Positions 1 through 64,000 of a stretch of 64,000 nucleotides of DNA are shown in pieces. The DNA lies in the NCBI GenBank assembly GCA_016195805.1, contig JACPYT010000005.1:62001-126000 (forward strand), given 5' to 3'. The position numbers were made by a program, and so were the translations under genes. The DNA is from Hydrogenophilales bacterium (GTDB lineage: Bacteria > Pseudomonadota > Gammaproteobacteria > Burkholderiales > Thiobacillaceae). The notes under the pieces were generated by a model that saw nothing but the letters and a program-made list of their open reading frames with translations, ran no database searches and was not told where the DNA came from. Each line of letters starts with the position of its first letter. Within the stretch, counting starts at the first letter, position 1.

Positions 1-41
1 TGGGCGCGCGCAGCTGAAGCCCGCCCCCCTCGCCCCCGCAG

Positions 42-66
42 AAACGGAGCCGCGGCTCCGTTTTTT
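42..66 (+). terminator. Rho-independent terminator of a gene upstream of the window
   Basis: A GC-rich palindrome (CGGAGCCGCGGCTCCG) preceded by AAA and followed by six T residues. It ends transcription coming from the left edge. The gene it serves lies outside the window. Confidence 0.8.
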
Positions 67-188
67 GTTGGCCGCCCGGTCGGGATCGGCCATCCCTTCC
101 CGCCCGCGTGCCCGGCACGGCTTGTCGCCTGCCGATTTGATGACTACGTTTAGATCATCGGGATATTTCCATCGCAGGAGGATCGGGT

Positions 189-500
189 ATGACTGAAACC
201 CCCAAAATGAATCATCTGATCCAGCAGCACATTCTCGAACACGAGATGCGCCTGAAGCATGTGGACACCCTGCTCGAACGCGTCCAGCAGGGCATTCCCA
301 AAACAGGCGGCGGCGACGTAGCGGAACAACTGGCGAGCGCGCAGGCGGAGCGCGACAAACTGGCGGGGCGCGTCGAGGAATACAAGCAGCGTCCCCCGGG
401 ACAATGGTCGGAAGCGGAATTCGAGAACAAGGGCCCCATGATCGTGTGGGACACGCTGGCCCAGCAACTGGAGAAACTGGTCGAGCGCATGGAACGCTAG
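189..500 (+). CDS. Hypothetical protein, small and helical/coiled-coil
   Basis: 103 aa, function not recognised. The sequence is rich in Glu, Gln, Arg and Lys with heptad-like leucines (residues about 8-30 and 45-65), so a helical coiled-coil fold is likely. There is no signal peptide or membrane segment. A strong AGGAGG at 176-181 sits 7 nt before the ATG, and a hairpin terminator follows the stop within 15 nt, so this appears to be a genuine single-gene unit. It faces a convergent PhnA-type gene. The strong ribosome site and its own terminator argue for expression, but nothing shows what it binds. Confidence 0.8.
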   Translation: MTETPKMNHLIQQHILEHEMRLKHVDTLLERVQQGIPKTGGGDVAEQLASAQAERDKLAGRVEEYKQRPPGQWSEAEFENKGPMIVWDTLAQQLEKLVERMER

Positions 501-510
501 GCCGCCAAGA

Positions 511-534
511 AAAACGGGGCCACGGCCCCGTTTT
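511..534. terminator. Bidirectional terminator between two convergent genes
   Basis: AAAACGGGGCC and GGCCCCGTTTT form a perfect stem with a 2-nt centre. A-rich and T-rich flanks on both sides let it serve both the small plus-strand gene ending at 500 and the minus-strand gene ending at 565. Confidence 0.85.
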
Positions 535-564
535 ATCGTCGACGCCAGGCGGAATTCGAGCGCC

Positions 565-903
565 CTACACCTTCTTCACGAACTCCGACTTCAGCTGCAT
601 CGCCCCAATACCATCGATCTTGCAGTCGATGTCGTGATCGCCTTCGACCAGGCGGATGTTCTTCACCTTGGTCCCCACCTTGACCACCAGCGACGAGCCC
701 TTCACCTTCAAGTCCTTGATCACCGTCACCGTGTCGCCGTCCGCCAGCACATTGCCGTTGGAATCGCGCACGACGCGCGCCTCATCCGCGGCCGCCGGCG
801 CATCCTTCGGCCATTCGTGCGCGCATTCCGGGCACACGTACATGGTGCCGTCTTCGTAGGCGTATTCCGAACCACATTGGGGGCACTTGGGCAGGCCACT
901 CAT
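565..903 (-). CDS. yjdM: PhnA/YjdM family zinc-ribbon protein
   Basis: 112 aa, the usual length of the family. The N-terminus has a zinc ribbon, CPQCGSEY then CPECAHEW (four Cys at about residues 8-27). It is followed by the SH3-like PhnA domain with the family pattern [23 protein letters not shown]. The family was named for alkylphosphonate use because of its position near phn genes in E. coli, but it is not part of the C-P lyase and its biochemical role is unsettled. GGAG precedes the ATG at normal spacing. The gene is isolated, converging on the small ORF across a shared terminator. Confidence 0.93.
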
Positions 904-1001
904 GCTGCACTCCGTTGCGGGGTTGGGCTGCTGTCTTTCACCTTCATTTTTTTCCTTTAACGACTCAAATAGAACTCACGTAAACCAGGGCCTGCGCTGC
1001 C

Positions 1002-1307
1002 TCAACTGTCCGCCAGACAAAAGTCGTACTTCCCTCCGCTCTGGGTAAGCAGGTATTGGGTTGGCGCATTACACCCATTCCAAATCCGGTGTGGCGTACC
1101 TGCCCGGATAACAAGACTTTGCCCTTCGGATAGAACCGTCTCGGTTTCAGTGCCATTTACGGCAACAGAGATCTGGCCATCCAGACACACAATATGCTCA
1201 TCCACCAGGGTGTGAAAATGCAAAGGCGCAACCTCCCGAGGTGCAAGGGTCATTCTGCGCACGAGGACATGGCCCGTTTCAAACAAGGTTTCAGAGGAGT
1301 ACGTCAA
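1002..1307 (-). CDS. Small cupin-domain protein
   Basis: About 101 aa, forming one conserved beta-barrel cupin. The metal-site motif HFHTLVDEHIVCLDG (two His, Glu/His) and the second motif GTPHRIWNG are visible, so metal binding is possible. Substrate unknown. The only in-frame start before the domain is TTG at 1307, since an in-frame TGA lies 15 nt further upstream. Translation may instead begin internally at GTG or ATG codons near residues 14-20. Neighbours are an unknown minus-strand gene upstream and PhnA downstream, with no evident pathway link. Confidence 0.7.
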   Translation of the reverse strand: MTYSSETLFETGHVLVRRMTLAPREVAPLHFHTLVDEHIVCLDGQISVAVNGTETETVLSEGQSLVIRAGTPHRIWNGCNAPTQYLLTQSGGKYDFCLADS

Positions 1308-1392
1308 TTCGATACCCGATCAGCAAGGCCGACCTGACATCCGTCAGATCCGCACTCAGCACACTTCGCAACCCATCATTATGGTTCAACAT

Positions 1393-1635
1393 TCACATGG
1401 TCTTGTCCGCATCCGACGCGTCATTCCAGATGTCGTAAGGCCCCTTCGGCCGCGGAACCAGCGTCAGCAGCAAGGACAAGTCGGAATAGACGTCTGCCGG
1501 AAACCCCTGGCGACCGCCCCGGCTGTCCACCAGCAGGCCCTGCAACTGGTCGAAGCAGGTGGGCGACCCCCAGAACGCCACAATCTCGTGGACCAGGCGC
1601 GGAAAGCGTTCTTCGAGCGGGCTCAGATCGGACAT
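1393..1635 (-). CDS. Hypothetical protein (80 aa)
   Basis: 80 aa beginning MSDLSPLEERFPRL. I do not recognise a characterised family. It is acidic, soluble, and contains a GGRQGFP-DVYSDL segment and a PRPKGPYDIW C-terminal segment that look conserved rather than random. Start chosen at ATG 1635 because GGAAGGAAG lies at 1642-1650 just upstream. A longer frame to 1665 has no ribosome site. It lies downstream of folA on the same strand with an 83-nt gap, so it could be co-transcribed with thyA-folA. Confidence 0.65.
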   Translation of the reverse strand: MSDLSPLEERFPRLVHEIVAFWGSPTCFDQLQGLLVDSRGGRQGFPADVYSDLSLLLTLVPRPKGPYDIWNDASDADKTM

Positions 1636-1718
1636 GCTTTTTCTTCCTTCCCATTGACGCAGCAATCATCGGCTGAGGCTGGACGACAGCGGAGAAGCAA
1701 TCACACGCTTTCTTCCGT

Positions 1719-2219
1719 TCAGCCCCGCTCGTACACCACAAAATCAAACCGCAGCGCATCGCCCTTCTCGCCCGTGTGCGACTCGCGCGAGACTTCGCTG
1801 AACGCGCTGCGGTCATAGTCCGGGAACCAGGCGTCGCCTTCGGCCTCGATATCCACTTCGGTCAGATACAGCCGGTCGGCCAGCGGAATGGCCTGGGCGT
1901 AGAGCTCGGCGCCACCGATGAAGAAGACTTCGTCGGCGTTCTTGCACAGCGCGATCGCGGCGGGAATGGAGTCGGCGACCAGGCAGCCGTCCGGCTTGTA
2001 GTTGGCGTTGCGGGTGATGACGATGTTGGTGCGCCCGGGCAGCGGACGCCCGAGCGACTCGAAGGTCTTGCGCCCCATCAGGATGGGGTGGTTGAGGGTA
2101 AGCGCCTTGAAGTGGGCGAGGTCTTCCGGCAGCCGCCAGGGCAGGCGGTTTTCGATGCCGATGACGCGGTTCCGGGCGAGGGCGGCGATAACGCAGATGC
2201 GCGGCTTGTTCTGGTTCAT
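1719..2219 (-). CDS. folA: Dihydrofolate reductase
   Basis: 166 aa. Reduces dihydrofolate to tetrahydrofolate with NADPH, recycling the folate oxidised by thymidylate synthase. The family landmarks are present: N-terminal AALARNRVIG, the substrate-site LPWRLPEDLAHFK with the acidic residue, the NADPH-site GRKTFESLGRPLPGR, and the FFIGGAELYAQAI segment. It follows thyA by 6 nt on the same strand, the classic thyA-folA pair, and depends on thyA for transcription and perhaps for translational coupling. Confidence 0.98.
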   Translation of the reverse strand: MNQNKPRICVIAALARNRVIGIENRLPWRLPEDLAHFKALTLNHPILMGRKTFESLGRPLPGRTNIVITRNANYKPDGCLVADSIPAAIALCKNADEVFFIGGAELYAQAIPLADRLYLTEVDIEAEGDAWFPDYDRSAFSEVSRESHTGEKGDALRFDFVVYERG

Positions 2220-2225
2220 GTTTGA

Positions 2226-3020
2226 TTACACCGCCACCGGCGCCTTGATCGCCGGGTGCGGATCGTAACCGCTCAAGGTGAAATCCTCGAAGCGGAAGCC
2301 GAAGATGTCTTTCACGTCCGGATTCAGCGTCATGGTCGGCAAGGGACGCGGCTCGCGGCTCAACTGCTCGCGCGTCTGGTCGAGGTGATTGAGATACAGG
2401 TGCGCGTCGCCGAGGGTGTGGACGAAGTCGCCGGGCTTCAGCCCCGTCACCTGCGCCATCATCAGCGTCAGCAAAGCATAGCTGGCGATGTTGAACGGCA
2501 CGCCGAGGAAGATGTCGGCGCTGCGCTGGTACAGCTGACAGCTCAATTTGCCGTCGGCGACGTAGAACTGGAAGAAGGCGTGGCACGGCGCCAGCGCCAT
2601 CTTGTCGAGGTCGGCGACGTTCCAGGCCGAGACGATGATGCGGCGCGAGTCGGGGTTGGTCTTGAGCGTCTTCACCACTTCGCTGATCTGGTCGATCGTC
2701 CCGCCGTCGGGCTTGGGCCAGCTGCGCCACTGGCGGCCGTAGACCGGGCCGAGGTTGCCGTGTTCGTCGGCCCATTCGTCCCAGATCGAAACACCGTTTT
2801 CCTTCAGGTAGCGGATGTTGGTGTCGCCCTGCAGAAACCACAGCAGTTCGTGGATGATCGAGCGCAGGTGGCATTTCTTGGTGGTGACGAGCGGGAAGCC
2901 TGCGGCGAGGTCGTAGCGCATCTGCCAGCCGAACACCGACAGGGTGCCGGTGCCGGTGCGGTCGTCTTTGCGGGTGCCGTGCTCGAGCACGTGGCGCATC
3001 AGGTCGAGATAGGGTTTCAT
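2226..3020 (-). CDS. thyA: Thymidylate synthase
   Basis: 264 aa, identical in length to E. coli ThyA. Converts dUMP and methylene-tetrahydrofolate to dTMP and dihydrofolate. Visible landmarks: [13 protein letters not shown] at the N-terminus, the catalytic cysteine in [12 protein letters not shown], the phosphate-binding RRIIVSAWN, and the dUMP-binding region [11 protein letters not shown] (here [11 protein letters not shown]). Directly upstream of folA and 12 nt downstream of the HExxH lipoprotein gene. No strong ribosome site is visible upstream of the ATG. Confidence 0.98.
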
Positions 3021-3032
3021 CGTGAAGGGGCG

Positions 3033-3875
3033 TTAAGGTTGTGCGGGTGCGGCCTGGATCGAAGCATTATCGTTTAATCCTGCATCGCCGGGCACGCCCG
3101 CGTAAAAGCCGGCCAGCCGGGTGGCGGGCGACTGGCCGTAGATGTCCCAGAAGGCGATCTCGAAATCGGTGTTGGCCTGTACGGCGAGTGCCAGCTGGCG
3201 GAAGCGCGCTTCGTCCTGCGCCTTCAACCAGCCGACCAGCAGCATGGACTCGCGGTAGAACTCGAAGATGTCGAGCTTGAACGCACCCGCGCGGTGGCGC
3301 TGGTCGGGCGTGTCGCGCGCGCCGAGATCGACCCGGCGCCCGGCGCGGATCGCGGCATACGCCTGCGCGTCGCTCGCATATTCGGCGCCGCCGCCGTCGG
3401 CGGTGAGCGAGGCCCAGCCTTCGTGGAACCACACCGGCAGGGTGCTGTTGTAGTGACCGATGCGCTGGCCCAGATGCAGGTGCGCGAGTTCGTGCGTCAG
3501 CAACGCCGGCAGGCGGCTGCTTTCGCGGCCGTCGAGATTGGGCGACAGGATCAGGCGGTTGTCCGGAATGACGGCGGCAGACAACCGGGGGGTGTATACA
3601 TAGCGGTTGAAGCAGTCCTCGCTGCCGCAGACATACACGCGCGGCGGACGGAGAAACGGCAGGTAGTGCGCCGCCTCGACCTTCGCGATGGCGGCCGGCA
3701 GCGCGGCGGCGACGCGCTCGCCGTAGGCTTCATAACCCGGCTCGACCCAGACGCGCGCATCGCTCGCCAGTTGAACGAAACCGTCGATCGGCTGCAGGGC
3801 ACGTGGATTGCTCACGGTGAGCGCACAGCCCGGCAGCGTCGCCAGCAGGACGGCGACCAGCAGTCCGGCTTTCAT
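3033..3875 (-). CDS. Putative lipoprotein metallopeptidase (HExxH)
   Basis: 280 aa. An N-terminal signal ending LPGC (Cys17) predicts a lipoprotein. HELAH at residues 128-132 gives the zinc-binding HExxH, and HEGWASL about 20 residues later (His151, Glu152) supplies a plausible third ligand, the arrangement of gluzincin-type 'peptidase MA' proteins. Two cysteines in VCGSEDCF may form a disulfide. The start ATG at 3875 overlaps the bpt stop by 4 nt, whereas a longer frame to 4394 is only a shadow of bpt. Substrate unknown. Envelope location and protease activity are inference from motif and lipobox. Confidence 0.8.
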
Positions 3876-4594
3876 GCGCCGAGAACCTGCCAGCGGCCGT
3901 CGGCCAGCCCCTCCAGCGGCGGGTACTGCTTCTTGTAGGCCATCTTGCGGCTTTCGGCGATCCAGTAGCCCAGATAGAGATACGGCAGTTCCAGCCGCTT
4001 CGCCAGCTCGATCTGCCACAGCACGCCGTAGACGCCGAGGCTCTGCTGCTCGCGCGCGGGGTCGAAGAAGGTGTAGACGGCGGAAATGCCGTCGTCGATC
4101 TGGTCGATCACCGAGATCATCACCAGATCGTCGCCGTCGCGGAATTCGACCATTACGCTGTCGACGTTGGACGACAGCAGGAACTGCGTGTACTGGTCGG
4201 GGCCGTCGCGATCCATGCCGCCGCCGGCGTGGCGGCTGCCGAGATAGCTGCGGTACAACTCGTAATGCTCGTCCTTGAAGTCGAGCGGCAGAAAGCGTGC
4301 GGTCAGATGCTGGTTGCGCTTGAGGCAGCGGCGCTGGGTACGGTTGGGCACGAAGCCGGCCACGTCGACGCGCACCGGGACGCAGGCCTGGCACTGCTCG
4401 CAGTGCGGGCGATAGGTGAACTGGCCGCTACGGCGAAAGCCGGCGCGGATCAGCGCGCTGTAGGCATGGCGGTCGATCAGGTGGGTGGGCGTGGCGACCT
4501 GCGAACGCGCGCGCCGGCCCGGCAGGTAGCTGCAGTCGTAGTGCGCGGTCAGGTAGAACTGGATGCGCTGGAAAGGAGGTTCAGTCGGATGCAT
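3872..4594 (-). CDS. bpt: Aspartate/glutamate leucyltransferase (bacterial ATE homologue)
   Basis: 240 aa. Adds leucine from Leu-tRNA to proteins with N-terminal Asp or Glu, making N-degrons read by ClpS/ClpAP. The N-terminal cysteine-rich signature [12 protein letters not shown], the N-terminal CSYLPGR segment, and the C-terminal [18 protein letters not shown] region of the ATE family are visible. Starts inside the 3' end of aat (14-nt overlap), so the two N-end-rule enzymes are translationally linked. Bacterial members of this family behave as leucyl rather than arginyl transferases; assignment to Bpt is by family. Confidence 0.95.
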
Positions 4595-5273
4595 CGAAAT
4601 GCCATGGCCCGGGGTGGTGCGGCAAGTTTACCAATTCCGCCAGCTTTGCCGTGAACGCCGTACGCGGCATCGTGCGCGCGCCCAGACTGGCGAGATGCGC
4701 GGTTTCCATCTGGCAGTCGATGAGGCCGAAGTCCCAGCGCTGCAGCTGGTGCGCCAGCCGCACCAGCGCAAGCTTGGAGGCATCGGGTTCGCGGCTGAAC
4801 ATGGATTCGCCGTAGAACATGCGGCCGATCGCCACGCCATAGAGGCCGCCGACCAGCCGGCCGTCGTGCCAGGTTTCGATCGAATGTGCGTAGCCGGCCA
4901 GGTGCAGCCGCGTGTAGGCCGCGATCATCGCCGGCGAGATCCAGGTGCCGCCTGCCCCCTCACGGGGTTCGGCGCACGCACGCATCACTTCCGCAAAGAC
5001 GGTGTCGACGCGCACCTCGAAACCGCCGTTGCGGATGCGCTTGGCCAGCGAGCGGGTGACGCGGACCTCGCCCGGGGCCAACACCATGCGCGGGTCGGGG
5101 CTCCACCACAGGATCGGCTCGCCGGGATTGAACCAGGGAAAGATGCCGTGGCGGTAGGCGTCCAGCAGGCGTTCCGGCGACAGGTCGCCGCCCATCGCCA
5201 GCAGGCCGTTGGGCTCGGCGAGCGCGGTCTCGACCGGCGGGAAAAAGGAGGGGGGCTGGAGACGTCCGCTCAT
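4581..5273 (-). CDS. aat: Leucyl/phenylalanyl-tRNA--protein transferase
   Basis: 230 aa. Transfers Leu or Phe from tRNA to N-terminal Arg/Lys of proteins for ClpAP degradation. Diagnostic segments: [34 protein letters not shown], then [15 protein letters not shown] near residue 108, and [18 protein letters not shown]. Heads a probable five-gene minus-strand unit aat-bpt-lipoprotein-thyA-folA. Its upstream neighbour is the unexplained 466-nt gap before ccoI, which must hold its promoter. Confidence 0.97.
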
Positions 5274-5739
5274 GCCGCCATGGTAGCGGATTCAAATCCC
5301 GGTTGCGCCTGCCATGTGACTATATTATGATGTGTTTATCTTTAATACTGCCATGCTCGCCTCGACCTCTCCGGAGGCCTACCGCGGAACCTTCCCTGTC
5401 CCACACCAGACTGAAGGGAGCGCAAGCGAACGGGGGTGCAAACCCGCCCGCTCCTATAATGGTCGGCTTGCCGGTACAGACGTCGAAGAGACAGCTTGGA
5501 CGTTGAGCCGGGTGGACATCGCAGTAAAGAAGAATGGCTATAGCAACCTGGACGTCAAAAGAATCTGGATCGACACCGAAGCCACAAGCCGCGGCGTCGA
5601 AGCCACCGAGCCCGCCATCAACCCGACGGTGGGGCTTATTGGCAACGGCGTTTTCTGACAACAGGTTGGGCCTGACGCCAGCGGTCCGCCCGTCTCTCCC
5701 GGTCTTGCCGCTGAACCGCGTCCTTTTGAGGGGCGATTC
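5274..5739. other. 466-nt intergenic region, largely unexplained
   Basis: Divergent region between aat (minus) and ccoI (plus). It starts with a short AT-rich patch (about 5319-5346), unusual for this genome. A possible RNA hairpin pairs GGAGCG (5417-5422) with CGCTCC (5449-5454), with an inner CGGG/CCCG pair, and is followed at once by a perfect TATAAT (5455-5460). I found no convincing -35 at 16-18 nt and no FNR-type TTGAT-N4-ATCAA site. A weak 69-codon frame occupies 5534-5743. I do not recognise a known riboswitch. Confidence 0.5.
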
Positions 5740-5743
5740 GTGA
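5534..5743 (+). CDS. Possible small ORF coupled to ccoI (doubtful)
   Basis: 69 codons beginning MAIATWTSKESGS. Its TGA overlaps the ccoI GTG as GTGA, and a purine-rich AAAGAAG precedes the ATG, which are the two reasons to list it. Against it: no homology I recognise, a Ser/Pro/Ala-rich sequence, and codon use unlike the neighbours (many A- or T-ending third positions). It could be a leader ORF, a decayed gene, or chance. Confidence 0.2.
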   Translation: MAIATWTSKESGSTPKPQAAASKPPSPPSTRRWGLLATAFSDNRLGLTPAVRPSLPVLPLNRVLLRGDS

Positions 5744-8232
5744 CCTACTCTCCTGGGCTCACGGACGCCCCGTCTTTTTCTGGCTGCTTCCATTGCGGCC
5801 TGCCGGTGCCGGACGGTGCCCACTACCCCATCCAGTTCGCAGGCGAGACCAAAGAGGCCTGCTGCCGCGGCTGCCAGGCGGTGGCACAGACCATCATCGA
5901 CAGCGGCCAGGGTGCGTATTACACCCACCGCACCGCGCTGCCCGCCACCCCCCAGCAGGCCGAGGCCGAACTGGCGGAACTGGGCCTGTACGACCTGCCG
6001 GAAATCCAGGAAAGCTTCGTGCGGACGGAATCGGAGAACATCCGCGAGGCCGCGCTGATCCTGGAAAACATCGTCTGCGCCGCATGCATCTGGCTGAACG
6101 AGCGCCATATCGCGGGGCTGCCCGGCGTGCTGTCGGTGGAAATCAACTACGCCACCCGCCGTGCGCGGGTACGCTGGGACAACAGTCGCATCCAGCTGTC
6201 GGCGATCCTGAAGGCCGTCTCCGACATCGGTTACATCGCCCACCCGTTCGACCCCGGCCGCTCCGACGACATCTACAAGCGCGAGCGCAACACCGCGATC
6301 AAGCGCTTGGCGATCGCCGGGCTCGGCATGATGCAGGTGATGATGTACGCGCTGCCGAGCTACACCGCCACCGACATGAGCGCGGACACGCGGCTGCTGA
6401 TGCGCTGGGCGAGCCTGATCCTCACCATCCCGGTGGTGGGCTATTCGGCATGGCCGTTCTTCCTCGGCGCCTGGCGCGACCTCAGGCGCAGAACCCTGGG
6501 CATGGACGTGCCGGTGGCGCTGGGCGTGGCCACCGCCTTCATCGCCAGCGTCACCAGCACGTTTTCCGGGCACGGCGAGGTGTATTACGACTCGGTCGCC
6601 ATGTTCATCTTCCTGCTGCTGACCGGGCGCTTCCTCGAAATGAACGCGCGCCGCCGCGCCGGCGCGGCGGTGGAAGAACTGGTGAAGCTGATTCCCGCCA
6701 CCACCACCCGCCTGCCCAACTGGCCTTTGCGCGACGAGGAAAAGGTGCCGGTGGCGCGGCTGGAGGTGGGCGACCATGTGCTGGTGCGCCCCGGCGAGAC
6801 GCTGCCCGCCGACGGCGTGGTGGCCGAGGGCGACAGTGCGGTGAGCGAAGCCATGCTCACCGGCGAATCGCTGCCGGTGAGCAAAAGTGCAAACGAGAGA
6901 GTGGTCGGCGGCAGCCTCAATCAGGCGAGTCCGCTGGTGGTGCGCGTCGACCGGCTTGGCGCCGACACTCGGCTGGCCTCGATCGTGCGTCTACTCGACC
7001 GCGCGCAGAGCGAGAAGCCGCGCATCGGCAAGCTGGCCGACCGTGCTGCCGCCTGGTTCGTCGGCCTGCTGCTGCTGATCACCGTGGGGGTGGGCCTGGC
7101 GTGGCTCCTCATCGATCCGTCGAAAGCGCTGTGGATCGTGGTGTCGGTGCTCGTCGTCACCTGCCCCTGCGCGCTGGGTCTCGCCACCCCCGCCGCGCTC
7201 ACCACCGCCACCGGCCGGCTGACACGCCTGGGCCTGCTCACCACGCGCGGCCATGCGCTGGAAACGCTGGCACGCGCCACCGACCTGGTGTTCGACAAGA
7301 CCGGCACCCTCACCCACGGCCGTCTCTCCGTGCGCCGCGTGGTGCCGCTGGGCGGCCGCAGCGAGGCCATGGTGAGCGCGATCGCCGCCGCGCTCGAGGC
7401 CGGTTCGGAACATCCCATCGCAAAAGCCTTGCGCGACGTCACCACGCCAGCCGCGACCGTCAGCCAGATCCGCAACACGCCGGGACGCGGCGTCGAAGGC
7501 ACGATCGACGGCCGCGTGTACCGGCTCGGCTCGCCGCGCTTTGCCGCCGCCGACGCAACGCCGCCCGCCTCCGACGGAAGTGCATACCCTGGAGGGCACG
7601 AGAGCTGGGTCGCGCTGGCCGAAGATGACGAACTGATCGCCTGGTTTGCGCTGGCCGATACGCCGCGGGCGGACGCCCCGGCCGCACTTGTCGCCCTGCA
7701 GAAGCAGGGGCTGCGCCTGCACCTGCTGTCGGGCGACGCCGAGGCTGCGGTGAGGCGCACCGCTCAGGAACTTGGCATCGCCGACTGGCACGCCGGTGCG
7801 CTGCCGGAAGACAAGCTCGCCTATGTGAAGTCCCTGCAACAGCAGGGCCGCATCGTCGCCATGGTGGGCGACGGCATCAACGACGCGCCGGTGCTCGCCG
7901 GCGCGCAGGTCTCCATCGCCATGGGCGAAGGCGCCGACGTGGCACAGGCCGCCGCCGACATGGTGATGCTCGGCAGCCGGCTCGCCACGCTGGCCGACGG
8001 CGTCGCGCTCGCCCGCAAGACGCAGCGCATCATCCGCGAGAACCTGGGCTGGGCGCTCGCCTACAACCTCGTCGCCATCCCCGCCGCCGCCCTCGGCCAC
8101 GTCACGCCATGGATCGCCGGCATCGGCATGTCGGCCAGTTCGCTGCTGGTGGTGCTGAATGCGCTGCGGCTTGCGGATTTCAAACAGACCGGCAAAACGG
8201 CCGCTCTCAAGACACAGGAGGCACACGCCTGA
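5740..8232 (+). CDS. ccoI: Copper-translocating P-type ATPase, cbb3 oxidase assembly (CcoI/FixI)
   Basis: 830 aa inner-membrane P1B ATPase that exports copper needed for cbb3 oxidase maturation. Domain order: N-terminal metal-binding Cys cluster (CFHCG, then ACCRGCQ), a heavy-metal-associated domain with Cys113-x2-Cys116 (CAAC), eight predicted membrane segments, actuator TGES, transmembrane CPC (Cys475-Pro-Cys477), phosphorylation DKTGT (Asp519), and hinge GDGINDAP. The N-terminal Cys cluster and the ccoS gene directly downstream place it in the FixI/CcoI branch rather than CopA. Start is GTG at 5740 with GAGGGG 6 nt upstream. The oxidase genes ccoNOP are not in the window. Confidence 0.95.
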   Translation: MTYSPGLTDAPSFSGCFHCGLPVPDGAHYPIQFAGETKEACCRGCQAVAQTIIDSGQGAYYTHRTALPATPQQAEAELAELGLYDLPEIQESFVRTESENIREAALILENIVCAACIWLNERHIAGLPGVLSVEINYATRRARVRWDNSRIQLSAILKAVSDIGYIAHPFDPGRSDDIYKRERNTAIKRLAIAGLGMMQVMMYALPSYTATDMSADTRLLMRWASLILTIPVVGYSAWPFFLGAWRDLRRRTLGMDVPVALGVATAFIASVTSTFSGHGEVYYDSVAMFIFLLLTGRFLEMNARRRAGAAVEELVKLIPATTTRLPNWPLRDEEKVPVARLEVGDHVLVRPGETLPADGVVAEGDSAVSEAMLTGESLPVSKSANERVVGGSLNQASPLVVRVDRLGADTRLASIVRLLDRAQSEKPRIGKLADRAAAWFVGLLLLITVGVGLAWLLIDPSKALWIVVSVLVVTCPCALGLATPAALTTATGRLTRLGLLTTRGHALETLARATDLVFDKTGTLTHGRLSVRRVVPLGGRSEAMVSAIAAALEAGSEHPIAKALRDVTTPAATVSQIRNTPGRGVEGTIDGRVYRLGSPRFAAADATPPASDGSAYPGGHESWVALAEDDELIAWFALADTPRADAPAALVALQKQGLRLHLLSGDAEAAVRRTAQELGIADWHAGALPEDKLAYVKSLQQQGRIVAMVGDGINDAPVLAGAQVSIAMGEGADVAQAAADMVMLGSRLATLADGVALARKTQRIIRENLGWALAYNLVAIPAAALGHVTPWIAGIGMSASSLLVVLNALRLADFKQTGKTAALKTQEAHA

Positions 8233-8233
8233 G

Positions 8234-8407
8234 ATGGACGTCATCATTCTGCTTATCCCATTGAGTCTTGCCCTTGTCGGCCTCATCGCATGGTTCCTGT
8301 TGTGGGCAGCCAAGAGCGGCCAGTTCGACGACCTCGAAGGCCCCGCGCACAACGTGATCATGGACGACGACACCCCACCCAAGCCGGACGACGCGCCCAA
8401 GCCCTGA
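8234..8407 (+). CDS. ccoS: cbb3-type cytochrome oxidase assembly protein CcoS
   Basis: 57 aa. One N-terminal transmembrane helix (residues about 3-26), followed by the family signature GQFDDLEGPAHNVIMDDD. CcoS is required for cofactor insertion into cbb3 oxidase. It starts 1 nt after the ccoI stop, with GGAGG at 8218-8222 inside the end of ccoI. The short length and Pro/Asp-rich tail are usual for the family. Confidence 0.93.
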   Translation: MDVIILLIPLSLALVGLIAWFLLWAAKSGQFDDLEGPAHNVIMDDDTPPKPDDAPKP

Positions 8408-8458
8408 CGCATCGATCGCCTATGCTGTGAGCAGTCCTCTCACCGCAGGTGCCGCGCC

Positions 8459-9085
8459 ATGACTCCCCCCATCCTCTGGTATTTCGCTGATCCGATGTGT
8501 TCGTGGTGCTGGGGCTTTTCCCCGGTGATCGAAACCCTGCGCGATGACTATCGCGCGCGCATGAAAATCGCGCTGGTGCTCGGCGGCCTGCGCCACGAGA
8601 GCGCGCCGATGACGGCCGCGCAGCGCGCGGACATCCTGCATCACTGGCACGAAGTACACGCCCGCACCGGCCAGCCTTTCCGCTTCGACAATGCGCTGCT
8701 GGACGGCTTCGTGTACGACACCGAACCGGCCTGCCGCGCCGTGGTGACGGTCGGCGGCATCGATCCCGGCCAGATATTCCCCCTGTTCAAGGCCATCCAG
8801 ACCGCGTTTTATGCCGGGGGCCGCGACGTCACGCAGCCCGGTGTGCTGACCGATCTGGCGGCGGGACTCGGCATGGAGCGTCACGCATTTCTGGATACCT
8901 TCGACAGCGACGCGGCGCGGGCCCGCACCCAGGCGCATTTCCGGCAGGCGCGCCAGGCCGGCGTGCGCGGGTTTCCCACCCTGATCGTGCAGCAGGACGC
9001 GCAGCTGGATACGGTCTGCAACGGCTGTCAGCCGCTGGACACGGTGCGCGCGGCGATCGAGCGCTGCCTGCAGCCGGATGCCTAA
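8459..9085 (+). CDS. DsbA-family thioredoxin-fold protein (FrnE-like)
   Basis: 208 aa. Thioredoxin fold with inserted helical domain. The active-site motif [10 protein letters not shown] has the redox pair Cys14-x-x-Cys17, and the cis-Pro loop is GFPTLIV near residue 175. No signal peptide, so it is probably cytoplasmic like FrnE-type members and 2-hydroxychromene-2-carboxylate isomerase relatives. Two further cysteines near the C-terminus (TVCNGCQ) are of unknown role. It lies 50 nt after ccoS, so a copper/thiol link is possible but not shown. The exact substrate is unknown. Confidence 0.85.
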
Positions 9086-9138
9086 GTCCCTCGCACGCCG
9101 CTAGAATCTCCCCCTCCCCTCTCTCTGGAGTCTTGCCC

Positions 9139-9822
9139 ATGTCTCGCCTTTCCCTGTTTTCCGCCACGCTGTTTCTCGGCGCGGTCCTGCTCGGCATGTC
9201 CGGCTGCGGCGCCAGCGAGCCCGGCAAGCAGACCGTCTCCACCGCCCCGGCGGCCGGCCAGCCCGCCAACCCGCGCGTGCTGATCGAAACCAGCAAGGGC
9301 AACATCACGGTCGAACTGTTTCCCGGAAACGCCCCCAGGTCGGTGGCGAATTTCCTCGGCTACGTGAAAAGCGGCTTCTACGACGGCACCGTGTTCCACC
9401 GCGTGATCCCCGGCTTCATGATCCAGGGCGGCGGCATGACGCCGGACATGGCCGACAAACCCAAGGGCGCGCCGATCCCGAACGAAGCCGACAACGGCCT
9501 GAAGAACCTGCGCGGCACGCTGGCGATGGCACGCATGGAGGCGCCCGACTCGGCCAGCTCGCAGTTCTTCATCAACGTGGCGGACAACGCTTTCCTCGAC
9601 CATCGCGGCACGAGCTACGACACCTGGGGCTACGCCGTGTTCGGCCAGGTGGTCGACGGCATGGACGTGGTCGACGCGATCGTCGCCGTGCCGCGCGGCG
9701 ATCGCGGTCCCTACCAGGATGTCCCCATCGAACCGGTCGTGATGAAGCATGTCACCCTGCTTCCCACCGCCGTTCGGCCTGAGCCCGTCGAAGGCCAAAA
9801 GCCCGCAGCCCAAAAACAATAA
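9139..9822 (+). CDS. Peptidyl-prolyl cis-trans isomerase, cyclophilin type, predicted lipoprotein
   Basis: 227 aa. Cyclophilin domain (residues about 47-205) with the family signature [14 protein letters not shown], the substrate-site [11 protein letters not shown], and the W in [10 protein letters not shown]. The N-terminal signal ends MSGC, a lipobox-like site, so a periplasmic lipoprotein is likely (Met at -3 is less usual than Leu). ATG 9139 is preferred over TTG 9133 because GGAG (9127-9130) lies 8 nt before it. The last about 18 residues ([10 protein letters not shown] and after) are not cyclophilin: they are encoded by a captured copy of a dispersed repeat (see 9770-9794). Confidence 0.92.
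9770..9794 (+). repeat. Degenerate half copy of the dispersed palindromic repeat, inside the PPIase gene
   Basis: This 25-nt stretch matches the arm of the inverted repeat at 40315-40386 at all but a few positions (about 22 of 24). It encodes RPEPVEG, the peptide this repeat family commonly adds to protein ends when it lands in a 3' coding end. The second arm is absent here. Confidence 0.75.
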
Positions 9823-9830
9823 GGTTTGAT

Positions 9831-10757
9831 CTGAAACCTGCCACCAAACTGCTGCTGCTCGGGCTGGCCGCCCTGCTGGCGATTGCGCTGGGGCTGACGG
9901 CCGGCGCCCTGCCCGCCGACCACGAACTGGCGCTGCAGATCCTCACCGAACTGCGCGGCCCCCGCGTGGCGGCGGCATTCGCCTGCGGCGGCCTGCTGGC
10001 ACTGGCCGGGGCGCTGATGCAGACGCTGTTCCGCAATCCGCTGGCCGAACCCTATCTGCTCGGCGCCTCCGGTGGCGCGGGGCTCCTGGCGCTGCTCGGT
10101 ATGGCCGCCGGGCTGGCATGGCCGTGGGTATCGGCGCTGGCGTTCGCCGGCAGCCTGCTGGCGCTGGTGCTCGCGGCCGCGCTCGGCGGCCGTCTGCTGG
10201 CGCGCGACCACACGCCGCTGCTGCTCGCCGGGGTGATGCTGGCAGCGGGCTTCGGTGCCTTGATCGCCCTGGTGCTGAGCGTGGCGCCGACCGAGCGCCT
10301 GCCGGGCATGCTGTTCTTCCTGATGGGCGACCTGGCATGGACCGACCAGCCGGCCGGATTGTGGGCGGCGCTGCTGCTTGCGGTCGCCACCGCGCTGGGC
10401 CTCTCCAGACGGCTCGACGTGCTGCAGCTGTCGCCACTGAAGGCCGCCTCGCTCGGCGTGGCCGTCGCCCCCACGCGCTGGATGCTGTTCACGCTGGCCG
10501 GTGCCTGCACCGCGCTGGTCGTGGCGCAGGCCGGCAGCATCGGCTTCGTCGGCCTGATGGTGCCGCACGCCTTGAGAAGGTTGGGATTCTCCGGCCACCG
10601 CGCCCTGCTGCCTGCCGCCGCGCTCGCCGGCGGCAGCCTGCTGGTGTTGGCCGACGCGCTGGCGCGCACCGTGATCGCGCCGCGCGAACTACCGGTAGGG
10701 GTGCTGACCGCGCTGCTGGGCGTGCCAGTGATGCTGTGGCTGCTGCGCAAACCATGA
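9831..10757 (+). CDS. FecCD/BtuC-family ABC transporter permease (unusual CTG start)
   Basis: 308 aa from CTG. Inner-membrane permease of a cobalamin or iron-chelate importer. Family landmarks: [47 protein letters not shown], and the ATPase-coupling region [18 protein letters not shown]. The reading frame contains no ATG, GTG or TTG before GTG 9966, and starting there would remove the first transmembrane helix ([16 protein letters not shown]). CTG 9831 gives the expected [10 protein letters not shown]-type beginning with AAGG 6 nt upstream. A frameshift near the start is the alternative. Translationally coupled (ATGA) to the ATPase. Confidence 0.85.
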   Translation: [308 protein letters not shown]

Positions 10758-11485
10758 ACCTCGTCGCCTGCCAACTCACCTTGCGAGCCGGCACCCGCAC
10801 GCTGGTCGATTCCCTTGACCTCGCGCTCGAACCCGGCGAAGCCCTCGGCATCCTCGGTGCCAACGGCGCCGGCAAATCGACGCTGCTGTCCGTGCTGGCC
10901 GGACTCGCCAGCCCTGCGCAAGGTCGCGTTACGCTCGACGGCCAGCCGCTCGCCGACCTGCCGCCGCTCGCCCGCGCGCAGCACATCGGCCTGCTTCCGC
11001 AGGGCGACGAAGGCGGCTTCTTCGGCAGCGTGGCCGACTATGTCACGCTCGGTCATTACCCGTTCGGCGACCCCTCCGATCTGGCGCCGCACCTGGCGAC
11101 CTGGGAGCTTACCGAACTCGCCTGCCGCCCGCTCGACACCCTCTCCGGCGGCGAACGCCAGCGCGCCCGGCTGGCGCAGCTGGCGATGCAGCAGCCGCGC
11201 ATTTCGCTGCTGGACGAGCCGCTGACCCATCTCGATCCCGCGCACCAGGCCCGCCTACTGGCGTGGGCACGGGACGAGGCCGAGGCCGGCCACAGCGTAG
11301 CGCTGACCCTGCACGACCCCAACTGGGCCGCCTGCCACTGCGATCGCCTGCTGTTCCTGTATGGCGACGGGCGCTGGCAGCTGGGCACGCCGGCCGGGCT
11401 GCTCACCCCGGCGTCGCTCGAGGCGCTGTACGGTCCCGGCACGGCGGCGCTGTGGCGGAAGGACGACCGCATCCAGCCTGTATAA
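10754..11485 (+). CDS. ABC transporter ATP-binding protein, BtuD/FecE-type
   Basis: 243 aa. ATPase partner of the preceding permease. Walker A GANGAGKST, Q-loop LLPQGDE, signature LSGGERQRARLAQ, Walker B ISLLDEPLTHLD, and switch His in LTLHDPNWA. The ATG overlaps the permease TGA. No periplasmic binding protein or TonB receptor is present within the window, so substrate (cobalamin, haem or siderophore) cannot be decided. A long upstream open frame to 10118 is a shadow of the permease. Confidence 0.93.
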   Translation: MNLVACQLTLRAGTRTLVDSLDLALEPGEALGILGANGAGKSTLLSVLAGLASPAQGRVTLDGQPLADLPPLARAQHIGLLPQGDEGGFFGSVADYVTLGHYPFGDPSDLAPHLATWELTELACRPLDTLSGGERQRARLAQLAMQQPRISLLDEPLTHLDPAHQARLLAWARDEAEAGHSVALTLHDPNWAACHCDRLLFLYGDGRWQLGTPAGLLTPASLEALYGPGTAALWRKDDRIQPV

Positions 11486-11524
11486 TCGCGATTTGGTCAG
11501 CATTCCACCGCCTTCGCGCACCTC

Positions 11525-12883
11525 ATGATTCGTCGCATCATCAACAAAGTATTCGGCCGCAAGCCGCGCATCGCCGGCACCCAGGCGCAGATCCTGCCGC
11601 TGTCCGCGCACGGCATCCGCCGTGACCAGCTCGACGACTGCGCGCTCAAGGTCTGCGAAACCCTGGCGCAGGCGGGCTACAAGGGCTACCTGGTCGGCGG
11701 CGCGGTGCGCGACCTGCTGCTGGAGAAGACGCCCAAGGATTTCGACGTCGCCACCGACGCCACCCCGGAAGAAGTGCGGCGGCTGTTCCGCCGTTCGCGC
11801 ATCATCGGACGGCGTTTCCAGATCGTGCACGTGATGTGCGGACGCGAGACCATCGAGGTCACCACCTTCCGCTCCAACGGCCAGAAGGAAACCGAGGACG
11901 AGGACGAACGTCCGACCGACGAACACGGCCGCCTGCTGTCCGACAACGTGTTCGGCAGCATGGCGGACGACGCCGCGCGCCGCGACTTCACCATCAACGC
12001 GCTGTATTACGACCCCGCGCGCGAGGAAATCCACGACTATTTCGGCGGCGTGGCCGACTGCAAGAAGCGCGTGCTGCGCATGATCGGCGACCCCGACACG
12101 CGCTACCGCGAAGACCCGGTGCGCATGCTGCGCGCCGCGCGCTTCGCCGCCAAACTCGACTTCCACATCGACCCCGACACGCGCAAGCCGGTGGCCGCGC
12201 TGGCGCCGCTGCTCGCCAACATCCCGCGCGCGCGCATCTTCGACGAGGCGCTCAAGCTGCTGCTGTCCGGCCACGCCCTGCGCGGCGTCCACCAGCTGCG
12301 CGCCGAAGGCCTGCACCACGGCATGCTGCCGCTGCTGGACACGATCCTCGACGATTCCACCGGCGAACGCTTCATCAACGCCGCGCTGAAAACCACCGAC
12401 GCGCGCATCGCGCAGGACAAGCCGGCCTCGCCGGCCTTCCTGTTCGGCACATTGCTGTGGCCGCAGGTGCTGCAACGCTGGCACGCGCTCGAAGCCGCGG
12501 GGGAAAAGCCGCAGCCCGCATTGTTCCTGGCGATGGACGAGGTGCTCGATGCCCAGCGCAGCCAGCTGGCCATTCCACGCCGCTACGACGGCATGATCAA
12601 GGAGATCTGGGCGCTGCAGCCGCGCTTCGAGCAGCGCGGCGGGCAACGCCCATATCGCCTGCTGGAACACCCGCGCTTCCGCGCCGCCTACGATTTCCTG
12701 CTGCTGCGCGCCGAATCCGGCGAAGTCGACGCCGAGCTCGGCGAATGGTGGACGCGCTTCCAGGAAGTGGGCGAAGACGAGCGCGCCGCCATGCTGCTGG
12801 CCGACAATGCGCCCCGGCTGCGCCGCAAGCGCAAGCGCAAGAAGCCGGGTGAAGCCGCCGGCGGCGAGACGCAGCCCGCATGA
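11525..12883 (+). CDS. pcnB: Poly(A) polymerase I
   Basis: 452 aa. Adds poly(A) tails to RNA 3' ends, promoting decay. Class II nucleotidyltransferase head: YLVGGAVRDLLLEK followed by DFDVATDATPEEV (metal-binding DxD), then RRDFTINALYYDP and the RYREDPVRMLRAARFAAKL neck motif shared with CCA-adding enzymes. The longer C-terminal part and the basic tail (RLRRKRKRKKPGE) favour PcnB over a tRNA nucleotidyltransferase. A TATAAT at 11481-11486 lies upstream. It overlaps folK by 4 nt (ATGA). Confidence 0.95.
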   Translation: MIRRIINKVFGRKPRIAGTQAQILPLSAHGIRRDQLDDCALKVCETLAQAGYKGYLVGGAVRDLLLEKTPKDFDVATDATPEEVRRLFRRSRIIGRRFQIVHVMCGRETIEVTTFRSNGQKETEDEDERPTDEHGRLLSDNVFGSMADDAARRDFTINALYYDPAREEIHDYFGGVADCKKRVLRMIGDPDTRYREDPVRMLRAARFAAKLDFHIDPDTRKPVAALAPLLANIPRARIFDEALKLLLSGHALRGVHQLRAEGLHHGMLPLLDTILDDSTGERFINAALKTTDARIAQDKPASPAFLFGTLLWPQVLQRWHALEAAGEKPQPALFLAMDEVLDAQRSQLAIPRRYDGMIKEIWALQPRFEQRGGQRPYRLLEHPRFRAAYDFLLLRAESGEVDAELGEWWTRFQEVGEDERAAMLLADNAPRLRRKRKRKKPGEAAGGETQPA

Positions 12884-13386
12884 ACGTCATCGCCACCATC
12901 GGCCTCGGCGCCAACCTCAACGACCCGGCAGCGCAGGTGGAATACGCGCTGGCCGAGCTCGACCGCCTGCCTGGCACCCGCCTCCTTGCCCGCTCCTCGC
13001 TGTATGCCTCGGCGCCGGTGGGCTACGTCGACCAGCCCGACTTCGTCAACGCGGTGGCACAGGTTGAGACCCTCCTCGCGCCGCGCGCGCTGCTCGCCGC
13101 GCTGCTCGACATCGAGCACCGCCACGGCCGCGAGCGCAGCTTCCGCAACGCACCGCGCACGCTCGACCTCGACCTGCTACTTTACGGCAGTGCGCATTTC
13201 CACGAAGACGGCCTGACGCTGCCGCATCCACGCATGCACGCGCGCGGCTTCGTGCTGCTGCCGCTGCTGGAAATCGCTCCTGCCACCGTGATTCCCGGCC
13301 GCGGCCGCGCCGCCGATTGGCTCGCCGCCTGCACGGACCAGCACGTCACCGTTCTTACTCCCCCTGCCGCCGCAGTCAACGCATGA
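12880..13386 (+). CDS. folK: 2-amino-4-hydroxy-6-hydroxymethyldihydropteridine pyrophosphokinase
   Basis: 168 aa. Transfers pyrophosphate from ATP to 6-hydroxymethyl-dihydropterin in folate synthesis. The N-terminal [18 protein letters not shown], the [16 protein letters not shown] segment, and the signature [17 protein letters not shown] with the metal-binding Asp pair are all present, followed by [16 protein letters not shown]. Overlaps pcnB upstream and the kinase gene downstream by 4 nt each. Confidence 0.97.
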
Positions 13387-14024
13387 GTCTCGACCGTTAC
13401 CGTTACATCGTCGTGGAAGGCCCGATCGGCGCCGGCAAGACCAGCCTCACCTACAAGCTGGCCGAGCGCATGGATGCCGACACGCTGCTGGAAAATGCCA
13501 GCGACAATCCCTTCCTGCCGCGCTTCTACCAGGAGCCCAGGCGCTATGCGCTGCCGACGCAACTGCACTTCCTGTTCGACCGCACGCGCCAGCTGCGCGA
13601 TCTGGCGCAGGGCGACCTGTTCCGCGCCGGCACCGTGTCGGATTTCCTCATCGACAAGGACATGCTGTTCGCGCGCCTCAACCTCGACGACGACGAGTTC
13701 GAGCTGTACCAGAAGGTGTATGCCGACCTCGCGCCGCAGGCGCCGACGCCCGACCTGGTGATCTACCTGCAGGCGCCGATCGATGCGCTGCAGGAACGCG
13801 TCAGGCGCCGCGGCGTGGACTTCGAGCGCGGCATGGATGCCGGCTACCTGCAGCGCCTGGCCAACAGCTACAGCGAATTCTTCCATCGCTACGAGGCCGC
13901 GCCCCTGCTGATCGTCAACACCGGCAACCTCAACTTTGCGGAGAGCGAAGCCGACTTCGAACTGCTGCTGGAGCGCATGGACAAGATGCGCGGTCCGCGC
14001 GAGTTCTTCAGCCGGGCGGCGTAA
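13383..14024 (+). CDS. Deoxynucleoside kinase family protein
   Basis: 213 aa. P-loop kinase: [19 protein letters not shown] at residues about 10-28, then the substrate-site region [25 protein letters not shown] with the FLFDRxxQ pattern, and an Arg-rich LID ([13 protein letters not shown]). Predicted to phosphorylate deoxyadenosine or deoxyguanosine; the exact nucleoside is not readable. The ATG overlaps the folK stop (ATGA). Location between folK and panB is the usual betaproteobacterial arrangement. Confidence 0.88.
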
Positions 14025-14026
14025 GT

Positions 14027-14815
14027 ATGGCGGTCACTCTGTCCACCCTCAGGACGATGCGCGAACGCGGCGAAAAAATCGCCGTGCTCACCTGCTATGA
14101 CGCCGGCTTTGCGCGCGTGCTCGATGCCGCGGGCGTCGAGGTGCTGCTGGTCGGCGATTCGCTCGGCATGGTGGTGCAAGGCCACACCTCGACCCTGCCG
14201 GTGAAACTCGCCGAGATGACGTATCACACGCGCTGCGTCGCCGCCGGCACCGAACGTGCCTTCATCGTCGCCGACCTGCCCTTCGGCAGCTACCAGCCCT
14301 CGCCCGAGCGCGCGTTTTCCGCCGCCGCGCGGCTGATGGCGGCGGGCGCGCACATGGTCAAGCTGGAAGGGGGCGCGGTGATGGTCGACACCGTGGCTTT
14401 TCTGACCCAGCGCGGCATTCCGGTGTGCGCGCACGTCGGCTTGCTGCCGCAATCGGTCAACCAGCTCGGCGGCTATAGGGTGCAGGGGCGCGAGGAAGCG
14501 GCGGCCGCGCAACTGATCGCCGACGCGCGTGCGCTGGAAGCCGCCGGCGCGGGACTCATCGTACTGGAGATGGTACCCGCTGCATTGGCCCGGGCCGTCA
14601 CCGAGGCGCTGACGATTCCCACCATCGGCATCGGCGCCGGCGCCGACTGTTCCGGCCAGGTACTGGTGCTGTACGACATGCTGGGCCTGTACCCGCGCGC
14701 GCCGAAATTCTCGAAGAACTTTCTCGCCGGTGCCGACGGCATCGAAGCAGCTGTGCGCGCCTACGTCGCCGCAGTGAAGGACGGCGCCTTCCCCGCTGCC
14801 GAACACGCGTTCTGA
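14027..14815 (+). CDS. panB: 3-methyl-2-oxobutanoate hydroxymethyltransferase
   Basis: 262 aa, standard length. Adds a hydroxymethyl group from methylene-tetrahydrofolate to alpha-ketoisovalerate, the first committed step to pantoate. Landmarks: [25 protein letters not shown] (metal-site Asp), [13 protein letters not shown], and [21 protein letters not shown]. It begins 2 nt after the kinase stop and is followed by panC after 5 nt, so panB and panC are co-transcribed with the folK cluster. Confidence 0.98.
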
Positions 14816-14820
14816 TTCCG

Positions 14821-15666
14821 ATGCAAGTCGTTCATACCGTAGCCGACCTGCGCGCCGCGCTCGCCGGGCAGAACCAGACCGCGTTCGTGCCGACCATGGG
14901 TAACCTGCACGCCGGCCATGTGTCGCTGGTCGAACTGGCGAAACGGCACGGCCGCCCCGTGGTCGCGAGCATTTTCGTCAATCCGCTGCAGTTCGGCGCG
15001 GGCGAGGATTTCGAGCGTTATCCGCGCACCCTTGCCGCCGACTGCGAGAAGCTCGAAGCGGCCGGCTGCGACCTCGTGTTCGCGCCCGACGTCGCCGAGA
15101 TGTATCCGGTGCCGCAGACCTACACCGTGCAGGTGCCCGAAGCCATGGCCAACGACCTCTGCGGCGCCTTCCGTCCCGGCCATTTCAGCGGCGTCGCCAC
15201 CGTGGTGCTGAAACTCTTCAACCTGGTGCAGCCGCGCGCGGCGGTGTTCGGCAGCAAGGATTTCCAGCAGCTGCAGGTCATTCGGGAATTGGTGCGGCAA
15301 TTCAACCTGCCGATCGACATCGTGGCGGGCGCTACCCTGCGCGAAGCCGACGGCCTGGCGCTGAGTTCGCGCAACGGCTACCTGTCGGAAACCGAGCGCA
15401 GGCAGGCCCCGCAGCTGCAGCGCGAACTCGCCGCCATCGCGGCCGCGGTACAGGCCGGCGAGCGCGAGTTCGAGGCGCTGTGCGTCAGTGCCGGCCGCCA
15501 TCTGAACATGGCGGGCTGGCGCGTCGATTACATCGCGCTGCGCGACGCCACGACGCTGCAGGCCCCCACGCCCGACAGCCGCCGTCTGGTCGTGCTGGGC
15601 GCCGCCTGGCTGGGCACGACCCGGCTGATCGACAACCTCGATTTCGGCTTGGGCAATCCGGCTTGA
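14821..15666 (+). CDS. panC: Pantothenate synthetase
   Basis: 281 aa. ATP-dependent condensation of pantoate with beta-alanine. Class I nucleotidyltransferase motifs: FVPTMGNLHAGHVSLV (the HxGH motif is present as HAGH), FVNPLQFG, KDFQQLQVIRELV and LSSRNGYLSE (KMSKS-equivalent region). Its 3' end contains the -35 element of a candidate panD promoter. Confidence 0.98.
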   Translation: MQVVHTVADLRAALAGQNQTAFVPTMGNLHAGHVSLVELAKRHGRPVVASIFVNPLQFGAGEDFERYPRTLAADCEKLEAAGCDLVFAPDVAEMYPVPQTYTVQVPEAMANDLCGAFRPGHFSGVATVVLKLFNLVQPRAAVFGSKDFQQLQVIRELVRQFNLPIDIVAGATLREADGLALSSRNGYLSETERRQAPQLQRELAAIAAAVQAGEREFEALCVSAGRHLNMAGWRVDYIALRDATTLQAPTPDSRRLVVLGAAWLGTTRLIDNLDFGLGNPA

Positions 15667-15677
15667 GGTTTTATAAT
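15649..15677 (+). promoter_or_regulatory. Sigma-70-type promoter for panD
   Basis: TTGGGC at 15649-15654, a 17-nt spacer and TATAAT at 15672-15677, ending 34 nt before the panD ATG. The -35 lies inside the end of panC, so panD can be expressed apart from panBC. Confidence 0.65.
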
Positions 15678-15711
15678 ATGAGTTCTTCCTTATATTCCTG
15701 AGGGCACCGTC

Positions 15712-16092
15712 ATGCAAAGAACGATGCTCAAGTCCAAGCTGCACCGGGCCACCGTCACGCACGCCGAGCTGCATTACGAAGGCTCGTGCGCGATCGATGA
15801 AACCCTGCTGGACGCGGCCAACATCCACGAGTACGAGCAGATCCAGATCTACAACGTCACCAATGGCGAGCGTTTCACGACCTATGCCATCCGTGCCGCG
15901 CGCGATTCCGGGATCATTTCGGTGAACGGCGCCGCCGCGCACAAGGCGAATCCGGGCGACCTCGTCATCATCGCCACGTATGCCGTCTACAACGAACTGG
16001 AGCTGACGCGCTACGCGCCGGAACTGGTGTACGTGGACGCGGACAACCGCATCATGGATACGCGCCAGGCGATTCCGGTGCAGGCCGCGTAA
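15712..16092 (+). CDS. panD: Aspartate 1-decarboxylase
   Basis: 126 aa. Makes beta-alanine from aspartate for PanC. The pro-enzyme cuts itself at Gly24-Ser25 (YEGSCAID) to form the pyruvoyl cofactor, and both residues are present. Also Lys9 (MLKSKLHR), Tyr58-region [10 protein letters not shown], and [17 protein letters not shown] precedes the ATG. It is followed by a strong terminator that closes the pan cluster. Confidence 0.98.
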
Positions 16093-16110
16093 AGCGGGTT
16101 GGGTCCGAAA

Positions 16111-16140
16111 GAAAAAGGCCGGGGAAACCCGGTCTTTTTC
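16111..16140 (+). terminator. Terminator after panD
   Basis: Stem AAAGGCCGGG / CCCGGTCTTT around a GAAA tetraloop, followed by a T-rich run, 18 nt after the panD stop. Confidence 0.85.
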
Positions 16141-16458
16141 TTTGGCATCTCGAGCGATTTATTTCCAGGCGTTTCGATGACTGCAGACCTGACGCCTGCA
16201 ACCGCCCAATAGCAGCCGGCCAAGCCGAGGGGGCGACCGTTCCTCGTTCAGCCTTATCTGCCGTTCGCACCTTTCCCAAAGTTTGTGCCGGGCCATTTGC
16301 ATGGGCACCCCATAAAGACGGTTTATGAAAATGCGCTTTCGCGCAGGCTTTTTCCTTGACCTGGAATCGACGCATTTATACACTTTCAGCGCAGTCGAGA
16401 GGCGTTCGTTCTGTCAGGAACATCGTCGAAAATGGGTTCATAACGAGGAGAGCAAGCA
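16141..16458 (+). other. Upstream region of the rhodanese gene
   Basis: About 318 nt with no gene I can support. A possible promoter is TTGACC (16356-16361) with TATACA (16377-16382), but the spacer is only 15 nt. GAGGAG-type sequence (cgaggagagc, 16445-16454) provides the ribosome site for the rhodanese ATG. No sigma-54 or known riboswitch pattern seen. Confidence 0.4.
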
Positions 16459-17439
16459 ATGAGTCTGATCAAATGGATGGGCGCAAGTGTCATCACCCTC
16501 GCAGTAGCGCATGCCGCTGGCGCCACAACGCTGCCGGGCCCCCTGGTCACCGCACAGTGGCTGAAGGATCATCAGGATGAAGTCACCGTGGTGGACATTC
16601 GCGATGACATGAAGACGTTCACCTCCGAACCCAGGTTCGATGTCGACAAGAAAACCGGCAAGAAAACCCTGCTTGAAACCGGCGGCCACATCGCAGGAGC
16701 CCTCCCGGTGGAGTTCGGCAAGATCCGCGAGGAACACACCGTGGATGGGGTCAAGATCAAGGCCCAGCTCCCGACCAGGGAGCATTTTCAGATGGTCATG
16801 GACGACTTCGGCCTGAACAAGACTGACAAGCCGCTGGTCATTGTTGCCACAGGCGAGAGCGTCGATTCGATGGATATGGCCGCCCGCCTGTATTTCCAGT
16901 TGCGTTATTTCGGTGAAGCGCGCGACAAGATGGCCATTCTGAACGGGGGGGTCAACGCCTGGATTCAGGCCGGTTACCCGGTGAGCACGGACAAGGCTGC
17001 CACGACCAGGGGCGACTGGGTCGCCACGGGCGAAGACAAGAGCATTCTGGCTTCGATGGAACAGGTCAAGGAAGGGCTGCGCAATGGTTCCGATCAGTTC
17101 ATCGATGCCCGTCCGACCGCGCAATTCCTGAGCATTGTGAAAGCCCCGGTCGACAAGGCAGCGGGCCATCTGGCCGGTGCACGTTCCTTCCCGACCGATG
17201 CGATCGTCAAGCCCGTGGGTGCCGCGCGCGAGTTCATGAGCGCCGAGGAATACAAGAAAATCTATGCGCAATTGAACATCAACCCGAGCACACCCACCGT
17301 CGCCTACTGCAACACCGGTCATCTGGCTTCCGGCGCCTGGTTCGTGTCCAACGAAATCCTGGGCAACAGGAACACGAGGCTCTATACCGGTTCGATGACC
17401 GAGTGGACCAACCTGGACAACCCTACCGTCAGCCAATAA
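16459..17439 (+). CDS. Periplasmic two-domain rhodanese-like sulfurtransferase
   Basis: 326 aa. Signal peptide (about residues 1-22, MSLIKWMGASVITLAVAHA). Two rhodanese domains follow. In the N-terminal domain (about 28-180) the active-site loop reads VIVATGESVDS and has no Cys, so it is structural. In the C-terminal domain Cys284 (VAYCNTGHLAS) is the only cysteine of the mature protein and the predicted persulfide carrier. Likely moves sulfane sulfur from thiosulfate or a polysulfide in the periplasm; acceptor unknown. Single-gene unit with its own terminator. The insertion FDVDKKTGKKTLLETGG before HIAGALPVEF is longer than in typical thiosulfate:cyanide sulfurtransferases. Confidence 0.88.
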   Translation: MSLIKWMGASVITLAVAHAAGATTLPGPLVTAQWLKDHQDEVTVVDIRDDMKTFTSEPRFDVDKKTGKKTLLETGGHIAGALPVEFGKIREEHTVDGVKIKAQLPTREHFQMVMDDFGLNKTDKPLVIVATGESVDSMDMAARLYFQLRYFGEARDKMAILNGGVNAWIQAGYPVSTDKAATTRGDWVATGEDKSILASMEQVKEGLRNGSDQFIDARPTAQFLSIVKAPVDKAAGHLAGARSFPTDAIVKPVGAAREFMSAEEYKKIYAQLNINPSTPTVAYCNTGHLASGAWFVSNEILGNRNTRLYTGSMTEWTNLDNPTVSQ

Positions 17440-17463
17440 TTTCCAGACCGCTTGCTGCAAGTC

Positions 17464-17495
17464 AAAAGCGCCTGGATGTCCAGGCGCTTTTTTTT
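17464..17495. terminator. Bidirectional terminator, rhodanese / glgP
   Basis: Perfect 13-nt arms (AAAAGCGCCTGGA and its complement) around a 2-nt centre, then a run of T residues on the plus side and four T on the minus side. It separates the convergent rhodanese gene from the glycogen operon. The following 190 nt to glgP hold nothing I can identify. Confidence 0.88.
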
Positions 17496-17684
17496 GACAC
17501 CCCAATATGGATGCATTGCTAATGACTGACTAGAAAGACAGAAGTCATCTACGCCTAAACCCGATGGCCGCACCGAAAACAAGTCGGTCATGGAATATCC
17601 GGAAGGTCCGGAACGGGTCGACAGGCGTCACTCAGCACATGCTATCTATTCCGACTGCCCCCTCGCCCATTCCATCTGCCAGCC

Positions 17685-20156
17685 CTACTTCAGCTTCCAG
17701 ATGTCGTCGTTGTATTCCCGCATGGTGCGGTCGGTCGAGAAGAATCCGCTCGACGCCGTGTTGAGGATGCTCATCCGCGTCCATCGGGTTTTGTCCTGCC
17801 AGGCCTGTGCCACCCGCTCCTGCGCATCGACGTAGCTGCGGAAATCCGCCAACACCATCCAGGGATCGTGCGGGCTCATCAGCGCGCCCAGGATCATGTC
17901 GAAGATGCCCGGCTCGCAGGGATTGAAATGGCCGGATGCCAGCAGGTCGATCACCTCGCGCAGCGCCGGGTCGTGTTCCATGTAGGCGAGCGGCTGATAG
18001 CGCGGACGCAAGGCCTCGACTTCCTCGGCATGCAGACCGAACAGGAAGAAATTGTCCTCGCCCACGGCGTCGAGAATTTCGATGTTGGCACCGTCGTAGG
18101 TGCCGATGGTGATGGCGCCGTTCATCATGAATTTCATGTTGCCGGTGCCGGAGGCCTCCTTGCCGGCGGTCGAAATCTGCTCCGACAGATCGGTGGCGGG
18201 CGCGATGATTTCCATGCTGCTCACCCGGTAGTTGGGCAGGAACGCCACCTTCAGCCGGCCGTTGACGTCGGGATCGCTGTTGACCACGTCCGCCACGCTG
18301 TTGATCAGCTTGATGATGCGCTTGGCCATCACATAGCCCGGTGCGGCCTTGCCGCCGATCAGCACGCAGCGGTCCGCCCAGCCATCCAGGCGCCCGTGCT
18401 TGATGCGGTTGTACAGGTAAATCACGTGCAGCACGTTGAGCAGTTGCCGCTTGTATTCGTGGATGCGCTTGACCTGCACATCGAACAGCGCGTCCGGATT
18501 GAACGCCACCCCGCACTCGGCCTTGACCAGCGCAGCGAGACGCGCCTTGTTGGCGCGCTTGATCGCGCGCCACGCGTCGTGAAACGCCTGGTTTCCCGGA
18601 TCGGCCAGCGGCTTGAGCCTGTCCAACTGCGCCAGATCGGCGATCCAGTCCTCGCCGATCTTGCTGCTGATGAGCCTGCTCATGCCCGGGTTGGCGTGCG
18701 CCACCCAGCGGCGCGGGGTAACGCCGTTGGTCTTGTTGTTGAATTTGCCCGGCCACAGGTCGACAAAGTCGCGGAACAGGCCTTCCTTCAGCAGTTGCGA
18801 GTGCAGCGCCGCCACGCCGTTGACCGAAAAACTGCCGATGATGGCCAGCCAGGCCATGCGCACCTGACGCACCTCGCCCTCCTCGATGATCGACATGCGG
18901 CGCTGGCGATCGATCTCGCCCGGCCATTTCCGCGACACCTCGCGCAGGAAGCGGGCGTTGATTTCGTAGATGATCTCCAGCGGACGCGGCAGCAGACGTT
19001 CAAACAGCGGTACCGGCCAGCGCTCCAGCGCTTCGGGCAACAGCGTGTGGTTGGTGTAGGCCATGCACTGCGAGGTGATCGTCCAGGCCTCCTCCCACTG
19101 CAGCCGTTCCTCGTCGAGCAGCAGGCGCATCAGTTCGGCCACCGCGATGGTCGGATGCGTGTCGTTCATCTGGAACACGTTGTGCTCGGAAAATTTCGTC
19201 AGGTCGCTGTTGCCGGCTGCGCGCCACTGGCGTATCGCGTCCTGCAGGCTGGCAGACGCCAGGAAATACTGCTGGCGCAGGCGCAGTTCCTTGCCGTTTT
19301 CGCTGCTGTCGTTGGGGTAGAGCACCATCGAGATGTGCTCGGCATGGTTCTTGGCCTGCACCGATTCGGTGTAGCTGCCGGCATTGAATTCGCTGAGGTC
19401 GAATTCGTCGGTGGCGGCGGCTTTCCATAAGCGCAGCGTGTTCACCGCGTGGTTTCGATACCCCGAGATCGGCATGTCGTAGGGGATGGCCAGCACATCG
19501 TTGGTTTCCGCCCAGCGCGCACGCGGGATGCCCGCCTTGTCGTGGAAATGCTCGGTATGGCCGCCGAACGGCACGCGGCAGGTGAATTCGGAGCGTTCGA
19601 CTTCCCACGGATTGCCGTCGCGCAGCCAGTGGTCCGGGTCCTCGATCTGGTAGCCGTTTTCGATGTGCTGGTGGAACATGCCGTATTCGTAATGAATGCC
19701 GTAGCCCATCACCGGCAGATTCAGCGTGGCGCAACTGTCCATGAAACAGGCGGCCAGCCGCCCCAGGCCGCCGTTCCCCAGCCCGGCGTCGGTCTCCTCC
19801 TCGGCCACCGTTTCCAGCGTCTGGCCGAAACCCTGCAGGGCCTCGCGCGACGCTTCGTCCAGCCCGAGATTCAGCACATGGTTGGACAGTGCCCGGCCGA
19901 TCAGAAACTCCAGCGACAGGTAATACCCGCGACGCTTGCCCGGCTGGTCGCGCACGGCATAGGTGTTCATCCAGTCCGACATGAGGCGGTCGCGCAAGGT
20001 CCAGGCCAGCGCCTTGTAGGTATACACCGACGGGCAGCCCTGCAGGCGTCCCAGGTGGTAATACTGGTAACGCTCGAAATCCTGCGTCAGGGCCTCGCCG
20101 TTGCTAGGCAGCTTCTTCAGGATGACGCTCGGAGGGGCGGTTTTCTCTGCTGACAT
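17685..20156 (-). CDS. glgP: Glycogen phosphorylase
   Basis: 823 aa. Releases glucose-1-phosphate from glycogen ends using phosphate and PLP. The PLP-lysine lies in EASGTGNMKFMMNG (Lys near residue 675), and GNGGLGRLAACFMDS near the N-terminus and RIHEYKRQLLNVLH are family hallmarks. ATG 20156 is preferred (GGGAG 5 nt upstream) over GTG 20177, although that GTG overlaps the glgA stop as GTGA and would add seven residues. Last gene of the alpha-glucan operon. Confidence 0.97.
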   Translation of the reverse strand: MSAEKTAPPSVILKKLPSNGEALTQDFERYQYYHLGRLQGCPSVYTYKALAWTLRDRLMSDWMNTYAVRDQPGKRRGYYLSLEFLIGRALSNHVLNLGLDEASREALQGFGQTLETVAEEETDAGLGNGGLGRLAACFMDSCATLNLPVMGYGIHYEYGMFHQHIENGYQIEDPDHWLRDGNPWEVERSEFTCRVPFGGHTEHFHDKAGIPRARWAETNDVLAIPYDMPISGYRNHAVNTLRLWKAAATDEFDLSEFNAGSYTESVQAKNHAEHISMVLYPNDSSENGKELRLRQQYFLASASLQDAIRQWRAAGNSDLTKFSEHNVFQMNDTHPTIAVAELMRLLLDEERLQWEEAWTITSQCMAYTNHTLLPEALERWPVPLFERLLPRPLEIIYEINARFLREVSRKWPGEIDRQRRMSIIEEGEVRQVRMAWLAIIGSFSVNGVAALHSQLLKEGLFRDFVDLWPGKFNNKTNGVTPRRWVAHANPGMSRLISSKIGEDWIADLAQLDRLKPLADPGNQAFHDAWRAIKRANKARLAALVKAECGVAFNPDALFDVQVKRIHEYKRQLLNVLHVIYLYNRIKHGRLDGWADRCVLIGGKAAPGYVMAKRIIKLINSVADVVNSDPDVNGRLKVAFLPNYRVSSMEIIAPATDLSEQISTAGKEASGTGNMKFMMNGAITIGTYDGANIEILDAVGEDNFFLFGLHAEEVEALRPRYQPLAYMEHDPALREVIDLLASGHFNPCEPGIFDMILGALMSPHDPWMVLADFRSYVDAQERVAQAWQDKTRWTRMSILNTASSGFFSTDRTMREYNDDIWKLK

Positions 20157-20173
20157 GGGGGCTCCCGCTGATG

Positions 20174-21646
20174 TCACATGGAATAAAGTTCAAGGTAGTG
20201 GCCGGCACTGTCCGACCAGTCGAACGACTGGCGCATGCCGCTCTGCTGCAGGCGCCGCCAATGCGCAGGCTGGCGATACAGATCGAGCGCACGGCGGATG
20301 GCGTCCAGGAAGGCCGCCACATCGGGCGTGTCGAACACGAAGCCGGTCGCACTGCCGTCAGCGAGCGCCGCGTCGTCCGCGTCGATCACGGTATCGGCCA
20401 GACCGCCGGTCCGGAAGACGATGGGCGGCGTGCCGTAGCGCAGGCTGTACATCTGGTTGAGCCCGCACGGCTCGAAACGGGACGGCATCAGGAACAGGTC
20501 CGCACCGGCTTCGATCTGGTGCGCCAGCGCCTCGTCATAGCCGATCACGACGAACACGCGGTCCGGATGCTGCTTGGCCAGACGCGCCAGCTTCTGTTCG
20601 TATACCGCCTGGCCGCTGCCGAGCAGCACGAGGCGCACGTCGGTCTCGGCGAGCAATACGGGAATCGCTGCCAGCACCCAGTCGACGCCTTTCTGCTCGA
20701 CCAGCCGCCCCACCAGTCCCAGCAGCGGCGCCTGCACCGCGGCATCGCCGGCGTGCGGCAGGAAACGCTCGAGCAGCGCCTGCTTGTTGCGCCGCTTGCC
20801 CGGCAGGATGCGGCCCGCCGAATAATGCGCCGACAGGTGCGGGTCGGTGGATGGATTCCACAGCCGGGTGTCGATCCCGTTGAGGATCCCATGCAGCTTG
20901 TGCTGCCTCGAGAGCAGCAGGCCATCGAGCCCATAGCCGAATACAGGCGTGCAGATCTCGGCCGCATAGGTAGGGCTCACCGTGGTGACGGCATCGGCAT
21001 ACACGATACCTGCCTTCAGCATGGAAAAGCCGCCGTGGAACTCCACCCCCTCGGGCGACCACCAGTGGCTGGGCAGTTGCAGGCGAACGAAATCGGTATG
21101 CGAGAAATGGCCGCCGTAGGCCAGGTTGTGGATGGTGAACACGGTTTGGGGGCGCACCGGCTGGTCGGCCAGGAACGCCGCCACCAGCCCGGTCTGCCAG
21201 TCGTGCGCATGAACCACGGCAGGCTGCCAACCGATATCCAGCGCATCCTGCGCCAGCAGCGCCGCCACCCGCGCGAACACCGCATAGCGTTCGGCGTTGT
21301 CCGGCCAGTCCTGGCCGCCGGCATTGACATACGGGTTGCCCGGACGGTCGAACAAGGGCGGACAGTCGACCACCCAGAGCGGAAAGGCAAAATCGGGATG
21401 GCGCGTTTCCAGGATGCGTGCGCTGACGATGCCTTCGGCACCGCGCACGTCGAGCCAGCCGAGAATGCGCACCTGGTCGAGCTGGCGCAACAGCGCCCGA
21501 TAGCCCGGCAAGACCAGACGGATATCGGCGCCGCGCGCCTGCAGGGCGTGCGGCAGACTATAGAGCACATCGCCCAGCCCGCCGGTTTTCACCAGCGGAT
21601 AGGCCTCGCTGGCGACAAACAGGATTTTCATTGCTCCGCGTTTCAT
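20174..21646 (-). CDS. glgA: Glycogen synthase (ADP-glucose)
   Basis: 490 aa, GT5. Elongates alpha-1,4-glucan from ADP-glucose made by GlgC. The [13 protein letters not shown] loop binds the ADP-glucose phosphates; HAHDWQTGL, and the C-terminal [20 protein letters not shown] with the catalytic Glu of the E-x7-E motif are visible. Start ATG 21646 has GGA 8 nt upstream; an internal ATG at 21631 would give the commoner MKILFVASE start but its GGAG is too close. Lies 30 nt after glgB. Confidence 0.96.
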
Positions 21647-21676
21647 TGTTTTTTTCCGTGTTTTTATTGGATCGAA

Positions 21677-23896
21677 TCAACTGCAAGGTTTGAGAAAGAT
21701 GGCCCCCAGTGGCGGCAGCGTCACCTCGACGGACTGCTCGAAGCCCATCCAGGGCAGATTCTGGGGATGCAGCGGCTGGCCGTTGCCGAGGTTGGTGCCG
21801 CCGTAATACATCGAGTCGGTATTCAACACCTCGCACCACGCCGCACCCGACGGCACGCCGATGCGGTAGCCGCGGCGCGGCACCGGGGTGAAATTGAGCA
21901 GCACGATCATCTGCGCAGACGGATCCTGACCCTGGCGCACCAGGCTCAGCACCGACTGGTCGGCATCGTGGCAGTCGATCCAGCGAAACCCGCGCGGGTC
22001 GAAGTCGAATTCGTGCAGTGCCGCCTCGTTGCGATACAAGCGGTTGAGATCGCGTAGCAGCATGCGAATACTGTCGTGTGCCGGAAACCCGAGCAGCGCC
22101 CAGTCGAGTTGGCCGGCCTCCTTCCACTCGTTCCACTGGCCGAACTCGCCGCCCATGAACAACAGCTTCTTGCCGGGATGCGCGTAGTGCCAGGCATAGA
22201 ACAGCCGCAGGTTGGCGAAGCGCTGCCAGACGTCACCCGGCATCTTATCGAGCAGGCTCTTCTTCATGTGCACCACTTCGTCGTGCGACAGCGGCAGCAC
22301 GAAGTTTTCGGTCCACGCGTAGACCTGGCTGAAGGTCAGCTGGTTGTGCTGGTACTTGCGATAGACCGGCTCCTTCTCGATGTAGTCGAGGCTGTCGTTC
22401 ATCCAGCCCATGTTCCACTTCATCGAGAAACCCAATCCGCCGAGTTCGACCGGGCGCGACACCGCCGGCCAGGCGGTCGACTCCTCGGCGATGGTGAGCA
22501 CACCGGGAAAACGGCCATGCACTTCGGTGTTCATCTCGCGCAGGAACTGGACGGCCTCGATGTTCTCGCGTCCGCCGTACTGGTTCGGCAGCCATTCGCC
22601 CGGCTGTCGCGAATAGTCCAGATACAGCATCGACGCCACCGCATCGACGCGCAGGCCGTCGATATGAAACTCGTCCAGCCAGTAGAGCGCATTGGCCACC
22701 AGAAAATTGCGCACCTCGTTGCGGCCGAAATCGAACACCAGCGTGCCCCATTCCTGGTGTTCGCCGCGGCGCGGGTCGGCATGCTCGTAGACCGGCTCGC
22801 CGGTGAAACGCGCCAGCGCAAAATCGTCCTTCGGGAAATGCGCGGGCACCCAGTCGAGCAGCACGCCAAGGCCGGCCTGGTGGCAGGCGTCGACGAAGGC
22901 ACGGAAGTCGTCGGACGAGCCGTAGCGCGCAGTCGGTGCGTAATAGCCGGACACCTGGTAGCCCCACGAGGCGTCGAGCGGATGCTCGGCCACCGGCATC
23001 AGTTCGATGTGGGTGTAGCCGAGATCCAGCACGTAGGGGATCAGTTCGGCGACCAGTTCGCTCCAGCCATAAAAGCTGCCATCGGCATGCCGCCGCCAGG
23101 ATCCGGGGTGCAGTTCATAGATGCTGATCGGCCGGTGCTGCCAGTCGAAACGGGCGCGCGCCGCGATCCAGTCGCCGTCCTGCCAGGCATAGGCTTCGTC
23201 ATCCGGCACGCAGCTGGTGGTTTCCGGACGCAGGAACATCTGCCGCGCATAGGGATCGGTCTTCCTCACCAGCTGACCGTGGCGGCCGAGGATTTCGTAT
23301 TTGTAGGCATGACCTGCATCCAGCCCGGGAATGAACAATTCCCAGATGCCGGAGGTGCCGCGGCAGCGCATCGAGTGACGACGGCCGTCCCATTCGTTGA
23401 AATCACCGACGACACTGACGCGCTGCACCGCCGGCGCCCACACGGCAAACAGGCAGCCGGCGACGCCATCGATGGTTTTGAGGCGTGCGCCGAGCACTTT
23501 CCAGGCTTCGAAGTGGCGCCCTTCGCCAAGCAGGTACAAATCCATTTCGCCCAGTTGTGAACCAAAGCTGTAGGGACATTGGGTGACATGCCACGCGCCC
23601 CGCCCCTTGTCCTGCCAGCGCAACAGCGGGTGCGCCTCGACCTGTGCGCTGCCGGGCGGCAAGACCAGTTCGAAGCAGTCCGTTCCGGCGATGCGTGTCA
23701 TGCGTGCGCCGGTCGCCTCCAGCTCGACGGCTTCGGCGGCGGGGAGGAAGGCGCGGATCAGGATGTCTCCGTTGGGCTGGGCATGCATGCCCAGCACTTC
23801 GAACGGATCGTGATGCGTGCCGGCCTGTACCCGCAGGATCGGCACGCTGACTTCCGGCAGCATGGGCCCGGACGAGGGCTTGAGGTGTGCACTCAT
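21677..23896 (-). CDS. glgB: 1,4-alpha-glucan branching enzyme
   Basis: 739 aa, GH13 with N-terminal CBM48. Introduces alpha-1,6 branches. N-terminal domains about 1-230 (VWAPAVQRVSVVGDFNEWDGR is the CBM48), then the (beta/alpha)8 barrel: DWVPAHFP, nucleophile Asp near 417 (GLRVDAVASMLYLDY), acid/base Glu near 470 (LTIAEESTAWP) and LSHDEVVH. ATG 23896 overlaps the malQ TGA. A longer frame to 24193 is a malQ shadow. Confidence 0.97.
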   Translation of the reverse strand: MSAHLKPSSGPMLPEVSVPILRVQAGTHHDPFEVLGMHAQPNGDILIRAFLPAAEAVELEATGARMTRIAGTDCFELVLPPGSAQVEAHPLLRWQDKGRGAWHVTQCPYSFGSQLGEMDLYLLGEGRHFEAWKVLGARLKTIDGVAGCLFAVWAPAVQRVSVVGDFNEWDGRRHSMRCRGTSGIWELFIPGLDAGHAYKYEILGRHGQLVRKTDPYARQMFLRPETTSCVPDDEAYAWQDGDWIAARARFDWQHRPISIYELHPGSWRRHADGSFYGWSELVAELIPYVLDLGYTHIELMPVAEHPLDASWGYQVSGYYAPTARYGSSDDFRAFVDACHQAGLGVLLDWVPAHFPKDDFALARFTGEPVYEHADPRRGEHQEWGTLVFDFGRNEVRNFLVANALYWLDEFHIDGLRVDAVASMLYLDYSRQPGEWLPNQYGGRENIEAVQFLREMNTEVHGRFPGVLTIAEESTAWPAVSRPVELGGLGFSMKWNMGWMNDSLDYIEKEPVYRKYQHNQLTFSQVYAWTENFVLPLSHDEVVHMKKSLLDKMPGDVWQRFANLRLFYAWHYAHPGKKLLFMGGEFGQWNEWKEAGQLDWALLGFPAHDSIRMLLRDLNRLYRNEAALHEFDFDPRGFRWIDCHDADQSVLSLVRQGQDPSAQMIVLLNFTPVPRRGYRIGVPSGAAWCEVLNTDSMYYGGTNLGNGQPLHPQNLPWMGFEQSVEVTLPPLGAIFLKPCS

Positions 23897-25260
23897 GGCG
23901 TGGTCTGACTCTCGCATCGATGGACTTTCTGTAACTGTTGCAGCAAACGGGGGGCCAGGTCGGGTGCCAGTGCATCCCACTCGAACCGCCATCCCCAGTT
24001 GCCGTTGTCCGTGCCGGGCGTATTCATGCGTGCCTCGCTGCCGAGATGCAGCACGTCCTGCAGCGGCAGCACGGCCAGGGCGGCGCGGCTTTCCAGCACC
24101 GTGGCGATCATCGCATCCGGCACCGCATCGGGATCCGGCACCCCCAGCTGCTGCATCACCTGATGCCGTGCATGCTCGGGCAACGCGCGCCACCAGCCCA
24201 GCGTGGTGTCGTTGTCGTGCGTGCCGGTGTAATACACGGTGTCGGGGTGCACATTTTCGGGCCTGTGCGGGTTGTCGGCATGATGATCAAATGCAAATTG
24301 CAGCACCGCCATGCCGGGCAGGCCAAACTGGTGGCGCAGCGCAGTGACGTCGGGCGTGATGATGCCCAGGTCTTCGGCAACCAGGGGCAGCCCGCCCAGC
24401 TCTGCGGCGCCGATTTCCTGGGATATGGCCTGCAGCAATGCCGCACCGGGCGACTCGATCCATTCGCCATGGATGGCCGTGGCTTCGTGGGCCGGGATCG
24501 CCCAGGCCGCCGTCAGCCCGCGAAAGTGATCGATGCGCACCAGGTCGAACCACTCGAAGTGCGCGCGCAGCCGCGCCCGCCACCAGGCAAAGCCTTCGCT
24601 CCGCATCGCCTCCCAGTTGTAGTGCGGGTTGCCCCAGCGCTGTCCGGTCTCGGAAAAATAATCCGGCGGCACCCCCGCCACCACCGTCGAGTGACCGTCG
24701 GCGTCCAGCAGAAACAGGTGACGCTGCGACCACACATCGGCACTGTCGTGCGCGACGAAAATCGGCATGTCGCCGAACATCCGGATACCCCGTGTCGCAG
24801 CCATCGCGCGGATGTGCTGCCCTTGCACGGCCGAGCGGTATTGCTCGGCCATCACCGCCTTCAGCGCATCGGCATGGCTGTCATCGAACGCGGCCAGCAC
24901 CTGGGCATCGCGGTCGCGCAACGCACGCGGCCAGTCGGTCCAGGGGGCGCCGCCCTGCTCGTGCTTGATCACCATGAAGCGCGCATAATCCTCGAGCCAG
25001 TGGCGCTGTTTCTTGCGCCAACTGGCAAAACCGCGCATATCGGCGCGCGCCCCGGGAAACAGCGCAGGATTGACCGCAAACGCCGACGCGCACTGGTAGG
25101 GCGACAGCCCGGTCAGCGGAATGCCAAGCGGCAGCATCTGCCATACGGCGACACCGGCCGCATGCAGAAAATCCAGCCAGCGCTCGACGTCTTCCAGCGC
25201 ACAGGATGGCAGCGAGGTCGGGTGCAACAAGATGCCTGCACGACGCGCATCGAAATTCAT
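23893..25260 (-). CDS. malQ: 4-alpha-glucanotransferase (amylomaltase)
   Basis: 455 aa, GH77. Disproportionates maltodextrins, recycling short chains left by GlgP. GILLHPTSLPS at the start, nucleophile Asp about 244 (LVRIDHFRGL), acid/base Glu about 296 (LVAEDLGIIT), and the third acid in TGTHDNDTTLGWW. Short form lacking the long N-terminal extension of E. coli MalQ. ATGA overlaps on both sides (GH57 upstream, glgB downstream) indicate translational coupling. Confidence 0.96.
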   Translation of the reverse strand: MNFDARRAGILLHPTSLPSCALEDVERWLDFLHAAGVAVWQMLPLGIPLTGLSPYQCASAFAVNPALFPGARADMRGFASWRKKQRHWLEDYARFMVIKHEQGGAPWTDWPRALRDRDAQVLAAFDDSHADALKAVMAEQYRSAVQGQHIRAMAATRGIRMFGDMPIFVAHDSADVWSQRHLFLLDADGHSTVVAGVPPDYFSETGQRWGNPHYNWEAMRSEGFAWWRARLRAHFEWFDLVRIDHFRGLTAAWAIPAHEATAIHGEWIESPGAALLQAISQEIGAAELGGLPLVAEDLGIITPDVTALRHQFGLPGMAVLQFAFDHHADNPHRPENVHPDTVYYTGTHDNDTTLGWWRALPEHARHQVMQQLGVPDPDAVPDAMIATVLESRAALAVLPLQDVLHLGSEARMNTPGTDNGNWGWRFEWDALAPDLAPRLLQQLQKVHRCESQTTP

Positions 25261-26984
25261 CCGGCATTCCTGCGCATGGTACCGGCGTTTTCCGCCCAGC
25301 CGCCGCCGCTCGACAGCGGCACGTCGAGCAGCGCCGGCGGGGCGACCCCCAGCAGGCGGTACAGCTCGCGCAGCTGGGTCCGGTACAGCTGCTCGAAATC
25401 GCTGACGCTGCTTGCCGAGTTGTAATCGCCGAACCACCAGAACCAGTCGGAGCCTTCGCACACGGCAAGCTGGCGGGTGGCCAGCGCCAATTGCTCGGCA
25501 TTCAGTTTCCCGGCAGCCACCACGCTGTCGTAGGCCTGCTTGGCGGCAACCAGATAATCCCAGCCACGGTTCTTGTCGTTTGAACCGATCCAGGTCGAGA
25601 AGCTGCCGTACACCCAGCTGCCGGCGGCCAGCCGCTTCAGCGGGCTGGCCGCCAGATGTGCAGTCTGCTCGGCAAAGGTGCCGACCTTGAGGGTGGCGTG
25701 GCGGGACAGCGCAGCATAAAGTGCCTCCAGAAAATAATGGCCGTTGTCGGGGTAGTACTCCCACGCGTTCTCGCCGTCGAGGATGACCGAGACCACATGC
25801 CGGTTCGCATCCTTGCCGAAGAAGCTGGCGATGTTTTCCAGATGCTGGACGAAATCGCCCACTGCGTCATCGGCGTGCCAGTCGCTGTACTTGAAGCCGA
25901 TCAGATCCGACAGGCCGTCGTCGCGGAAGAACACCCGCGTCCTGAAGCCGTCGACCTGCGCAGGCGAGAACAGCGCGCGCTTGGTTTGCGTCTGTTCCGG
26001 CGGGCAGCCCGACTTGGCGCAGCTGTTGCGCCACACCCCCTCGCCCGACGCCGTCCACGCGAAACCCATTTCGTCGAGCTGGACCAGCGCATCCTCGCTC
26101 ACGCCGCCTTCGGACAGCCACACTCCGGCAGGTTTCATGCCGAAATATCGCTCGAACACTTCGACGCCATGCTGTAAATGCCAGCGCGCGCGCTCCGCCC
26201 CGCCCGGGTAAGCGGGTGCATCGGGCGAGGGCGCCTCGGGCATCGCATCGCGCAGGTTGGAAAAGTCGTTCAGCAGGGGCACGATGGGGTGACCGTAAGG
26301 CGTCATCGACAGTTCGACCTGGCCGCGCTGGGCAAGCGCGCGATAACGCGGAATCAGCCCGGCGATGCAGTGCTGCATGAGATGCAGCAGCTCATGGCGG
26401 TCGGCGGCGGAAAAACTCTTTTCCTGCGTCATCAGCCGCTGGACCAGCGGCAGCTGCCTGAGCGAATGTCCCAGCCAGGCAAGGTGATACCAGGTCAGCA
26501 GGTCGAGGAAATATTGCTCGGACAGATAGCCCATCAGCCAGGGCATGCCGGCGCTGTCGGCGCCCTCCTCGCCGGTGACGCCGATCATGGTGAGCAGGCG
26601 ATGGAAAGCCGGATACGGATGGATCATGCGCGCCGCGTTGCAGCGCTGGCAATCCCGCACGATGCGCAGGCGGCTGGCGGCATCCGACGGGATGCGCTCG
26701 ATGCCGGACAGCAGGTTCAGCATGTGATCCTGGGTGGGCTTGCCCTGCTTCAGCAGCACGTCGAGCTGCTGCGCATAATCGTCGAGCTGTTCCAGCAGCA
26801 CCGGCGCAAAGTTCACCACTGCGCGCATCTCCGGATGCCGCTCCAGGTGGGCGGCCATGTCGCTGTAATCCTTGATGCCGTGCAGATAGACCCAGGGCAG
26901 GTGATACGCGCCCTTGAGCCCCTCGCGGTAATACGGCTGGTGCATGTGCCAGCACAGCACCACGTTGAGCGATTTAGCCGTCAT
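25257..26984 (-). CDS. GH57 family alpha-glucan-active enzyme (alpha-amylase / 4-alpha-glucanotransferase-like)
   Basis: 575 aa. Family GH57 motifs in order: WHMHQPYY (motif 1), GHPIVPLL, nucleophile Glu about 292 in GVWLSEGGVSED, acid/base Asp about 405 in ILDGENAWEYYPDNGHYF, and the C-terminal W-F-GDYNSA segment (WFWWFGDYNSASS). No signal peptide, so it is cytoplasmic. Probably remodels or degrades intracellular glucan; exact bond specificity cannot be read. It overlaps glgC by 11 nt and malQ by 4 nt. Confidence 0.9.
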   Translation of the reverse strand: MTAKSLNVVLCWHMHQPYYREGLKGAYHLPWVYLHGIKDYSDMAAHLERHPEMRAVVNFAPVLLEQLDDYAQQLDVLLKQGKPTQDHMLNLLSGIERIPSDAASRLRIVRDCQRCNAARMIHPYPAFHRLLTMIGVTGEEGADSAGMPWLMGYLSEQYFLDLLTWYHLAWLGHSLRQLPLVQRLMTQEKSFSAADRHELLHLMQHCIAGLIPRYRALAQRGQVELSMTPYGHPIVPLLNDFSNLRDAMPEAPSPDAPAYPGGAERARWHLQHGVEVFERYFGMKPAGVWLSEGGVSEDALVQLDEMGFAWTASGEGVWRNSCAKSGCPPEQTQTKRALFSPAQVDGFRTRVFFRDDGLSDLIGFKYSDWHADDAVGDFVQHLENIASFFGKDANRHVVSVILDGENAWEYYPDNGHYFLEALYAALSRHATLKVGTFAEQTAHLAASPLKRLAAGSWVYGSFSTWIGSNDKNRGWDYLVAAKQAYDSVVAAGKLNAEQLALATRQLAVCEGSDWFWWFGDYNSASSVSDFEQLYRTQLRELYRLLGVAPPALLDVPLSSGGGWAENAGTMRRNAG

Positions 26985-28293
26985 AGTCGTTGTGCAGCCT
27001 CGAATACAGATTCTGGCCGAGCATGGCCGGGGTCACCAGCACGATGCCTTCGGGGGTGACATGAAAGCGCTTGGCATCCTCGACCGGGTCTTCACCGATG
27101 ACCGTGCCGTCCGGAATGACGCAGCCCTTGTCGATGATGGTCCGCGAGATGCGGCAATGGCTGCCGATGCTGACCTTGGGCAGGATCACGCTGTCCTTGA
27201 TCAGGCTGTGGCTTTCCGCCGTGGTGGCGAAGAACAGCACCGAGCGCTTGACCCGTGCGCCCGACAGGATGCAGCCGCCGGCGATCAGCGAATCGATCGC
27301 CTCGCCGCGCCGCCCTTCGTCGTCGAAGATGAACTTGGCCGGGGGATATTGCGGCTGGTAGGTCCAGATCGGCCAGTCGCGGTTGTACAGGTTGAGCTCG
27401 GGCTCCACCGAGCACAACTCCATGTTGGTCTGCCAGTAGGAAAACAGCGTTCCCACATCGCGCCAATAGGCAGGCTTGCCTTCACTGTCGCGGAACGGGA
27501 AGGCCATTGCGCGCGCCTCGGCGATATTGGCTGGAATGATGTCCTTGCCGAAATCGTGCGAGGACTGCGACTTGCCCGCATCCTCGATCAGCGTCTTGTA
27601 GAGGAAGTCCTTCGAGAAGATGTAAATCCCCATCGACACCAGAACGGTCCCGGGTTTGCCGGGAATGCAGTCGGGGTTCGCCGGTTTTTCGGTGAAGCGC
27701 GTGATGCGCATGTCCTCGTCCACCGACATCACGCCGAATGCGCTCGCCTCGGCCGCCGGCACCTCGATGCTGCCCACGGTGAAATCGGCGCCGGTCTGCA
27801 CGTGGTACAGCAGCATCTCCGAATAGTCCATGGTGTAGACGTGATCGCCGCCGAGCACCAGCACGTACTCGGGATGGTGGCGCTGCATGATGTCGATGTT
27901 CTGGAACAGCGCATCGGCCGTTCCCTGGTACCACTCTTTCTTGTCCGTGCGCTGCTGCGCCGGCAGGATTTCCACGAATTCTCCGATCTCGGCGCGCATG
28001 AAACCCCAGGCGCGTTGCAGGTGGCGGATCAGCGAATGGGATTTGTATTGGGTCAGCACGCCGACACGGCGGATGCCTGAATTGACGCAGTTGGACAGTG
28101 GAAAATCGATGATGCGGTACTTGCCGCCGATAGGCACCGCCGGCTTGGCACGCCAGGCGGTCAGGTCCTTCAGCCGCGACCCCTCGCCACCCGCCAACAC
28201 CAGCGCCAGCGTCTTGCGGGTAAGGTCGGTCACCATCTTCGGTTCGGTGTAATAGCGATAGAGCCGTTCCTGTTCTTCCTTCGAAATCGTCAT
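26974..28293 (-). CDS. glgC: Glucose-1-phosphate adenylyltransferase
   Basis: 439 aa. Makes ADP-glucose, the committed and allosterically controlled step of glycogen synthesis. [15 protein letters not shown] is the nucleotide and catalytic loop, followed by [20 protein letters not shown], the catalytic Asp in GDHVYTMDY, and the C-terminal left-handed beta-helix. The N-terminal Arg/Lys-containing stretch and the [11 protein letters not shown] helix region are those used for effector binding in the family. Overlaps glk by 4 nt. Confidence 0.97.
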
Positions 28294-29315
28294 GTCCCTC
28301 TCCTGATTGCTGCCGTATTGGAATTAACGTGTTGCGGTAAAACGGGGTTCGGCTGGGCCAACGCGCTCGCAATCGCGCCCTGCACACCCAGCCGGCTGCA
28401 GGTGACCAGAAAGATCGGTGTGCGCTCGACCACGCCACGCATCCGGCCCTTGTCGGTGGCGGCGGCCATGAAGCGCGGCGACTGCATCCGCGCCAGCATA
28501 TGCCCTGCCACGCCACCAGCGATATACAGGCCGCCGCGCGGCTGGTACAGCAGCGCGACATTGCCCGTCCACGCACCATACAGGTCGATGAAGAGATCGA
28601 GCGCAGCCCCGGCGTCCGGATCGCCCGACCCCGCGCGCTCGACCAGGGCGGCACCATCCAGTGCTGCATCCGGCAGCGGGCGCTTGTGCTCGACGCAGCA
28701 GAAGCGATACAGGTCGTTCATCGCCGAGCCCGACACCACGCGCTCCCACGACACATGGCCGTATTCTGCGCGCATTCTTTCCAGCAGGCGCGCCTGCATG
28801 GCGTTGGCCGGCGCAAAGTCGACATGCCCGCCCTCGGTGGCAAAGCTCCGGTAGCCCCCACCGGCGTCTGCCAGCATGAACGCGAGCCCCAGCCCCGTCC
28901 CCGCGCCGGTGATGGCGCGAACGCCACCCGGCTCGGCCGGCCGGAGGTTGAGCGCGACGACATCGGAAGCTGTCAGGGTCGCCACGCCCGCGGCGGCGGC
29001 CTGGAAATCGTTGATGAAACGCACGCTGGCAATCCCGAGCGTGGCCCGCATGGCGGCCACATCCAGCGTCCAGTCCAGATTGGTGAGCGTGGTGTGTTGC
29101 GCATCCAGGGCGCCAGGCAGCGCCAGCAGCAGACAATCCGCCACGGCTGCCTGCTGCGCGTCGGCCATGAACTGGCGAATCAGATCGTCCGCCGTCGCAA
29201 AGGCTGCGCTCGGATAGACATGCTCGAAACGCAGTTGCTGCGCCCCGCCTGGTGTGCCCGTTACCCAGGCCAGCCAGCTTTTGGTTCCCCCGATGTCGCC
29301 TGCAATCAACTCCAT
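28290..29315 (-). CDS. glk: Glucokinase
   Basis: 341 aa, ROK-unrelated bacterial Glk family. ATP-dependent glucose phosphorylation. N-terminal phosphate loop AGDIGGTKSWLAWV, glucose-binding FINDFQAAA (catalytic Asp), GAGTGLGLAFML, and EGGHVDFAP with the glucose-binding Glu/His. It converts glucose freed by MalQ/amylase activity to glucose-6-phosphate for Pgi or for GlgC via phosphoglucomutase, which is not in the window. Sits 7 nt downstream of pgi. Confidence 0.95.
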   Translation of the reverse strand: MELIAGDIGGTKSWLAWVTGTPGGAQQLRFEHVYPSAAFATADDLIRQFMADAQQAAVADCLLLALPGALDAQHTTLTNLDWTLDVAAMRATLGIASVRFINDFQAAAAGVATLTASDVVALNLRPAEPGGVRAITGAGTGLGLAFMLADAGGGYRSFATEGGHVDFAPANAMQARLLERMRAEYGHVSWERVVSGSAMNDLYRFCCVEHKRPLPDAALDGAALVERAGSGDPDAGAALDLFIDLYGAWTGNVALLYQPRGGLYIAGGVAGHMLARMQSPRFMAAATDKGRMRGVVERTPIFLVTCSRLGVQGAIASALAQPNPVLPQHVNSNTAAIRRGT

Positions 29316-29322
29316 ATTGAAA

Positions 29323-30990
29323 CTATAGGCCAGTGCGCGGATGACTCATGCGTCGATAATAATTGATCAGCGCATTGGTCGAGGCATCATGGCCACCCAC
29401 CGGCGCGTCGGCATGCAGTTCGGGCAGGATGCGACTGGCGAGCTGCTTGCCGAGTTCCACCCCCCACTGGTCGTAGGAATTGAGATTCCAGATCACGCCC
29501 TCCACGAAGATCTTGTGCTCGTACAGCGCGATCAGCATGCCGAGTGCGTGCGGAGTCAGTTTCTGCAGCAGGATTGCGTTGCTGGGGTGGTTGCCGTCGA
29601 ACACCTTGTGCGAGACGAACTGTCCGGTCTGCGCCTGCGTCTCCTCGCGCGTGCGGCCGCGCATCAGCGCCTCGGTCTGCGCCAGGAAATTGGCGATGAG
29701 AATGTCGTGGTGCGCCTGCAGATTGGTGTGCGGCTCGACCGACACGATGAAATCGGCCGGGATGATCTTGGTGCCCTGGTGGAGCAGCTGATAGAACGCA
29801 TGCTGGCCGTTGATGCCGGTGGCGCCCCAGACGATCGCGCCGGTAGGATAGTCGACCACGTTGCCGTCGCGGTCGACCGACTTGCCGTTCGATTCCATGT
29901 CGGCCTGCTCCAGGTAGGCCGGCAGGCTCCTGAGGTAGTGGTCGTAGGGCAGGATCGCATGCGACTCGGCGCCGAAGAAGTTGTTGTACCAGACGCCCAG
30001 CAGCGCCAGGATCACCGGCATGTTGCGGTCGAGCGGCGCATGGCGGAAATGCTCGTCCATCGCGTGCGCGCCTTCCAGCAGCTCGACGAAGCGTTCCGCG
30101 CCGACCGCCAGCACGATCGACAGCCCGATCGCCGACCACAGCGAATAGCGGCCGCCCACCCAGTCCCAGAATTCGAACATGTTGGCGGGGTCGATGCCGA
30201 ATGCGGCGACCGCCTCGCGATTGGTCGATACCGCCACGAAATGTCTGGCGATGTGCTTTTCCGCCTGCGACTGCGCCAGGAACCACGCGCGCGCATAGTG
30301 CGCGTTGGTCATCGTCTCCTGCGTGGTGAAGGTCTTCGACGACACGATGAACAGCGTCGTCTCGGGATTCAGCGACTCCAGCGTTTCCTTCACGTGCGCG
30401 CCGTCGATGTTGGAGATGAAATGCACCTTCAGGCGCGGATGGCGGTACGGCTTCAGTGCCTGCACCACCATCTGTGGGCCGAGGTCGGAGCCGCCGATGC
30501 CGATGTTGACGATATCGGTGATGCGCTCGCCGGTATAGCCGCGCCACTCGCCGCTCCTTACACGCTCGGCGAACGCGCCCATGCGCTCGATCACCGCGTT
30601 CACCTTGGGCATGACGTCCTCGCCGTCGACCCGCACCGGATGGTTGCTGCGATTGCGCAGGGCCACGTGCAGCACGGCGCGGTTTTCGGTGTTGTTGATC
30701 TTGTCGCCGCCGAACATGCGTTCGCGCCAGCCGGCCACGTCCGCCTCTTCGGCCAGCCGCACCAGCAGGCTCATGGTCTCGTCGGTGATGCGGTTCTTCG
30801 AATAATCCAGCAACAGCTCGCCCACCTGCAGCGAAAACCGTTCGAAGCGCGCCGGATCGGCCGCAAACAGGTCGCGCATGTGCACTGCCGCCATCACGGC
30901 ATGATGCGCCCTCAACTGGCGGCATACCGGGCGATGCAAGGGCCCGGGCATCCCGTCCTGTTTTTCTTTCGCGAAAACCGACGAAACCAT
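29323..30990 (-). CDS. pgi: Glucose-6-phosphate isomerase
   Basis: 555 aa. Interconverts fructose-6-phosphate and glucose-6-phosphate, linking gluconeogenesis from fixed CO2 to glycogen. Landmarks: [29 protein letters not shown], the catalytic Glu in [18 protein letters not shown], and the C-terminal [11 protein letters not shown] signature. Start at ATG 30990 with AGGGGG about 10 nt upstream; the frame extends to 31062, but into the sigma-54 promoter. First gene of the eight-gene operon. Confidence 0.97.
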
Positions 30991-31061
30991 GCTGTGTTTC
31001 CCCCTACCGGATCGTGTCGCGCCACCTGGCTGCGACCCTGGGTGCCGATTGATCGTCATCA

Positions 31062-31078
31062 AGCAACGGCTGTGCCAC
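31062..31078 (-). promoter_or_regulatory. Sigma-54 (-24/-12) promoter of the pgi-glg operon
   Basis: Minus strand reads GTGGCACAGCCGTTGCT. It matches the TGGCAC-N5-TTGCW consensus without a mismatch in the two conserved blocks, with the GG and GC pairs 10 nt apart. The predicted start point near 31051 gives a leader of about 60 nt before the pgi ATG. RpoN and its activator are not in the window. Confidence 0.75.
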
Positions 31079-31205
31079 CGACGAAAAAAAGCGTCATGAC
31101 TTGATTAACCATAGGAAAAATTGGTGATGGGCAGATGACACGCCCAAACGCCGCCCCCAACATGCGCCAAAAAATCCCGGTACCGCCATACACAGGGACG
31201 GTCAT

Positions 31206-31220
31206 GCACCTAAAAGGTGC
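31206..31220. promoter_or_regulatory. Perfect dyad, candidate regulator site
   Basis: GCACCT-AAA-AGGTGC, six-base perfect arms, centred about 45 nt upstream of the plus-strand -24 element. Could be a protein-binding site; there is no T-run, so a terminator is unlikely. Confidence 0.4.
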
Positions 31221-31254
31221 CCTGTATCGTGCCGTTATTAAAGATAGCCCTGAA

Positions 31255-31271
31255 TTGGTATGCTCCTTGCT
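31255..31271 (+). promoter_or_regulatory. Sigma-54 (-24/-12) promoter of the exopolysaccharide operon
   Basis: TTGGTATGCTCCTTGCT. It agrees with the extended consensus TTGGCACG-N4-TTGCW at all fixed positions except two C-to-T changes in the -24 block; GG/GC spacing is exact. Predicted transcript start near 31283, about 135 nt before the first ATG. Confidence 0.7.
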
Positions 31272-31417
31272 GCCATCTGGACAGGCACGGCAAGAACGGT
31301 CCAGTTTCCCGAAACGACAAAACAACTCATTGTTTTTACGGGGACTTAAATTTCGACTCCAAACCCGCCTGTTCATCGTTCGGCAGGGGCTGGCGAAAAC
31401 TCGGAGAGGTGCACGAT

Positions 31418-32401
31418 ATGCATGTTTTGATCACGGGCGGCGCAGGATTCATCGGATCGCATCTGGCGGAATACCATCTGGCGCTGGGCGACCAGGTCTA
31501 CGTGGTGGACAACCTGAGCACCGGTTCCCTGGCGAACATCGATCCCTTCCGCGGCGATCCCGCCTTCCGCTTTGCCGAGGCGGATATTCTTCACTGGAAC
31601 GGCCTCGACAAGGCCATCGCCTGGGCCGACCGCATCTACCACATGGCCGCGGTCGTCGGCGTGAAGAAAGTGCTGGAAGACCCGGTGGCCGTGATGGCGA
31701 CCAACATGACCGGCACCGAGCGCATCCTGCGCGCCATCCACCACGGCGGCTGGAATCCGCAGGTCATCATCGCCTCGACCTCGGAGGTCTACGGTTTCAA
31801 CACCAAGAGCAGCTTCGCCGAGACCGACTACATCGTGCTGCCGTCAGCCGGCCGCCTGCGCTGGGCCTATGCCGTAACCAAGCTGGCGGACGAGTTCCTC
31901 GCCTTTTCCTATGCGCGCAAATACGGCCTCAATATCGTGGTGGCGCGCCTGTTCAACACCATCGGACCGAATCAGGTGGGCCACTACGGCATGGTGGTGC
32001 CCAGCTTCGTCAGACAGGCGGTCAACAATGAGCCGCTCACCGTCTATGGCGAAGGCAACCAGACGCGTTCCTTCTGCGATGTGCGCGACACCGTGGTGGC
32101 GCTGGACCATCTCGCCGGCTGCCCGGAGGCCTGGGGCGAGGTGGTGAACGTCGGCAACGACCAGGAAATCTCCATTCGCGATCTGGCCGACCTGATCGTG
32201 CAGAGCGCCCACAGCGCCTCGCCGCTGCACTTCATGTCCTACAAGGATGCCTACGGCGAGGAATTCGAGGACGTCACCCATCGGCGCCCGGTACTCAACA
32301 AGCTGCGCGCCCTGACCGGATTCGCACCGCAATGGACGCTCACTGAAACGCTGAGCGACCTGATCGCGAGGGAATGCGCAAAAAAGCTGCGTGTCGCCTA
32401 G
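31418..32401 (+). CDS. NAD-dependent nucleotide-sugar epimerase/dehydratase
   Basis: 327 aa, extended short-chain dehydrogenase. Rossmann motif ITGGAGFIGSHLAEYH at the N-terminus, NAD-site DNLSTGS, active-site Ser/Thr in ASTSEVYGF and the Tyr-x3-Lys pair in YAVTKLADEF. The segment LFNTIGPNQVGHYGMVVPSFVRQA is typical of UDP-sugar 4-epimerase-like members; a UDP-sugar 4-epimerase is likely but dehydratase or decarboxylase activity is not excluded. ATG 31418 has GGAGAGG (31402-31408) 9 nt upstream; a longer frame to 31217 has no ribosome site. First gene of the exopolysaccharide-type operon. Confidence 0.88.
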   Translation: MHVLITGGAGFIGSHLAEYHLALGDQVYVVDNLSTGSLANIDPFRGDPAFRFAEADILHWNGLDKAIAWADRIYHMAAVVGVKKVLEDPVAVMATNMTGTERILRAIHHGGWNPQVIIASTSEVYGFNTKSSFAETDYIVLPSAGRLRWAYAVTKLADEFLAFSYARKYGLNIVVARLFNTIGPNQVGHYGMVVPSFVRQAVNNEPLTVYGEGNQTRSFCDVRDTVVALDHLAGCPEAWGEVVNVGNDQEISIRDLADLIVQSAHSASPLHFMSYKDAYGEEFEDVTHRRPVLNKLRALTGFAPQWTLTETLSDLIARECAKKLRVA

Positions 32402-32415
32402 AATAGGTTACAACC

Positions 32416-33807
32416 ATGGCGACTACCCCCTACTTCCTCCTCAGCCCGAATACGCTGCTGAGCCTCCTCGGTCTGGCCCACGGGCCGGACAAGACCTTTC
32501 CCAATCCGGCGCAAGATTGGCGCAAAGCCACCGTCGATGTGGTGATCCCCGCCTTCAACGAGGAAAGCAACATCCCGCTGTGCCTGGCCGCGCTGGCGCG
32601 CCAGACCCGCAAGCCCACGCGCATCATCCTGATCGACGACGGCAGCCGGGACCGCACGGTCGAATACGCGCGCACCTTCTGCGACCTGAACGGCATCGAC
32701 CTGATCACGATCCAGCGCGCGCATTCGATCGGCAAGACGCCGACCCTCAAGCGCCAGTCGCGCGAATTCGACTCCGACGTCGAATTCATCCTCGACGGCG
32801 ACACGGTGCTGGAATCGGACAATTACATCGACCGCGTGGTCGAGGAGCTCTACAAAGGCGCCGGCATCGCCAGCGCCTGCGGTACCGTACTGCCGCTACG
32901 CGACCGTGACCGCCGCGCCATGCTTGAGACCGATGTGCTGAAGAAATTCCTCGGTGCCCACCCGGAAGCCTCGATCTACCCCAAGGTCGGCTGGTTCCAT
33001 CACCTGCAGCGCGGCATCACCGACATGTACCGGGACGTGCTGTATTACTTCCTGCAGAAATTCGTATACCTGGGGCAGATGTCCTTCTTCGGCGGCATCC
33101 TCAATCCGGTGGGCTGCGCCGTCGCGTATCGCAGGGATGTGCTGAAAACCATCGTGTTCGACCGCTACGAACCGCTCCTCGGCGACGATCTCACCAACTC
33201 GGAGGACATCTTCATCGGCTTCGCCATGAACGACAACGGCTACCGCAACATCCAGCTCACCGACGTCTACGCCCGCTCGCAAGAGCCTGAAGTCGGTCGC
33301 GTGCCGGGGCAGATCTACTTGTGGTCGTCGTCCTTCCTGCAAAGCTGCTACTACTTCGATGAACTGATGCGCAGCCCCTTCAAGTCGCTCAAGCGCTATC
33401 GGCGCAAGAAGAAGGAAGCTGCCGAACTGGCGGCCGGCCTCGCCGACAAGCGCGTGCATCATGAACAGTACCGCCAGCCTTTCGGTATGGACTACACGCT
33501 CAAATACGGACGCCCGATCGGCTGGGTCCTGTTCATGTCGGCGTTCGAAAAAGTGGCATTTCCAACCGTCCTGCTGATCATGATCCTGCTGCGGCTGTGG
33601 GAACCGCTGGCGATCACGCTCGCAGCCGAAACGACGGTCGCCACCGGCCTGCTGGTCACCGTCGCGAAGGGACATCGGCTGGAATATCTGCTCAAAGGCT
33701 TGCTGGTGGCGCCGTTGCGTTATGCCGTGCTGCTGTTCGACCTCATCACGATCGGCCGCTTCGCCGCCGATCTGTGGATCTTCCGTAACCGGCGGTGGCG
33801 CAAATGA
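32416..33807 (+). CDS. Membrane-bound family 2 glycosyltransferase (polysaccharide synthase-like)
   Basis: 463 aa. GT-A catalytic domain about 40-330: VVIPAFNEESN, IDDGSRDRTV (Asp74-Asp75), LDGDTVLE (DxD) and LLGDDLTNSEDIFIGFAM (catalytic Asp region). Three hydrophobic segments near the C-terminus (about 375-450) anchor it in the inner membrane. The position where processive synthases have QxxRW reads GQIYLWSSS, with Gln and Trp kept but Arg replaced by Leu. Likely polymerises or transfers sugars for an exported polysaccharide. Its stop overlaps the TPR gene start (ATGA). Polymer identity unknown. Confidence 0.87.
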   Translation: MATTPYFLLSPNTLLSLLGLAHGPDKTFPNPAQDWRKATVDVVIPAFNEESNIPLCLAALARQTRKPTRIILIDDGSRDRTVEYARTFCDLNGIDLITIQRAHSIGKTPTLKRQSREFDSDVEFILDGDTVLESDNYIDRVVEELYKGAGIASACGTVLPLRDRDRRAMLETDVLKKFLGAHPEASIYPKVGWFHHLQRGITDMYRDVLYYFLQKFVYLGQMSFFGGILNPVGCAVAYRRDVLKTIVFDRYEPLLGDDLTNSEDIFIGFAMNDNGYRNIQLTDVYARSQEPEVGRVPGQIYLWSSSFLQSCYYFDELMRSPFKSLKRYRRKKKEAAELAAGLADKRVHHEQYRQPFGMDYTLKYGRPIGWVLFMSAFEKVAFPTVLLIMILLRLWEPLAITLAAETTVATGLLVTVAKGHRLEYLLKGLLVAPLRYAVLLFDLITIGRFAADLWIFRNRRWRK

Positions 33808-36125
33808 AGCTGCATTCCCTCATTGCACTGGCTATTCTCACGGCGGCAGCGTTGCCTGCTGCCGCGCAATCCGTGCCCGATGCCGGCTTGCGCGCCGAAA
33901 CGCAGGGTCAGTGGGCCGAAGCGGTCGACATCTACCAGCGGGCGCTGGCGGCCAATCCGGCGCAGGCGAATCTGTGGGAACGCATCGCCGACATACGCGC
34001 CACGCAACTGAAAAACCCGGAAGGCGCCGCCGATGCTTTGCGTGAGGCAGTGAAATACGCACCCATGGACGCCCGCCTGCATTACAAGCTTTCCCAGGCG
34101 TATGCAGCCATCAAGAAAGGCCCGGGTGCGCTGGCCGCCATCGCGCGCGCAGTCGAACTCGAACCGAACAATCTGACGTATTTGCGCGCCCGCGGCGAAG
34201 TGGCCACCTGGACCGGCTACTACGCCGTGGCGATCGACAGCTTCGAGCGCGTCCTCGCGGCTTCGCCCCAGGATGCCGACGCCCTGCTCGGCCTCGCCCG
34301 TGCCTATTCGCACAGCGGCAAGAAGGACGCCGCGGCCGCCCGCTACCGCGCCTACCTGGAACAGCGCCCGCAGGACAAGGACGCGATGCTCGAAGCCATG
34401 GAACTGGAAGCCGAGCGCGGCAACTTCCAGGCGATGCGGGAATACGATGCCCTGTATCGCCAGCGCTTCGGCACCAGCAAGGAATACTGGCTGCGCATGG
34501 CCGACCTCTACGCGCTGGGCAATCAGCCCGAGGCTTCGTCGGCAGCCCTCAAGGAAGCCACCCGCCTCGCCCCGCAGGACGCGGCACTGTTCTATCGGCT
34601 GGCACAGAGTTATTCCACCGACAAGGAAGCCGGCGATGCGTCAGACGCCATCGAGCACGCGGTGGCACTCGACCCGAAGAATCTGGAATACCTGCGCAGC
34701 CGCGCCGACATCGCTGCCTGGCGCAGCGACTACGACACGGCGCTGGACAGCTACCGACGCATACTCGCGATTGCGCCGGACGACCCCGGCGCACGCCTCG
34801 GCATCGCCCGCGTGCAGTACTGGCGCAGCCAGCTGGACGCGTCGGCGCGGGCCTATCGTGACTATCTGGCCCGGCAGCCCGGCGTGGCGGCCGCGTGGAT
34901 GGAATACATCGTCGTCGTCACCGAGCTGGGCGACTACGCGCGTGCGATGGAACTGCTGGAAGACTACAAGAAGCGCTTCGGCGACACGGTCGTCTACCGC
35001 AAGCAGAAGGCGCGCGTGCTGGCGTGGGCCGAGCGGCCGACGCCGTCGCTCGGCCTCGTCGACGAACTCGCGCCGGACCTGCGCGACGATTACGAACTGG
35101 GCTACACCCGCACCATCGCCCTGCATTACGCGCATCGCCCGCGCGAGGCGCTGGCGAATCTCGCCGACGTCGCCCGCCTGCGCCTGGACAGCAAGGAAAC
35201 CGCCGACCTGACCCGCTTCATTTACACGCCTCTGCGGTCCAATGCCACCTTCGATCTCGGCTACGAGACGGCCTCCGACAACATCACCCTCCGCCATGCC
35301 GGCCTGCGCGGCGAATACGTGATCAATCCCGAGACGCGCCTGTTCGGCGGCAGCGACCGGCAGGCGATCCGCACGAAAACCGGCAGCGTCTACGCCAAAC
35401 CGGACGGCGGCACCTCCATCGGCTACAACCGCGCCTGGCTGGGCATCCAGCATCGCACCTCCCCCAGGCTGTCGCTCGACGCGCAAATCGGCGGCGGCAC
35501 TGCCGAAGGCAATAGCACCTTCATCTACGAAGTGGGCGCCGACATCCAGCCCAGGGATGAACTTGCCCTGCGCCTGTCGCGCCGGCAGGATCTGTTCGCC
35601 GTGTCGCCGCGCGCCGCCAAGCTCGGCATCGAACGCCGTGCCAACACCCTCGACGCGACCTGGACCCCCGACCTGCGCTACACCGTCGTCAGCCGCCTCG
35701 CCTATGACACCTTCTCCGACGGCAACGAACGCTGGGAAGCCGAGCTCGCGCCGCGCCGCGCCATCCTGCGCACACAGCGCCTGAACCTGGACCTCGGCGT
35801 GAGCGGCCGCTGGTTCGGCTTCGACAACGATCCCGGCAACGGCTACTACGCCCCCTCCCGCTACGAGCGCTACGCGCTGACCGCCTTCACCTACTGGAAG
35901 ATCAGCGACGACGACGGCGTGAGCGTGGCCTTCAGCTACGGTCCCTACAAGGACAACACCCTGTCCGGCTACCGCAGCGGCGGCGACATCGCAGCGGAAG
36001 GCTTCTTCGGCCTGTACCGCGACTGGTACCTCGACGTGAAGGCCGGATTTTCCAGCTATGGCGGCGGCTCCACGGCCGGATACCGATCGCACCTGTTCGA
36101 AATCAGCCTGACGCGCCGCTTTTGA
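33804..36125 (+). CDS. TPR-rich outer-membrane beta-barrel protein (PgaA/BcsC/PelB-like exporter)
   Basis: 773 aa. Signal peptide (MKLHSLIALAILTAAALPAAA). About residues 25-440 form a long superhelix of TPR units (repeated patterns such as ALAANPAQANLWERIADI, ALEPNN-Y-RARGEVA, ALDPKNLEYLRSRADIA, each with A-x3-Y/W spacing). About 460-773 is rich in alternating hydrophobic strands and ends in Arg-Arg-Phe, a typical Omp85-sorted C-terminal Phe. This layout is that of polysaccharide-export porins with a periplasmic TPR scaffold. ATG 33804 overlaps the GT2 stop; GTG 33795 is an unneeded alternative. YaiO-type barrels are an alternative comparison. Confidence 0.85.
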   Translation: MKLHSLIALAILTAAALPAAAQSVPDAGLRAETQGQWAEAVDIYQRALAANPAQANLWERIADIRATQLKNPEGAADALREAVKYAPMDARLHYKLSQAYAAIKKGPGALAAIARAVELEPNNLTYLRARGEVATWTGYYAVAIDSFERVLAASPQDADALLGLARAYSHSGKKDAAAARYRAYLEQRPQDKDAMLEAMELEAERGNFQAMREYDALYRQRFGTSKEYWLRMADLYALGNQPEASSAALKEATRLAPQDAALFYRLAQSYSTDKEAGDASDAIEHAVALDPKNLEYLRSRADIAAWRSDYDTALDSYRRILAIAPDDPGARLGIARVQYWRSQLDASARAYRDYLARQPGVAAAWMEYIVVVTELGDYARAMELLEDYKKRFGDTVVYRKQKARVLAWAERPTPSLGLVDELAPDLRDDYELGYTRTIALHYAHRPREALANLADVARLRLDSKETADLTRFIYTPLRSNATFDLGYETASDNITLRHAGLRGEYVINPETRLFGGSDRQAIRTKTGSVYAKPDGGTSIGYNRAWLGIQHRTSPRLSLDAQIGGGTAEGNSTFIYEVGADIQPRDELALRLSRRQDLFAVSPRAAKLGIERRANTLDATWTPDLRYTVVSRLAYDTFSDGNERWEAELAPRRAILRTQRLNLDLGVSGRWFGFDNDPGNGYYAPSRYERYALTAFTYWKISDDDGVSVAFSYGPYKDNTLSGYRSGGDIAAEGFFGLYRDWYLDVKAGFSSYGGGSTAGYRSHLFEISLTRRF

Positions 36126-36156
36126 ACGGCCACGCCCGGCGAGTTGATGGGGCAAC

Positions 36157-37113
36157 ATGACACGCCGGCTCCTGCTTCTCCTCTTCCTCCTCCCCTTCAC
36201 CGCCGCCGCGGCCGCCCCGCCGCCCCCGGCGCGCGCAGTGGCGATCACCTTCGACGACCTGCCGTTTGCAGCAGTGCCAACGGAAGACGACGCGCAGCTT
36301 GAAGCCATGACCGCCCGGTTGCTGCGCAGCCTGCAGGCCGAGCGGGTGCCCGCGGTCGGCTTCGTCAACGAAGCGAATCTGACTCGCGACGACACACTCG
36401 ATCCGCTCCGGGTCGGCCTGCTGCGCAGCTGGATCCGGGCCGGCTTCGAACTCGGCAACCATACCTACTCGCATCTTTCGCTCAACCGAACCTCGCTCGA
36501 CGCCTTCGAAGCCGACCTGCTGCGGGGCGAAACCGTCACGCGCCCGCTCATGCAGAGCGCAGGCAAACCCCTGCGCTGGTTCCGCCATCCGTTCCTGCAT
36601 CAGGGCGCAAGCCCGGAAGTGCGTACAGCCTTCCAGGATTTTCTGGCCGCCCACGGCTATGCCGTGGCGCCGGTGACCGTGAACAGTGCGGAATGGGTGT
36701 TCGCCGCCGCCTATGCCCGGGCGCAGGCGCAGAGAGACGCCGACGCGGCACACCGCATCGGCGACGCCTACGTACCCTACATGCAGGCGGTGTTCGCGCA
36801 GGCCGAGCAACTGGCGCTCGATCTATTCGGCCGCCCCATCTCCCACGTCCTGGTGCTGCACGCCAACGCGCTCAACGCGGATTATTTCGACGCGCTCGCC
36901 GCCATGCTCAAACAACGCGGCTATCGCTTCATTTCACTGGATGACGCGCTCACGGACAGCGCCTACGCGTCGCCTGCGGCATGGAACGGCGTCGAGGGCG
37001 AATCCTGGCTCGAAGGCTGGGCCCGCCAGGCCGGACTGCGACCGCCCCTGGCGCCGCCGGTTCCCGGCTTCGTCAGGCAGTGGGCCGGGGCCGCCGCGCT
37101 GCGCGGCTACTGA
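36157..37113 (+). CDS. Secreted polysaccharide deacetylase (NodB homology)
   Basis: 318 aa. Signal peptide MTRRLLLLLFLLPFTAAAA. NodB motifs: TFDDLP (Asp33, Asp34, motif 1), HTYSH (His102, His106, metal ligands, motif 2) and RHPFLH (Arg143, motif 3). Predicted metal-dependent removal of N- or O-acetyl groups from a polysaccharide in the periplasm, as PgaB or the PelA deacetylase domain does. It is 31 nt after the TPR-porin gene and 1 nt before the GH10-like gene. The C-terminal half lacks a hydrolase domain, which is supplied by the next gene. Confidence 0.88.
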   Translation: MTRRLLLLLFLLPFTAAAAAPPPPARAVAITFDDLPFAAVPTEDDAQLEAMTARLLRSLQAERVPAVGFVNEANLTRDDTLDPLRVGLLRSWIRAGFELGNHTYSHLSLNRTSLDAFEADLLRGETVTRPLMQSAGKPLRWFRHPFLHQGASPEVRTAFQDFLAAHGYAVAPVTVNSAEWVFAAAYARAQAQRDADAAHRIGDAYVPYMQAVFAQAEQLALDLFGRPISHVLVLHANALNADYFDALAAMLKQRGYRFISLDDALTDSAYASPAAWNGVEGESWLEGWARQAGLRPPLAPPVPGFVRQWAGAAALRGY

Positions 37114-37114
37114 C

Positions 37115-38170
37115 ATGCGACCGTGCACCCTCGCAACCGCAGCCCTGTTTGCGGCCGCACTCGCCACCGCCCTGCCTGCAGGAGCAGTCGACAGCTTGCG
37201 CAACCTGGCGCAATCGGCCGGCATCCGTTTCGGCACCGCCGTCAACGTCGAGGCCCTGAACACCGATGCGGCCTATGCGCGGCTGCTGGCGCGCGAATTC
37301 AACCTCGTCACCCCCGAAAACGCGCTGAAATTCTCCGTCGTGCAGCCCGAACGCGGGCGCTTCGATTTCACGCAGGCGGATGCCCTGGTCGCATTCGCCG
37401 AAGCGCATCGCATGCAGGTGAACGGCCACGTTCTGGTGTGGGACCAGCAACTGCCGGACTGGCTGACGCAAGGCCACTTCAGCCCGGACGAACTCAAGGC
37501 CATCCTGCACGAACACATTCGGACACTGGTCACCCGCTATCGCGGACGCGTGGCATCGTGGGACGTGGCGGCCGAGGCGGTGGGGGAAGATGGCAAGCCG
37601 CGCGAGACCTTCTGGTCGCGCGGCATCGGCCCGGATTATCTGGCGCTGGCCTTCCGCTGGGCGCACGAGGCCGACCCGCGGGCGCGCCTGCGCTACAACG
37701 ACTACGGCGGCGAGGGTGCCGGCGCCAAGTCCGACGGTATCTACACGCTGGTGGCCGACCTGCGCGTGCATCGCGTACCGATCGATGCCGTCGGCCTGCA
37801 GATGCACGTCGGCCTGAACGACGCGCCCCGTCCCGAGGACGTGCGCCTCAACATGAAACGTCTGGCCGCGCTCGGGCTGGAGACCGACGTCACCGAAATG
37901 GACGTCATGCTTCAGCTGCCGGCGGACCGCGCCGACCTCAAGGCACAGGCCGGGCTGTACCGCGCCATGCTGCAAGCCTGCCTGGCGGTGCCGCTGTGCC
38001 GCAGCTTCTCCACCTGGGGCGCGACCGACCACTACTCGTGGATTCCGGAATTCTTTCCCGGCCGCGGCGCGGCCCTGCTGTTCGATATGGATGGCCACCC
38101 CAAGCCGGCGTACTACAGCGTCCGGCGTCTGCTCCGCCGCGCCGCTGAATCGTCCCCGGCTATCGAATAG
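37115..38170 (+). CDS. Secreted GH10-like glycoside hydrolase with altered active site
   Basis: 351 aa. Signal peptide ending about ALPAGA. GH10 (endo-beta-1,4-xylanase) fold landmarks: LVTPENALKF, GHVLVWDQQLP, YNDYG-EG--AKSDGIY, GLQMHV and the late W in STWGATDHYSW. Acid/base Glu154 and nucleophile Glu261 (VTEMDV) are kept. Two near-invariant substrate contacts are changed: the Asn before the acid/base is Ala153 (WDVAAEA instead of WDVxNEA), and the His of LVWH is Asp110. Both contact the -1 sugar in the family, so a substrate other than xylan is likely. No carbohydrate-binding module. Confidence 0.85.
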   Translation: MRPCTLATAALFAAALATALPAGAVDSLRNLAQSAGIRFGTAVNVEALNTDAAYARLLAREFNLVTPENALKFSVVQPERGRFDFTQADALVAFAEAHRMQVNGHVLVWDQQLPDWLTQGHFSPDELKAILHEHIRTLVTRYRGRVASWDVAAEAVGEDGKPRETFWSRGIGPDYLALAFRWAHEADPRARLRYNDYGGEGAGAKSDGIYTLVADLRVHRVPIDAVGLQMHVGLNDAPRPEDVRLNMKRLAALGLETDVTEMDVMLQLPADRADLKAQAGLYRAMLQACLAVPLCRSFSTWGATDHYSWIPEFFPGRGAALLFDMDGHPKPAYYSVRRLLRRAAESSPAIE

Positions 38171-38174
38171 CCGG
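38156..38174 (+). terminator. Hairpin over the stop codon of the GH10-like gene
   Basis: CCGGCTAT-CGA-ATAGCCGG, perfect 8-nt arms including the stop codon TAG. No T-run follows, so it may protect or pause the transcript rather than terminate by itself. It separates the operon from the convergent slipin gene. Confidence 0.35.
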
Positions 38175-38200
38175 ACCGCCGGGCTCCTTCTCCAAAGCCG

Positions 38201-38962
38201 TCATTCCCCCTGTTTCTGCTTTTCCAGAAAATGCGACACCAGATCCATCGGCAGCGGGAAAATAATGGTGGTGTTCTTGTCAGCGCCGATCACTGTCAGG
38301 GTTTCCAGATAGCGTAACTGGATCGCCTGCGGCTCTTTCGCCAGGATCGCGGCGGCCTGGAACAGCTTCTCGGCGGCCTGCAATTCGCCCTCGGCGTGGA
38401 TCACCTTGGCACGGCGCTCGCGTTCCGCCTCGGCCTGACGGGCGATGGCCCGGATCATCGATTCGGTCAGATCGATCTGTTTGATCTCGACGTTGGAGAC
38501 TTTGATGCCCCAGGAGCTGGTCTGTGCGTCCAGCGCTTGCTGGACATCGGTGTTGAGCTTTTCGCGCTCGGCCAGCATGTCGTCCAGCTGGTGCTTCCCG
38601 AGCACCGAGCGCAACGTGGTCTGCGCGAGCTGGCTTGTTGCATTGAGGTAATTTTCGACTTCGATGACCGAATGTTTCGCATCGGTGATACGGAAATAAA
38701 TCACCGCACTCACCTTCACCGACACGTTATCGCGCGAGATAACGTCCTGCGTCGGCACTTCGAGAACGACGGTGCGCAGGTCGACACGCACCACTTTCTG
38801 GATCGCGGGGATGATCAACACCAGGCCCGGCCCCGACACCTTCTGGAACCGCCCCAGAAAAAACACCACACCGCGCTCGTATTCGCGGAAGATCCAGATT
38901 GCGGAAGCCAGGAACATCACGGCCACCACCAATAACAGAATGCTGCCGAGTTCAAGAAGCAC
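38201..38962 (-). CDS. Slipin (SPFH/band 7, stomatin-like membrane protein)
   Basis: 253 aa. N-terminal transmembrane helix (LLLVVAVMFLASAIWIF) followed by the band-7 domain: REYERGVVFFLGRF, GPGLVLIIPAIQKVVRVDLRT, the ATSQLAQTTLRSVLGKHQLDDMLAER core and a helical C-terminus. Such proteins scaffold membrane microdomains and often pair with an NfeD protease partner, absent here. Start is GTG 38962 with GAGGAG 7 nt upstream; the frame runs on to 39121, but that would cross the tRNA-Leu gene. Confidence 0.92.
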   Translation of the reverse strand: MLLELGSILLLVVAVMFLASAIWIFREYERGVVFFLGRFQKVSGPGLVLIIPAIQKVVRVDLRTVVLEVPTQDVISRDNVSVKVSAVIYFRITDAKHSVIEVENYLNATSQLAQTTLRSVLGKHQLDDMLAEREKLNTDVQQALDAQTSSWGIKVSNVEIKQIDLTESMIRAIARQAEAERERRAKVIHAEGELQAAEKLFQAAAILAKEPQAIQLRYLETLTVIGADKNTTIIFPLPMDLVSHFLEKQKQGE

Positions 38963-39080
38963 GATCGTTCTCCTCTCAAGGAATGTACCGGGGGCGCATG
39001 CCATGGCCTGCGCGTCGTACACCGAAAAGCTTACTACCGGGAGGCGGGGAAAGATATAAACGGAAACCCCGTGTGTTTCC

Positions 39081-39167
39081 TGGTGCCGGGAGGGGGACTC
39101 GAACCCCCACAGTGTTACCACCGGCGGATTTTGAATCCGCTGCGTCTACCGATTCCGCCATCCCGGC
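39081..39167 (-). tRNA. tRNA-Leu (anticodon CAA)
   Basis: Acceptor arms GCCGGGA/TCCCGGC, encoded CCA end (39081-39083), T-loop GGTTCGAGTCC, long class II variable arm and anticodon loop TTCAAAA, giving anticodon CAA for codon UUG. 87 nt with CCA. Confidence 0.97.
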
Positions 39168-39208
39168 AAGGGGCCGGACGCGAACGCGGCCGGCGACAGA
39201 AGCCGCGC

Positions 39209-39238
39209 ATTATCGCCGAATCCAGCAGCCTGCCGCAA
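39209..39238 (-). promoter_or_regulatory. Candidate promoter of tRNA-Leu
   Basis: Minus strand TTGCGG (39238-39233), 18-nt spacer, GATAAT (39214-39209); start predicted near 39202, about 35 nt before the mature tRNA 5' end. Confidence 0.5.
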
Positions 39239-39247
39239 GGCGGCAGC

Positions 39248-39253
39248 TATAAT
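39248..39253 (+). promoter_or_regulatory. -10 element of queA, implying a leaderless transcript
   Basis: TATAAT ends 8 nt before the queA ATG (39262), so transcription should start at or within about 3 nt of the ATG. No Shine-Dalgarno sequence is possible. A hairpin TGCCG-CAAGG-CGGCA precedes it, and no clear -35 is seen. Confidence 0.5.
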
Positions 39254-39261
39254 CGCGCCCC

Positions 39262-40296
39262 ATGCGTGTTGCCGATTTCGATTTCGATCTCCCCGCCGAC
39301 CTGATTGCGCAGTTTCCGCCCGCGGTGCGCGGCGGCAGCCGGCTGCTGCATGTCGAGGCGACCGGCCTGCTGCACGATCGCGAATTCAGCGAGCTGCCCA
39401 CGCTGCTGCGGCCGGACGACCTGCTGGTGATGAACGACACGCGCGTGATCAAGGCGCGGCTGTTCGGCCACAAGGAATCGGGCGGCAAGGTCGAACTGCT
39501 GGTGGAGCGGGTCGTGGGCGAATTCGAGGCGCTGGCCTTCATCCGCGCCAGCCATGCGCCGAAGCCGGGTTCGCGCATTCATCTTTCCGAGGACACCCTC
39601 CTTGATGTGCTGGCGCGGCAGGACGACCTGACGCAGTTGCGCTTTCCGCGCCCGGTGCTGAACGTGCTGGAGCAATTCGGCCGATTGCCTTTGCCGCCCT
39701 ACATCGAACATACGCCGACGGCGGACGACGAAGCGCGTTACCAGACCGTGTATGCCGACGCGCCCGGCGCGGTGGCGGCGCCGACGGCCGGCCTGCATTT
39801 CGACGACGCGATGCTGGATGCGCTAAAAGAAATGGGGATTCGCACGGCGCGGGTAACCCTGCACGTCGGCGCCGGCACCTTTCAGCCGGTGCGGGTGGAC
39901 GACGTGGCCGAGCACAAGATGCACAGCGAGCGCTATACGATTCCGCAGCCGACAGTTGACGCCATCCGCGAGACGCGCGTGCGTGGCGGCCGCGTCGTGG
40001 CAGTCGGCACCACCAGCCTGCGCGCCCTGGAGGCCGCAGCCCAGCCGGGCGAATTGCACGCAGGTTCGAGCGAAACCGACATCTTCATCACGCCGGGCTA
40101 TCGTTTTAAAGTGGTCGACGCGCTCATCACCAACTTCCATTTACCCAAGTCCACGCTGCTGATGCTGGTCTCCGCATTTGCCGGCGTGGACACCATCCGC
40201 GCCGCCTACACTCACGCCATCGCCGAGCGCTACCGCTTCTTCAGCTATGGCGATGCAATGTTTTTAGAAAAAACACACAACGATCTTTCCCCATAA
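39262..40296 (+). CDS. queA: S-adenosylmethionine:tRNA ribosyltransferase-isomerase
   Basis: 344 aa. Transfers and isomerises the ribosyl moiety of AdoMet onto preQ1-tRNA to give epoxyqueuosine. Family segments: [13 protein letters not shown] at the start, [37 protein letters not shown], and [18 protein letters not shown]. Start is fixed by the family N-terminus [11 protein letters not shown]. Followed by an inverted repeat and then tgt, the other queuosine enzyme. Confidence 0.97.
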
Positions 40297-41535
<1,239 letters not shown>

Positions 41536-41581
41536 AATCCCGTGGTTTTAACTGAACAGCCTTGATTCGGAGCGTTTACCC

Positions 41582-41899
41582 ATGATTTCCCTTGCCCATG
41601 CACAAGCCGCCGCAGCGGCCAACCCGGGTTTTGAGCAATTCCTCCCGCTCATCATCATCTTCGTCCTGTTCTGGTTCATGCTGATCCGCCCGCAGATGAA
41701 GCGCGCCAAGGAACAGAAAAAGATGCTGACGGAACTGGCCAAGGGCGACGAAGTCGTCACCGCCAGCGGTCAGGTCGGCAAGGTTGTGAAACTCGGCGAT
41801 CAGTATGTATCGCTGGAAATCGCTGACGGCGTCATCACCCACGTGCAGAAACAGTCGGTGCAGACGCTGCTGCCCAAGGGCACGATCAAGGGCCTGTAA
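41582..41899 (+). CDS. yajC: Preprotein translocase subunit YajC
   Basis: 105 aa. One transmembrane helix (LIIIFVLFWFMLI) followed by RPQMKRAKEQKKMLTELAKGDEVVTASG, the family signature. Accessory subunit of SecDF-YajC. 46 nt after tgt and before secD, the conserved order tgt-yajC-secD-secF. A TAGAAT overlapping the tgt stop may be its own -10. Confidence 0.97.
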   Translation: MISLAHAQAAAAANPGFEQFLPLIIIFVLFWFMLIRPQMKRAKEQKKMLTELAKGDEVVTASGQVGKVVKLGDQYVSLEIADGVITHVQKQSVQTLLPKGTIKGL

Positions 41900-41969
41900 G
41901 GTATCTGACGCGAGCAGCCGGTTTCGCCGTGCTGCCCAATCCATTCCGCTCACTGCTTTCGGCTAAAAA

Positions 41970-43784
41970 ATGAACCGCTTCCCGCTCTGGAAATATGTGC
42001 TCATCGGCATCACGCTGGTGATCGCCTTCCTCTACACCCTGCCCAATTTCTTTGGCGAAGTGCCCGCGGTGCAGATTTCCCCCGTGCGCACCACCGAAAA
42101 GGTCGACGCGACCCTGCTGGGCCAGGTGGAATCCTCGCTGAAAGCGGCCAGCCTGGGCTATCAGGGCGTGGAACTCGCGGGGAACAGCATCAAGGTGCGC
42201 CTGGCCAGCACCGACCTGCAGATCAAGGCCAAGGACGTGCTGCAGAACAGCCTGGGCGAACGCTATACCGTCGCGCTCAACCTGGTGTCTGCCTCGCCGG
42301 CCTGGCTGTCGTCGATTCATGCACTGCCGATGTATCTCGGCCTGGACTTGCGCGGCGGGGTGCACTTCCTGCTCGAGGTCGACATGAAAGCCGCGCTGGA
42401 AAAGTCGGCCATCCGTTACCAGAACGATTTCCGTACCGAACTGCGTGGCGACAAGATCCGCTACGGCGCCATCACCCGCGCAGGCGACGCCGTGACCGTG
42501 CATTTCGCCACCCGCGACCAGCGGGATGCCGCCCTCAACAAGCTGGGGACTGCGTTCACCGACTTGGTGTTCACCCCCGAAGACCAGGCCGACGGCTTCA
42601 CCCTGACCTCGCGCCTGAAGCCGCAAGCCGAAACCAAGGTGCAGGAATTTGCTCTGCAGCAGAACATCACCACGCTCAGAAACCGCGTCAACGAGCTCGG
42701 CGTGGCCGAACCCGTGATCCAGCAGCAGGGCACCAGCCGCGTCGTGGTGCAGTTGCCCGGCGTGCAGGACACCGCCAAGGCGAAGGACATCCTCGGGCGC
42801 ACCGCCACGCTGGAAATCCGCATGGTCGACGAACAGGCCGACCCGACAGCCGTCCAGCAGGGCCAGCCCCCGTTCGGCGACGACATCGTGACCAGCCGCG
42901 ATGGCGGAAAAATCGCGGTGAAGAAGGACGTGGTGCTGACCGGCGACTCGATCACCGACGCCTCGCCGGGTTTCGACAGCACCAGCGGTCAGGCCGCCGT
43001 CCACGTCAATCTGGACAGCAAGGGCGCACGCATCTTCAAGGACGTGACGCGCGAGAACGTCGGCAAGCGCATGGCCATCCTGCTGATCGAAAAGGGCGTG
43101 GCCGAAGCCATCACCGCACCGGTGATCCGCGAAGAAATCGGCGGCGGCCGGGTGCAGATCACCGGCATGGAATCCGCCCAGGAAGCCTCCGACATCGCCC
43201 TGCTGCTGCGCGCCGGCGCGCTGGCTGCGCCGATGCAGATCGTGGAGGAGCGCACCGTCGGCCCCAGCATGGGCGCTGAGAACATCCGCAAGGGCTTCCA
43301 CTCCAACCTGTGGGGCTTCCTCGCCGTCTCGTTGTTCATGGCGATTTACTACCGCGTGTTCGGGCTGTTCTCGGCAATCGCACTCGCCATCAACGGCTTC
43401 TTCCTGATCGCGCTGCTGTCGATGCTGCAAGCCACGCTCACCCTGCCCGGCATGGCGGCCATCGCGCTCACCCTCGGCATGGCGATCGACGCCAACGTGC
43501 TGATCAACGAGCGGATCAGAGAAGAGTTGCGCAACGGCGCCACCCCGCAGGCAGCTATCCACGCCGGCTACGAACGCGCCTGGGCCACCATTCTCGACTC
43601 CAACCTCACCACGCTGATCGCAGGCGTCGCGCTGTTCTGGCTCGGCTCCGGCCCGGTGCGCGGCTTTGCGGTGGTGCTGTGTCTGGGCATCCTCACCTCC
43701 ATGTTCAGCGCCGTCACCGTGTCGCGCGCCATGGTCAATCTCACCTATGGCCGCCAGGCGCGGCTGGCCAAAGTCTCGATCTAA
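41970..43784 (+). CDS. secD: Protein translocase subunit SecD
   Basis: 604 aa. Proton-motive-force-driven partner of SecYEG. N-terminal helix, GLDLRGGVHFLLEVD (D1 motif), periplasmic P1 domain, then the C-terminal membrane block with GAENIRKGFHSNLWGF, TLPGMAAIALTLGMAIDANVLINERIREE and SVTVSRAM-like end. Somewhat shorter than many SecD but with all domains. 9 nt before secF. Confidence 0.97.
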   Translation: MNRFPLWKYVLIGITLVIAFLYTLPNFFGEVPAVQISPVRTTEKVDATLLGQVESSLKAASLGYQGVELAGNSIKVRLASTDLQIKAKDVLQNSLGERYTVALNLVSASPAWLSSIHALPMYLGLDLRGGVHFLLEVDMKAALEKSAIRYQNDFRTELRGDKIRYGAITRAGDAVTVHFATRDQRDAALNKLGTAFTDLVFTPEDQADGFTLTSRLKPQAETKVQEFALQQNITTLRNRVNELGVAEPVIQQQGTSRVVVQLPGVQDTAKAKDILGRTATLEIRMVDEQADPTAVQQGQPPFGDDIVTSRDGGKIAVKKDVVLTGDSITDASPGFDSTSGQAAVHVNLDSKGARIFKDVTRENVGKRMAILLIEKGVAEAITAPVIREEIGGGRVQITGMESAQEASDIALLLRAGALAAPMQIVEERTVGPSMGAENIRKGFHSNLWGFLAVSLFMAIYYRVFGLFSAIALAINGFFLIALLSMLQATLTLPGMAAIALTLGMAIDANVLINERIREELRNGATPQAAIHAGYERAWATILDSNLTTLIAGVALFWLGSGPVRGFAVVLCLGILTSMFSAVTVSRAMVNLTYGRQARLAKVSI

Positions 43785-43793
43785 GGGCACGCC

Positions 43794-44726
43794 ATGCTGG
43801 AATTTTTCCCGTTCAAGAAGAACATCCCCTTCATGAGTTGGGGGAAGGTGACGACGGCGATTTCGCTGGTCACCTTTCTCTTTGCGATCTGGGCGCTGTG
43901 GGACAAGGGCCTGAATCTGGGCGTCGATTTCACCGGCGGCACGGTGATGGAAATCCACGCCGGCCAGCCCGCCGACCTGCAGGCCATGCGGGCAGTGCTT
44001 GAAAAAACCGGCCTGACCGAAGTGTCGGTGCAAAACTTCGGCACCAGCCGGGATGTCCTGATCCGCCTGCCCAACAAGGGCGAAAGCAATGCCGCGGAAA
44101 CCAGCAACCGCGTGATGGCTGCCCTGACGGCCACCAACCCCGGACTTGAATTGAAGCGCGTCGATTTCGTCGGCCCGCAGGTCGGCAAGGAACTCTACGA
44201 CAACGGCGCGCTGGCGCTGCTGGTGGTCGCCTTCGGCATCATGGCCTACTTGGCGATCCGCTTCGAATGGCGCTTTGCGCTGGCCGGCATGCTCGCCAAC
44301 ATGCACGACATCGTCATCATCCTCGGCGTGTTCGCATTCTTCCAGTGGGAATTCACCCTCACCGTGCTGGCCGGCGTGCTGGCGATCCTGGGCTACTCGG
44401 TCAACGAGTCGGTGGTGGTGTTCGACCGGATCCGCGAAAACATCCGCAAAATGCGCGGCGCGACCATTCCCGAGATCATCGACGATGCCATCACCCGCAC
44501 CATGAGCCGCACCATCATCACCCACGGCTCGACGCAGATCATGGTGCTGTCGATGCTGTTCTTCGGTGGCGAGGCGCTGCACAACTTCGCGCTCGCGCTC
44601 ACCATCGGCATCATGTTCGGCATCTATTCCTCGGTGCTGGTCGCCTCGCCGCTGCTGCTGATGTTCGGCGTCAAGCGCGAGCACTTCATCAAGCCGGTGG
44701 AAAAGAAGGAAGAAGCGGTGGTGTAA
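43794..44726 (+). CDS. secF: Protein translocase subunit SecF
   Basis: 310 aa, six membrane segments. GVDFTGGTVMEI at the start, then DIVIILGVFAFFQWEFTLTVLAGVLAILGYSVNESVVVFDRIREN and RTIITHGSTQIMVLSMLFFGGE in the membrane core. Forms the SecDF complex with the preceding gene. Confidence 0.97.
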   Translation: MLEFFPFKKNIPFMSWGKVTTAISLVTFLFAIWALWDKGLNLGVDFTGGTVMEIHAGQPADLQAMRAVLEKTGLTEVSVQNFGTSRDVLIRLPNKGESNAAETSNRVMAALTATNPGLELKRVDFVGPQVGKELYDNGALALLVVAFGIMAYLAIRFEWRFALAGMLANMHDIVIILGVFAFFQWEFTLTVLAGVLAILGYSVNESVVVFDRIRENIRKMRGATIPEIIDDAITRTMSRTIITHGSTQIMVLSMLFFGGEALHNFALALTIGIMFGIYSSVLVASPLLLMFGVKREHFIKPVEKKEEAVV

Positions 44727-44795
44727 GCAGTGAGACGGTAAATCCGCTCTCCCTACCCGCTCCCCGCTTGCTACTTACCGTTCACCACGTACCCC

Positions 44796-45392
44796 ATGCT
44801 CCAAGAATTCATCACCTGGCTCCTCGCCACCGTCCACACCTGGGGCTATACCGGCATCTTCATCCTGATGGCGCTGGAGTCGACGGTATTGCCGATTCCG
44901 AGCGAACTGGTGCTGATTCCGGCCGGCTATCTCGCGCACCAGGGACACATGGATTTCGGCCTGATCGTGCTGACATCCACCGTCGGCTGCCTGGCCGGCG
45001 CCTCGCTCAACTACGCGGTGGCGTTATGGGTGGGGCGGCCCTTCCTCGAACGCTGGGGCCGCTACTTCTTCGTGCGTCCCGAACTGTTGCACAAGACCGA
45101 CGCCTTCTTCGTCCGGCATGGCGCCATCTCCACCTTCACCGGCCGCCTCATCCCCGGCATCCGCCACCTGATTTCCATCCCGGCCGGACTCGCCCGCATG
45201 AACCCCGGCACCTTCGCGCTCTACACCTGCCTTGGCGCGGGACTGTGGTCGCTCGTGCTGACCCTGTTCGGTTATTTCCTGGGCGGCAACGAAGCGCTCA
45301 TCCGGGAATACCAGCACTTCATCACCGCCGGCGTCGTCGTTTTCGTGGCGCTGATCATCGGCGGGTATGTATGGTGGCAAAGGCGGCGTTAG
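44796..45392 (+). CDS. DedA family inner-membrane protein
   Basis: 198 aa. SNARE-associated/DedA fold: E-x-PIPSELVLIPAGYLA, GSLNYAVALWVGR-like segment (GASLNYAVALWVGRPF), FTGRLIPGIRHLISIPAGLARM, and C-terminal helices. Members act as polyprenyl-phosphate or phospholipid flippases and support membrane homeostasis and polymyxin resistance; the substrate here is not readable. Convergent with the HD-GYP gene, 21 nt away, with no evident terminator. Confidence 0.92.
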   Translation: MLQEFITWLLATVHTWGYTGIFILMALESTVLPIPSELVLIPAGYLAHQGHMDFGLIVLTSTVGCLAGASLNYAVALWVGRPFLERWGRYFFVRPELLHKTDAFFVRHGAISTFTGRLIPGIRHLISIPAGLARMNPGTFALYTCLGAGLWSLVLTLFGYFLGGNEALIREYQHFITAGVVVFVALIIGGYVWWQRRR

Positions 45393-45413
45393 ACTTCCCG
45401 GATCGGCGGACAA

Positions 45414-46688
45414 TCAAACCGCACGATTGCTCGAAAGGCTGTTTTCGGTGAAGTAGCTGACGCGTGTGCGCGGATCGAGATAAGCGAGCACAGCCCCATC
45501 CAGTTCCGCAGGCCGCAGGGTTTTTACCACGGAAACGTCGGGCGTTTCGCGCAGGTCCAGCCACAAGGCCTCTTCCTTGGGAACGTCCGGGTCGTAGATC
45601 AATAGCGAAGGGTGCAGGAGCCGGCCCGGATTGACGCTCATGATCAGGCCAATCTGCCCATTGCTCAACTGCACGACGCTCCCGGGCGGGTATATCCCCA
45701 TGCAGCGCACGAATAATTGCAGCAGAACCGGATCGTATTTGCCCTGCTCCTTCCTGAACATGAAGGCGATGGCCTCGGCTGGCGTCATGGATTCCGCCGG
45801 GTTGGCACGATTGCAGTAGGTATCGAAAGTATTGGCAATACAAGCGATTCGAGCGAGCCGGCCGATCTGCTCGCCGGCAAGCTTACCCGGATACCCGCTC
45901 CCGTCGAGCAGCTCGTGGTGCATGGCGATGACGCCCAATGCGGCGGCGGGCATGCCAGGCAGGCGTTGCGCCATGTCGACACCATACGCTGCGTGCTGCT
46001 GGTAGAAACTGAGTTCGGCTTTCGTCCAGGGCGATTTGTTCAGAAGTATCTGGCTGGGTATCTTTTCCCTGCCGATATCGTGCAGCAGCGTGCCGAGCCC
46101 CAGTGCGCGCATTTCTTCGGCGCCCAGTTGCGCTTCCTTTGCCAGGATCAGCGACAACATCGTCACATTGAGGGCATGGTAATACGCGTTCTCGTCGCCC
46201 GCCTTGGTGTTCACCAGGTGCAGGACGACATCCTTGTCCGCCAGCATCGATTCCACCATGCCCGACACCAGCGTCCGCGCCTGCTCGATCGATTCGTCCG
46301 GACGGGAAAAAAGGTTGCGCAACAACGACTTGACGGTCGAGGCCCCGGCAGCAAACTCCCGTTCGCAGCGCCCCAGCGCCTCACGCTGGCGCGCGAGTCT
46401 TTCCCGCCGTTCCTTTTTCTCTGCCCACATCGCCTCGATTTCCGGATCTGGCGGCACGGGTGGAGGCGCAGGCGTATTTGCTCTGGGCGGGGGCAAGGGT
46501 GGTAAATCGCTCTTGCTGCTGTCGTAGAGCACATGCGAAATCCCGAGGGAACGCAATTGCTGCAACTGCTTTTCGCTGCGAATCTTGAAGCTGCTGAAAA
46601 GGAAAGGGTGATCCATCCAGGATTCAATCCGGATATGCAGCCCCACTCTTACCTGTTCAATGCTGATGCGTTGTTCCTGCTCGTTCAT
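45414..46688 (-). CDS. HD-GYP domain protein, probable cyclic-di-GMP phosphodiesterase
   Basis: 424 aa. N-terminal DUF3391-like domain (about 1-60: ISIEQVRVGLHIRI-ESWMDHPFLFSSFKI), a proline-rich linker (LPPLPPPRANTPAPPPVPP), a helical stretch, then the HD-GYP domain about 150-350 with HDIG at about 203-206 (LLHDIGREKIP) and HHELLDGSGYPG about residue 257. All key metal-site residues and the GYP motif are present, so it should hydrolyse c-di-GMP. Stands alone and is convergent with DedA. Confidence 0.93.
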   Translation of the reverse strand: MNEQEQRISIEQVRVGLHIRIESWMDHPFLFSSFKIRSEKQLQQLRSLGISHVLYDSSKSDLPPLPPPRANTPAPPPVPPDPEIEAMWAEKKERRERLARQREALGRCEREFAAGASTVKSLLRNLFSRPDESIEQARTLVSGMVESMLADKDVVLHLVNTKAGDENAYYHALNVTMLSLILAKEAQLGAEEMRALGLGTLLHDIGREKIPSQILLNKSPWTKAELSFYQQHAAYGVDMAQRLPGMPAAALGVIAMHHELLDGSGYPGKLAGEQIGRLARIACIANTFDTYCNRANPAESMTPAEAIAFMFRKEQGKYDPVLLQLFVRCMGIYPPGSVVQLSNGQIGLIMSVNPGRLLHPSLLIYDPDVPKEEALWLDLRETPDVSVVKTLRPAELDGAVLAYLDPRTRVSYFTENSLSSNRAV

Positions 46689-46835
46689 CGGTCAAACGAT
46701 CCTATAGCCGGTTCGGCTTCCGCCCTCTACACGCACACTGCGGACGCTGGCATTTGCAAACCTGTAAAGGGCAAGCCTGGGGGAAAGCTACACATGTGGT
46801 GTGATCATCCCGCGAACTGGCAGCCCCTGAACTCA

Positions 46836-47564
46836 TCAGCCTGCGGCCTCCACCATCAACCGTTTCATCCCGGCCACCGCCTCCTTCCATCCCACGAACA
46901 GCGCCTGTGCGACGATGGCGTGGCCGATGTTGAGTTCGTGGATGCCAGGCAGCGCAGCGATGGGTTGGACATTGTGGTAGGTGAGGCCGTGACCGGCGTT
47001 CACCGTCAAACCCAGGCTGCGGCCGTAGGCGACGGCCATGCGAATGCGCTCGAATTCGGCGATGCGCGCTTCGTCGGTCTCCGCATCGGCGTAATGTCCG
47101 GTGTGGATCTCGACCACTGGTGCACCGGCCGCATGCGCGGCGTCGAGTTGCGCGAAATCGGCGTCGACAAACAGCGACACACGGATGCCGGCGTCCGCGA
47201 GGCGTTTGCAGGCATCGGTCATTTTCTGCATCTGGCCCTTCACGTCGAGCCCGCCCTCGGTGGTGAGTTCCTCGCGCTTCTCCGGCACCAGGCAGACGTC
47301 CTGCGGACGCGTCGCGATGGCGATACCGAGCATTTCCCCGGTCACCGCCATTTCCAAATTCATCTTGGTTTTCAGCACCTGGCGCAGGATCGCCACGTCC
47401 GCATCCTGGATGTGGCGGCGGTCTTCGCGCAAATGCAGGGTGATCGAGTCGGCGCCGGCGGTTTCCGCAGCGAGTGCCGCCTCGACCGGGCTCGGATAGC
47501 GGGTCTTGCGTGCCTGGCGCAGGGTGGCGATATGGTCGATGTTGACGCCGAGGAAGATGCTCAT
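46836..47564 (-). CDS. pdxJ: Pyridoxine 5'-phosphate synthase
   Basis: 242 aa. Condenses 1-deoxyxylulose-5-phosphate with 3-amino-2-oxopropyl phosphate to pyridoxine phosphate. [23 protein letters not shown] start, [14 protein letters not shown], catalytic Glu region [25 protein letters not shown] and [10 protein letters not shown]. It overlaps recO by 4 nt and ends the minus-strand lep-era block. Confidence 0.97.
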
Positions 47565-48310
47565 TGTGTCAGTTCGGTGAGTTCGCGTAACAGCTGGCGA
47601 GTATAAAGCGGCTTGGCGCCCAGCGTATGGTTGATCAGGGTGCGCATCAGCATCTTGGCCTCGACCAGTGTCGACTGTCGCTCGAAGCGGTCGGTAGCCA
47701 GGTCGAGCAGGGTCTGGCCGGACACCGGGCAGCCCGGCTGCCCGCTCGCCTGCAGCGCGCCGCGTTCAGGCTGGAACACATAGCGCCCCTGCGCCTGGAC
47801 CGGCGCACCGCTGTCGGCGTCGACGTCGAAGGTGGCGCCATAACCGATTTCACTCAGCAGGTTTTTCTCGAAGCGCCGCAATATCCGCTCAAAGTAAGTG
47901 GAACGTTCGTAATCGGTGGTGCCGCATTCGCCGGCCAGCTGCTCGAGGGTATCGACATAGCGGTCATACAGCGTCTCGTGGGCATCGCCACGCGCGAGCA
48001 GGCGCAGCAGCAATTCGTTGAGATAAAAGCCGCACATCAGCGCGCGCCCTTGCGGCGCCAGCAAACCGCCCTGCCATTCGGCGGCGTGCAGGGTTTTCAG
48101 TTCGGCCTTGCCGAACCATGACAGCAGAAGCGGGCTGAACGGCTGCATCAGCCCGCGCAGGGCCGAGGCCGGGCGCCGGGCACCGCGCGCGATCAGCGCC
48201 GCGCGCCCATGGCTGCGGGTGAATACCTCCACCACCACGCTGGTTTCCTTGAAGGGGTAGGTATGGAGGACGAAGCCGGGTTCGTTGTTGACGCGTGCGT
48301 CCGCGGACAT
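47561..48310 (-). CDS. recO: DNA repair protein RecO
   Basis: 249 aa. RecFOR mediator that loads RecA on SSB-coated DNA. N-terminal OB-fold ([37 protein letters not shown]), [11 protein letters not shown], and a helical C-terminus. Overlaps pdxJ, follows era by 7 nt. Confidence 0.95.
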
Positions 48311-48317
48311 TTCTCAC

Positions 48318-49202
48318 TCAATCCAGGCCGAGCGATTTAAGCATCCGCACGTCGTCGGCCCAGCCGCCCTTGACCTTGACCCAGACCTCCAGATACACCT
48401 TGCCGTCGAACGCACGCTCCATGTCGAGCCGCGCCTGGGTGGAGATGGTCTTGAGCTTCTCGCCGCCCTTGCCGATGACGATGGCCTTGTGGCTGTCGCG
48501 GTCGACCAGGATGGTGGCGAAGATGCGGCGCAGGTTGCCCTCTTCCTCGAACTTGTCGATGGTGACGGCGACCGCGTAGGGGATTTCCTCGCCGCACAGG
48601 CGGAACACCTTCTCGCGGATGAGCTCGGCAGCAAGCTGGCGCTCGGTCTGGTCGGTGACGTCATCCTCGTCGAACAGCGGCGGATTTTCCGGCAGGTGGG
48701 CTTGCAGGGTTTTCAGCAGCTCGTCGAGGTTGCTGCCCTGCTTGGCCGACACCGGGACGATCTCGGTGAAGGCATGCGCAGCGGCGACTTCCTGCAGATA
48801 GGCCATCAGTGCAGCGCGGTCCTTGGCGTAATCGATCTTGTTCACCACCAGGATCAGCGGGCGATCCTTGGGCAGCAGATCCATCACCTGGCGGTCTTCG
48901 CGCGTCAGTCGCCCTGCCTCCACCAGCAGCATCACCACGTCGGTATCCGACAGGGTTTCGCGCACGCGCTTGTTCATCGCGCGGTTCATGGTGCTGGCGT
49001 GGCGGGTCTGGAACCCCGGGGTATCGACGAACACGAATTGCGCTTCGTCGGTGGTGTGGATGCCCATCACCCGGTGACGCGTGGTCTGCGCCTTCTTCGA
49101 AGTGATGCTGATTTTCTGTCCCACGATGCGGTTGAGCAGGGTCGACTTGCCGACGTTGGGCCGGCCGACGATGGCGATGAGGCCGCACTTGAATTCGCTC
49201 AT
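48318..49202 (-). CDS. era: GTPase Era
   Basis: 294 aa. Assembly factor of the 30S subunit. G1 [15 protein letters not shown]3 VDTPGFQ, G4 VNKID, and a C-terminal KH domain ([22 protein letters not shown]) that binds the 16S 3' end. Follows rnc directly on the same strand, as in most proteobacteria, so rRNA processing and assembly are co-expressed. Confidence 0.98.
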
Positions 49203-49215
49203 TTCTGCAGCCTTT

Positions 49216-49896
49216 TCATTTCTGTAATGCGGCGCACGCCTGGCGTGCGGCCTCCTGTTCGGCGGCGCGGCGGCTCTTGCCGACGCCGCGTGTGCTGAGT
49301 GGGGGTTTGACGAGCACGCACTCGACGATGAAGCTCTGGTCGTGCGCCTCGCCCTGGGTGCCCATCAGCCGATAGTCCGGCAACGGAAGCCTGCGCGACT
49401 GGAGAATTTCCTGCAGCTCGGTCTTCGGATCCTTGCCCGAGGCCCGCGGGTCGATTCGAGCGACCAGCGGGTCGAACAGCCCGCGCACCACGCGCTGCGC
49501 GGCCTCGAATCCCGCCTCCAGGAAGACGGCGCCGAACAGGGATTCCAGCGCATCGGCCAGAATCGAGGGACGGCGAAATCCGCCGCTTTTGAGTTCGCCC
49601 TCGCCCAGGCGCAGGCTGTCGCCCAGCTTCAGGGCTGCGGCAATCTCGGCCAGCGTTTCCTGCCGCACCAGGTTGGCGCGCAGGCGCGACAGGCTGCCTT
49701 CCGGCAAATCGGGAAACGCGTCGTACAGGGCACGGGCGACGGTACAGTTCAATACCGAGTCGCCGAGGAATTCGAGCCGTTCGTTGTTGAGCGCGCCGTA
49801 GCTGCGGTGCGTCAGCGCCTGGGTCAAAAGCTCGGGGCGGACAAAGGTATAACCCAGCGCCTGTTGCAGGCGCCGGTTCAGCAGGGCGTTATTCAA
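49216..49896 (-). CDS. rnc: Ribonuclease III
   Basis: 226 aa. Cleaves double-stranded RNA in rRNA and mRNA processing. RNase III signature [13 protein letters not shown] with catalytic acids, [17 protein letters not shown], and a C-terminal dsRNA-binding domain ([26 protein letters not shown] start). The likely start is TTG 49896, giving [16 protein letters not shown]; its frame has no ATG or GTG nearby. It overlaps the DUF4845 stop by 8 nt and probably relies on coupling. Confidence 0.95.
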
Positions 49897-50290
49897 CCTC
49901 GACCGCTGCGGCGTTGGGATCGGAACTGGCACTGAAATCGACCACCAGGCTGACATTGCCGACGAGCTTGGTGCGATAAGTGTAATCGGTGGAAACGACC
50001 GGGACGGCGCCGTGACGGTCGACGACGATGTCTTCCGGCTTGACCACAGTGACATAGCCCACCTCGGCGCGTCGAGCGAAGTCACTGCGGATATCGGCAT
50101 TGCTCTTGGACTTGAGATCGGACTCCTGCCCCATCGTGGAGAGAATTTTCTTTACCGAGAAATACTCGATGTAGGCCGGCACCAGCTTCATCGCCAGCAT
50201 GGCAAGCATGACCAGCACGAAGGCGACAAACAGGAAGCTGAACATGGTCAGACCGCGTTGTCTGGATTTCAGGGTGCGCGCGAAATGCAT
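49889..50290 (-). CDS. DUF4845 protein between lepB and rnc
   Basis: 133 aa. One N-terminal membrane helix after a basic start ([25 protein letters not shown]), then a periplasmic domain with [14 protein letters not shown] and [17 protein letters not shown]. The N-terminus RQRGLT resembles pilin-like leaders. Function unknown; members are consistently found in the lepB-rnc interval. Confidence 0.9.
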
Positions 50291-50299
50291 GGTGTCTCC

Positions 50300-51109
50300 T
50301 TATCGAATGGTGGTGCCGATGCGATGGAATTCGTCAAAGTTCATCCAGATGAGGAAGGCCTTGCCGACGATGTTCTTGTCCGGGACAAATCCCCAGTAAC
50401 GGCTGTCATTACTCTCGTCACGGTTGTCGCCCATCATGAAATATTGTCCTTCTGGAACCTTGCAGACGAAGCCTTCGCCCTCGGCATTGTAGGAGCAGTT
50501 GTCGCGCGAGGGGAAGTCCACCACCTGGGTCGGATAGACCGGGGGTTTGTCGGGTTCGGTCATCATGGTGTGGCTGACGCCGTTGAGCCGCTCCTTGTAC
50601 ACCATCGCAGTGATGTAGTTCAGGCCATTGCCCACATAGCTGTAGGTGCCTGTATTGACGGCAGGCACGGGTTTTCCGTTGATGGTCAGCTTCTTGTCGC
50701 GATATTCGACCACGTCGCCCGGCACGCCGATCACGCGCTTGATGTAATCGAGGCTGGGATCGCCCGGATAGCGGAACACCATGACGTCGCCCCGCTCGGG
50801 ATTGTTCAGTTCGACCACTTTCGTGTTGATGACCGGCAGGCGGATACCGTAGGTGAATTTGTTGACCAGGATGAAGTCGCCGACCAGAAGCGTGGGCATC
50901 ATCGAGCCGGACGGGATCTTGAACGGTTCGACCAGAAACGAACGCAGCGCAAACACGACGAGAATGACCGGGAAGAAGCTCTTGGCGTATTCGACCAGCA
51001 GCGGCTCCCTGGCGTCCCGGTCACGGCCGCGCCGGAGGATCAGCAGGTCGAGCAGCCAGATGCCGCCGGTGACGACGAGCGCAACAAAAAGAATAAGGGC
51101 AAAGTTCAT
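50300..51109 (-). CDS. lepB: Signal peptidase I
   Basis: 269 aa. Two N-terminal membrane segments, then the catalytic domain: nucleophile Ser in IPSGSMMPTLLVGD, general-base Lys in DYIKRVIGVPGD, and the C-terminal GDNRDESNDSRYWGFVP box. Removes signal peptides from exported proteins. 17 nt after lepA. Confidence 0.97.
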   Translation of the reverse strand: MNFALILFVALVVTGGIWLLDLLILRRGRDRDAREPLLVEYAKSFFPVILVVFALRSFLVEPFKIPSGSMMPTLLVGDFILVNKFTYGIRLPVINTKVVELNNPERGDVMVFRYPGDPSLDYIKRVIGVPGDVVEYRDKKLTINGKPVPAVNTGTYSYVGNGLNYITAMVYKERLNGVSHTMMTEPDKPPVYPTQVVDFPSRDNCSYNAEGEGFVCKVPEGQYFMMGDNRDESNDSRYWGFVPDKNIVGKAFLIWMNFDEFHRIGTTIR

Positions 51110-51126
51110 GTTGAGGGGTCCACTGC

Positions 51127-52926
51127 TTATTTATCGGAGACCTGGAGGATCGCAAGGAAGGCTTCCTGCGGAATTTCGACGTTGCCGACCTGCTTCATGC
51201 GGCGTTTGCCGGCTTTCTGTTTCTCCAGTAGTTTCTTCTTGCGCGTGATGTCGCCGCCATAACACTTGGCCAGCACATTCTTGCGCAGCGCCTTGACGTT
51301 CTCGCGCGCGATGATGTTGGCGCCGATCGCCGCCTGTACCGCGACGTCGAACATCTGGCGCGGGATCAGCTCGCGCATCTTGGCAGCCAGCTCGCGGCCG
51401 CGGTACACGCTGGTGGCGCGGTGCACGATGAGCGACAAGGCATCGACCTTCTCATTGTTGACCAGGATATCGAGCTTGACCAGATCGCCCGCGCGGTATT
51501 CCTTGAACTCGTAGTCGAGTGAGGCATAACCACGACTGGTCGATTTCAGCTTGTCAAAAAAGTCCATCACCACTTCATTCATTGGCAGGTCGTACACCAG
51601 CATCACCTGGCGGCCGTGGTACTGCATGTTGACCTGCATGCCGCGCTTCTGGTTGCATAGGGTGATGACGTTGCCGACGAATTCCTCCGGCACGAAAATC
51701 GTCGCGGTGATGATGGGCTCGCGAATTTCCTCGATCTTCGACAGCTCGGGCAGTTTGAACGGGTTCTCGACGTTGATCGTGGTGCCGTCTTTCATCAGCA
51801 CTTCGTACACCACCGTCGGCGCCGTGGTGATGAGGTCCATGCCGTACTCGCGCTCCAGCCGTTCCTGCACGATGTCCATGTGCAGCAGGCCGAGGAAGCC
51901 GCAACGGAAACCGAAACCCAGCGCCTGGCTGACTTCGGGCTCGAACTGCAGCGCCGCGTCGTTCAGCTGCAGCTTGGTCAGCGCGTCGCGCAGCGCCTCG
52001 AAGTCGTGCGACTCGACTGGGTACAGCCCAGCGAACACCTGCGACTGCACCTTCTTGAAGCCCGGCAGCGGCTCGCTGGCGGGCCGGTCGATCAAGGTGA
52101 TGGTGTCGCCGACCTGGGCGGATTTGAGTTCCTTGATTCCGGCAATCACGAAACCCACCTCGCCGGCCGACAACTGCGGCCGGTCGACCGACTTCGGCGT
52201 AAACACGCCGACGTGCTCGGTCAGATGCTGCGCACCGCTGGCCATGAAGCGGATCTTGTCTTTCGGTTTCAGCACGCCGTCGACCACCCGCACCAGCATC
52301 ACCACGCCGACGTAGTTGTCGAACCACGAGTCGATGATCAACGCTTTCAGCGGCGCATCCTCGTTGCCTCGCGGCGGCGGCACCTGCTTCACCACCACTT
52401 CAAGAATTTCCGTGATGCCGATACCGGTCTTGGCCGAAGCGCGTACCGCATCGCTTGCGTCCAGCCCGACGATGTCTTCGATCTCTTCCGCCACCCGGTC
52501 GGGGTCGGCGGCCGGCAGGTCGATCTTGTTCAGCACCGGGATCACCTCGACGCCGAGGTCGATCGCGGTGTAGCAGTTGGCCACGGTCTGCGCTTCGACG
52601 CCCTGCGAGGCATCGACCACCAGCAGCGCGCCTTCGCAGGCCGACAACGAACGCGACACCTCGTAGGAGAAGTCGACGTGTCCGGGGGTGTCGATCAGGT
52701 TGAGGCGATAGATCTGGCCATCCTGCGCCTTGTAGGTCAGCGCCGCGGTCTGCGCCTTGATGGTGATGCCGCGCTCCTTCTCCAGATCCATGGAATCGAG
52801 CACCTGCGCCTCCATCTCGCGTTCCGACAGCCCGCCGCAATGCTGGATCAGGCGGTCGGCCAGCGTGGACTTGCCGTGGTCGATGTGAGCGATGATGGAG
52901 AAATTGCGGATCAGGTTCTGGGACAC
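51127..52926 (-). CDS. lepA: Elongation factor 4 (LepA)
   Basis: 599 aa. Ribosome-bound GTPase. [14 protein letters not shown] (G1), DTPGHVDF (G3), NKIDLP (G4), SAKTG (G5), and the LepA-specific C-terminal domain ending in the basic [20 protein letters not shown]. Heads the lepA-lepB-DUF4845-rnc-era-recO-pdxJ unit. Confidence 0.98.
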
Positions 52927-52929
52927 AGC

Positions 52930-52953
52930 AAAACGGGCACGTTTCCGTGCCCG
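52930..52953 (-). terminator. Terminator between the sigma-E operon and lepA
   Basis: On the minus strand CGGGCACG-GAAA-CGTGCCCG followed by TTTT. It ends the algU-mucA-mucB-rseC-mucD-glutaredoxin transcript just before the lepA ATG, implying a separate lepA promoter or partial read-through. Confidence 0.75.
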
Positions 52954-52990
52954 ACAAGGGATGCGATAACTTGCAGAATTTTAACGGATT

Positions 52991-53236
52991 TCAGCGGTGG
53001 GCGCGCAGCCATTCCTGAATCGCAGGCAGATTCAGCCGATGTCGGCAAATCTCGGTGTCGCCGTCGAACAGCAAGGGGACCTCCCAGCCGTATTTCGCCT
53101 TGAGCGCGGGATCGGCATCCACGTCCACCGGCAGCAGGCCGTGCCCGGTTCCTGCGATCAGGGCGTGGACCTCGGCCGCCAACTCATCGCAGAGCGGACA
53201 GCCTGTCCGCGTATAGAGCGTCAGCGTTTTACCCAC
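52991..53236 (-). CDS. Glutaredoxin-like family protein (DUF836)
   Basis: 81 aa. Thioredoxin fold: TLYTRTGCPLCDELAAEV with Cys-x2-Cys (CPLC), VPLLFDG with cis-Pro. Predicted small thiol redox protein, partner unknown. It overlaps the mucD 3' end by 8 nt and is the last gene of the sigma-E operon. Confidence 0.9.
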   Translation of the reverse strand: MGKTLTLYTRTGCPLCDELAAEVHALIAGTGHGLLPVDVDADPALKAKYGWEVPLLFDGDTEICRHRLNLPAIQEWLRAHR

Positions 53237-54629
53237 CTGAAATCTTCAGTGGGATATAGAGCGTTCCGTCGCCGCGACGCACCAGGATCGCCGCGCTTTT
53301 GCCGGCAGGTATCGCGGCGATGGCCTTACGGTAGTCCGCTACGCTGGCGATCCTGGTGTTGTTGACCGCCAGAATGATATCGCCCGTCCGAATACCGGCA
53401 CGCGCCGCTTCGCCCGTGGCATCCGCGACCAGCACGCCATGGTCGAGGTCAAGCGCCCGCCGCTGATCCGCCCCCAGTTCCGACAGGGCCAGCCCGCCGC
53501 GCAACATGGCTTTGCCGTCCTTGCCGGCCTGCTGGTTCTCGGCAGGCAACTCGCCCAACACCACGTCGAGTTGCTGGAGTTTGCCCTTGCGCCAGATCTG
53601 CAGCGGGATCCTGGTGCCGGGTTTGGCCATGCCGACCATGCGCGGCAGGTCGCTGGAGTTTTCCACCGCCTTGCCATCGAATTCCAGGATGACATCGGCC
53701 GCCTGCAGTCCCGCCTTCTGCGCCGGGCTGTCCTCCTGCACCTGCGACACCAGCGCGCCGCGCGGGCGATCAAGGCCGAAGGAATCGGCCAGATCGGCAG
53801 TCACTTCCTGGATCACCACGCCGAGCCAGCCGCGCGATATCTTGCCGCCGCTCTCCAGTTGCTTCGCCACCTCCATCGCCACATCGATCGGAATCGCGAA
53901 CGACACACCCATATAGCCGCCGCTGCGGCTGTAAATCTGCGAATTGATGCCGACCACTTCGCCCTTCATGTTGAACAACGGCCCGCCCGAATTGCCGGGA
54001 TTGATCGGCACATCGGTCTGGATGAAGGGCACGTAGGTTTCCGACGGCAGCGAACGCCCCTTGGCGGAGACGATGCCCGCCGTGACCGAGTTCTCGAAGC
54101 CGAAGGGCGAGCCGATGGCCGCCACCGCCTCGCCGACCCGCAGCTTGGTGGGATCGCCCAGCTTGACGGCCGGCAGGTTGCTGGCGGTGATCTTGATGAC
54201 GGCCACATCGGTGCGCGCATCCGCCCCCACCACCCTGGCGGTGAAGGTACGCTTGTCGGTGAGCTTGACCACCACCTCATCCGCGCCCTTGACCACGTGC
54301 GCATTGGTCAGGATATAGCCATCTTTGCTGACGATGAAACCGGAGCCTTCAGCACGGGCCGGGATTTCCTGCATGGGGCCCGCCCCCCCCGGTCCGCCCT
54401 GCACTCCCGGCGGCATGCCCGGAAAGAAGCGGCGGAAGAACTCCTGCATGCCCTCGTCGCCGAATGGCAGGCCTTCCTGGCCGCGCTTCACCAGCTTGGT
54501 CGTGCTGATGTTGACCACGGCCGGCCCCTGCTTTTCAACCAGATCGGCCACATCCATCACATCTTTTGCCAATGCCGGTACCGACACGGCAAACATCAGC
54601 GCAATTGCCGCCAGAGCGTTTCTCATCAT
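53229..54629 (-). CDS. mucD: Periplasmic serine protease DegP/MucD family
   Basis: 466 aa. Signal peptide (MMRNALAAIALMFAVSVPALA), trypsin-like domain with catalytic His (TNAHVVKGADEV), Asp (RTDVAVIKI) and Ser (PGNSGGPLFN), and two C-terminal PDZ domains. Degrades misfolded envelope proteins, restraining sigma-E activation. It overlaps rseC by 4 nt (ATGA). Position after mucB/rseC matches MucD of pseudomonads. Confidence 0.96.
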   Translation of the reverse strand: MMRNALAAIALMFAVSVPALAKDVMDVADLVEKQGPAVVNISTTKLVKRGQEGLPFGDEGMQEFFRRFFPGMPPGVQGGPGGAGPMQEIPARAEGSGFIVSKDGYILTNAHVVKGADEVVVKLTDKRTFTARVVGADARTDVAVIKITASNLPAVKLGDPTKLRVGEAVAAIGSPFGFENSVTAGIVSAKGRSLPSETYVPFIQTDVPINPGNSGGPLFNMKGEVVGINSQIYSRSGGYMGVSFAIPIDVAMEVAKQLESGGKISRGWLGVVIQEVTADLADSFGLDRPRGALVSQVQEDSPAQKAGLQAADVILEFDGKAVENSSDLPRMVGMAKPGTRIPLQIWRKGKLQQLDVVLGELPAENQQAGKDGKAMLRGGLALSELGADQRRALDLDHGVLVADATGEAARAGIRTGDIILAVNNTRIASVADYRKAIAAIPAGKSAAILVRRGDGTLYIPLKISGG

Positions 54630-55066
54630 GGCTGTCCTTTCATCACTTGAAACAGGATTCCGTCTTCGCGTCTGAGCACCACCGGGCGCGCCGCACGGCC
54701 GCCTCGAGCTGCCAGTACGCCTGCCGCGCCCCCGATCAGCATGCCGGCGAGCGCCGAGCCGTCACCGGGCAGGACGGCCTGCGCCAGCAACGCGCCGGCC
54801 AGCATCAGACCCAGCGGCAGGCCATAGGCACGCAATGCGCTTCTGAGCACGCTGCCATCGGCAATCCCGACCACGACACGATCACCGGGCGCCAGGGCCA
54901 GGTCGCAGTCGACCAGAAAATTCCGGGGCTTGCGCTGGAAGAGCTCGGCAATGCGGCGCGACGAACACCCCTGCCCGCCGCAGGTACCGCAACCCGAGGG
55001 CTCGACCGCCTGCACCCAGACGCCATCGGATGCAGTGCGGATGACTTCGGCCGTCTGTTCCAGCAT
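54626..55066 (-). CDS. rseC: SoxR-reducing/RseC-type membrane protein
   Basis: 146 aa. N-terminal cytosolic Cys cluster (SGCGTCGGQGCSSRRI, four Cys) and two membrane segments (about 75-115). RseC/MucC family; some members belong to the SoxR-reducing Rsx complex. ATG 55066 gives the family MLEQTAEVIR-type start; the frame extends to 55537 but overlaps mucB. Between mucB and mucD. Confidence 0.93.
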   Translation of the reverse strand: MLEQTAEVIRTASDGVWVQAVEPSGCGTCGGQGCSSRRIAELFQRKPRNFLVDCDLALAPGDRVVVGIADGSVLRSALRAYGLPLGLMLAGALLAQAVLPGDGSALAGMLIGGAAGVLAARGGRAARPVVLRREDGILFQVMKGQP

Positions 55067-55074
55067 GGCAGTCC

Positions 55075-56022
55075 TTATTTCCTGGTCGCCGAGTTGCCGG
55101 TTTCGATCAGCGCCATGTTTGGTACCTCGCCCAGGGTCGTCACGATATAGCCGTCGATCTCGCGGGCATAGATTCCGATCGCGCCTTCGGCCGACAGACC
55201 GTGCAGACTTTGCACCTGCGGATCCACCGGTTCGACGAACATCGACAGTACGCTCAGGCCGTCCGAAAACACCAGATGGGTAACCGGCGCCCGCTTGCCC
55301 GGCAGCGAACGCACCGCATCCTGTACCTGCTCGTATCCCGGCGGCGGCGTCACGCTCCAGGTACTCACGACAGGTTTGTCGGAATGGGTTTTCTGGATGA
55401 TTTTCCCTGCCATGTCGTTGCGGATGTCCGGTGCCTTGCCAATCTGGATTTCGGAGAAAACGAACATCGAGATCACACTGCCATTGTCGTTGACGACACG
55501 CACCTTGAGCGGCAAACCCGTGCGCTTGTCCAGCCACAGATTGTAGGCATATCGATATCCATCGCGCGGCGCCAACGTCACCACCTGGCAGGAACGCCCT
55601 GCAACGCGTTCGATTCCACCCAGTTTCGCCTCGTAAAAATCGAGCAGACTGGCCGGCTGTGCCGGCAGCAGGTCGGGGAAGAAACGGCGCAGTGCGTTAC
55701 GCTCCAGTTGCACATGCTTGCCGTCCGGCAATTGGCAGTACACGTCGTTATTGATACGCAGGAACTGACGCGACGTGCCATCCATGACTTCGATTTTTGC
55801 CTGCTCGCCATTCGCATCGGTGCGGTGCAGCACGCGCAGCACCTCGACGTGCTCGCCATGATGATAGACATAGACGCCGCTGTAATTCTGCTGTTTGGCC
55901 GCATTGGTTGCACGGTCGAGCCAGTCGGCCGCGGCATCGGCACGCGCTCCGCCGGAAAACAATACCAGTCCGGCAAATCCCGCAACCAGCCAACCCTGCC
56001 GCCAGACAGCCAGCGACCGCAT
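55075..56022 (-). CDS. rseB: Sigma-E regulatory protein RseB/MucB
   Basis: 315 aa. Signal peptide then the MucB/RseB domains: WLDRATNAAKQQNYSGVYVYHHG, EVLRVLHRTD, LDKRTGLPLKVRVVN. Binds RseA/MucA in the periplasm and shields it from cleavage. The ATG shares one base with the anti-sigma stop (TGATG). Confidence 0.95.
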   Translation of the reverse strand: MRSLAVWRQGWLVAGFAGLVLFSGGARADAAADWLDRATNAAKQQNYSGVYVYHHGEHVEVLRVLHRTDANGEQAKIEVMDGTSRQFLRINNDVYCQLPDGKHVQLERNALRRFFPDLLPAQPASLLDFYEAKLGGIERVAGRSCQVVTLAPRDGYRYAYNLWLDKRTGLPLKVRVVNDNGSVISMFVFSEIQIGKAPDIRNDMAGKIIQKTHSDKPVVSTWSVTPPPGYEQVQDAVRSLPGKRAPVTHLVFSDGLSVLSMFVEPVDPQVQSLHGLSAEGAIGIYAREIDGYIVTTLGEVPNMALIETGNSATRK

Positions 56023-56567
56023 CAGCGCGGCTCCACCGCAACGGCCACCGCGGGCTGATAGGGGGAAACCACCGTCATCGGAGCAAATTCCTGATGCGCC
56101 ACCAGATAGGGCGTAAATCGGGCATCTTCACTCATCGGCACCGACGACAGCGAAGCCTGCTGAAAGCCCGGCGCCGTCGCCATGGGCAGCGTGGCAGGCT
56201 CATCCGACATCATTCGGGTGAGCGAGATTGCGCCCCATACCGCGAGCGAGGCAAACGACGCCACGGCAACCCGCTGCGGCCACACGCTCCGGCGCGGTGC
56301 AAGCACGGTCGGTTCGGCTGCCAGCTGCGCCGAAAAACGCGCCATGAAGCCCTCCTGCGCAGGAGCCTCGCCACGCATCAGATCGCCGATCAAATGATAG
56401 TCCGACCAGTTCTGACGCAAATCCCCATCGCGCTTCAGGGCCGTGAGGCAGTCCTCCGTTTCGGCACGTGCCGTTTCGCCGTCCAGCGCGACGGAGAGCA
56501 GCAGACGCAAACTGTCTTCGGCCTGCTCAGGCGGGGTAAGGGAATCGGTTTTAAGAAGTGCTGACAT
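56022..56567 (-). CDS. rseA: Anti-sigma-E factor RseA/MucA
   Basis: 181 aa. N-terminal cytosolic sigma-binding domain (about 1-90; [21 protein letters not shown]), [12 protein letters not shown], one transmembrane helix ([17 protein letters not shown]) and a periplasmic tail. Sequesters AlgU until cut by site-1/2 proteases. ATG 56567 preferred (AAGGTGG upstream) over GTG 56576. 2 nt after algU. Confidence 0.93.
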
Positions 56568-56569
56568 GG

Positions 56570-57166
56570 TTACCACCTTTTGTCCTGACTGGTGCCCAGC
56601 ATCGGGCGTATCTTTTCGGCAATGGCCTCGCGCGCGCGGAATATCCGCGAGCGCACGGTACCGATCGGGCAGTCCATCATCTGCGCGATTTCCTCGTAAC
56701 TCATGCCTTCGATCTCGCGCAGCGTGATGGCTGTCCTCAATTCCTCGGGCAGCGCATCGACTGCCTCATTGACTGCTTTGGCGATCTGCTTGGTCTGAAG
56801 TTCCGCTTCCGGCGTCGCAATATCGCGCAACAGGTCGCCGTCCTCGTAATTCTCCGCATCTTCCGCCTGAACATCGCTCGACACCGGCATACGCTTGTGC
56901 GCAACCAGGTAATTCTTGGCGGTATTCACGGCAATGCGGTACAGCCAGGTGTAAAAGGCGCTCTCGCCGCGGAATCCCGGCAGCGCGCGATAGGCCTTGA
57001 TAAAAGCTTCCTGCGTAATATCTTCCACCTCTGCCGCATCCCGCACCATACGCGACAATAGCCGCCCGAGCTTGCGGTGATACTTGCTCACCAACAGCTC
57101 GAAAGCGCGCTTGTCGCCCTGCTGGGCGCGTTCGACCAACACCTGATCCAGTTCGCGGTCCGACAT
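56570..57166 (-). CDS. algU: RNA polymerase sigma-E factor (AlgU/RpoE)
   Basis: 198 aa, ECF sigma. Region 2 with [23 protein letters not shown] and [17 protein letters not shown], region 4 with [44 protein letters not shown]. Controls envelope stress response. First gene of the sigma-E operon, preceded by an AlgU-type promoter (57225-57251), which suggests autoregulation. Confidence 0.98.
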
Positions 57167-57224
57167 ATCTCCCTACTGCTTTTTGTTTGTGTTGAAAGTA
57201 TACGTGACCGCACCTTCCGGAACG

Positions 57225-57251
57225 TGTGAGCGGATCGGGGCGTAAAAGTTC
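57225..57251 (-). promoter_or_regulatory. AlgU/sigma-E-type autoregulatory promoter
   Basis: Minus strand GAACTT (57251-57246), 16-nt spacer and TCACA (57229-57225). The -35 is a perfect match to the sigma-E consensus GAACTT; the -10 differs from TCTGA at two positions. Lies about 60 nt upstream of the algU ATG. Confidence 0.65.
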
Positions 57252-57320
57252 ACCCCGCCTGGTTCGATTCGGCTGGGTTATTCGGGCACGGCCCAAGCCT
57301 GCTATCATCGCCCAACCACC

Positions 57321-58946
57321 ATGCACAGACACGACGTCCTCATCCTCGGCAGCGGCCTCGCCGCGCTGACCACTGCGCTCAAGCTCGCCGACCAGCGCCG
57401 CGTCGCCATTGTGACCAAGCGGCAAATGACCGACGGCGCCAGCGACTGGGCGCAGGGCGGGATCGCGGCGGCGGTCGACAGCGGCGACTCGGTCGAAGCG
57501 CACGTGCACGACACCCTGGTCGCCGGCGCCGGCCTGTGCGACGAGGCGGTCACCCGGCTGGTGGCCAGCCAGGCGCGCGACATGATCGCCTGGCTGACTG
57601 CCAACGGCGTCGCCTTCACCCCCGACCCGCAGGCGCCCGGCGGGCTACATCTGGCACGCGAAGGCGGCCATTCCAAGCGCCGCGTGGTGCACGCGGCCGA
57701 CGCCACCGGCCATGCGGTGCAGGTGAGTCTGCTCGACCGCGTGCGCGCCCACCCCAATATCGAGACCTTCGAGCAGCACGTCGCCATCGACCTCATCACC
57801 GGCAAGCGCGCTGGCGGCCAGGAACGACAGATCCACGGCGCCTACGCCCTGAACAAGGGCACCGGCGAGGTCGAAACCTTCGCTGCCGGCCACACCGTGC
57901 TCGCGACCGGCGGCGCCGGCAAGGTCTACCTCTACACGACCAACCCCGACACCTCGACCGGCGACGGCATCGCGATGGCCTGGCGCGCCGGCTGCCGGGT
58001 GGCCAACCTCGAATTCGTGCAGTTCCACCCGACCTGCCTGTACCATCCGCACGCCAAGTCCTTCCTCATCACCGAGGCGGTGCGCGGCGAAGGCGGCCAT
58101 CTGCTGCTGCCCGACGGCAGCCGCTTCATGCAGTTCCACGACGAGCGCGCCGAACTCGCGCCGCGCGACATCGTGGCGCGCGCGATCGACTTCGAGATGA
58201 AGAAACGCGGCCTCGATTGCGTTTATCTCGACATCAGCCACAAGCCGGCCGACTTCGTGCGCGAGCACTTCCCGACGATCTACGGCCGCTGTCTCGAACT
58301 CGGCATCGACATCACGCGCCAGCCGATTCCGGTGGTGCCAGCCGCGCACTACACCTGCGGCGGCGTCGTCACCGACATCAATGCCCGCACCGACCTGTGC
58401 AACCTGCATGCCGTCGGCGAAGTCACCTTCACCGGCCTGCACGGGGCCAACCGGCTTGCGTCGAATTCGCTGCTGGAGTGCCTGGTATTCGGCCACGCCG
58501 CCGCCGCCGACATTCTGGCCACCCCCTCTGCGCCCTCGCTCAGCTTGCCGCCGTGGGACGCGTCGCGCGTCACCGATCCCGACGAGGAGGTGGTGATCTC
58601 GCACAACTGGGACGAACTGCGCCGCTTCATGTGGGATTACGTCGGTATCGTGCGTACCAACAAGCGGCTGGCGCGCGCCTCGCACCGCATCCGCCTGCTG
58701 CGCGCAGAAATCGACGAGTTCTACCGCAATTTCCGCGTCAGCAACGACCTGATCGAGCTGCGCAACCTGGTGCAAAGCGCCGACCTCATCATCCGCTCGG
58801 CCCAGTTGCGGCAGGAAAGCCGCGGCCTGCACTTCAGCCGCGACTACCCCGAAACCCTGCCAATCGCCGGCAACACCGTGCTCAACCCGCGCCCGGGGAC
58901 GATGTGTCCGAGCGTATGTGGCGTGCCCAGCGAAGCGACACCCTGA
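57321..58946 (+). CDS. nadB: L-aspartate oxidase
   Basis: 541 aa. FAD enzyme oxidising aspartate to iminoaspartate for quinolinate/NAD synthesis. [17 protein letters not shown] loop, [58 protein letters not shown], and [12 protein letters not shown]. Divergent from algU. Its last 65 nt overlap the convergent ygfX-like gene. TATCAT at 57303-57308 is a probable -10. Confidence 0.97.
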
Positions 58947-59313
58947 GCCGGCGCAAATCGCCGGCGTCCGCGCTGTCGGGCAGTAGCGTCAGGGTGCGCG
59001 CCTGACGATCCACCGTACGGTAGCGCACCACGATCAATACGGTCGACACAAAACTGTCGCCCAGCACCTCGGCATCGCGCCATTCGGCGGCGTCGTCCAG
59101 GCATTGCAGGCGGCCGTCCGCCGCAATGCGCAAGCCCATCGTCGGCGCTGCCCGCCGCCAGCCCCATACGCCCAGCCCGATCACAGCGCCCCCCAGTGCT
59201 AACGCCACGGCAGCCGACACCTCCGAAAGCTGGATGGCGGCCAGCGCCAGCACGGTCATCCCCAGCAGCAACAGCCCCAACAGGCGTGAGGGTTTGAGTT
59301 CAATCTCGCGCAT
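58882..59313 (-). CDS. ygfX: YgfX-like membrane protein (CptA family)
   Basis: 143 aa. Begins [12 protein letters not shown], with two short membrane segments ([36 protein letters not shown]) and a cytosolic C-terminus ([18 protein letters not shown]). Matches the YgfX/CptA layout; in E. coli ygfX pairs with sdhE and lies near ygfZ, as here, but no sdhE is adjacent. The final 21 codons overlap nadB antisense. Confidence 0.75.
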
Positions 59314-59366
59314 CCGCGTGTACACTTTTGGCCTTCATCACATCACCTCTCTGACTGGAACGCATC

Positions 59367-60395
59367 GTGATCGATTCCTGGAAAACCCTTCTGCAATCCC
59401 AAGGCGCGGTAATCGAAGCCGGCACCGTGCTCCACTATGGCGACCCGGCTGCCGAACGCGCTGCCGCTGCAGACGGCACCATTGTGGCGGATTTGTCGCA
59501 ACTCGGCGTGATCGCGTTCCGCGGCGACGAGACCGCCACGTTCCTGCAGGGCCAGCTTACCAACGACGTGCGCGCGCTGCACGCCGATGGTGCGCAATGG
59601 AACGGCTATTGCAGCCCCAAGGGGCGCCTGCTCGGCAATTTCCTGATGTGGCGGCAGGGCGAGGATTATTGCCTGCAGCTCTCGGGCGACATCCTGGCCG
59701 GCGTGTTGAAGCGTCTGTCCATGTTCATCCTGCGCGCCAAGGTGCAGGGGCGCGACGCCAGCGACGAGACCGTGCGGCTGGTCGTGGCCGGTCCGCAGGC
59801 ACCGGCAGCGGTGACAGCTGCGATGGGCGTGGTGCCGGATGCCACCATGCATACAGCCTTCGGCGGGGCCGGCCAGGTGATCCGCGTCGGTGCCGACAAG
59901 TTCGTCCTGTCGGTCGCGCCCGAGCGCGCTGAAGCCGTGTGGCAGGTGCTGCGCCAGTCGGCGACCCCGGTCGGCGCCCCGGTATGGGACTGGCTGCGAC
60001 TCAATGCCGGCATTCCGATGATCGTCGCCGCCACCCAGGAGCAGTTCGTGCCGCAGATGGTCAATCTCGAGGCGATCGGCGGGGTGAGTTTCCAGAAGGG
60101 CTGCTACCCCGGCCAGGAAATCGTCGCGCGCAGCCAGTATCTGGGCAAGCTCAAGCGCCGCATGTTCCTCGCGCACGTGGAAGCTACAGCCGCACCCGGC
60201 GACAGCCTGTACAGCGCCGACATCGAGGGCCAGGCCACCGGTACCGTGGTCAATGCAGCCCCGGCGCCGGCCGGCGGCTTCGATGTGCTGGCCGTCGCCC
60301 AGGTCGAAAGCGCAAACACCCAGACCCTGCACCTGAAGGCCGCCGACGGCGCTGTGCTGGCCTTGAAACCCCTGCCTTACGTGCTGCCCGAATAG
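59367..60395 (+). CDS. ygfZ: Folate-binding protein YgfZ
   Basis: 342 aa. Aminomethyltransferase-like fold supporting repair of iron-sulfur enzymes. The diagnostic K-G-C-Y-x-G-Q-E motif is present as QKGCYPGQEIVAR, plus FLQGQLTNDV near residue 60. Divergent from the ygfX-like gene, immediately followed by a DUF4936 gene. Confidence 0.97.
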   Translation: MIDSWKTLLQSQGAVIEAGTVLHYGDPAAERAAAADGTIVADLSQLGVIAFRGDETATFLQGQLTNDVRALHADGAQWNGYCSPKGRLLGNFLMWRQGEDYCLQLSGDILAGVLKRLSMFILRAKVQGRDASDETVRLVVAGPQAPAAVTAAMGVVPDATMHTAFGGAGQVIRVGADKFVLSVAPERAEAVWQVLRQSATPVGAPVWDWLRLNAGIPMIVAATQEQFVPQMVNLEAIGGVSFQKGCYPGQEIVARSQYLGKLKRRMFLAHVEATAAPGDSLYSADIEGQATGTVVNAAPAPAGGFDVLAVAQVESANTQTLHLKAADGAVLALKPLPYVLPE

Positions 60396-60686
60396 GTGAA
60401 ATACGCCTATATCTACTACCGCATCGATCCTGTACAGGAAGCCACGGCCGCCGACCGGATCGATGCCCTGCTAGGTTTGATGGCGCGGCATTGCGCCCGT
60501 CCTCCGCGTCGTCTTCGCCGCTGCGACGATCCGGCCGTATGGATGGAGGTTTACGAGGAAATTGCCGACCATGCCGCGTTTACGGCAGCCCTGAATGCAG
60601 CCATACGCAGCCTCGGCTGCACGGCATTCACCCTGGGAGAACGGCATCTCGAATGTTTTTCCCTCAGCAACATCTGGTCTCCCTGA
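60396..60686 (+). CDS. DUF4936 family protein
   Basis: 96 aa, function unknown. The pattern YIYYRIDP at the start, RLRRCDDPAVWMEVYEEI and the C-terminal HLECFSLSN are features of DUF4936, which is common in betaproteobacteria. Start is GTG at 60396, directly abutting the ygfZ stop, so it is co-translated with it. Some members look like heme/sulfur stress proteins by fold but no role is assigned. Confidence 0.85.
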   Translation: MKYAYIYYRIDPVQEATAADRIDALLGLMARHCARPPRRLRRCDDPAVWMEVYEEIADHAAFTAALNAAIRSLGCTAFTLGERHLECFSLSNIWSP

Positions 60687-60743
60687 TCGGCCGATCCGGA
60701 CGATTGAGTCGCCTCACCAGGGCCTTCGCCGTGGCCGGGAGGT

Positions 60744-60771
60744 TTGGTTTTCTGCGCGCGCATCCTATAAA
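60744..60771 (+). promoter_or_regulatory. Promoter of the DsrC-like gene
   Basis: TTGGTT (60744-60749), 16-nt spacer and TATAAA (60766-60771), about 30 nt before the ATG; consistent with independent expression. Confidence 0.55.
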
Positions 60772-60803
60772 AATAAATCCACCCTGTACTCAAGGAGATC
60801 GTC

Positions 60804-61166
60804 ATGCTGGACATCAACAAAATGGTGGCGCAAGAACACGCGGATCCCGCAGTGCGCGGCCATCTCATCGAACTGGCCCCCTGGACGGAAGAGCAGGCCA
60901 TTGAGATGGCGCGGCGGGACGGTCTGGAATTGACGGACGACCATCTGGCCATCATCCGCTACCTGCGCGACTGCTATGCCGACCATGGCGGCACGATCAA
61001 TGCGCGCATGCTGGTGAACTCGCTGCAAGAGGAGTTTGCCGGGCTAGGCGGACACAAGTTTCTTTACAAGCTGTTTCCGTTGGGACCCATCGCCCAGGCC
61101 AGCCGCTATGCCGGGCTGCCGCTGCCGCCGGGCACGCACGATCCCTCGTTCGGCACGACGCACTAA
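60804..61166 (+). CDS. DsrC/TusE-like protein lacking the redox cysteines
   Basis: 120 aa. The DsrC fold is clear: DDHLAIIRYLRDCYADHG, INARMLVNSLQEEF, and the C-terminal arm LFPLGPIAQASRYAGLPLPPG. In DsrC the arm ends with CysB (G-C-K-x-A-G) and CysA (PTGCV); here these read ASRYAG and PPGTHDPS, so both are missing. Such cysteine-free paralogues have been called RspA and are thought to regulate rather than carry sulfur. AGGAG precedes the ATG. No dsr or tus genes nearby. Confidence 0.85.
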   Translation: MLDINKMVAQEHADPAVRGHLIELAPWTEEQAIEMARRDGLELTDDHLAIIRYLRDCYADHGGTINARMLVNSLQEEFAGLGGHKFLYKLFPLGPIAQASRYAGLPLPPGTHDPSFGTTH

Positions 61167-61176
61167 CCCAGGTGCC

Positions 61177-62244
61177 TTAGTTGGTCTCCGCCACCGGAAC
61201 CCGCGCAGCCAGCGCACACAGCAGTTCATAACTGCTGGTGCCTGCAGCCGAGGCCACGGTATCTACCGGCAAGCCCTCGCCCCACAGCACGACTGGGCTC
61301 CCCACCCCGGCAGCGGGACAATCACTCAAGTCCACGCACAGCATGTCCATCGATACCCGCCCCAGGGTCCGGCTGGCGCGCCCATCGACAAGAACCGGCG
61401 TGCCGGTCAGCGCATGGCGCGGATAGCCGTCCGCATAGCCGCAGGCCACGATCCCCACCCGCATGGGACGGTCGGCACGAAACAGCTGGCCGTATCCCAC
61501 CCCCTCGCCCGCCTGCAGTCTCTGCACGCCGATCACTTCCGATTGCAGCGTCATGGCTGGCCGCAGCCCCAGTTCGGCAGCCGTCACGTCGGCAAAAGGC
61601 GAAGCGCCATACAGCATCAGGCCTGGGCGCACCCAGGTCCCGCGGGTCTCCGGATAGCGCAGCAATGCCGCCGAGTTGGCGCTACTCCATGGCAGGTCGT
61701 GCCCGGCCAGTTCGTGCAGAAACGGCTGCAACTGCCAGTCCACGCCTGCAGGTTCGTCAGCCTGGGCAAAGTGGGTCATCAAGGTGATGCCTGCCACGCC
61801 GGCCAGGCTTTTCGTCCGCGCAACGATGGCGGCGTGCTCGACAAGCGGGAACCCCAGCCGGTGCATGCCGCTATCGAACTTGAGAAAGACCTGAATGGGC
61901 CGCGCGGGCGGTTGCTGCTGCAGCCAATCGAGTTGCGCGGCATGGTGCAGCACCGGCCACAGATCGAGTTCGGAACAGGTGGCGATTTCGTCCGCGCCGA
62001 ACAGCCCCTCGAGCAACACGATGGGCTGGTCCACGCCCATCAATCGCAGGTTGGCGGCTTCTTCCAGGGTCAGCACGGCAAAGCCGTCGGCAGCCGCCAG
62101 CGCACGTCGTGCGCGCGACAGTCCATGACCGTAGGCATTGGCCTTGACCACCGCGAAGATGCGCGCGCCGCCCGCGTGGCTGCGCGCCACGCGCAGGTTG
62201 TGCGCCATCGCACCGATCGAGATCCGCGCCTGGATGGGCCGCAT
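61177..62244 (-). CDS. alr: Alanine racemase
   Basis: 355 aa. PLP enzyme making D-alanine for peptidoglycan. PLP Lys34 in AVVKANAYGHG, GLMLYGASPF, second catalytic Tyr in VGYGQLFRAD, and VSMDMLCVDL. ATG 62244 is the start; the frame continues to 62352, but through the palindromic element. Follows dnaB on the same strand, a usual arrangement. Confidence 0.97.
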   Translation of the reverse strand: MRPIQARISIGAMAHNLRVARSHAGGARIFAVVKANAYGHGLSRARRALAAADGFAVLTLEEAANLRLMGVDQPIVLLEGLFGADEIATCSELDLWPVLHHAAQLDWLQQQPPARPIQVFLKFDSGMHRLGFPLVEHAAIVARTKSLAGVAGITLMTHFAQADEPAGVDWQLQPFLHELAGHDLPWSSANSAALLRYPETRGTWVRPGLMLYGASPFADVTAAELGLRPAMTLQSEVIGVQRLQAGEGVGYGQLFRADRPMRVGIVACGYADGYPRHALTGTPVLVDGRASRTLGRVSMDMLCVDLSDCPAAGVGSPVVLWGEGLPVDTVASAAGTSSYELLCALAARVPVAETN

Positions 62245-62251
62245 AGTCAGC

Positions 62252-62409
62252 CCTGATGTGCCCCAAATTCGCCTGATGATCGCGCCGAGTCTTGGCTGCC
62301 AGGGAAATTTTGAGAAGGAGCGGCGTAGTGATTCATACGCCCGACCGAACAAAGTCTTTCATGGCAGCCAAGAATCAAGCGAGGGCTGGTGAATTTGGGG
62401 CACATCAGG
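62252..62409. repeat. 158-bp palindromic, MITE-like element between dnaB and alr
   Basis: 22-nt terminal inverted repeats at 62252-62273 and 62388-62409 with one mismatch (core TGATGTGCCCCAAATTC), plus a second perfect inner pair TCTTGGCTGCCA (62290-62301) and its complement (62362-62373). The interior has no ORF. I see no clear target-site duplication. The ends are IS-like, so it is best described as a non-autonomous element; the parent transposon is not in the window. Confidence 0.75.
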
Positions 62410-62413
62410 CTTA

Positions 62414-63805
62414 TTAGTAGGAACCGGGCTGCGCCAGCGTTTCGAAGCGCGTGTATTCGCCGAGGAAGGCCAGCCGTACCGTTCCGATCGGGCCGTTGCG
62501 CTGCTTGCTGATGATGATTTCGGCGGTGCCCTTGTCCTGCGTGTCGGGGTTGTAGACCTCGTCGCGGTAGATGAACAGGATGACGTCGGCATCCTGTTCG
62601 ATGGCGCCCGATTCGCGCAGGTCGGACATCACCGGGCGCTTGTTGGGGCGCTGCTCCAGACTCCGGTTCAGCTGCGACAGGGCGATCACCGGCACGTGCA
62701 GCTCTTTCGCCAGGCCTTTCAGCGCACGCGAGATTTCCGAGATTTCTGTCGCGCGGTTCTCGCCGCCGCCGCTACCCGCCATCAACTGCAGGTAGTCGAT
62801 CACGATGAGGCCAAGCTTGCCGCACTGGCGCATCAGCCGCCGCGCACGCGCACGCAGTTCGAGCACATTGAGCCCCGGCGACTCGTCGATGAAGACCGGT
62901 GCCTCGTTGAGCTTGCCGAGCGCATAGGTCAGGCGCTGCCAATCGTCTTCGCCCAGCTTGCCGGTGCGCAGCCGATGCTGATCGAGCTTGCCGACCGAGC
63001 CGATCATCCGCATCACCAGCTGCGCCCCGCCCATTTCCATCGAGAACACCGCCACCGGGAGACCGGTGTCGAGCGCGACGTTCTCGGCAATGTTGATCGA
63101 GAAAGCGGTCTTGCCCATGGACGGCCGCCCAGCGACGATGACGAGGTCGCCCGGCTGCAGGCCCGAGGTTTTCTGGTCGAGATCGTGAAAGCCGGTGGGC
63201 ACGCCGGTGACGCCGGAGTCGTTGTCGCGGTGATAGAGCTCGTCGATGCGCTCGACGACTTCCTTCAGCAAGGGCTTGATTTCGGTGAAGCCCGCCTGCC
63301 CGCGGCTGCCGGACTCGGCGATCTCGAACACCTTGGCTTCGGCCTCGTCGAGCAGTTGCGAAGCACTGCGCCCGGCCGGCGCGTAGGCGGTATCGGCAAT
63401 CCCGGTCGCCACTTCGGCCAGCCGCCGCATCACCGAGCGCTCACGCACGATTTCGGCATAGCGGCGGATGTTGGCGGCCGACGGCGTGTTGCTCGCCAGC
63501 GCGACGATGTAGGCCAGCCCCCCCACGCTTTCAAGCTGCCCCATGGATTGCAATGCTTCGGACACCGTCACGGCGTCGGCCGGGCGGTTCTCGGCGATCT
63601 GCCGCACGATCGCGCGCAGGATCTGGCGATGATCCTGGCGGTAGAAATCGCTCTCCGACACCACATCGCCAATGCGGTCCCATGCGCTGTTGTCGAGCAG
63701 CAAGCCGCCCAGCACCGCCTGTTCGGCTTCCAGCGAGTGCGGCGGCAGGCGCATCTGCGCCAGCTGGGGATCGGAATTTGCAGTCAGCGAGTGGATGGCG
63801 GCCAT
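62414..63805 (-). CDS. dnaB: Replicative DNA helicase DnaB
   Basis: 463 aa. N-terminal primase-interaction domain (LPPHSLEAEQAVLGGLLLD), linker, and RecA-like core with Walker A VAGRPSMGKTAFSIN, Walker B LIVIDYLQLM, ALSQLNRSLEQRPNKRPVMSDLRESGAIEQDADVILF. Unwinds DNA at the fork. No intein. Follows rplI on the same strand, with a perfect DnaA box in between. Confidence 0.98.
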   Translation of the reverse strand: MAAIHSLTANSDPQLAQMRLPPHSLEAEQAVLGGLLLDNSAWDRIGDVVSESDFYRQDHRQILRAIVRQIAENRPADAVTVSEALQSMGQLESVGGLAYIVALASNTPSAANIRRYAEIVRERSVMRRLAEVATGIADTAYAPAGRSASQLLDEAEAKVFEIAESGSRGQAGFTEIKPLLKEVVERIDELYHRDNDSGVTGVPTGFHDLDQKTSGLQPGDLVIVAGRPSMGKTAFSINIAENVALDTGLPVAVFSMEMGGAQLVMRMIGSVGKLDQHRLRTGKLGEDDWQRLTYALGKLNEAPVFIDESPGLNVLELRARARRLMRQCGKLGLIVIDYLQLMAGSGGGENRATEISEISRALKGLAKELHVPVIALSQLNRSLEQRPNKRPVMSDLRESGAIEQDADVILFIYRDEVYNPDTQDKGTAEIIISKQRNGPIGTVRLAFLGEYTRFETLAQPGSY

Positions 63806-63850
63806 GGCAGGATTCTAGTCCCCAGCCCCAGCCCCACCAAGGGATAAGGC

Positions 63851-63859
63851 TGTGGATAA
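63851..63859 (-). promoter_or_regulatory. Perfect DnaA box upstream of dnaB
   Basis: TTATCCACA on the minus strand, the exact high-affinity DnaA-binding 9-mer, about 46 nt upstream of the dnaB ATG. Could let DnaA regulate dnaB; a single box is not an origin. Confidence 0.6.
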
Positions 63860-63899
63860 AGCGTGGACAGCAGGGAATACCCTGGGGGCATAAATAAAA

Positions 63900-63922
63900 A
63901 AGGGAGCCGTTGGCTCCCTTTT
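63900..63922 (-). terminator. Terminator after rplI
   Basis: AAGGGAGCC and GGCTCCCTT arms; on the minus strand followed by TTTTTTATTT. Ends the rplI transcript before dnaB. Confidence 0.85.
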
Positions 63923-63938
63923 GGGCGTAGCCGGCGGA

Positions 63939-64000
63939 TTACTGCTCGCCGACCACCACCACCGTGATGTTGGCGGTGACATCGTGGTGCAAGCCCAGCA
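63939..64000 (-). CDS. rplI: 50S ribosomal protein L9, C-terminal end (partial)
   Basis: The last 19 codons before a TAA stop read GLHHDVTANITVVVVGEQ, the pattern that ends L9 (H-x-DV then beta-strand with V-V-x-E). The gene continues beyond the right edge. dnaB following rplI is the usual order in betaproteobacteria. Confidence 0.8.
   Translation of the reverse strand, partial: LGLHHDVTANITVVVVGEQ

Follow-up and report, generated by a model that had tools for sequence, protein, structure and literature searches.

What the five-gene cluster at positions 31418-38170 makes and exports is the question raised by this locus, which lies in a window of 64,000 nucleotides (the whole stretch of DNA analysed) from a Thiobacillus-like, sulfur-oxidising bacterium. 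A sequence-only reading had taken it for an undescribed synthase-dependent secretion operon that resembles Pga and Pel in function but encodes its deacetylase and hydrolase as two proteins. The protein families and folds support this assignment, and the cluster very probably encodes a synthase-dependent exopolysaccharide export machine. No description of the operon was found in the open-access literature searched (with searches partly aimed at other points), and within that scope it may indeed be called undescribed.

Operon layout and conservation

All five open reading frames predicted earlier proved to be real, with Pfam domains as expected; they are collinear and tightly packed on the plus strand, with the following genes and internal features:

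31418..32401, + strand, SDR nucleotide-sugar enzyme, 327 aa (PF01370, 1.7e-48)
31778..31786, + strand, codons of the SDR T-S-E triad, residues 121-123 (T/S-S-E in 50/50 aligned family rows)
32416..33807, + strand, 463-aa polysaccharide synthase of family GT2 whose C-terminal helices are hydrophobic (PF00535, 8.1e-20)
33804..36125, + strand, predicted outer-membrane exporter, 773 aa, with signal peptide, TPR superhelix and 16-strand β-barrel (AlphaFold2, Foldseek, Pfam)
34191..34700, + strand, five TPRs of the exporter, 170 residues long (130-299), within a sequence that is 42% identical to itself at offset 170
35241..36119, + strand, predicted 16-strand barrel of the exporter, residues 480-772 (strand list of the model)
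36157..37113, + strand, secreted CE4/NodB polysaccharide deacetylase, 318 aa (PF01522, 1.5e-15)
37115..38170, + strand, secreted GH10 hydrolase, 351 aa (PF00331, 3.6e-98)
37559..37576, + strand, WDVAAE motif of GH10, in which Ala replaces the Asn before the acid/base Glu (operon-copy alignment)

From the SDR to the GH10 gene, the neighbours are separated by 14 bp, overlap by 4 bp (ATGA, 33804-33807), and are then separated by 31 bp and 1 bp, in keeping with the single operon read from this spacing. The exporter, CE4 and GH10 proteins each begin with a signal-peptide-like stretch, as judged by eye. An Rfam scan of 30900-38400 gave no match at the gathering score, so that no known riboswitch lies there, whereas the scans for promoters (0 found vs 1.2 expected) and terminators (3 found vs 5.3 expected) were uninformative.

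Three weak GT2 matches (L002, L003 and L056) are not members and were dropped before the related loci were counted. The SDR adjoins GT2 in 51 of the 52 related loci, the SDR of L030 being cut by a contig end, and the exporter is present in 50, with L029 and L055 ending too early to show it; this recurrence exceeds what chance would give. This SDR-GT2-exporter core is common to Lysobacter-type and scattered other genomes. By contrast, among the 44 loci whose downstream sequence extends for 2.5 kb or more, CE4 occurs in 22 and GH10 in 19. The conserved system is three genes, with CE4 and GH10 as accessories; the neighbourhood search suggested earlier thus upheld the linkage of the core but not that of the full set of five. 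Plasmid searches with GT2 and the exporter returned five and three records, respectively, all partial and weak matches, and a search with GH10 returned 79 records, which are xylanases at up to 48%.

The SDR and its substrate

The SDR had been called an epimerase, and this is probably wrong. Its T-S-E triad is described as typical of SDR decarboxylases in two reports (PMC10338323, PMC7984243). In addition, R289 is invariant in 14/14 sequences and aligns with the RxP arginine of UXS1, a position that would correspond to R619 of ArnA; the protein thus combines the triad and the arginine that are the hallmarks of UDP-uronate decarboxylases of the UXS/ArnA group. The triad by itself does not exclude a 4,6-dehydratase. 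Comparison of the SDR family profile with solved structures gave human UXS1 as the best match (208.7 bits), compared with 158.8 bits for 6wjb, which we take to be PelX, and 149.1 bits for 6zl6, presumably a UDP-GlcA 4-epimerase. With the single window SDR as query, 8vr2, for which no function is given, came first among solved structures (156.6 bits), with UXS1 at 147.8 bits. The best NCBIfam match was LegB at 141 bits, below its cut-off of 475, and LegB was also best for two plasmid relatives; the TviC model scored 100 bits against a cut-off of 760.

Phylogenetic analysis placed 14 operon SDRs and three plasmid SDRs in a clade of their own (support 97/95), while four annotated UXS grouped separately with support of 99/96. 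The operon SDR thus does not lie inside the UXS clade in this tree, whose root is unsure because two long branches meet, and in which the other SDRs of the source genome are represented by L070 only, its TviC-like SDR being left out. Taken together, the T/S-S-E triad, the RxP arginine, the position beside UXS and the HexNAc-type dehydrogenases nearby indicate that the SDR is probably a decarboxylase of a clade beside the UDP-glucuronate decarboxylases (UXS), rather than an epimerase. Owing to the triad and the UXS1-best profile, the parallel drawn earlier with the UDP-sugar epimerase of Pel is weak.

Nucleotide-sugar dehydrogenases lie in or adjoining 4 of the 52 operon loci, although not directly beside the SDR in L027 and L038, and beside the SDR in three plasmid loci; no dehydrogenase was found within the flanks examined of the other 48 operon loci. 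All seven match UDP-HexNAc-type models better than those of the UDP-glucose type, with none reaching a substrate-specific cut-off, and those in or adjoining the operon in L027, L031 and L043 are TviB-like. The source genome encodes a TviB-like dehydrogenase, unlinked to the operon and adjoined by an SDR with an S-S-S triad (WbpP/TviC-like by eye), and also a UDP-glucose dehydrogenase. As the two dehydrogenases occur in 53/56 and 51/56 genomes of the genus, respectively, the phylogenetic profile cannot choose the substrate. A precedent comes from Bacillus cereus NVH 391-98, for which one report describes a UDP-GlcNAc 6-dehydrogenase and UXNAcS that together yield UDP-XylNAc (PMC5078965). The route proposed here is likened to it by description, not by sequence, and we put forward the operon SDR as a candidate UDP-GlcNAcA decarboxylase (UDP-XylNAc synthase) on the basis of the sequence features above. 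We know of no polymer system for the UXNAcS pathway of this strain.

Synthase, exporter and processing enzymes

The GT2 model (mean pLDDT 74.6) comprises a glycosyltransferase domain followed by the long C-terminal helices that are a hallmark of synthase systems (residues 367-391, 395-416 and 421-455), with membrane insertion judged by eye. Structure prediction had been proposed as a check with the sequence-only reading; Foldseek search with this model found CvHAS (7.6e-9) and BcsA (1.7e-8), and the predicted fold resembles hyaluronan and cellulose synthases. Processive GT2 enzymes carry a QxxRW motif. The window GT2 has QxY(L/M/F)W instead, and Q-x-x-(L/M/F)-W was found in 52 of 53 GT2 rows, the last being gapped; as no row has the Arg, processivity is not assured.

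The exporter was modelled with a mean pLDDT of 91.0 as a TPR superhelix on a 16-strand barrel, the periplasmic scaffold and outer-membrane pore expected of such systems; its top Foldseek match was BcsC (9b8a, 5.2e-16, TMq 0.36), in line with the TPR-barrel predicted earlier. In Pfam it matches TPR families (best 3.5e-27), with PgaA_barrel (1.2e-4, 21.7 bits) below the cut-off of 27. Certain relatives without CE4 and GH10 are also without the five-TPR stretch, and deletions of 170 residues lie at or near residues 130-299 in L011, L021, L024 and L025 (the exporter of L011 also lacks its last residues, and that of L026 contains N). Across 42 rows, which include the window but omit L051 for its truncated exporter and L053 and L054 because their GT2 is split over frames, the TPR duplication and CE4/GH10 are both present in 20, both absent in 19 and mixed in 3. 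This raw 2×2 table is not a significance test; only four independent pairs of TPR block and CE4 fall on starred branches (sign test, p 0.5), and the association rests on few independent events. For PgaA, one report describes an N-terminal TPR region that is needed for hydrolase stimulation (PMC9384988).

The CE4 protein keeps the motifs TFDD, HTxxH, R-x-P and LHAN (conservation over 23 rows), and its best match to solved structures (E 2.6e-4) gives no clue to specificity. The hydrolase had been assigned to a family different from those of Pga and Pel, and alignment to the 1vbr xylanase confirmed a GH10 domain with both the acid/base and the nucleophile Glu; the comparison went further, in that none of the 18 operon copies readable at this point retains the Asn before the acid/base (17 Ala, 1 Ser, no Asn). 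The GH10 gene is fragmented or truncated in L008, L016 and L020, of which L020 stands outside the 19-row motif count and L008 is unreadable there (N). L022 has CE4 with no GH10 found, and the GH10 of L099 is interrupted by one TGA and its motif cannot be read. Non-operon GH10 controls carry Asn in 5/5 readable copies, two of which (L076 and L083) come from one genome, with L080 and L081 excluded as they gave no motif. In xylanases, this Asn holds the 2-OH.

Comparison with known systems showed that the operon shares with PgaABCD (PNAG) a GT2 synthase, a TPR-plus-16-strand porin that matches PgaA models, and a periplasmic deacetylase and hydrolase; however, CE4 and GH10 are separate genes in place of a PgaB-type fusion, and a dedicated SDR is linked. 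Pga membership was rejected, since no two-domain PgaB is present and the scores lie far below the curated cut-offs (PgaC_IcaA, 44.6 vs 422.3; TIGR03939 PGA_TPR_OMP, 106 vs 366.65). Pel (PelA-PelG, PelX) likewise has a TPR exporter, a deacetylase and hydrolase, and in some genomes a linked SDR, but differs in having a PelF-type synthase rather than a membrane GT2, and GH166 rather than GH10, whereas the SDR here is decarboxylase-like. Bcs cellulose (BcsA/BcsC/BcsZ) shares the GT2 and exporter folds and a separate hydrolase gene, but its hydrolase is GH8, and the SDR and deacetylase are particular to the present operon. NfrA/NfrB of the E. coli NGR glycan also pair a GT2 with a TPR/barrel outer-membrane protein; Nfr membership was rejected, as the NfrA family was not among the best 25 of 26 Pfam matches for the five proteins.

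Proposed polymer and competing explanations

From the computed gene order, families, predicted folds, conservation, TPR-CE4/GH10 co-occurrence, T-S-E triad and GH10 Asn loss, we infer the catalytic steps, sugar identity, docking and export as follows. In the source genome, the unlinked TviB-like dehydrogenase would supply UDP-N-acetylglucosaminuronate, which the SDR would decarboxylate to UDP-N-acetylxylosamine. The membrane GT2 would polymerise this sugar and move the chain across the inner membrane, and the TPR superhelix would steer it to the outer-membrane barrel while docking CE4, which may strip some N-acetyl groups, and GH10, which may cut the chain and thereby set its length or release it. 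This explanation as a whole is held tentatively, at somewhat under an even chance. The UXS-like SDR, the HexNAc-type dehydrogenases and the GH10 Asn loss suggest that the sugar is UDP-N-acetylxylosamine and the product a poly-XylNAc that is deacetylated in part; that XylNAc is the main sugar is possible, with the doubt clearly outweighing. More doubtful still is the full conjecture of a partly de-N-acetylated poly-N-acetylxylosamine ("aminoxylan"), with a GH10 xylanase fold re-tooled for a 2-amino sugar and a UDP-XylNAc branch that serves other operons as well, among them one that combines a YaiO-type barrel with a HEAT-repeat scaffold. To our knowledge, no such polymer class has been known.

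Among synthase-dependent systems for matrix polysaccharides, the operon would join those of cellulose, PNAG, Pel and alginate and, if the decarboxylase reading is true, would bring a new kind of biofilm polymer built on N-acetylxylosamine, an uncommon amino sugar with five carbons. It also suggests a possible composition for biofilms of sulfur-oxidising Thiobacillus. As the five-TPR block varies naturally along with the deacetylase and hydrolase, the locus lends itself to testing genetically the idea, drawn from PgaA/PelB, that TPR modules are docking sites gained as processing enzymes are gained.

Other polymers were weighed against the XylNAc proposal. It is unlikely that the SDR epimerises UDP-GlcNAcA at C4 to give a partly deacetylated polyuronate, such as a Vi-like GalNAcA polymer with Pga-style export: the Vi precursor is made by TviB and TviC, and the TviB-like dehydrogenases of three loci would fit, but the SDR carries T/S-S-E and no epimerase triad, its profile favours UXS, its TviC score is low, and the source genome already has the separate S-S-S SDR beside its TviB-like dehydrogenase. 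Rather improbable is an ordinary UDP-xylose synthase that feeds an O-acetylated bacterial xylan, on which CE4 would act as an acetylxylan esterase and GH10 as a xylanase. Among solved structures UXS1 matches the SDR profile best, both families include such enzymes, and a UDP-glucose dehydrogenase is present; against this, the operon SDRs fall outside the annotated UXS clade, the dehydrogenases found are HexNAc-type in 7/7, GH10 lacks the Asn that holds the 2-OH, and no acetyltransferase is among the five genes. A common GlcNAc or GalNAc chain with a PelX-like UDP-HexNAc 4-epimerase, which would accord with the 6wjb match and the weak GT2 matches to PgaC and NodC models, is more improbable again, given that UXS1 stands 50 bits above 6wjb, that the triad is TSE, and that the dehydrogenase linkage in some relatives would be pointless.

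Finally, the genes might form no single pathway, with GH10 and CE4 degrading plant polymers beside an unrelated glycosyltransferase, as could be argued from the 44 loci, of which 22 lack CE4 and 25 lack GH10. This is very improbable, as Thiobacillus is a lithoautotroph, and xylan degradation was rejected as the role of the operon: CE4 and GH10 co-occur with the TPR duplication, they are spaced at 31 bp and 1 bp, and GH10, found once in the source genome, was matched (E 1e-20) in 16 of 56 genomes of the genus, all 16 within the 21 that carry GT2.

Operon organization and distribution

The operon consists of five genes, whose order, strand and extent (31418-38170) agree with the sequence-only reading:

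31418-32401, + strand, NAD-dependent epimerase/dehydratase (SDR)
32416-33807, + strand, glycosyltransferase (GT2)
33804-36125, + strand, TPR exporter
36157-37113, + strand, polysaccharide deacetylase (CE4)
37115-38170, + strand, GH10 hydrolase

The SDR and GT2 genes lie 14 bp apart, the GT2 and exporter genes share a 4-bp ATGA overlap, and the remaining two gaps are 31 bp and 1 bp; putative opposite-strand ORFs in the ORF listing overlap the five genes. By eye, one flank carries look-alikes of pgi, glk, glgC and a GH57-type gene, and the other those of an SPFH gene (domain by Pfam match), queA, tgt and secDF. The machine is real, ordinary in principle as a Pga/Pel-like secretion line and unusual in its parts, and this general reading is strong. 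No description of the operon or of a XylNAc polymer was found in searches of one open-access library, some of which had other aims; this is weak evidence of absence, as subscription papers lay mostly outside its scope. The available part of a survey of synthase-dependent operons (PMC7112194) describes divergent PgaB clades in which the hydrolase domain is missing, and contains no match to this gene arrangement.

A GT2 scan of 84,980 species genomes (genome_contigs), which detects close relatives only, yielded 53 loci, 52 of which are members; the remaining one, L056, was rejected for a GT2 match of 27% over a short stretch. The hosts are Thiobacillus and its kin, Sulfuriferula, Extensimonas, Lysobacter, Luteimonas, Arenimonas, Rhodanobacter, Gemmatimonadetes and single others, with the caveat that metagenome-bin titles may be wrong. 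Within the genus, 21 of 56 genomes carry the GT2, and in an even phylum sample with few candidates scored per genome only the window's own genome does so at E 1e-60 (1/398). The SDR adjoins the GT2 in 51 of the 52 loci (L032 is without it, and that of L030 is cut), and the exporter is found in 50, the loci L029 and L055 ending before its position. Among the 44 loci with at least 2.5 kb downstream, CE4 occurs in 22 and GH10 in 19, every GH10-bearing locus also having CE4. Therefore, the SDR, GT2 and exporter form the core, and CE4 and GH10 are accessory. Lysobacter psychrotolerans has, just upstream of the operon, an additional partial member of this GT2 family (L037:6422-7528, 404 bits).

Exporter and synthase

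In the exporter model (mean pLDDT 91.0), helices span residues 26 to 477 and 16 strands follow from 480 to 772. BcsC accounts for the top two Foldseek matches (TMq 0.36 over an unstated aligned range), and no other protein in the 50 matches listed combines TPRs with a barrel; the NCBIfam PgaA model scores 106 bits, below its cut-off of 366.65. Compared with itself at an offset of exactly 170, equal to five TPRs of 34 residues, the exporter shows 42% identity over 130 residues from ~68. Exactly 170 residues are missing at this TPR block in the exporters of four loci (L011, L021, L024 and L025; 67-72% identical where aligned), all four of them likewise without CE4 and GH10. Of the 42 rows scored, 20 have both the duplication and CE4 and 19 have neither, with CE4 alone in two (L035 and L052) and the duplication alone in one (L028). 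All 19 GH10 rows are duplicated, as are two rows without GH10. The association between TPR block and CE4 gives p 0.5, the tree offering too few independent pairs for significance. Contacts of modifying enzymes with porin TPRs are described as a common feature of such systems in PMC12022489. We infer that the TPR block contributes to the docking of CE4 and GH10.

For the GT2 model, built from a 20-sequence alignment (mean pLDDT 74.6), the first Foldseek match is PcManGT (E 2.8e-9), ahead of the hyaluronan synthase of Chlorella virus (7.6e-9) and of BcsA (1.7e-8). As the TM-scores by query length are 0.44-0.54, the predicted structure resembles these three at the fold level only. The DxD and ED motifs are kept in the family alignment. 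Where processive GT2 enzymes have the QxxRW motif, 52 of 53 rows show Q-x-x-(L/M/F)-W and the remaining one is gapped; the Arg is absent from all of them.

The SDR and its predicted product

That the sugar is XylNAc is a specific proposal, cheap to test. The best match of the SDR family profile is UXS1 (208.7 bits), followed by 8vr2 (191.5) and, lower, 6wjb (which we take to be PelX, 158.8), ArnA (152.4), 6zl6 (presumably a UDP-GlcA 4-epimerase, 149.1) and 6bwl Pal (148.0). As a single query, the window SDR places 8vr2 first (156.6 bits; UXS1 147.8); LegB and dTDP-glucose dehydratase score highest among NCBIfam models, both far under cut-off. T/S-S-E occupies the triad position in 50/50 family rows with YxxxK kept, and R289, invariant in 14/14, aligns with an Arg of UXS1. 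A TSE triad in most decarboxylases and a conserved Arg are described in PMC10338323, and the presence in decarboxylases of Glu where the epimerase has a Ser in PMC7984243. The SDR tree (23 proteins) unites the operon SDRs with three plasmid relatives in a single clade (support 97/95), where a long-branched Legionella row falls within the operon group, and places four annotated UDP-glucuronate decarboxylases (UXS) in a separate one (99/96); the root is unsure because both outer rows are long branches.

Scanning the called genes for motifs revealed a nucleotide-sugar dehydrogenase in four of the 52 operon loci, upstream of the SDR (L031), between SDR and GT2 (L043), after GH10 (L027) or after the exporter (L038), and none in the other 48 within the available flanks, some of them short. 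Each of the three best-ranked plasmid SDR relatives adjoins such a gene; for the controls, four annotated UXS loci and a Halobaculum relative, none is listed within 3.5 kb in an incomplete gene table. UDP-HexNAc-type models outscore UDP-glucose models for 7/7 dehydrogenases, none reaching a substrate-specific cut-off, and the UDP-glucose dehydrogenase of the window's own genome shows the opposite preference (TuaD, 506 vs 191 bits). Two SDR relatives adjoin MraY/WecA-type transferases (L073:6983-9078, as annotated; L106:3433-6346, by eye), so the SDR product may also enter lipid-linked glycans. Taken together, the dehydrogenase findings and these neighbours suggest that the substrate is UDP-GlcNAcA and, when the decarboxylase triad is added, that the product is UDP-XylNAc. 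This conversion exists in the UXNAcS of B. cereus NVH 391-98, according to PMC5078965. On a different contig of the window's own genome (L065, C12), a TviB-like dehydrogenase (474 bits of a 592 cut-off) precedes an SDR whose triad position reads S-S-S, a pair that likely supplies UDP-GlcNAcA/GalNAcA from outside the window. A Legionella adelaidensis plasmid (L075:5768-11238) carries in a row a dehydrogenase, a same-clade SDR, a YaiO-family barrel, a HEAT-repeat protein and a glycosyltransferase; this set resembles an export operon that was assembled separately for the sugar of the window's operon.

Accessory CE4 and GH10 enzymes

The CE4 motifs TFDD (TCDD in one row), HTxxH, R-x-P and LHAN are kept over 23 rows, and comparison with solved structures gave no match pointing to a substrate. 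GH10 residues 27-345 align to xylanase 1vbr (E 4.2e-86), with both catalytic Glu retained. In clan GH-A, the Asn before the acid/base binds the sugar 2-OH in subsite -1. Of the 19 operon copies, 18 are readable at this residue, the other having undetermined bases (N) there; 17 carry Ala, one carries Ser (L027) and none carries Asn. It is Ala in 15/15 readable of 16 genus copies, a set overlapping the operon copies, and Asn in 5/5 readable of seven other GH10 matches in the class. The loss of this Asn would make sense if the sugar bore a 2-acetamido or 2-amino group instead of the 2-OH. The GH10 is single-copy in its own genome at E 1e-30 and found in 7/274 class genomes, own genome counted; at E 1e-20, all 16 GH10 carriers of the genus fall among the 21 GT2 carriers. 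One GH10 (L099, G715:C50) has a single internal TGA, which may reflect gene decay or a fault in the assembly.
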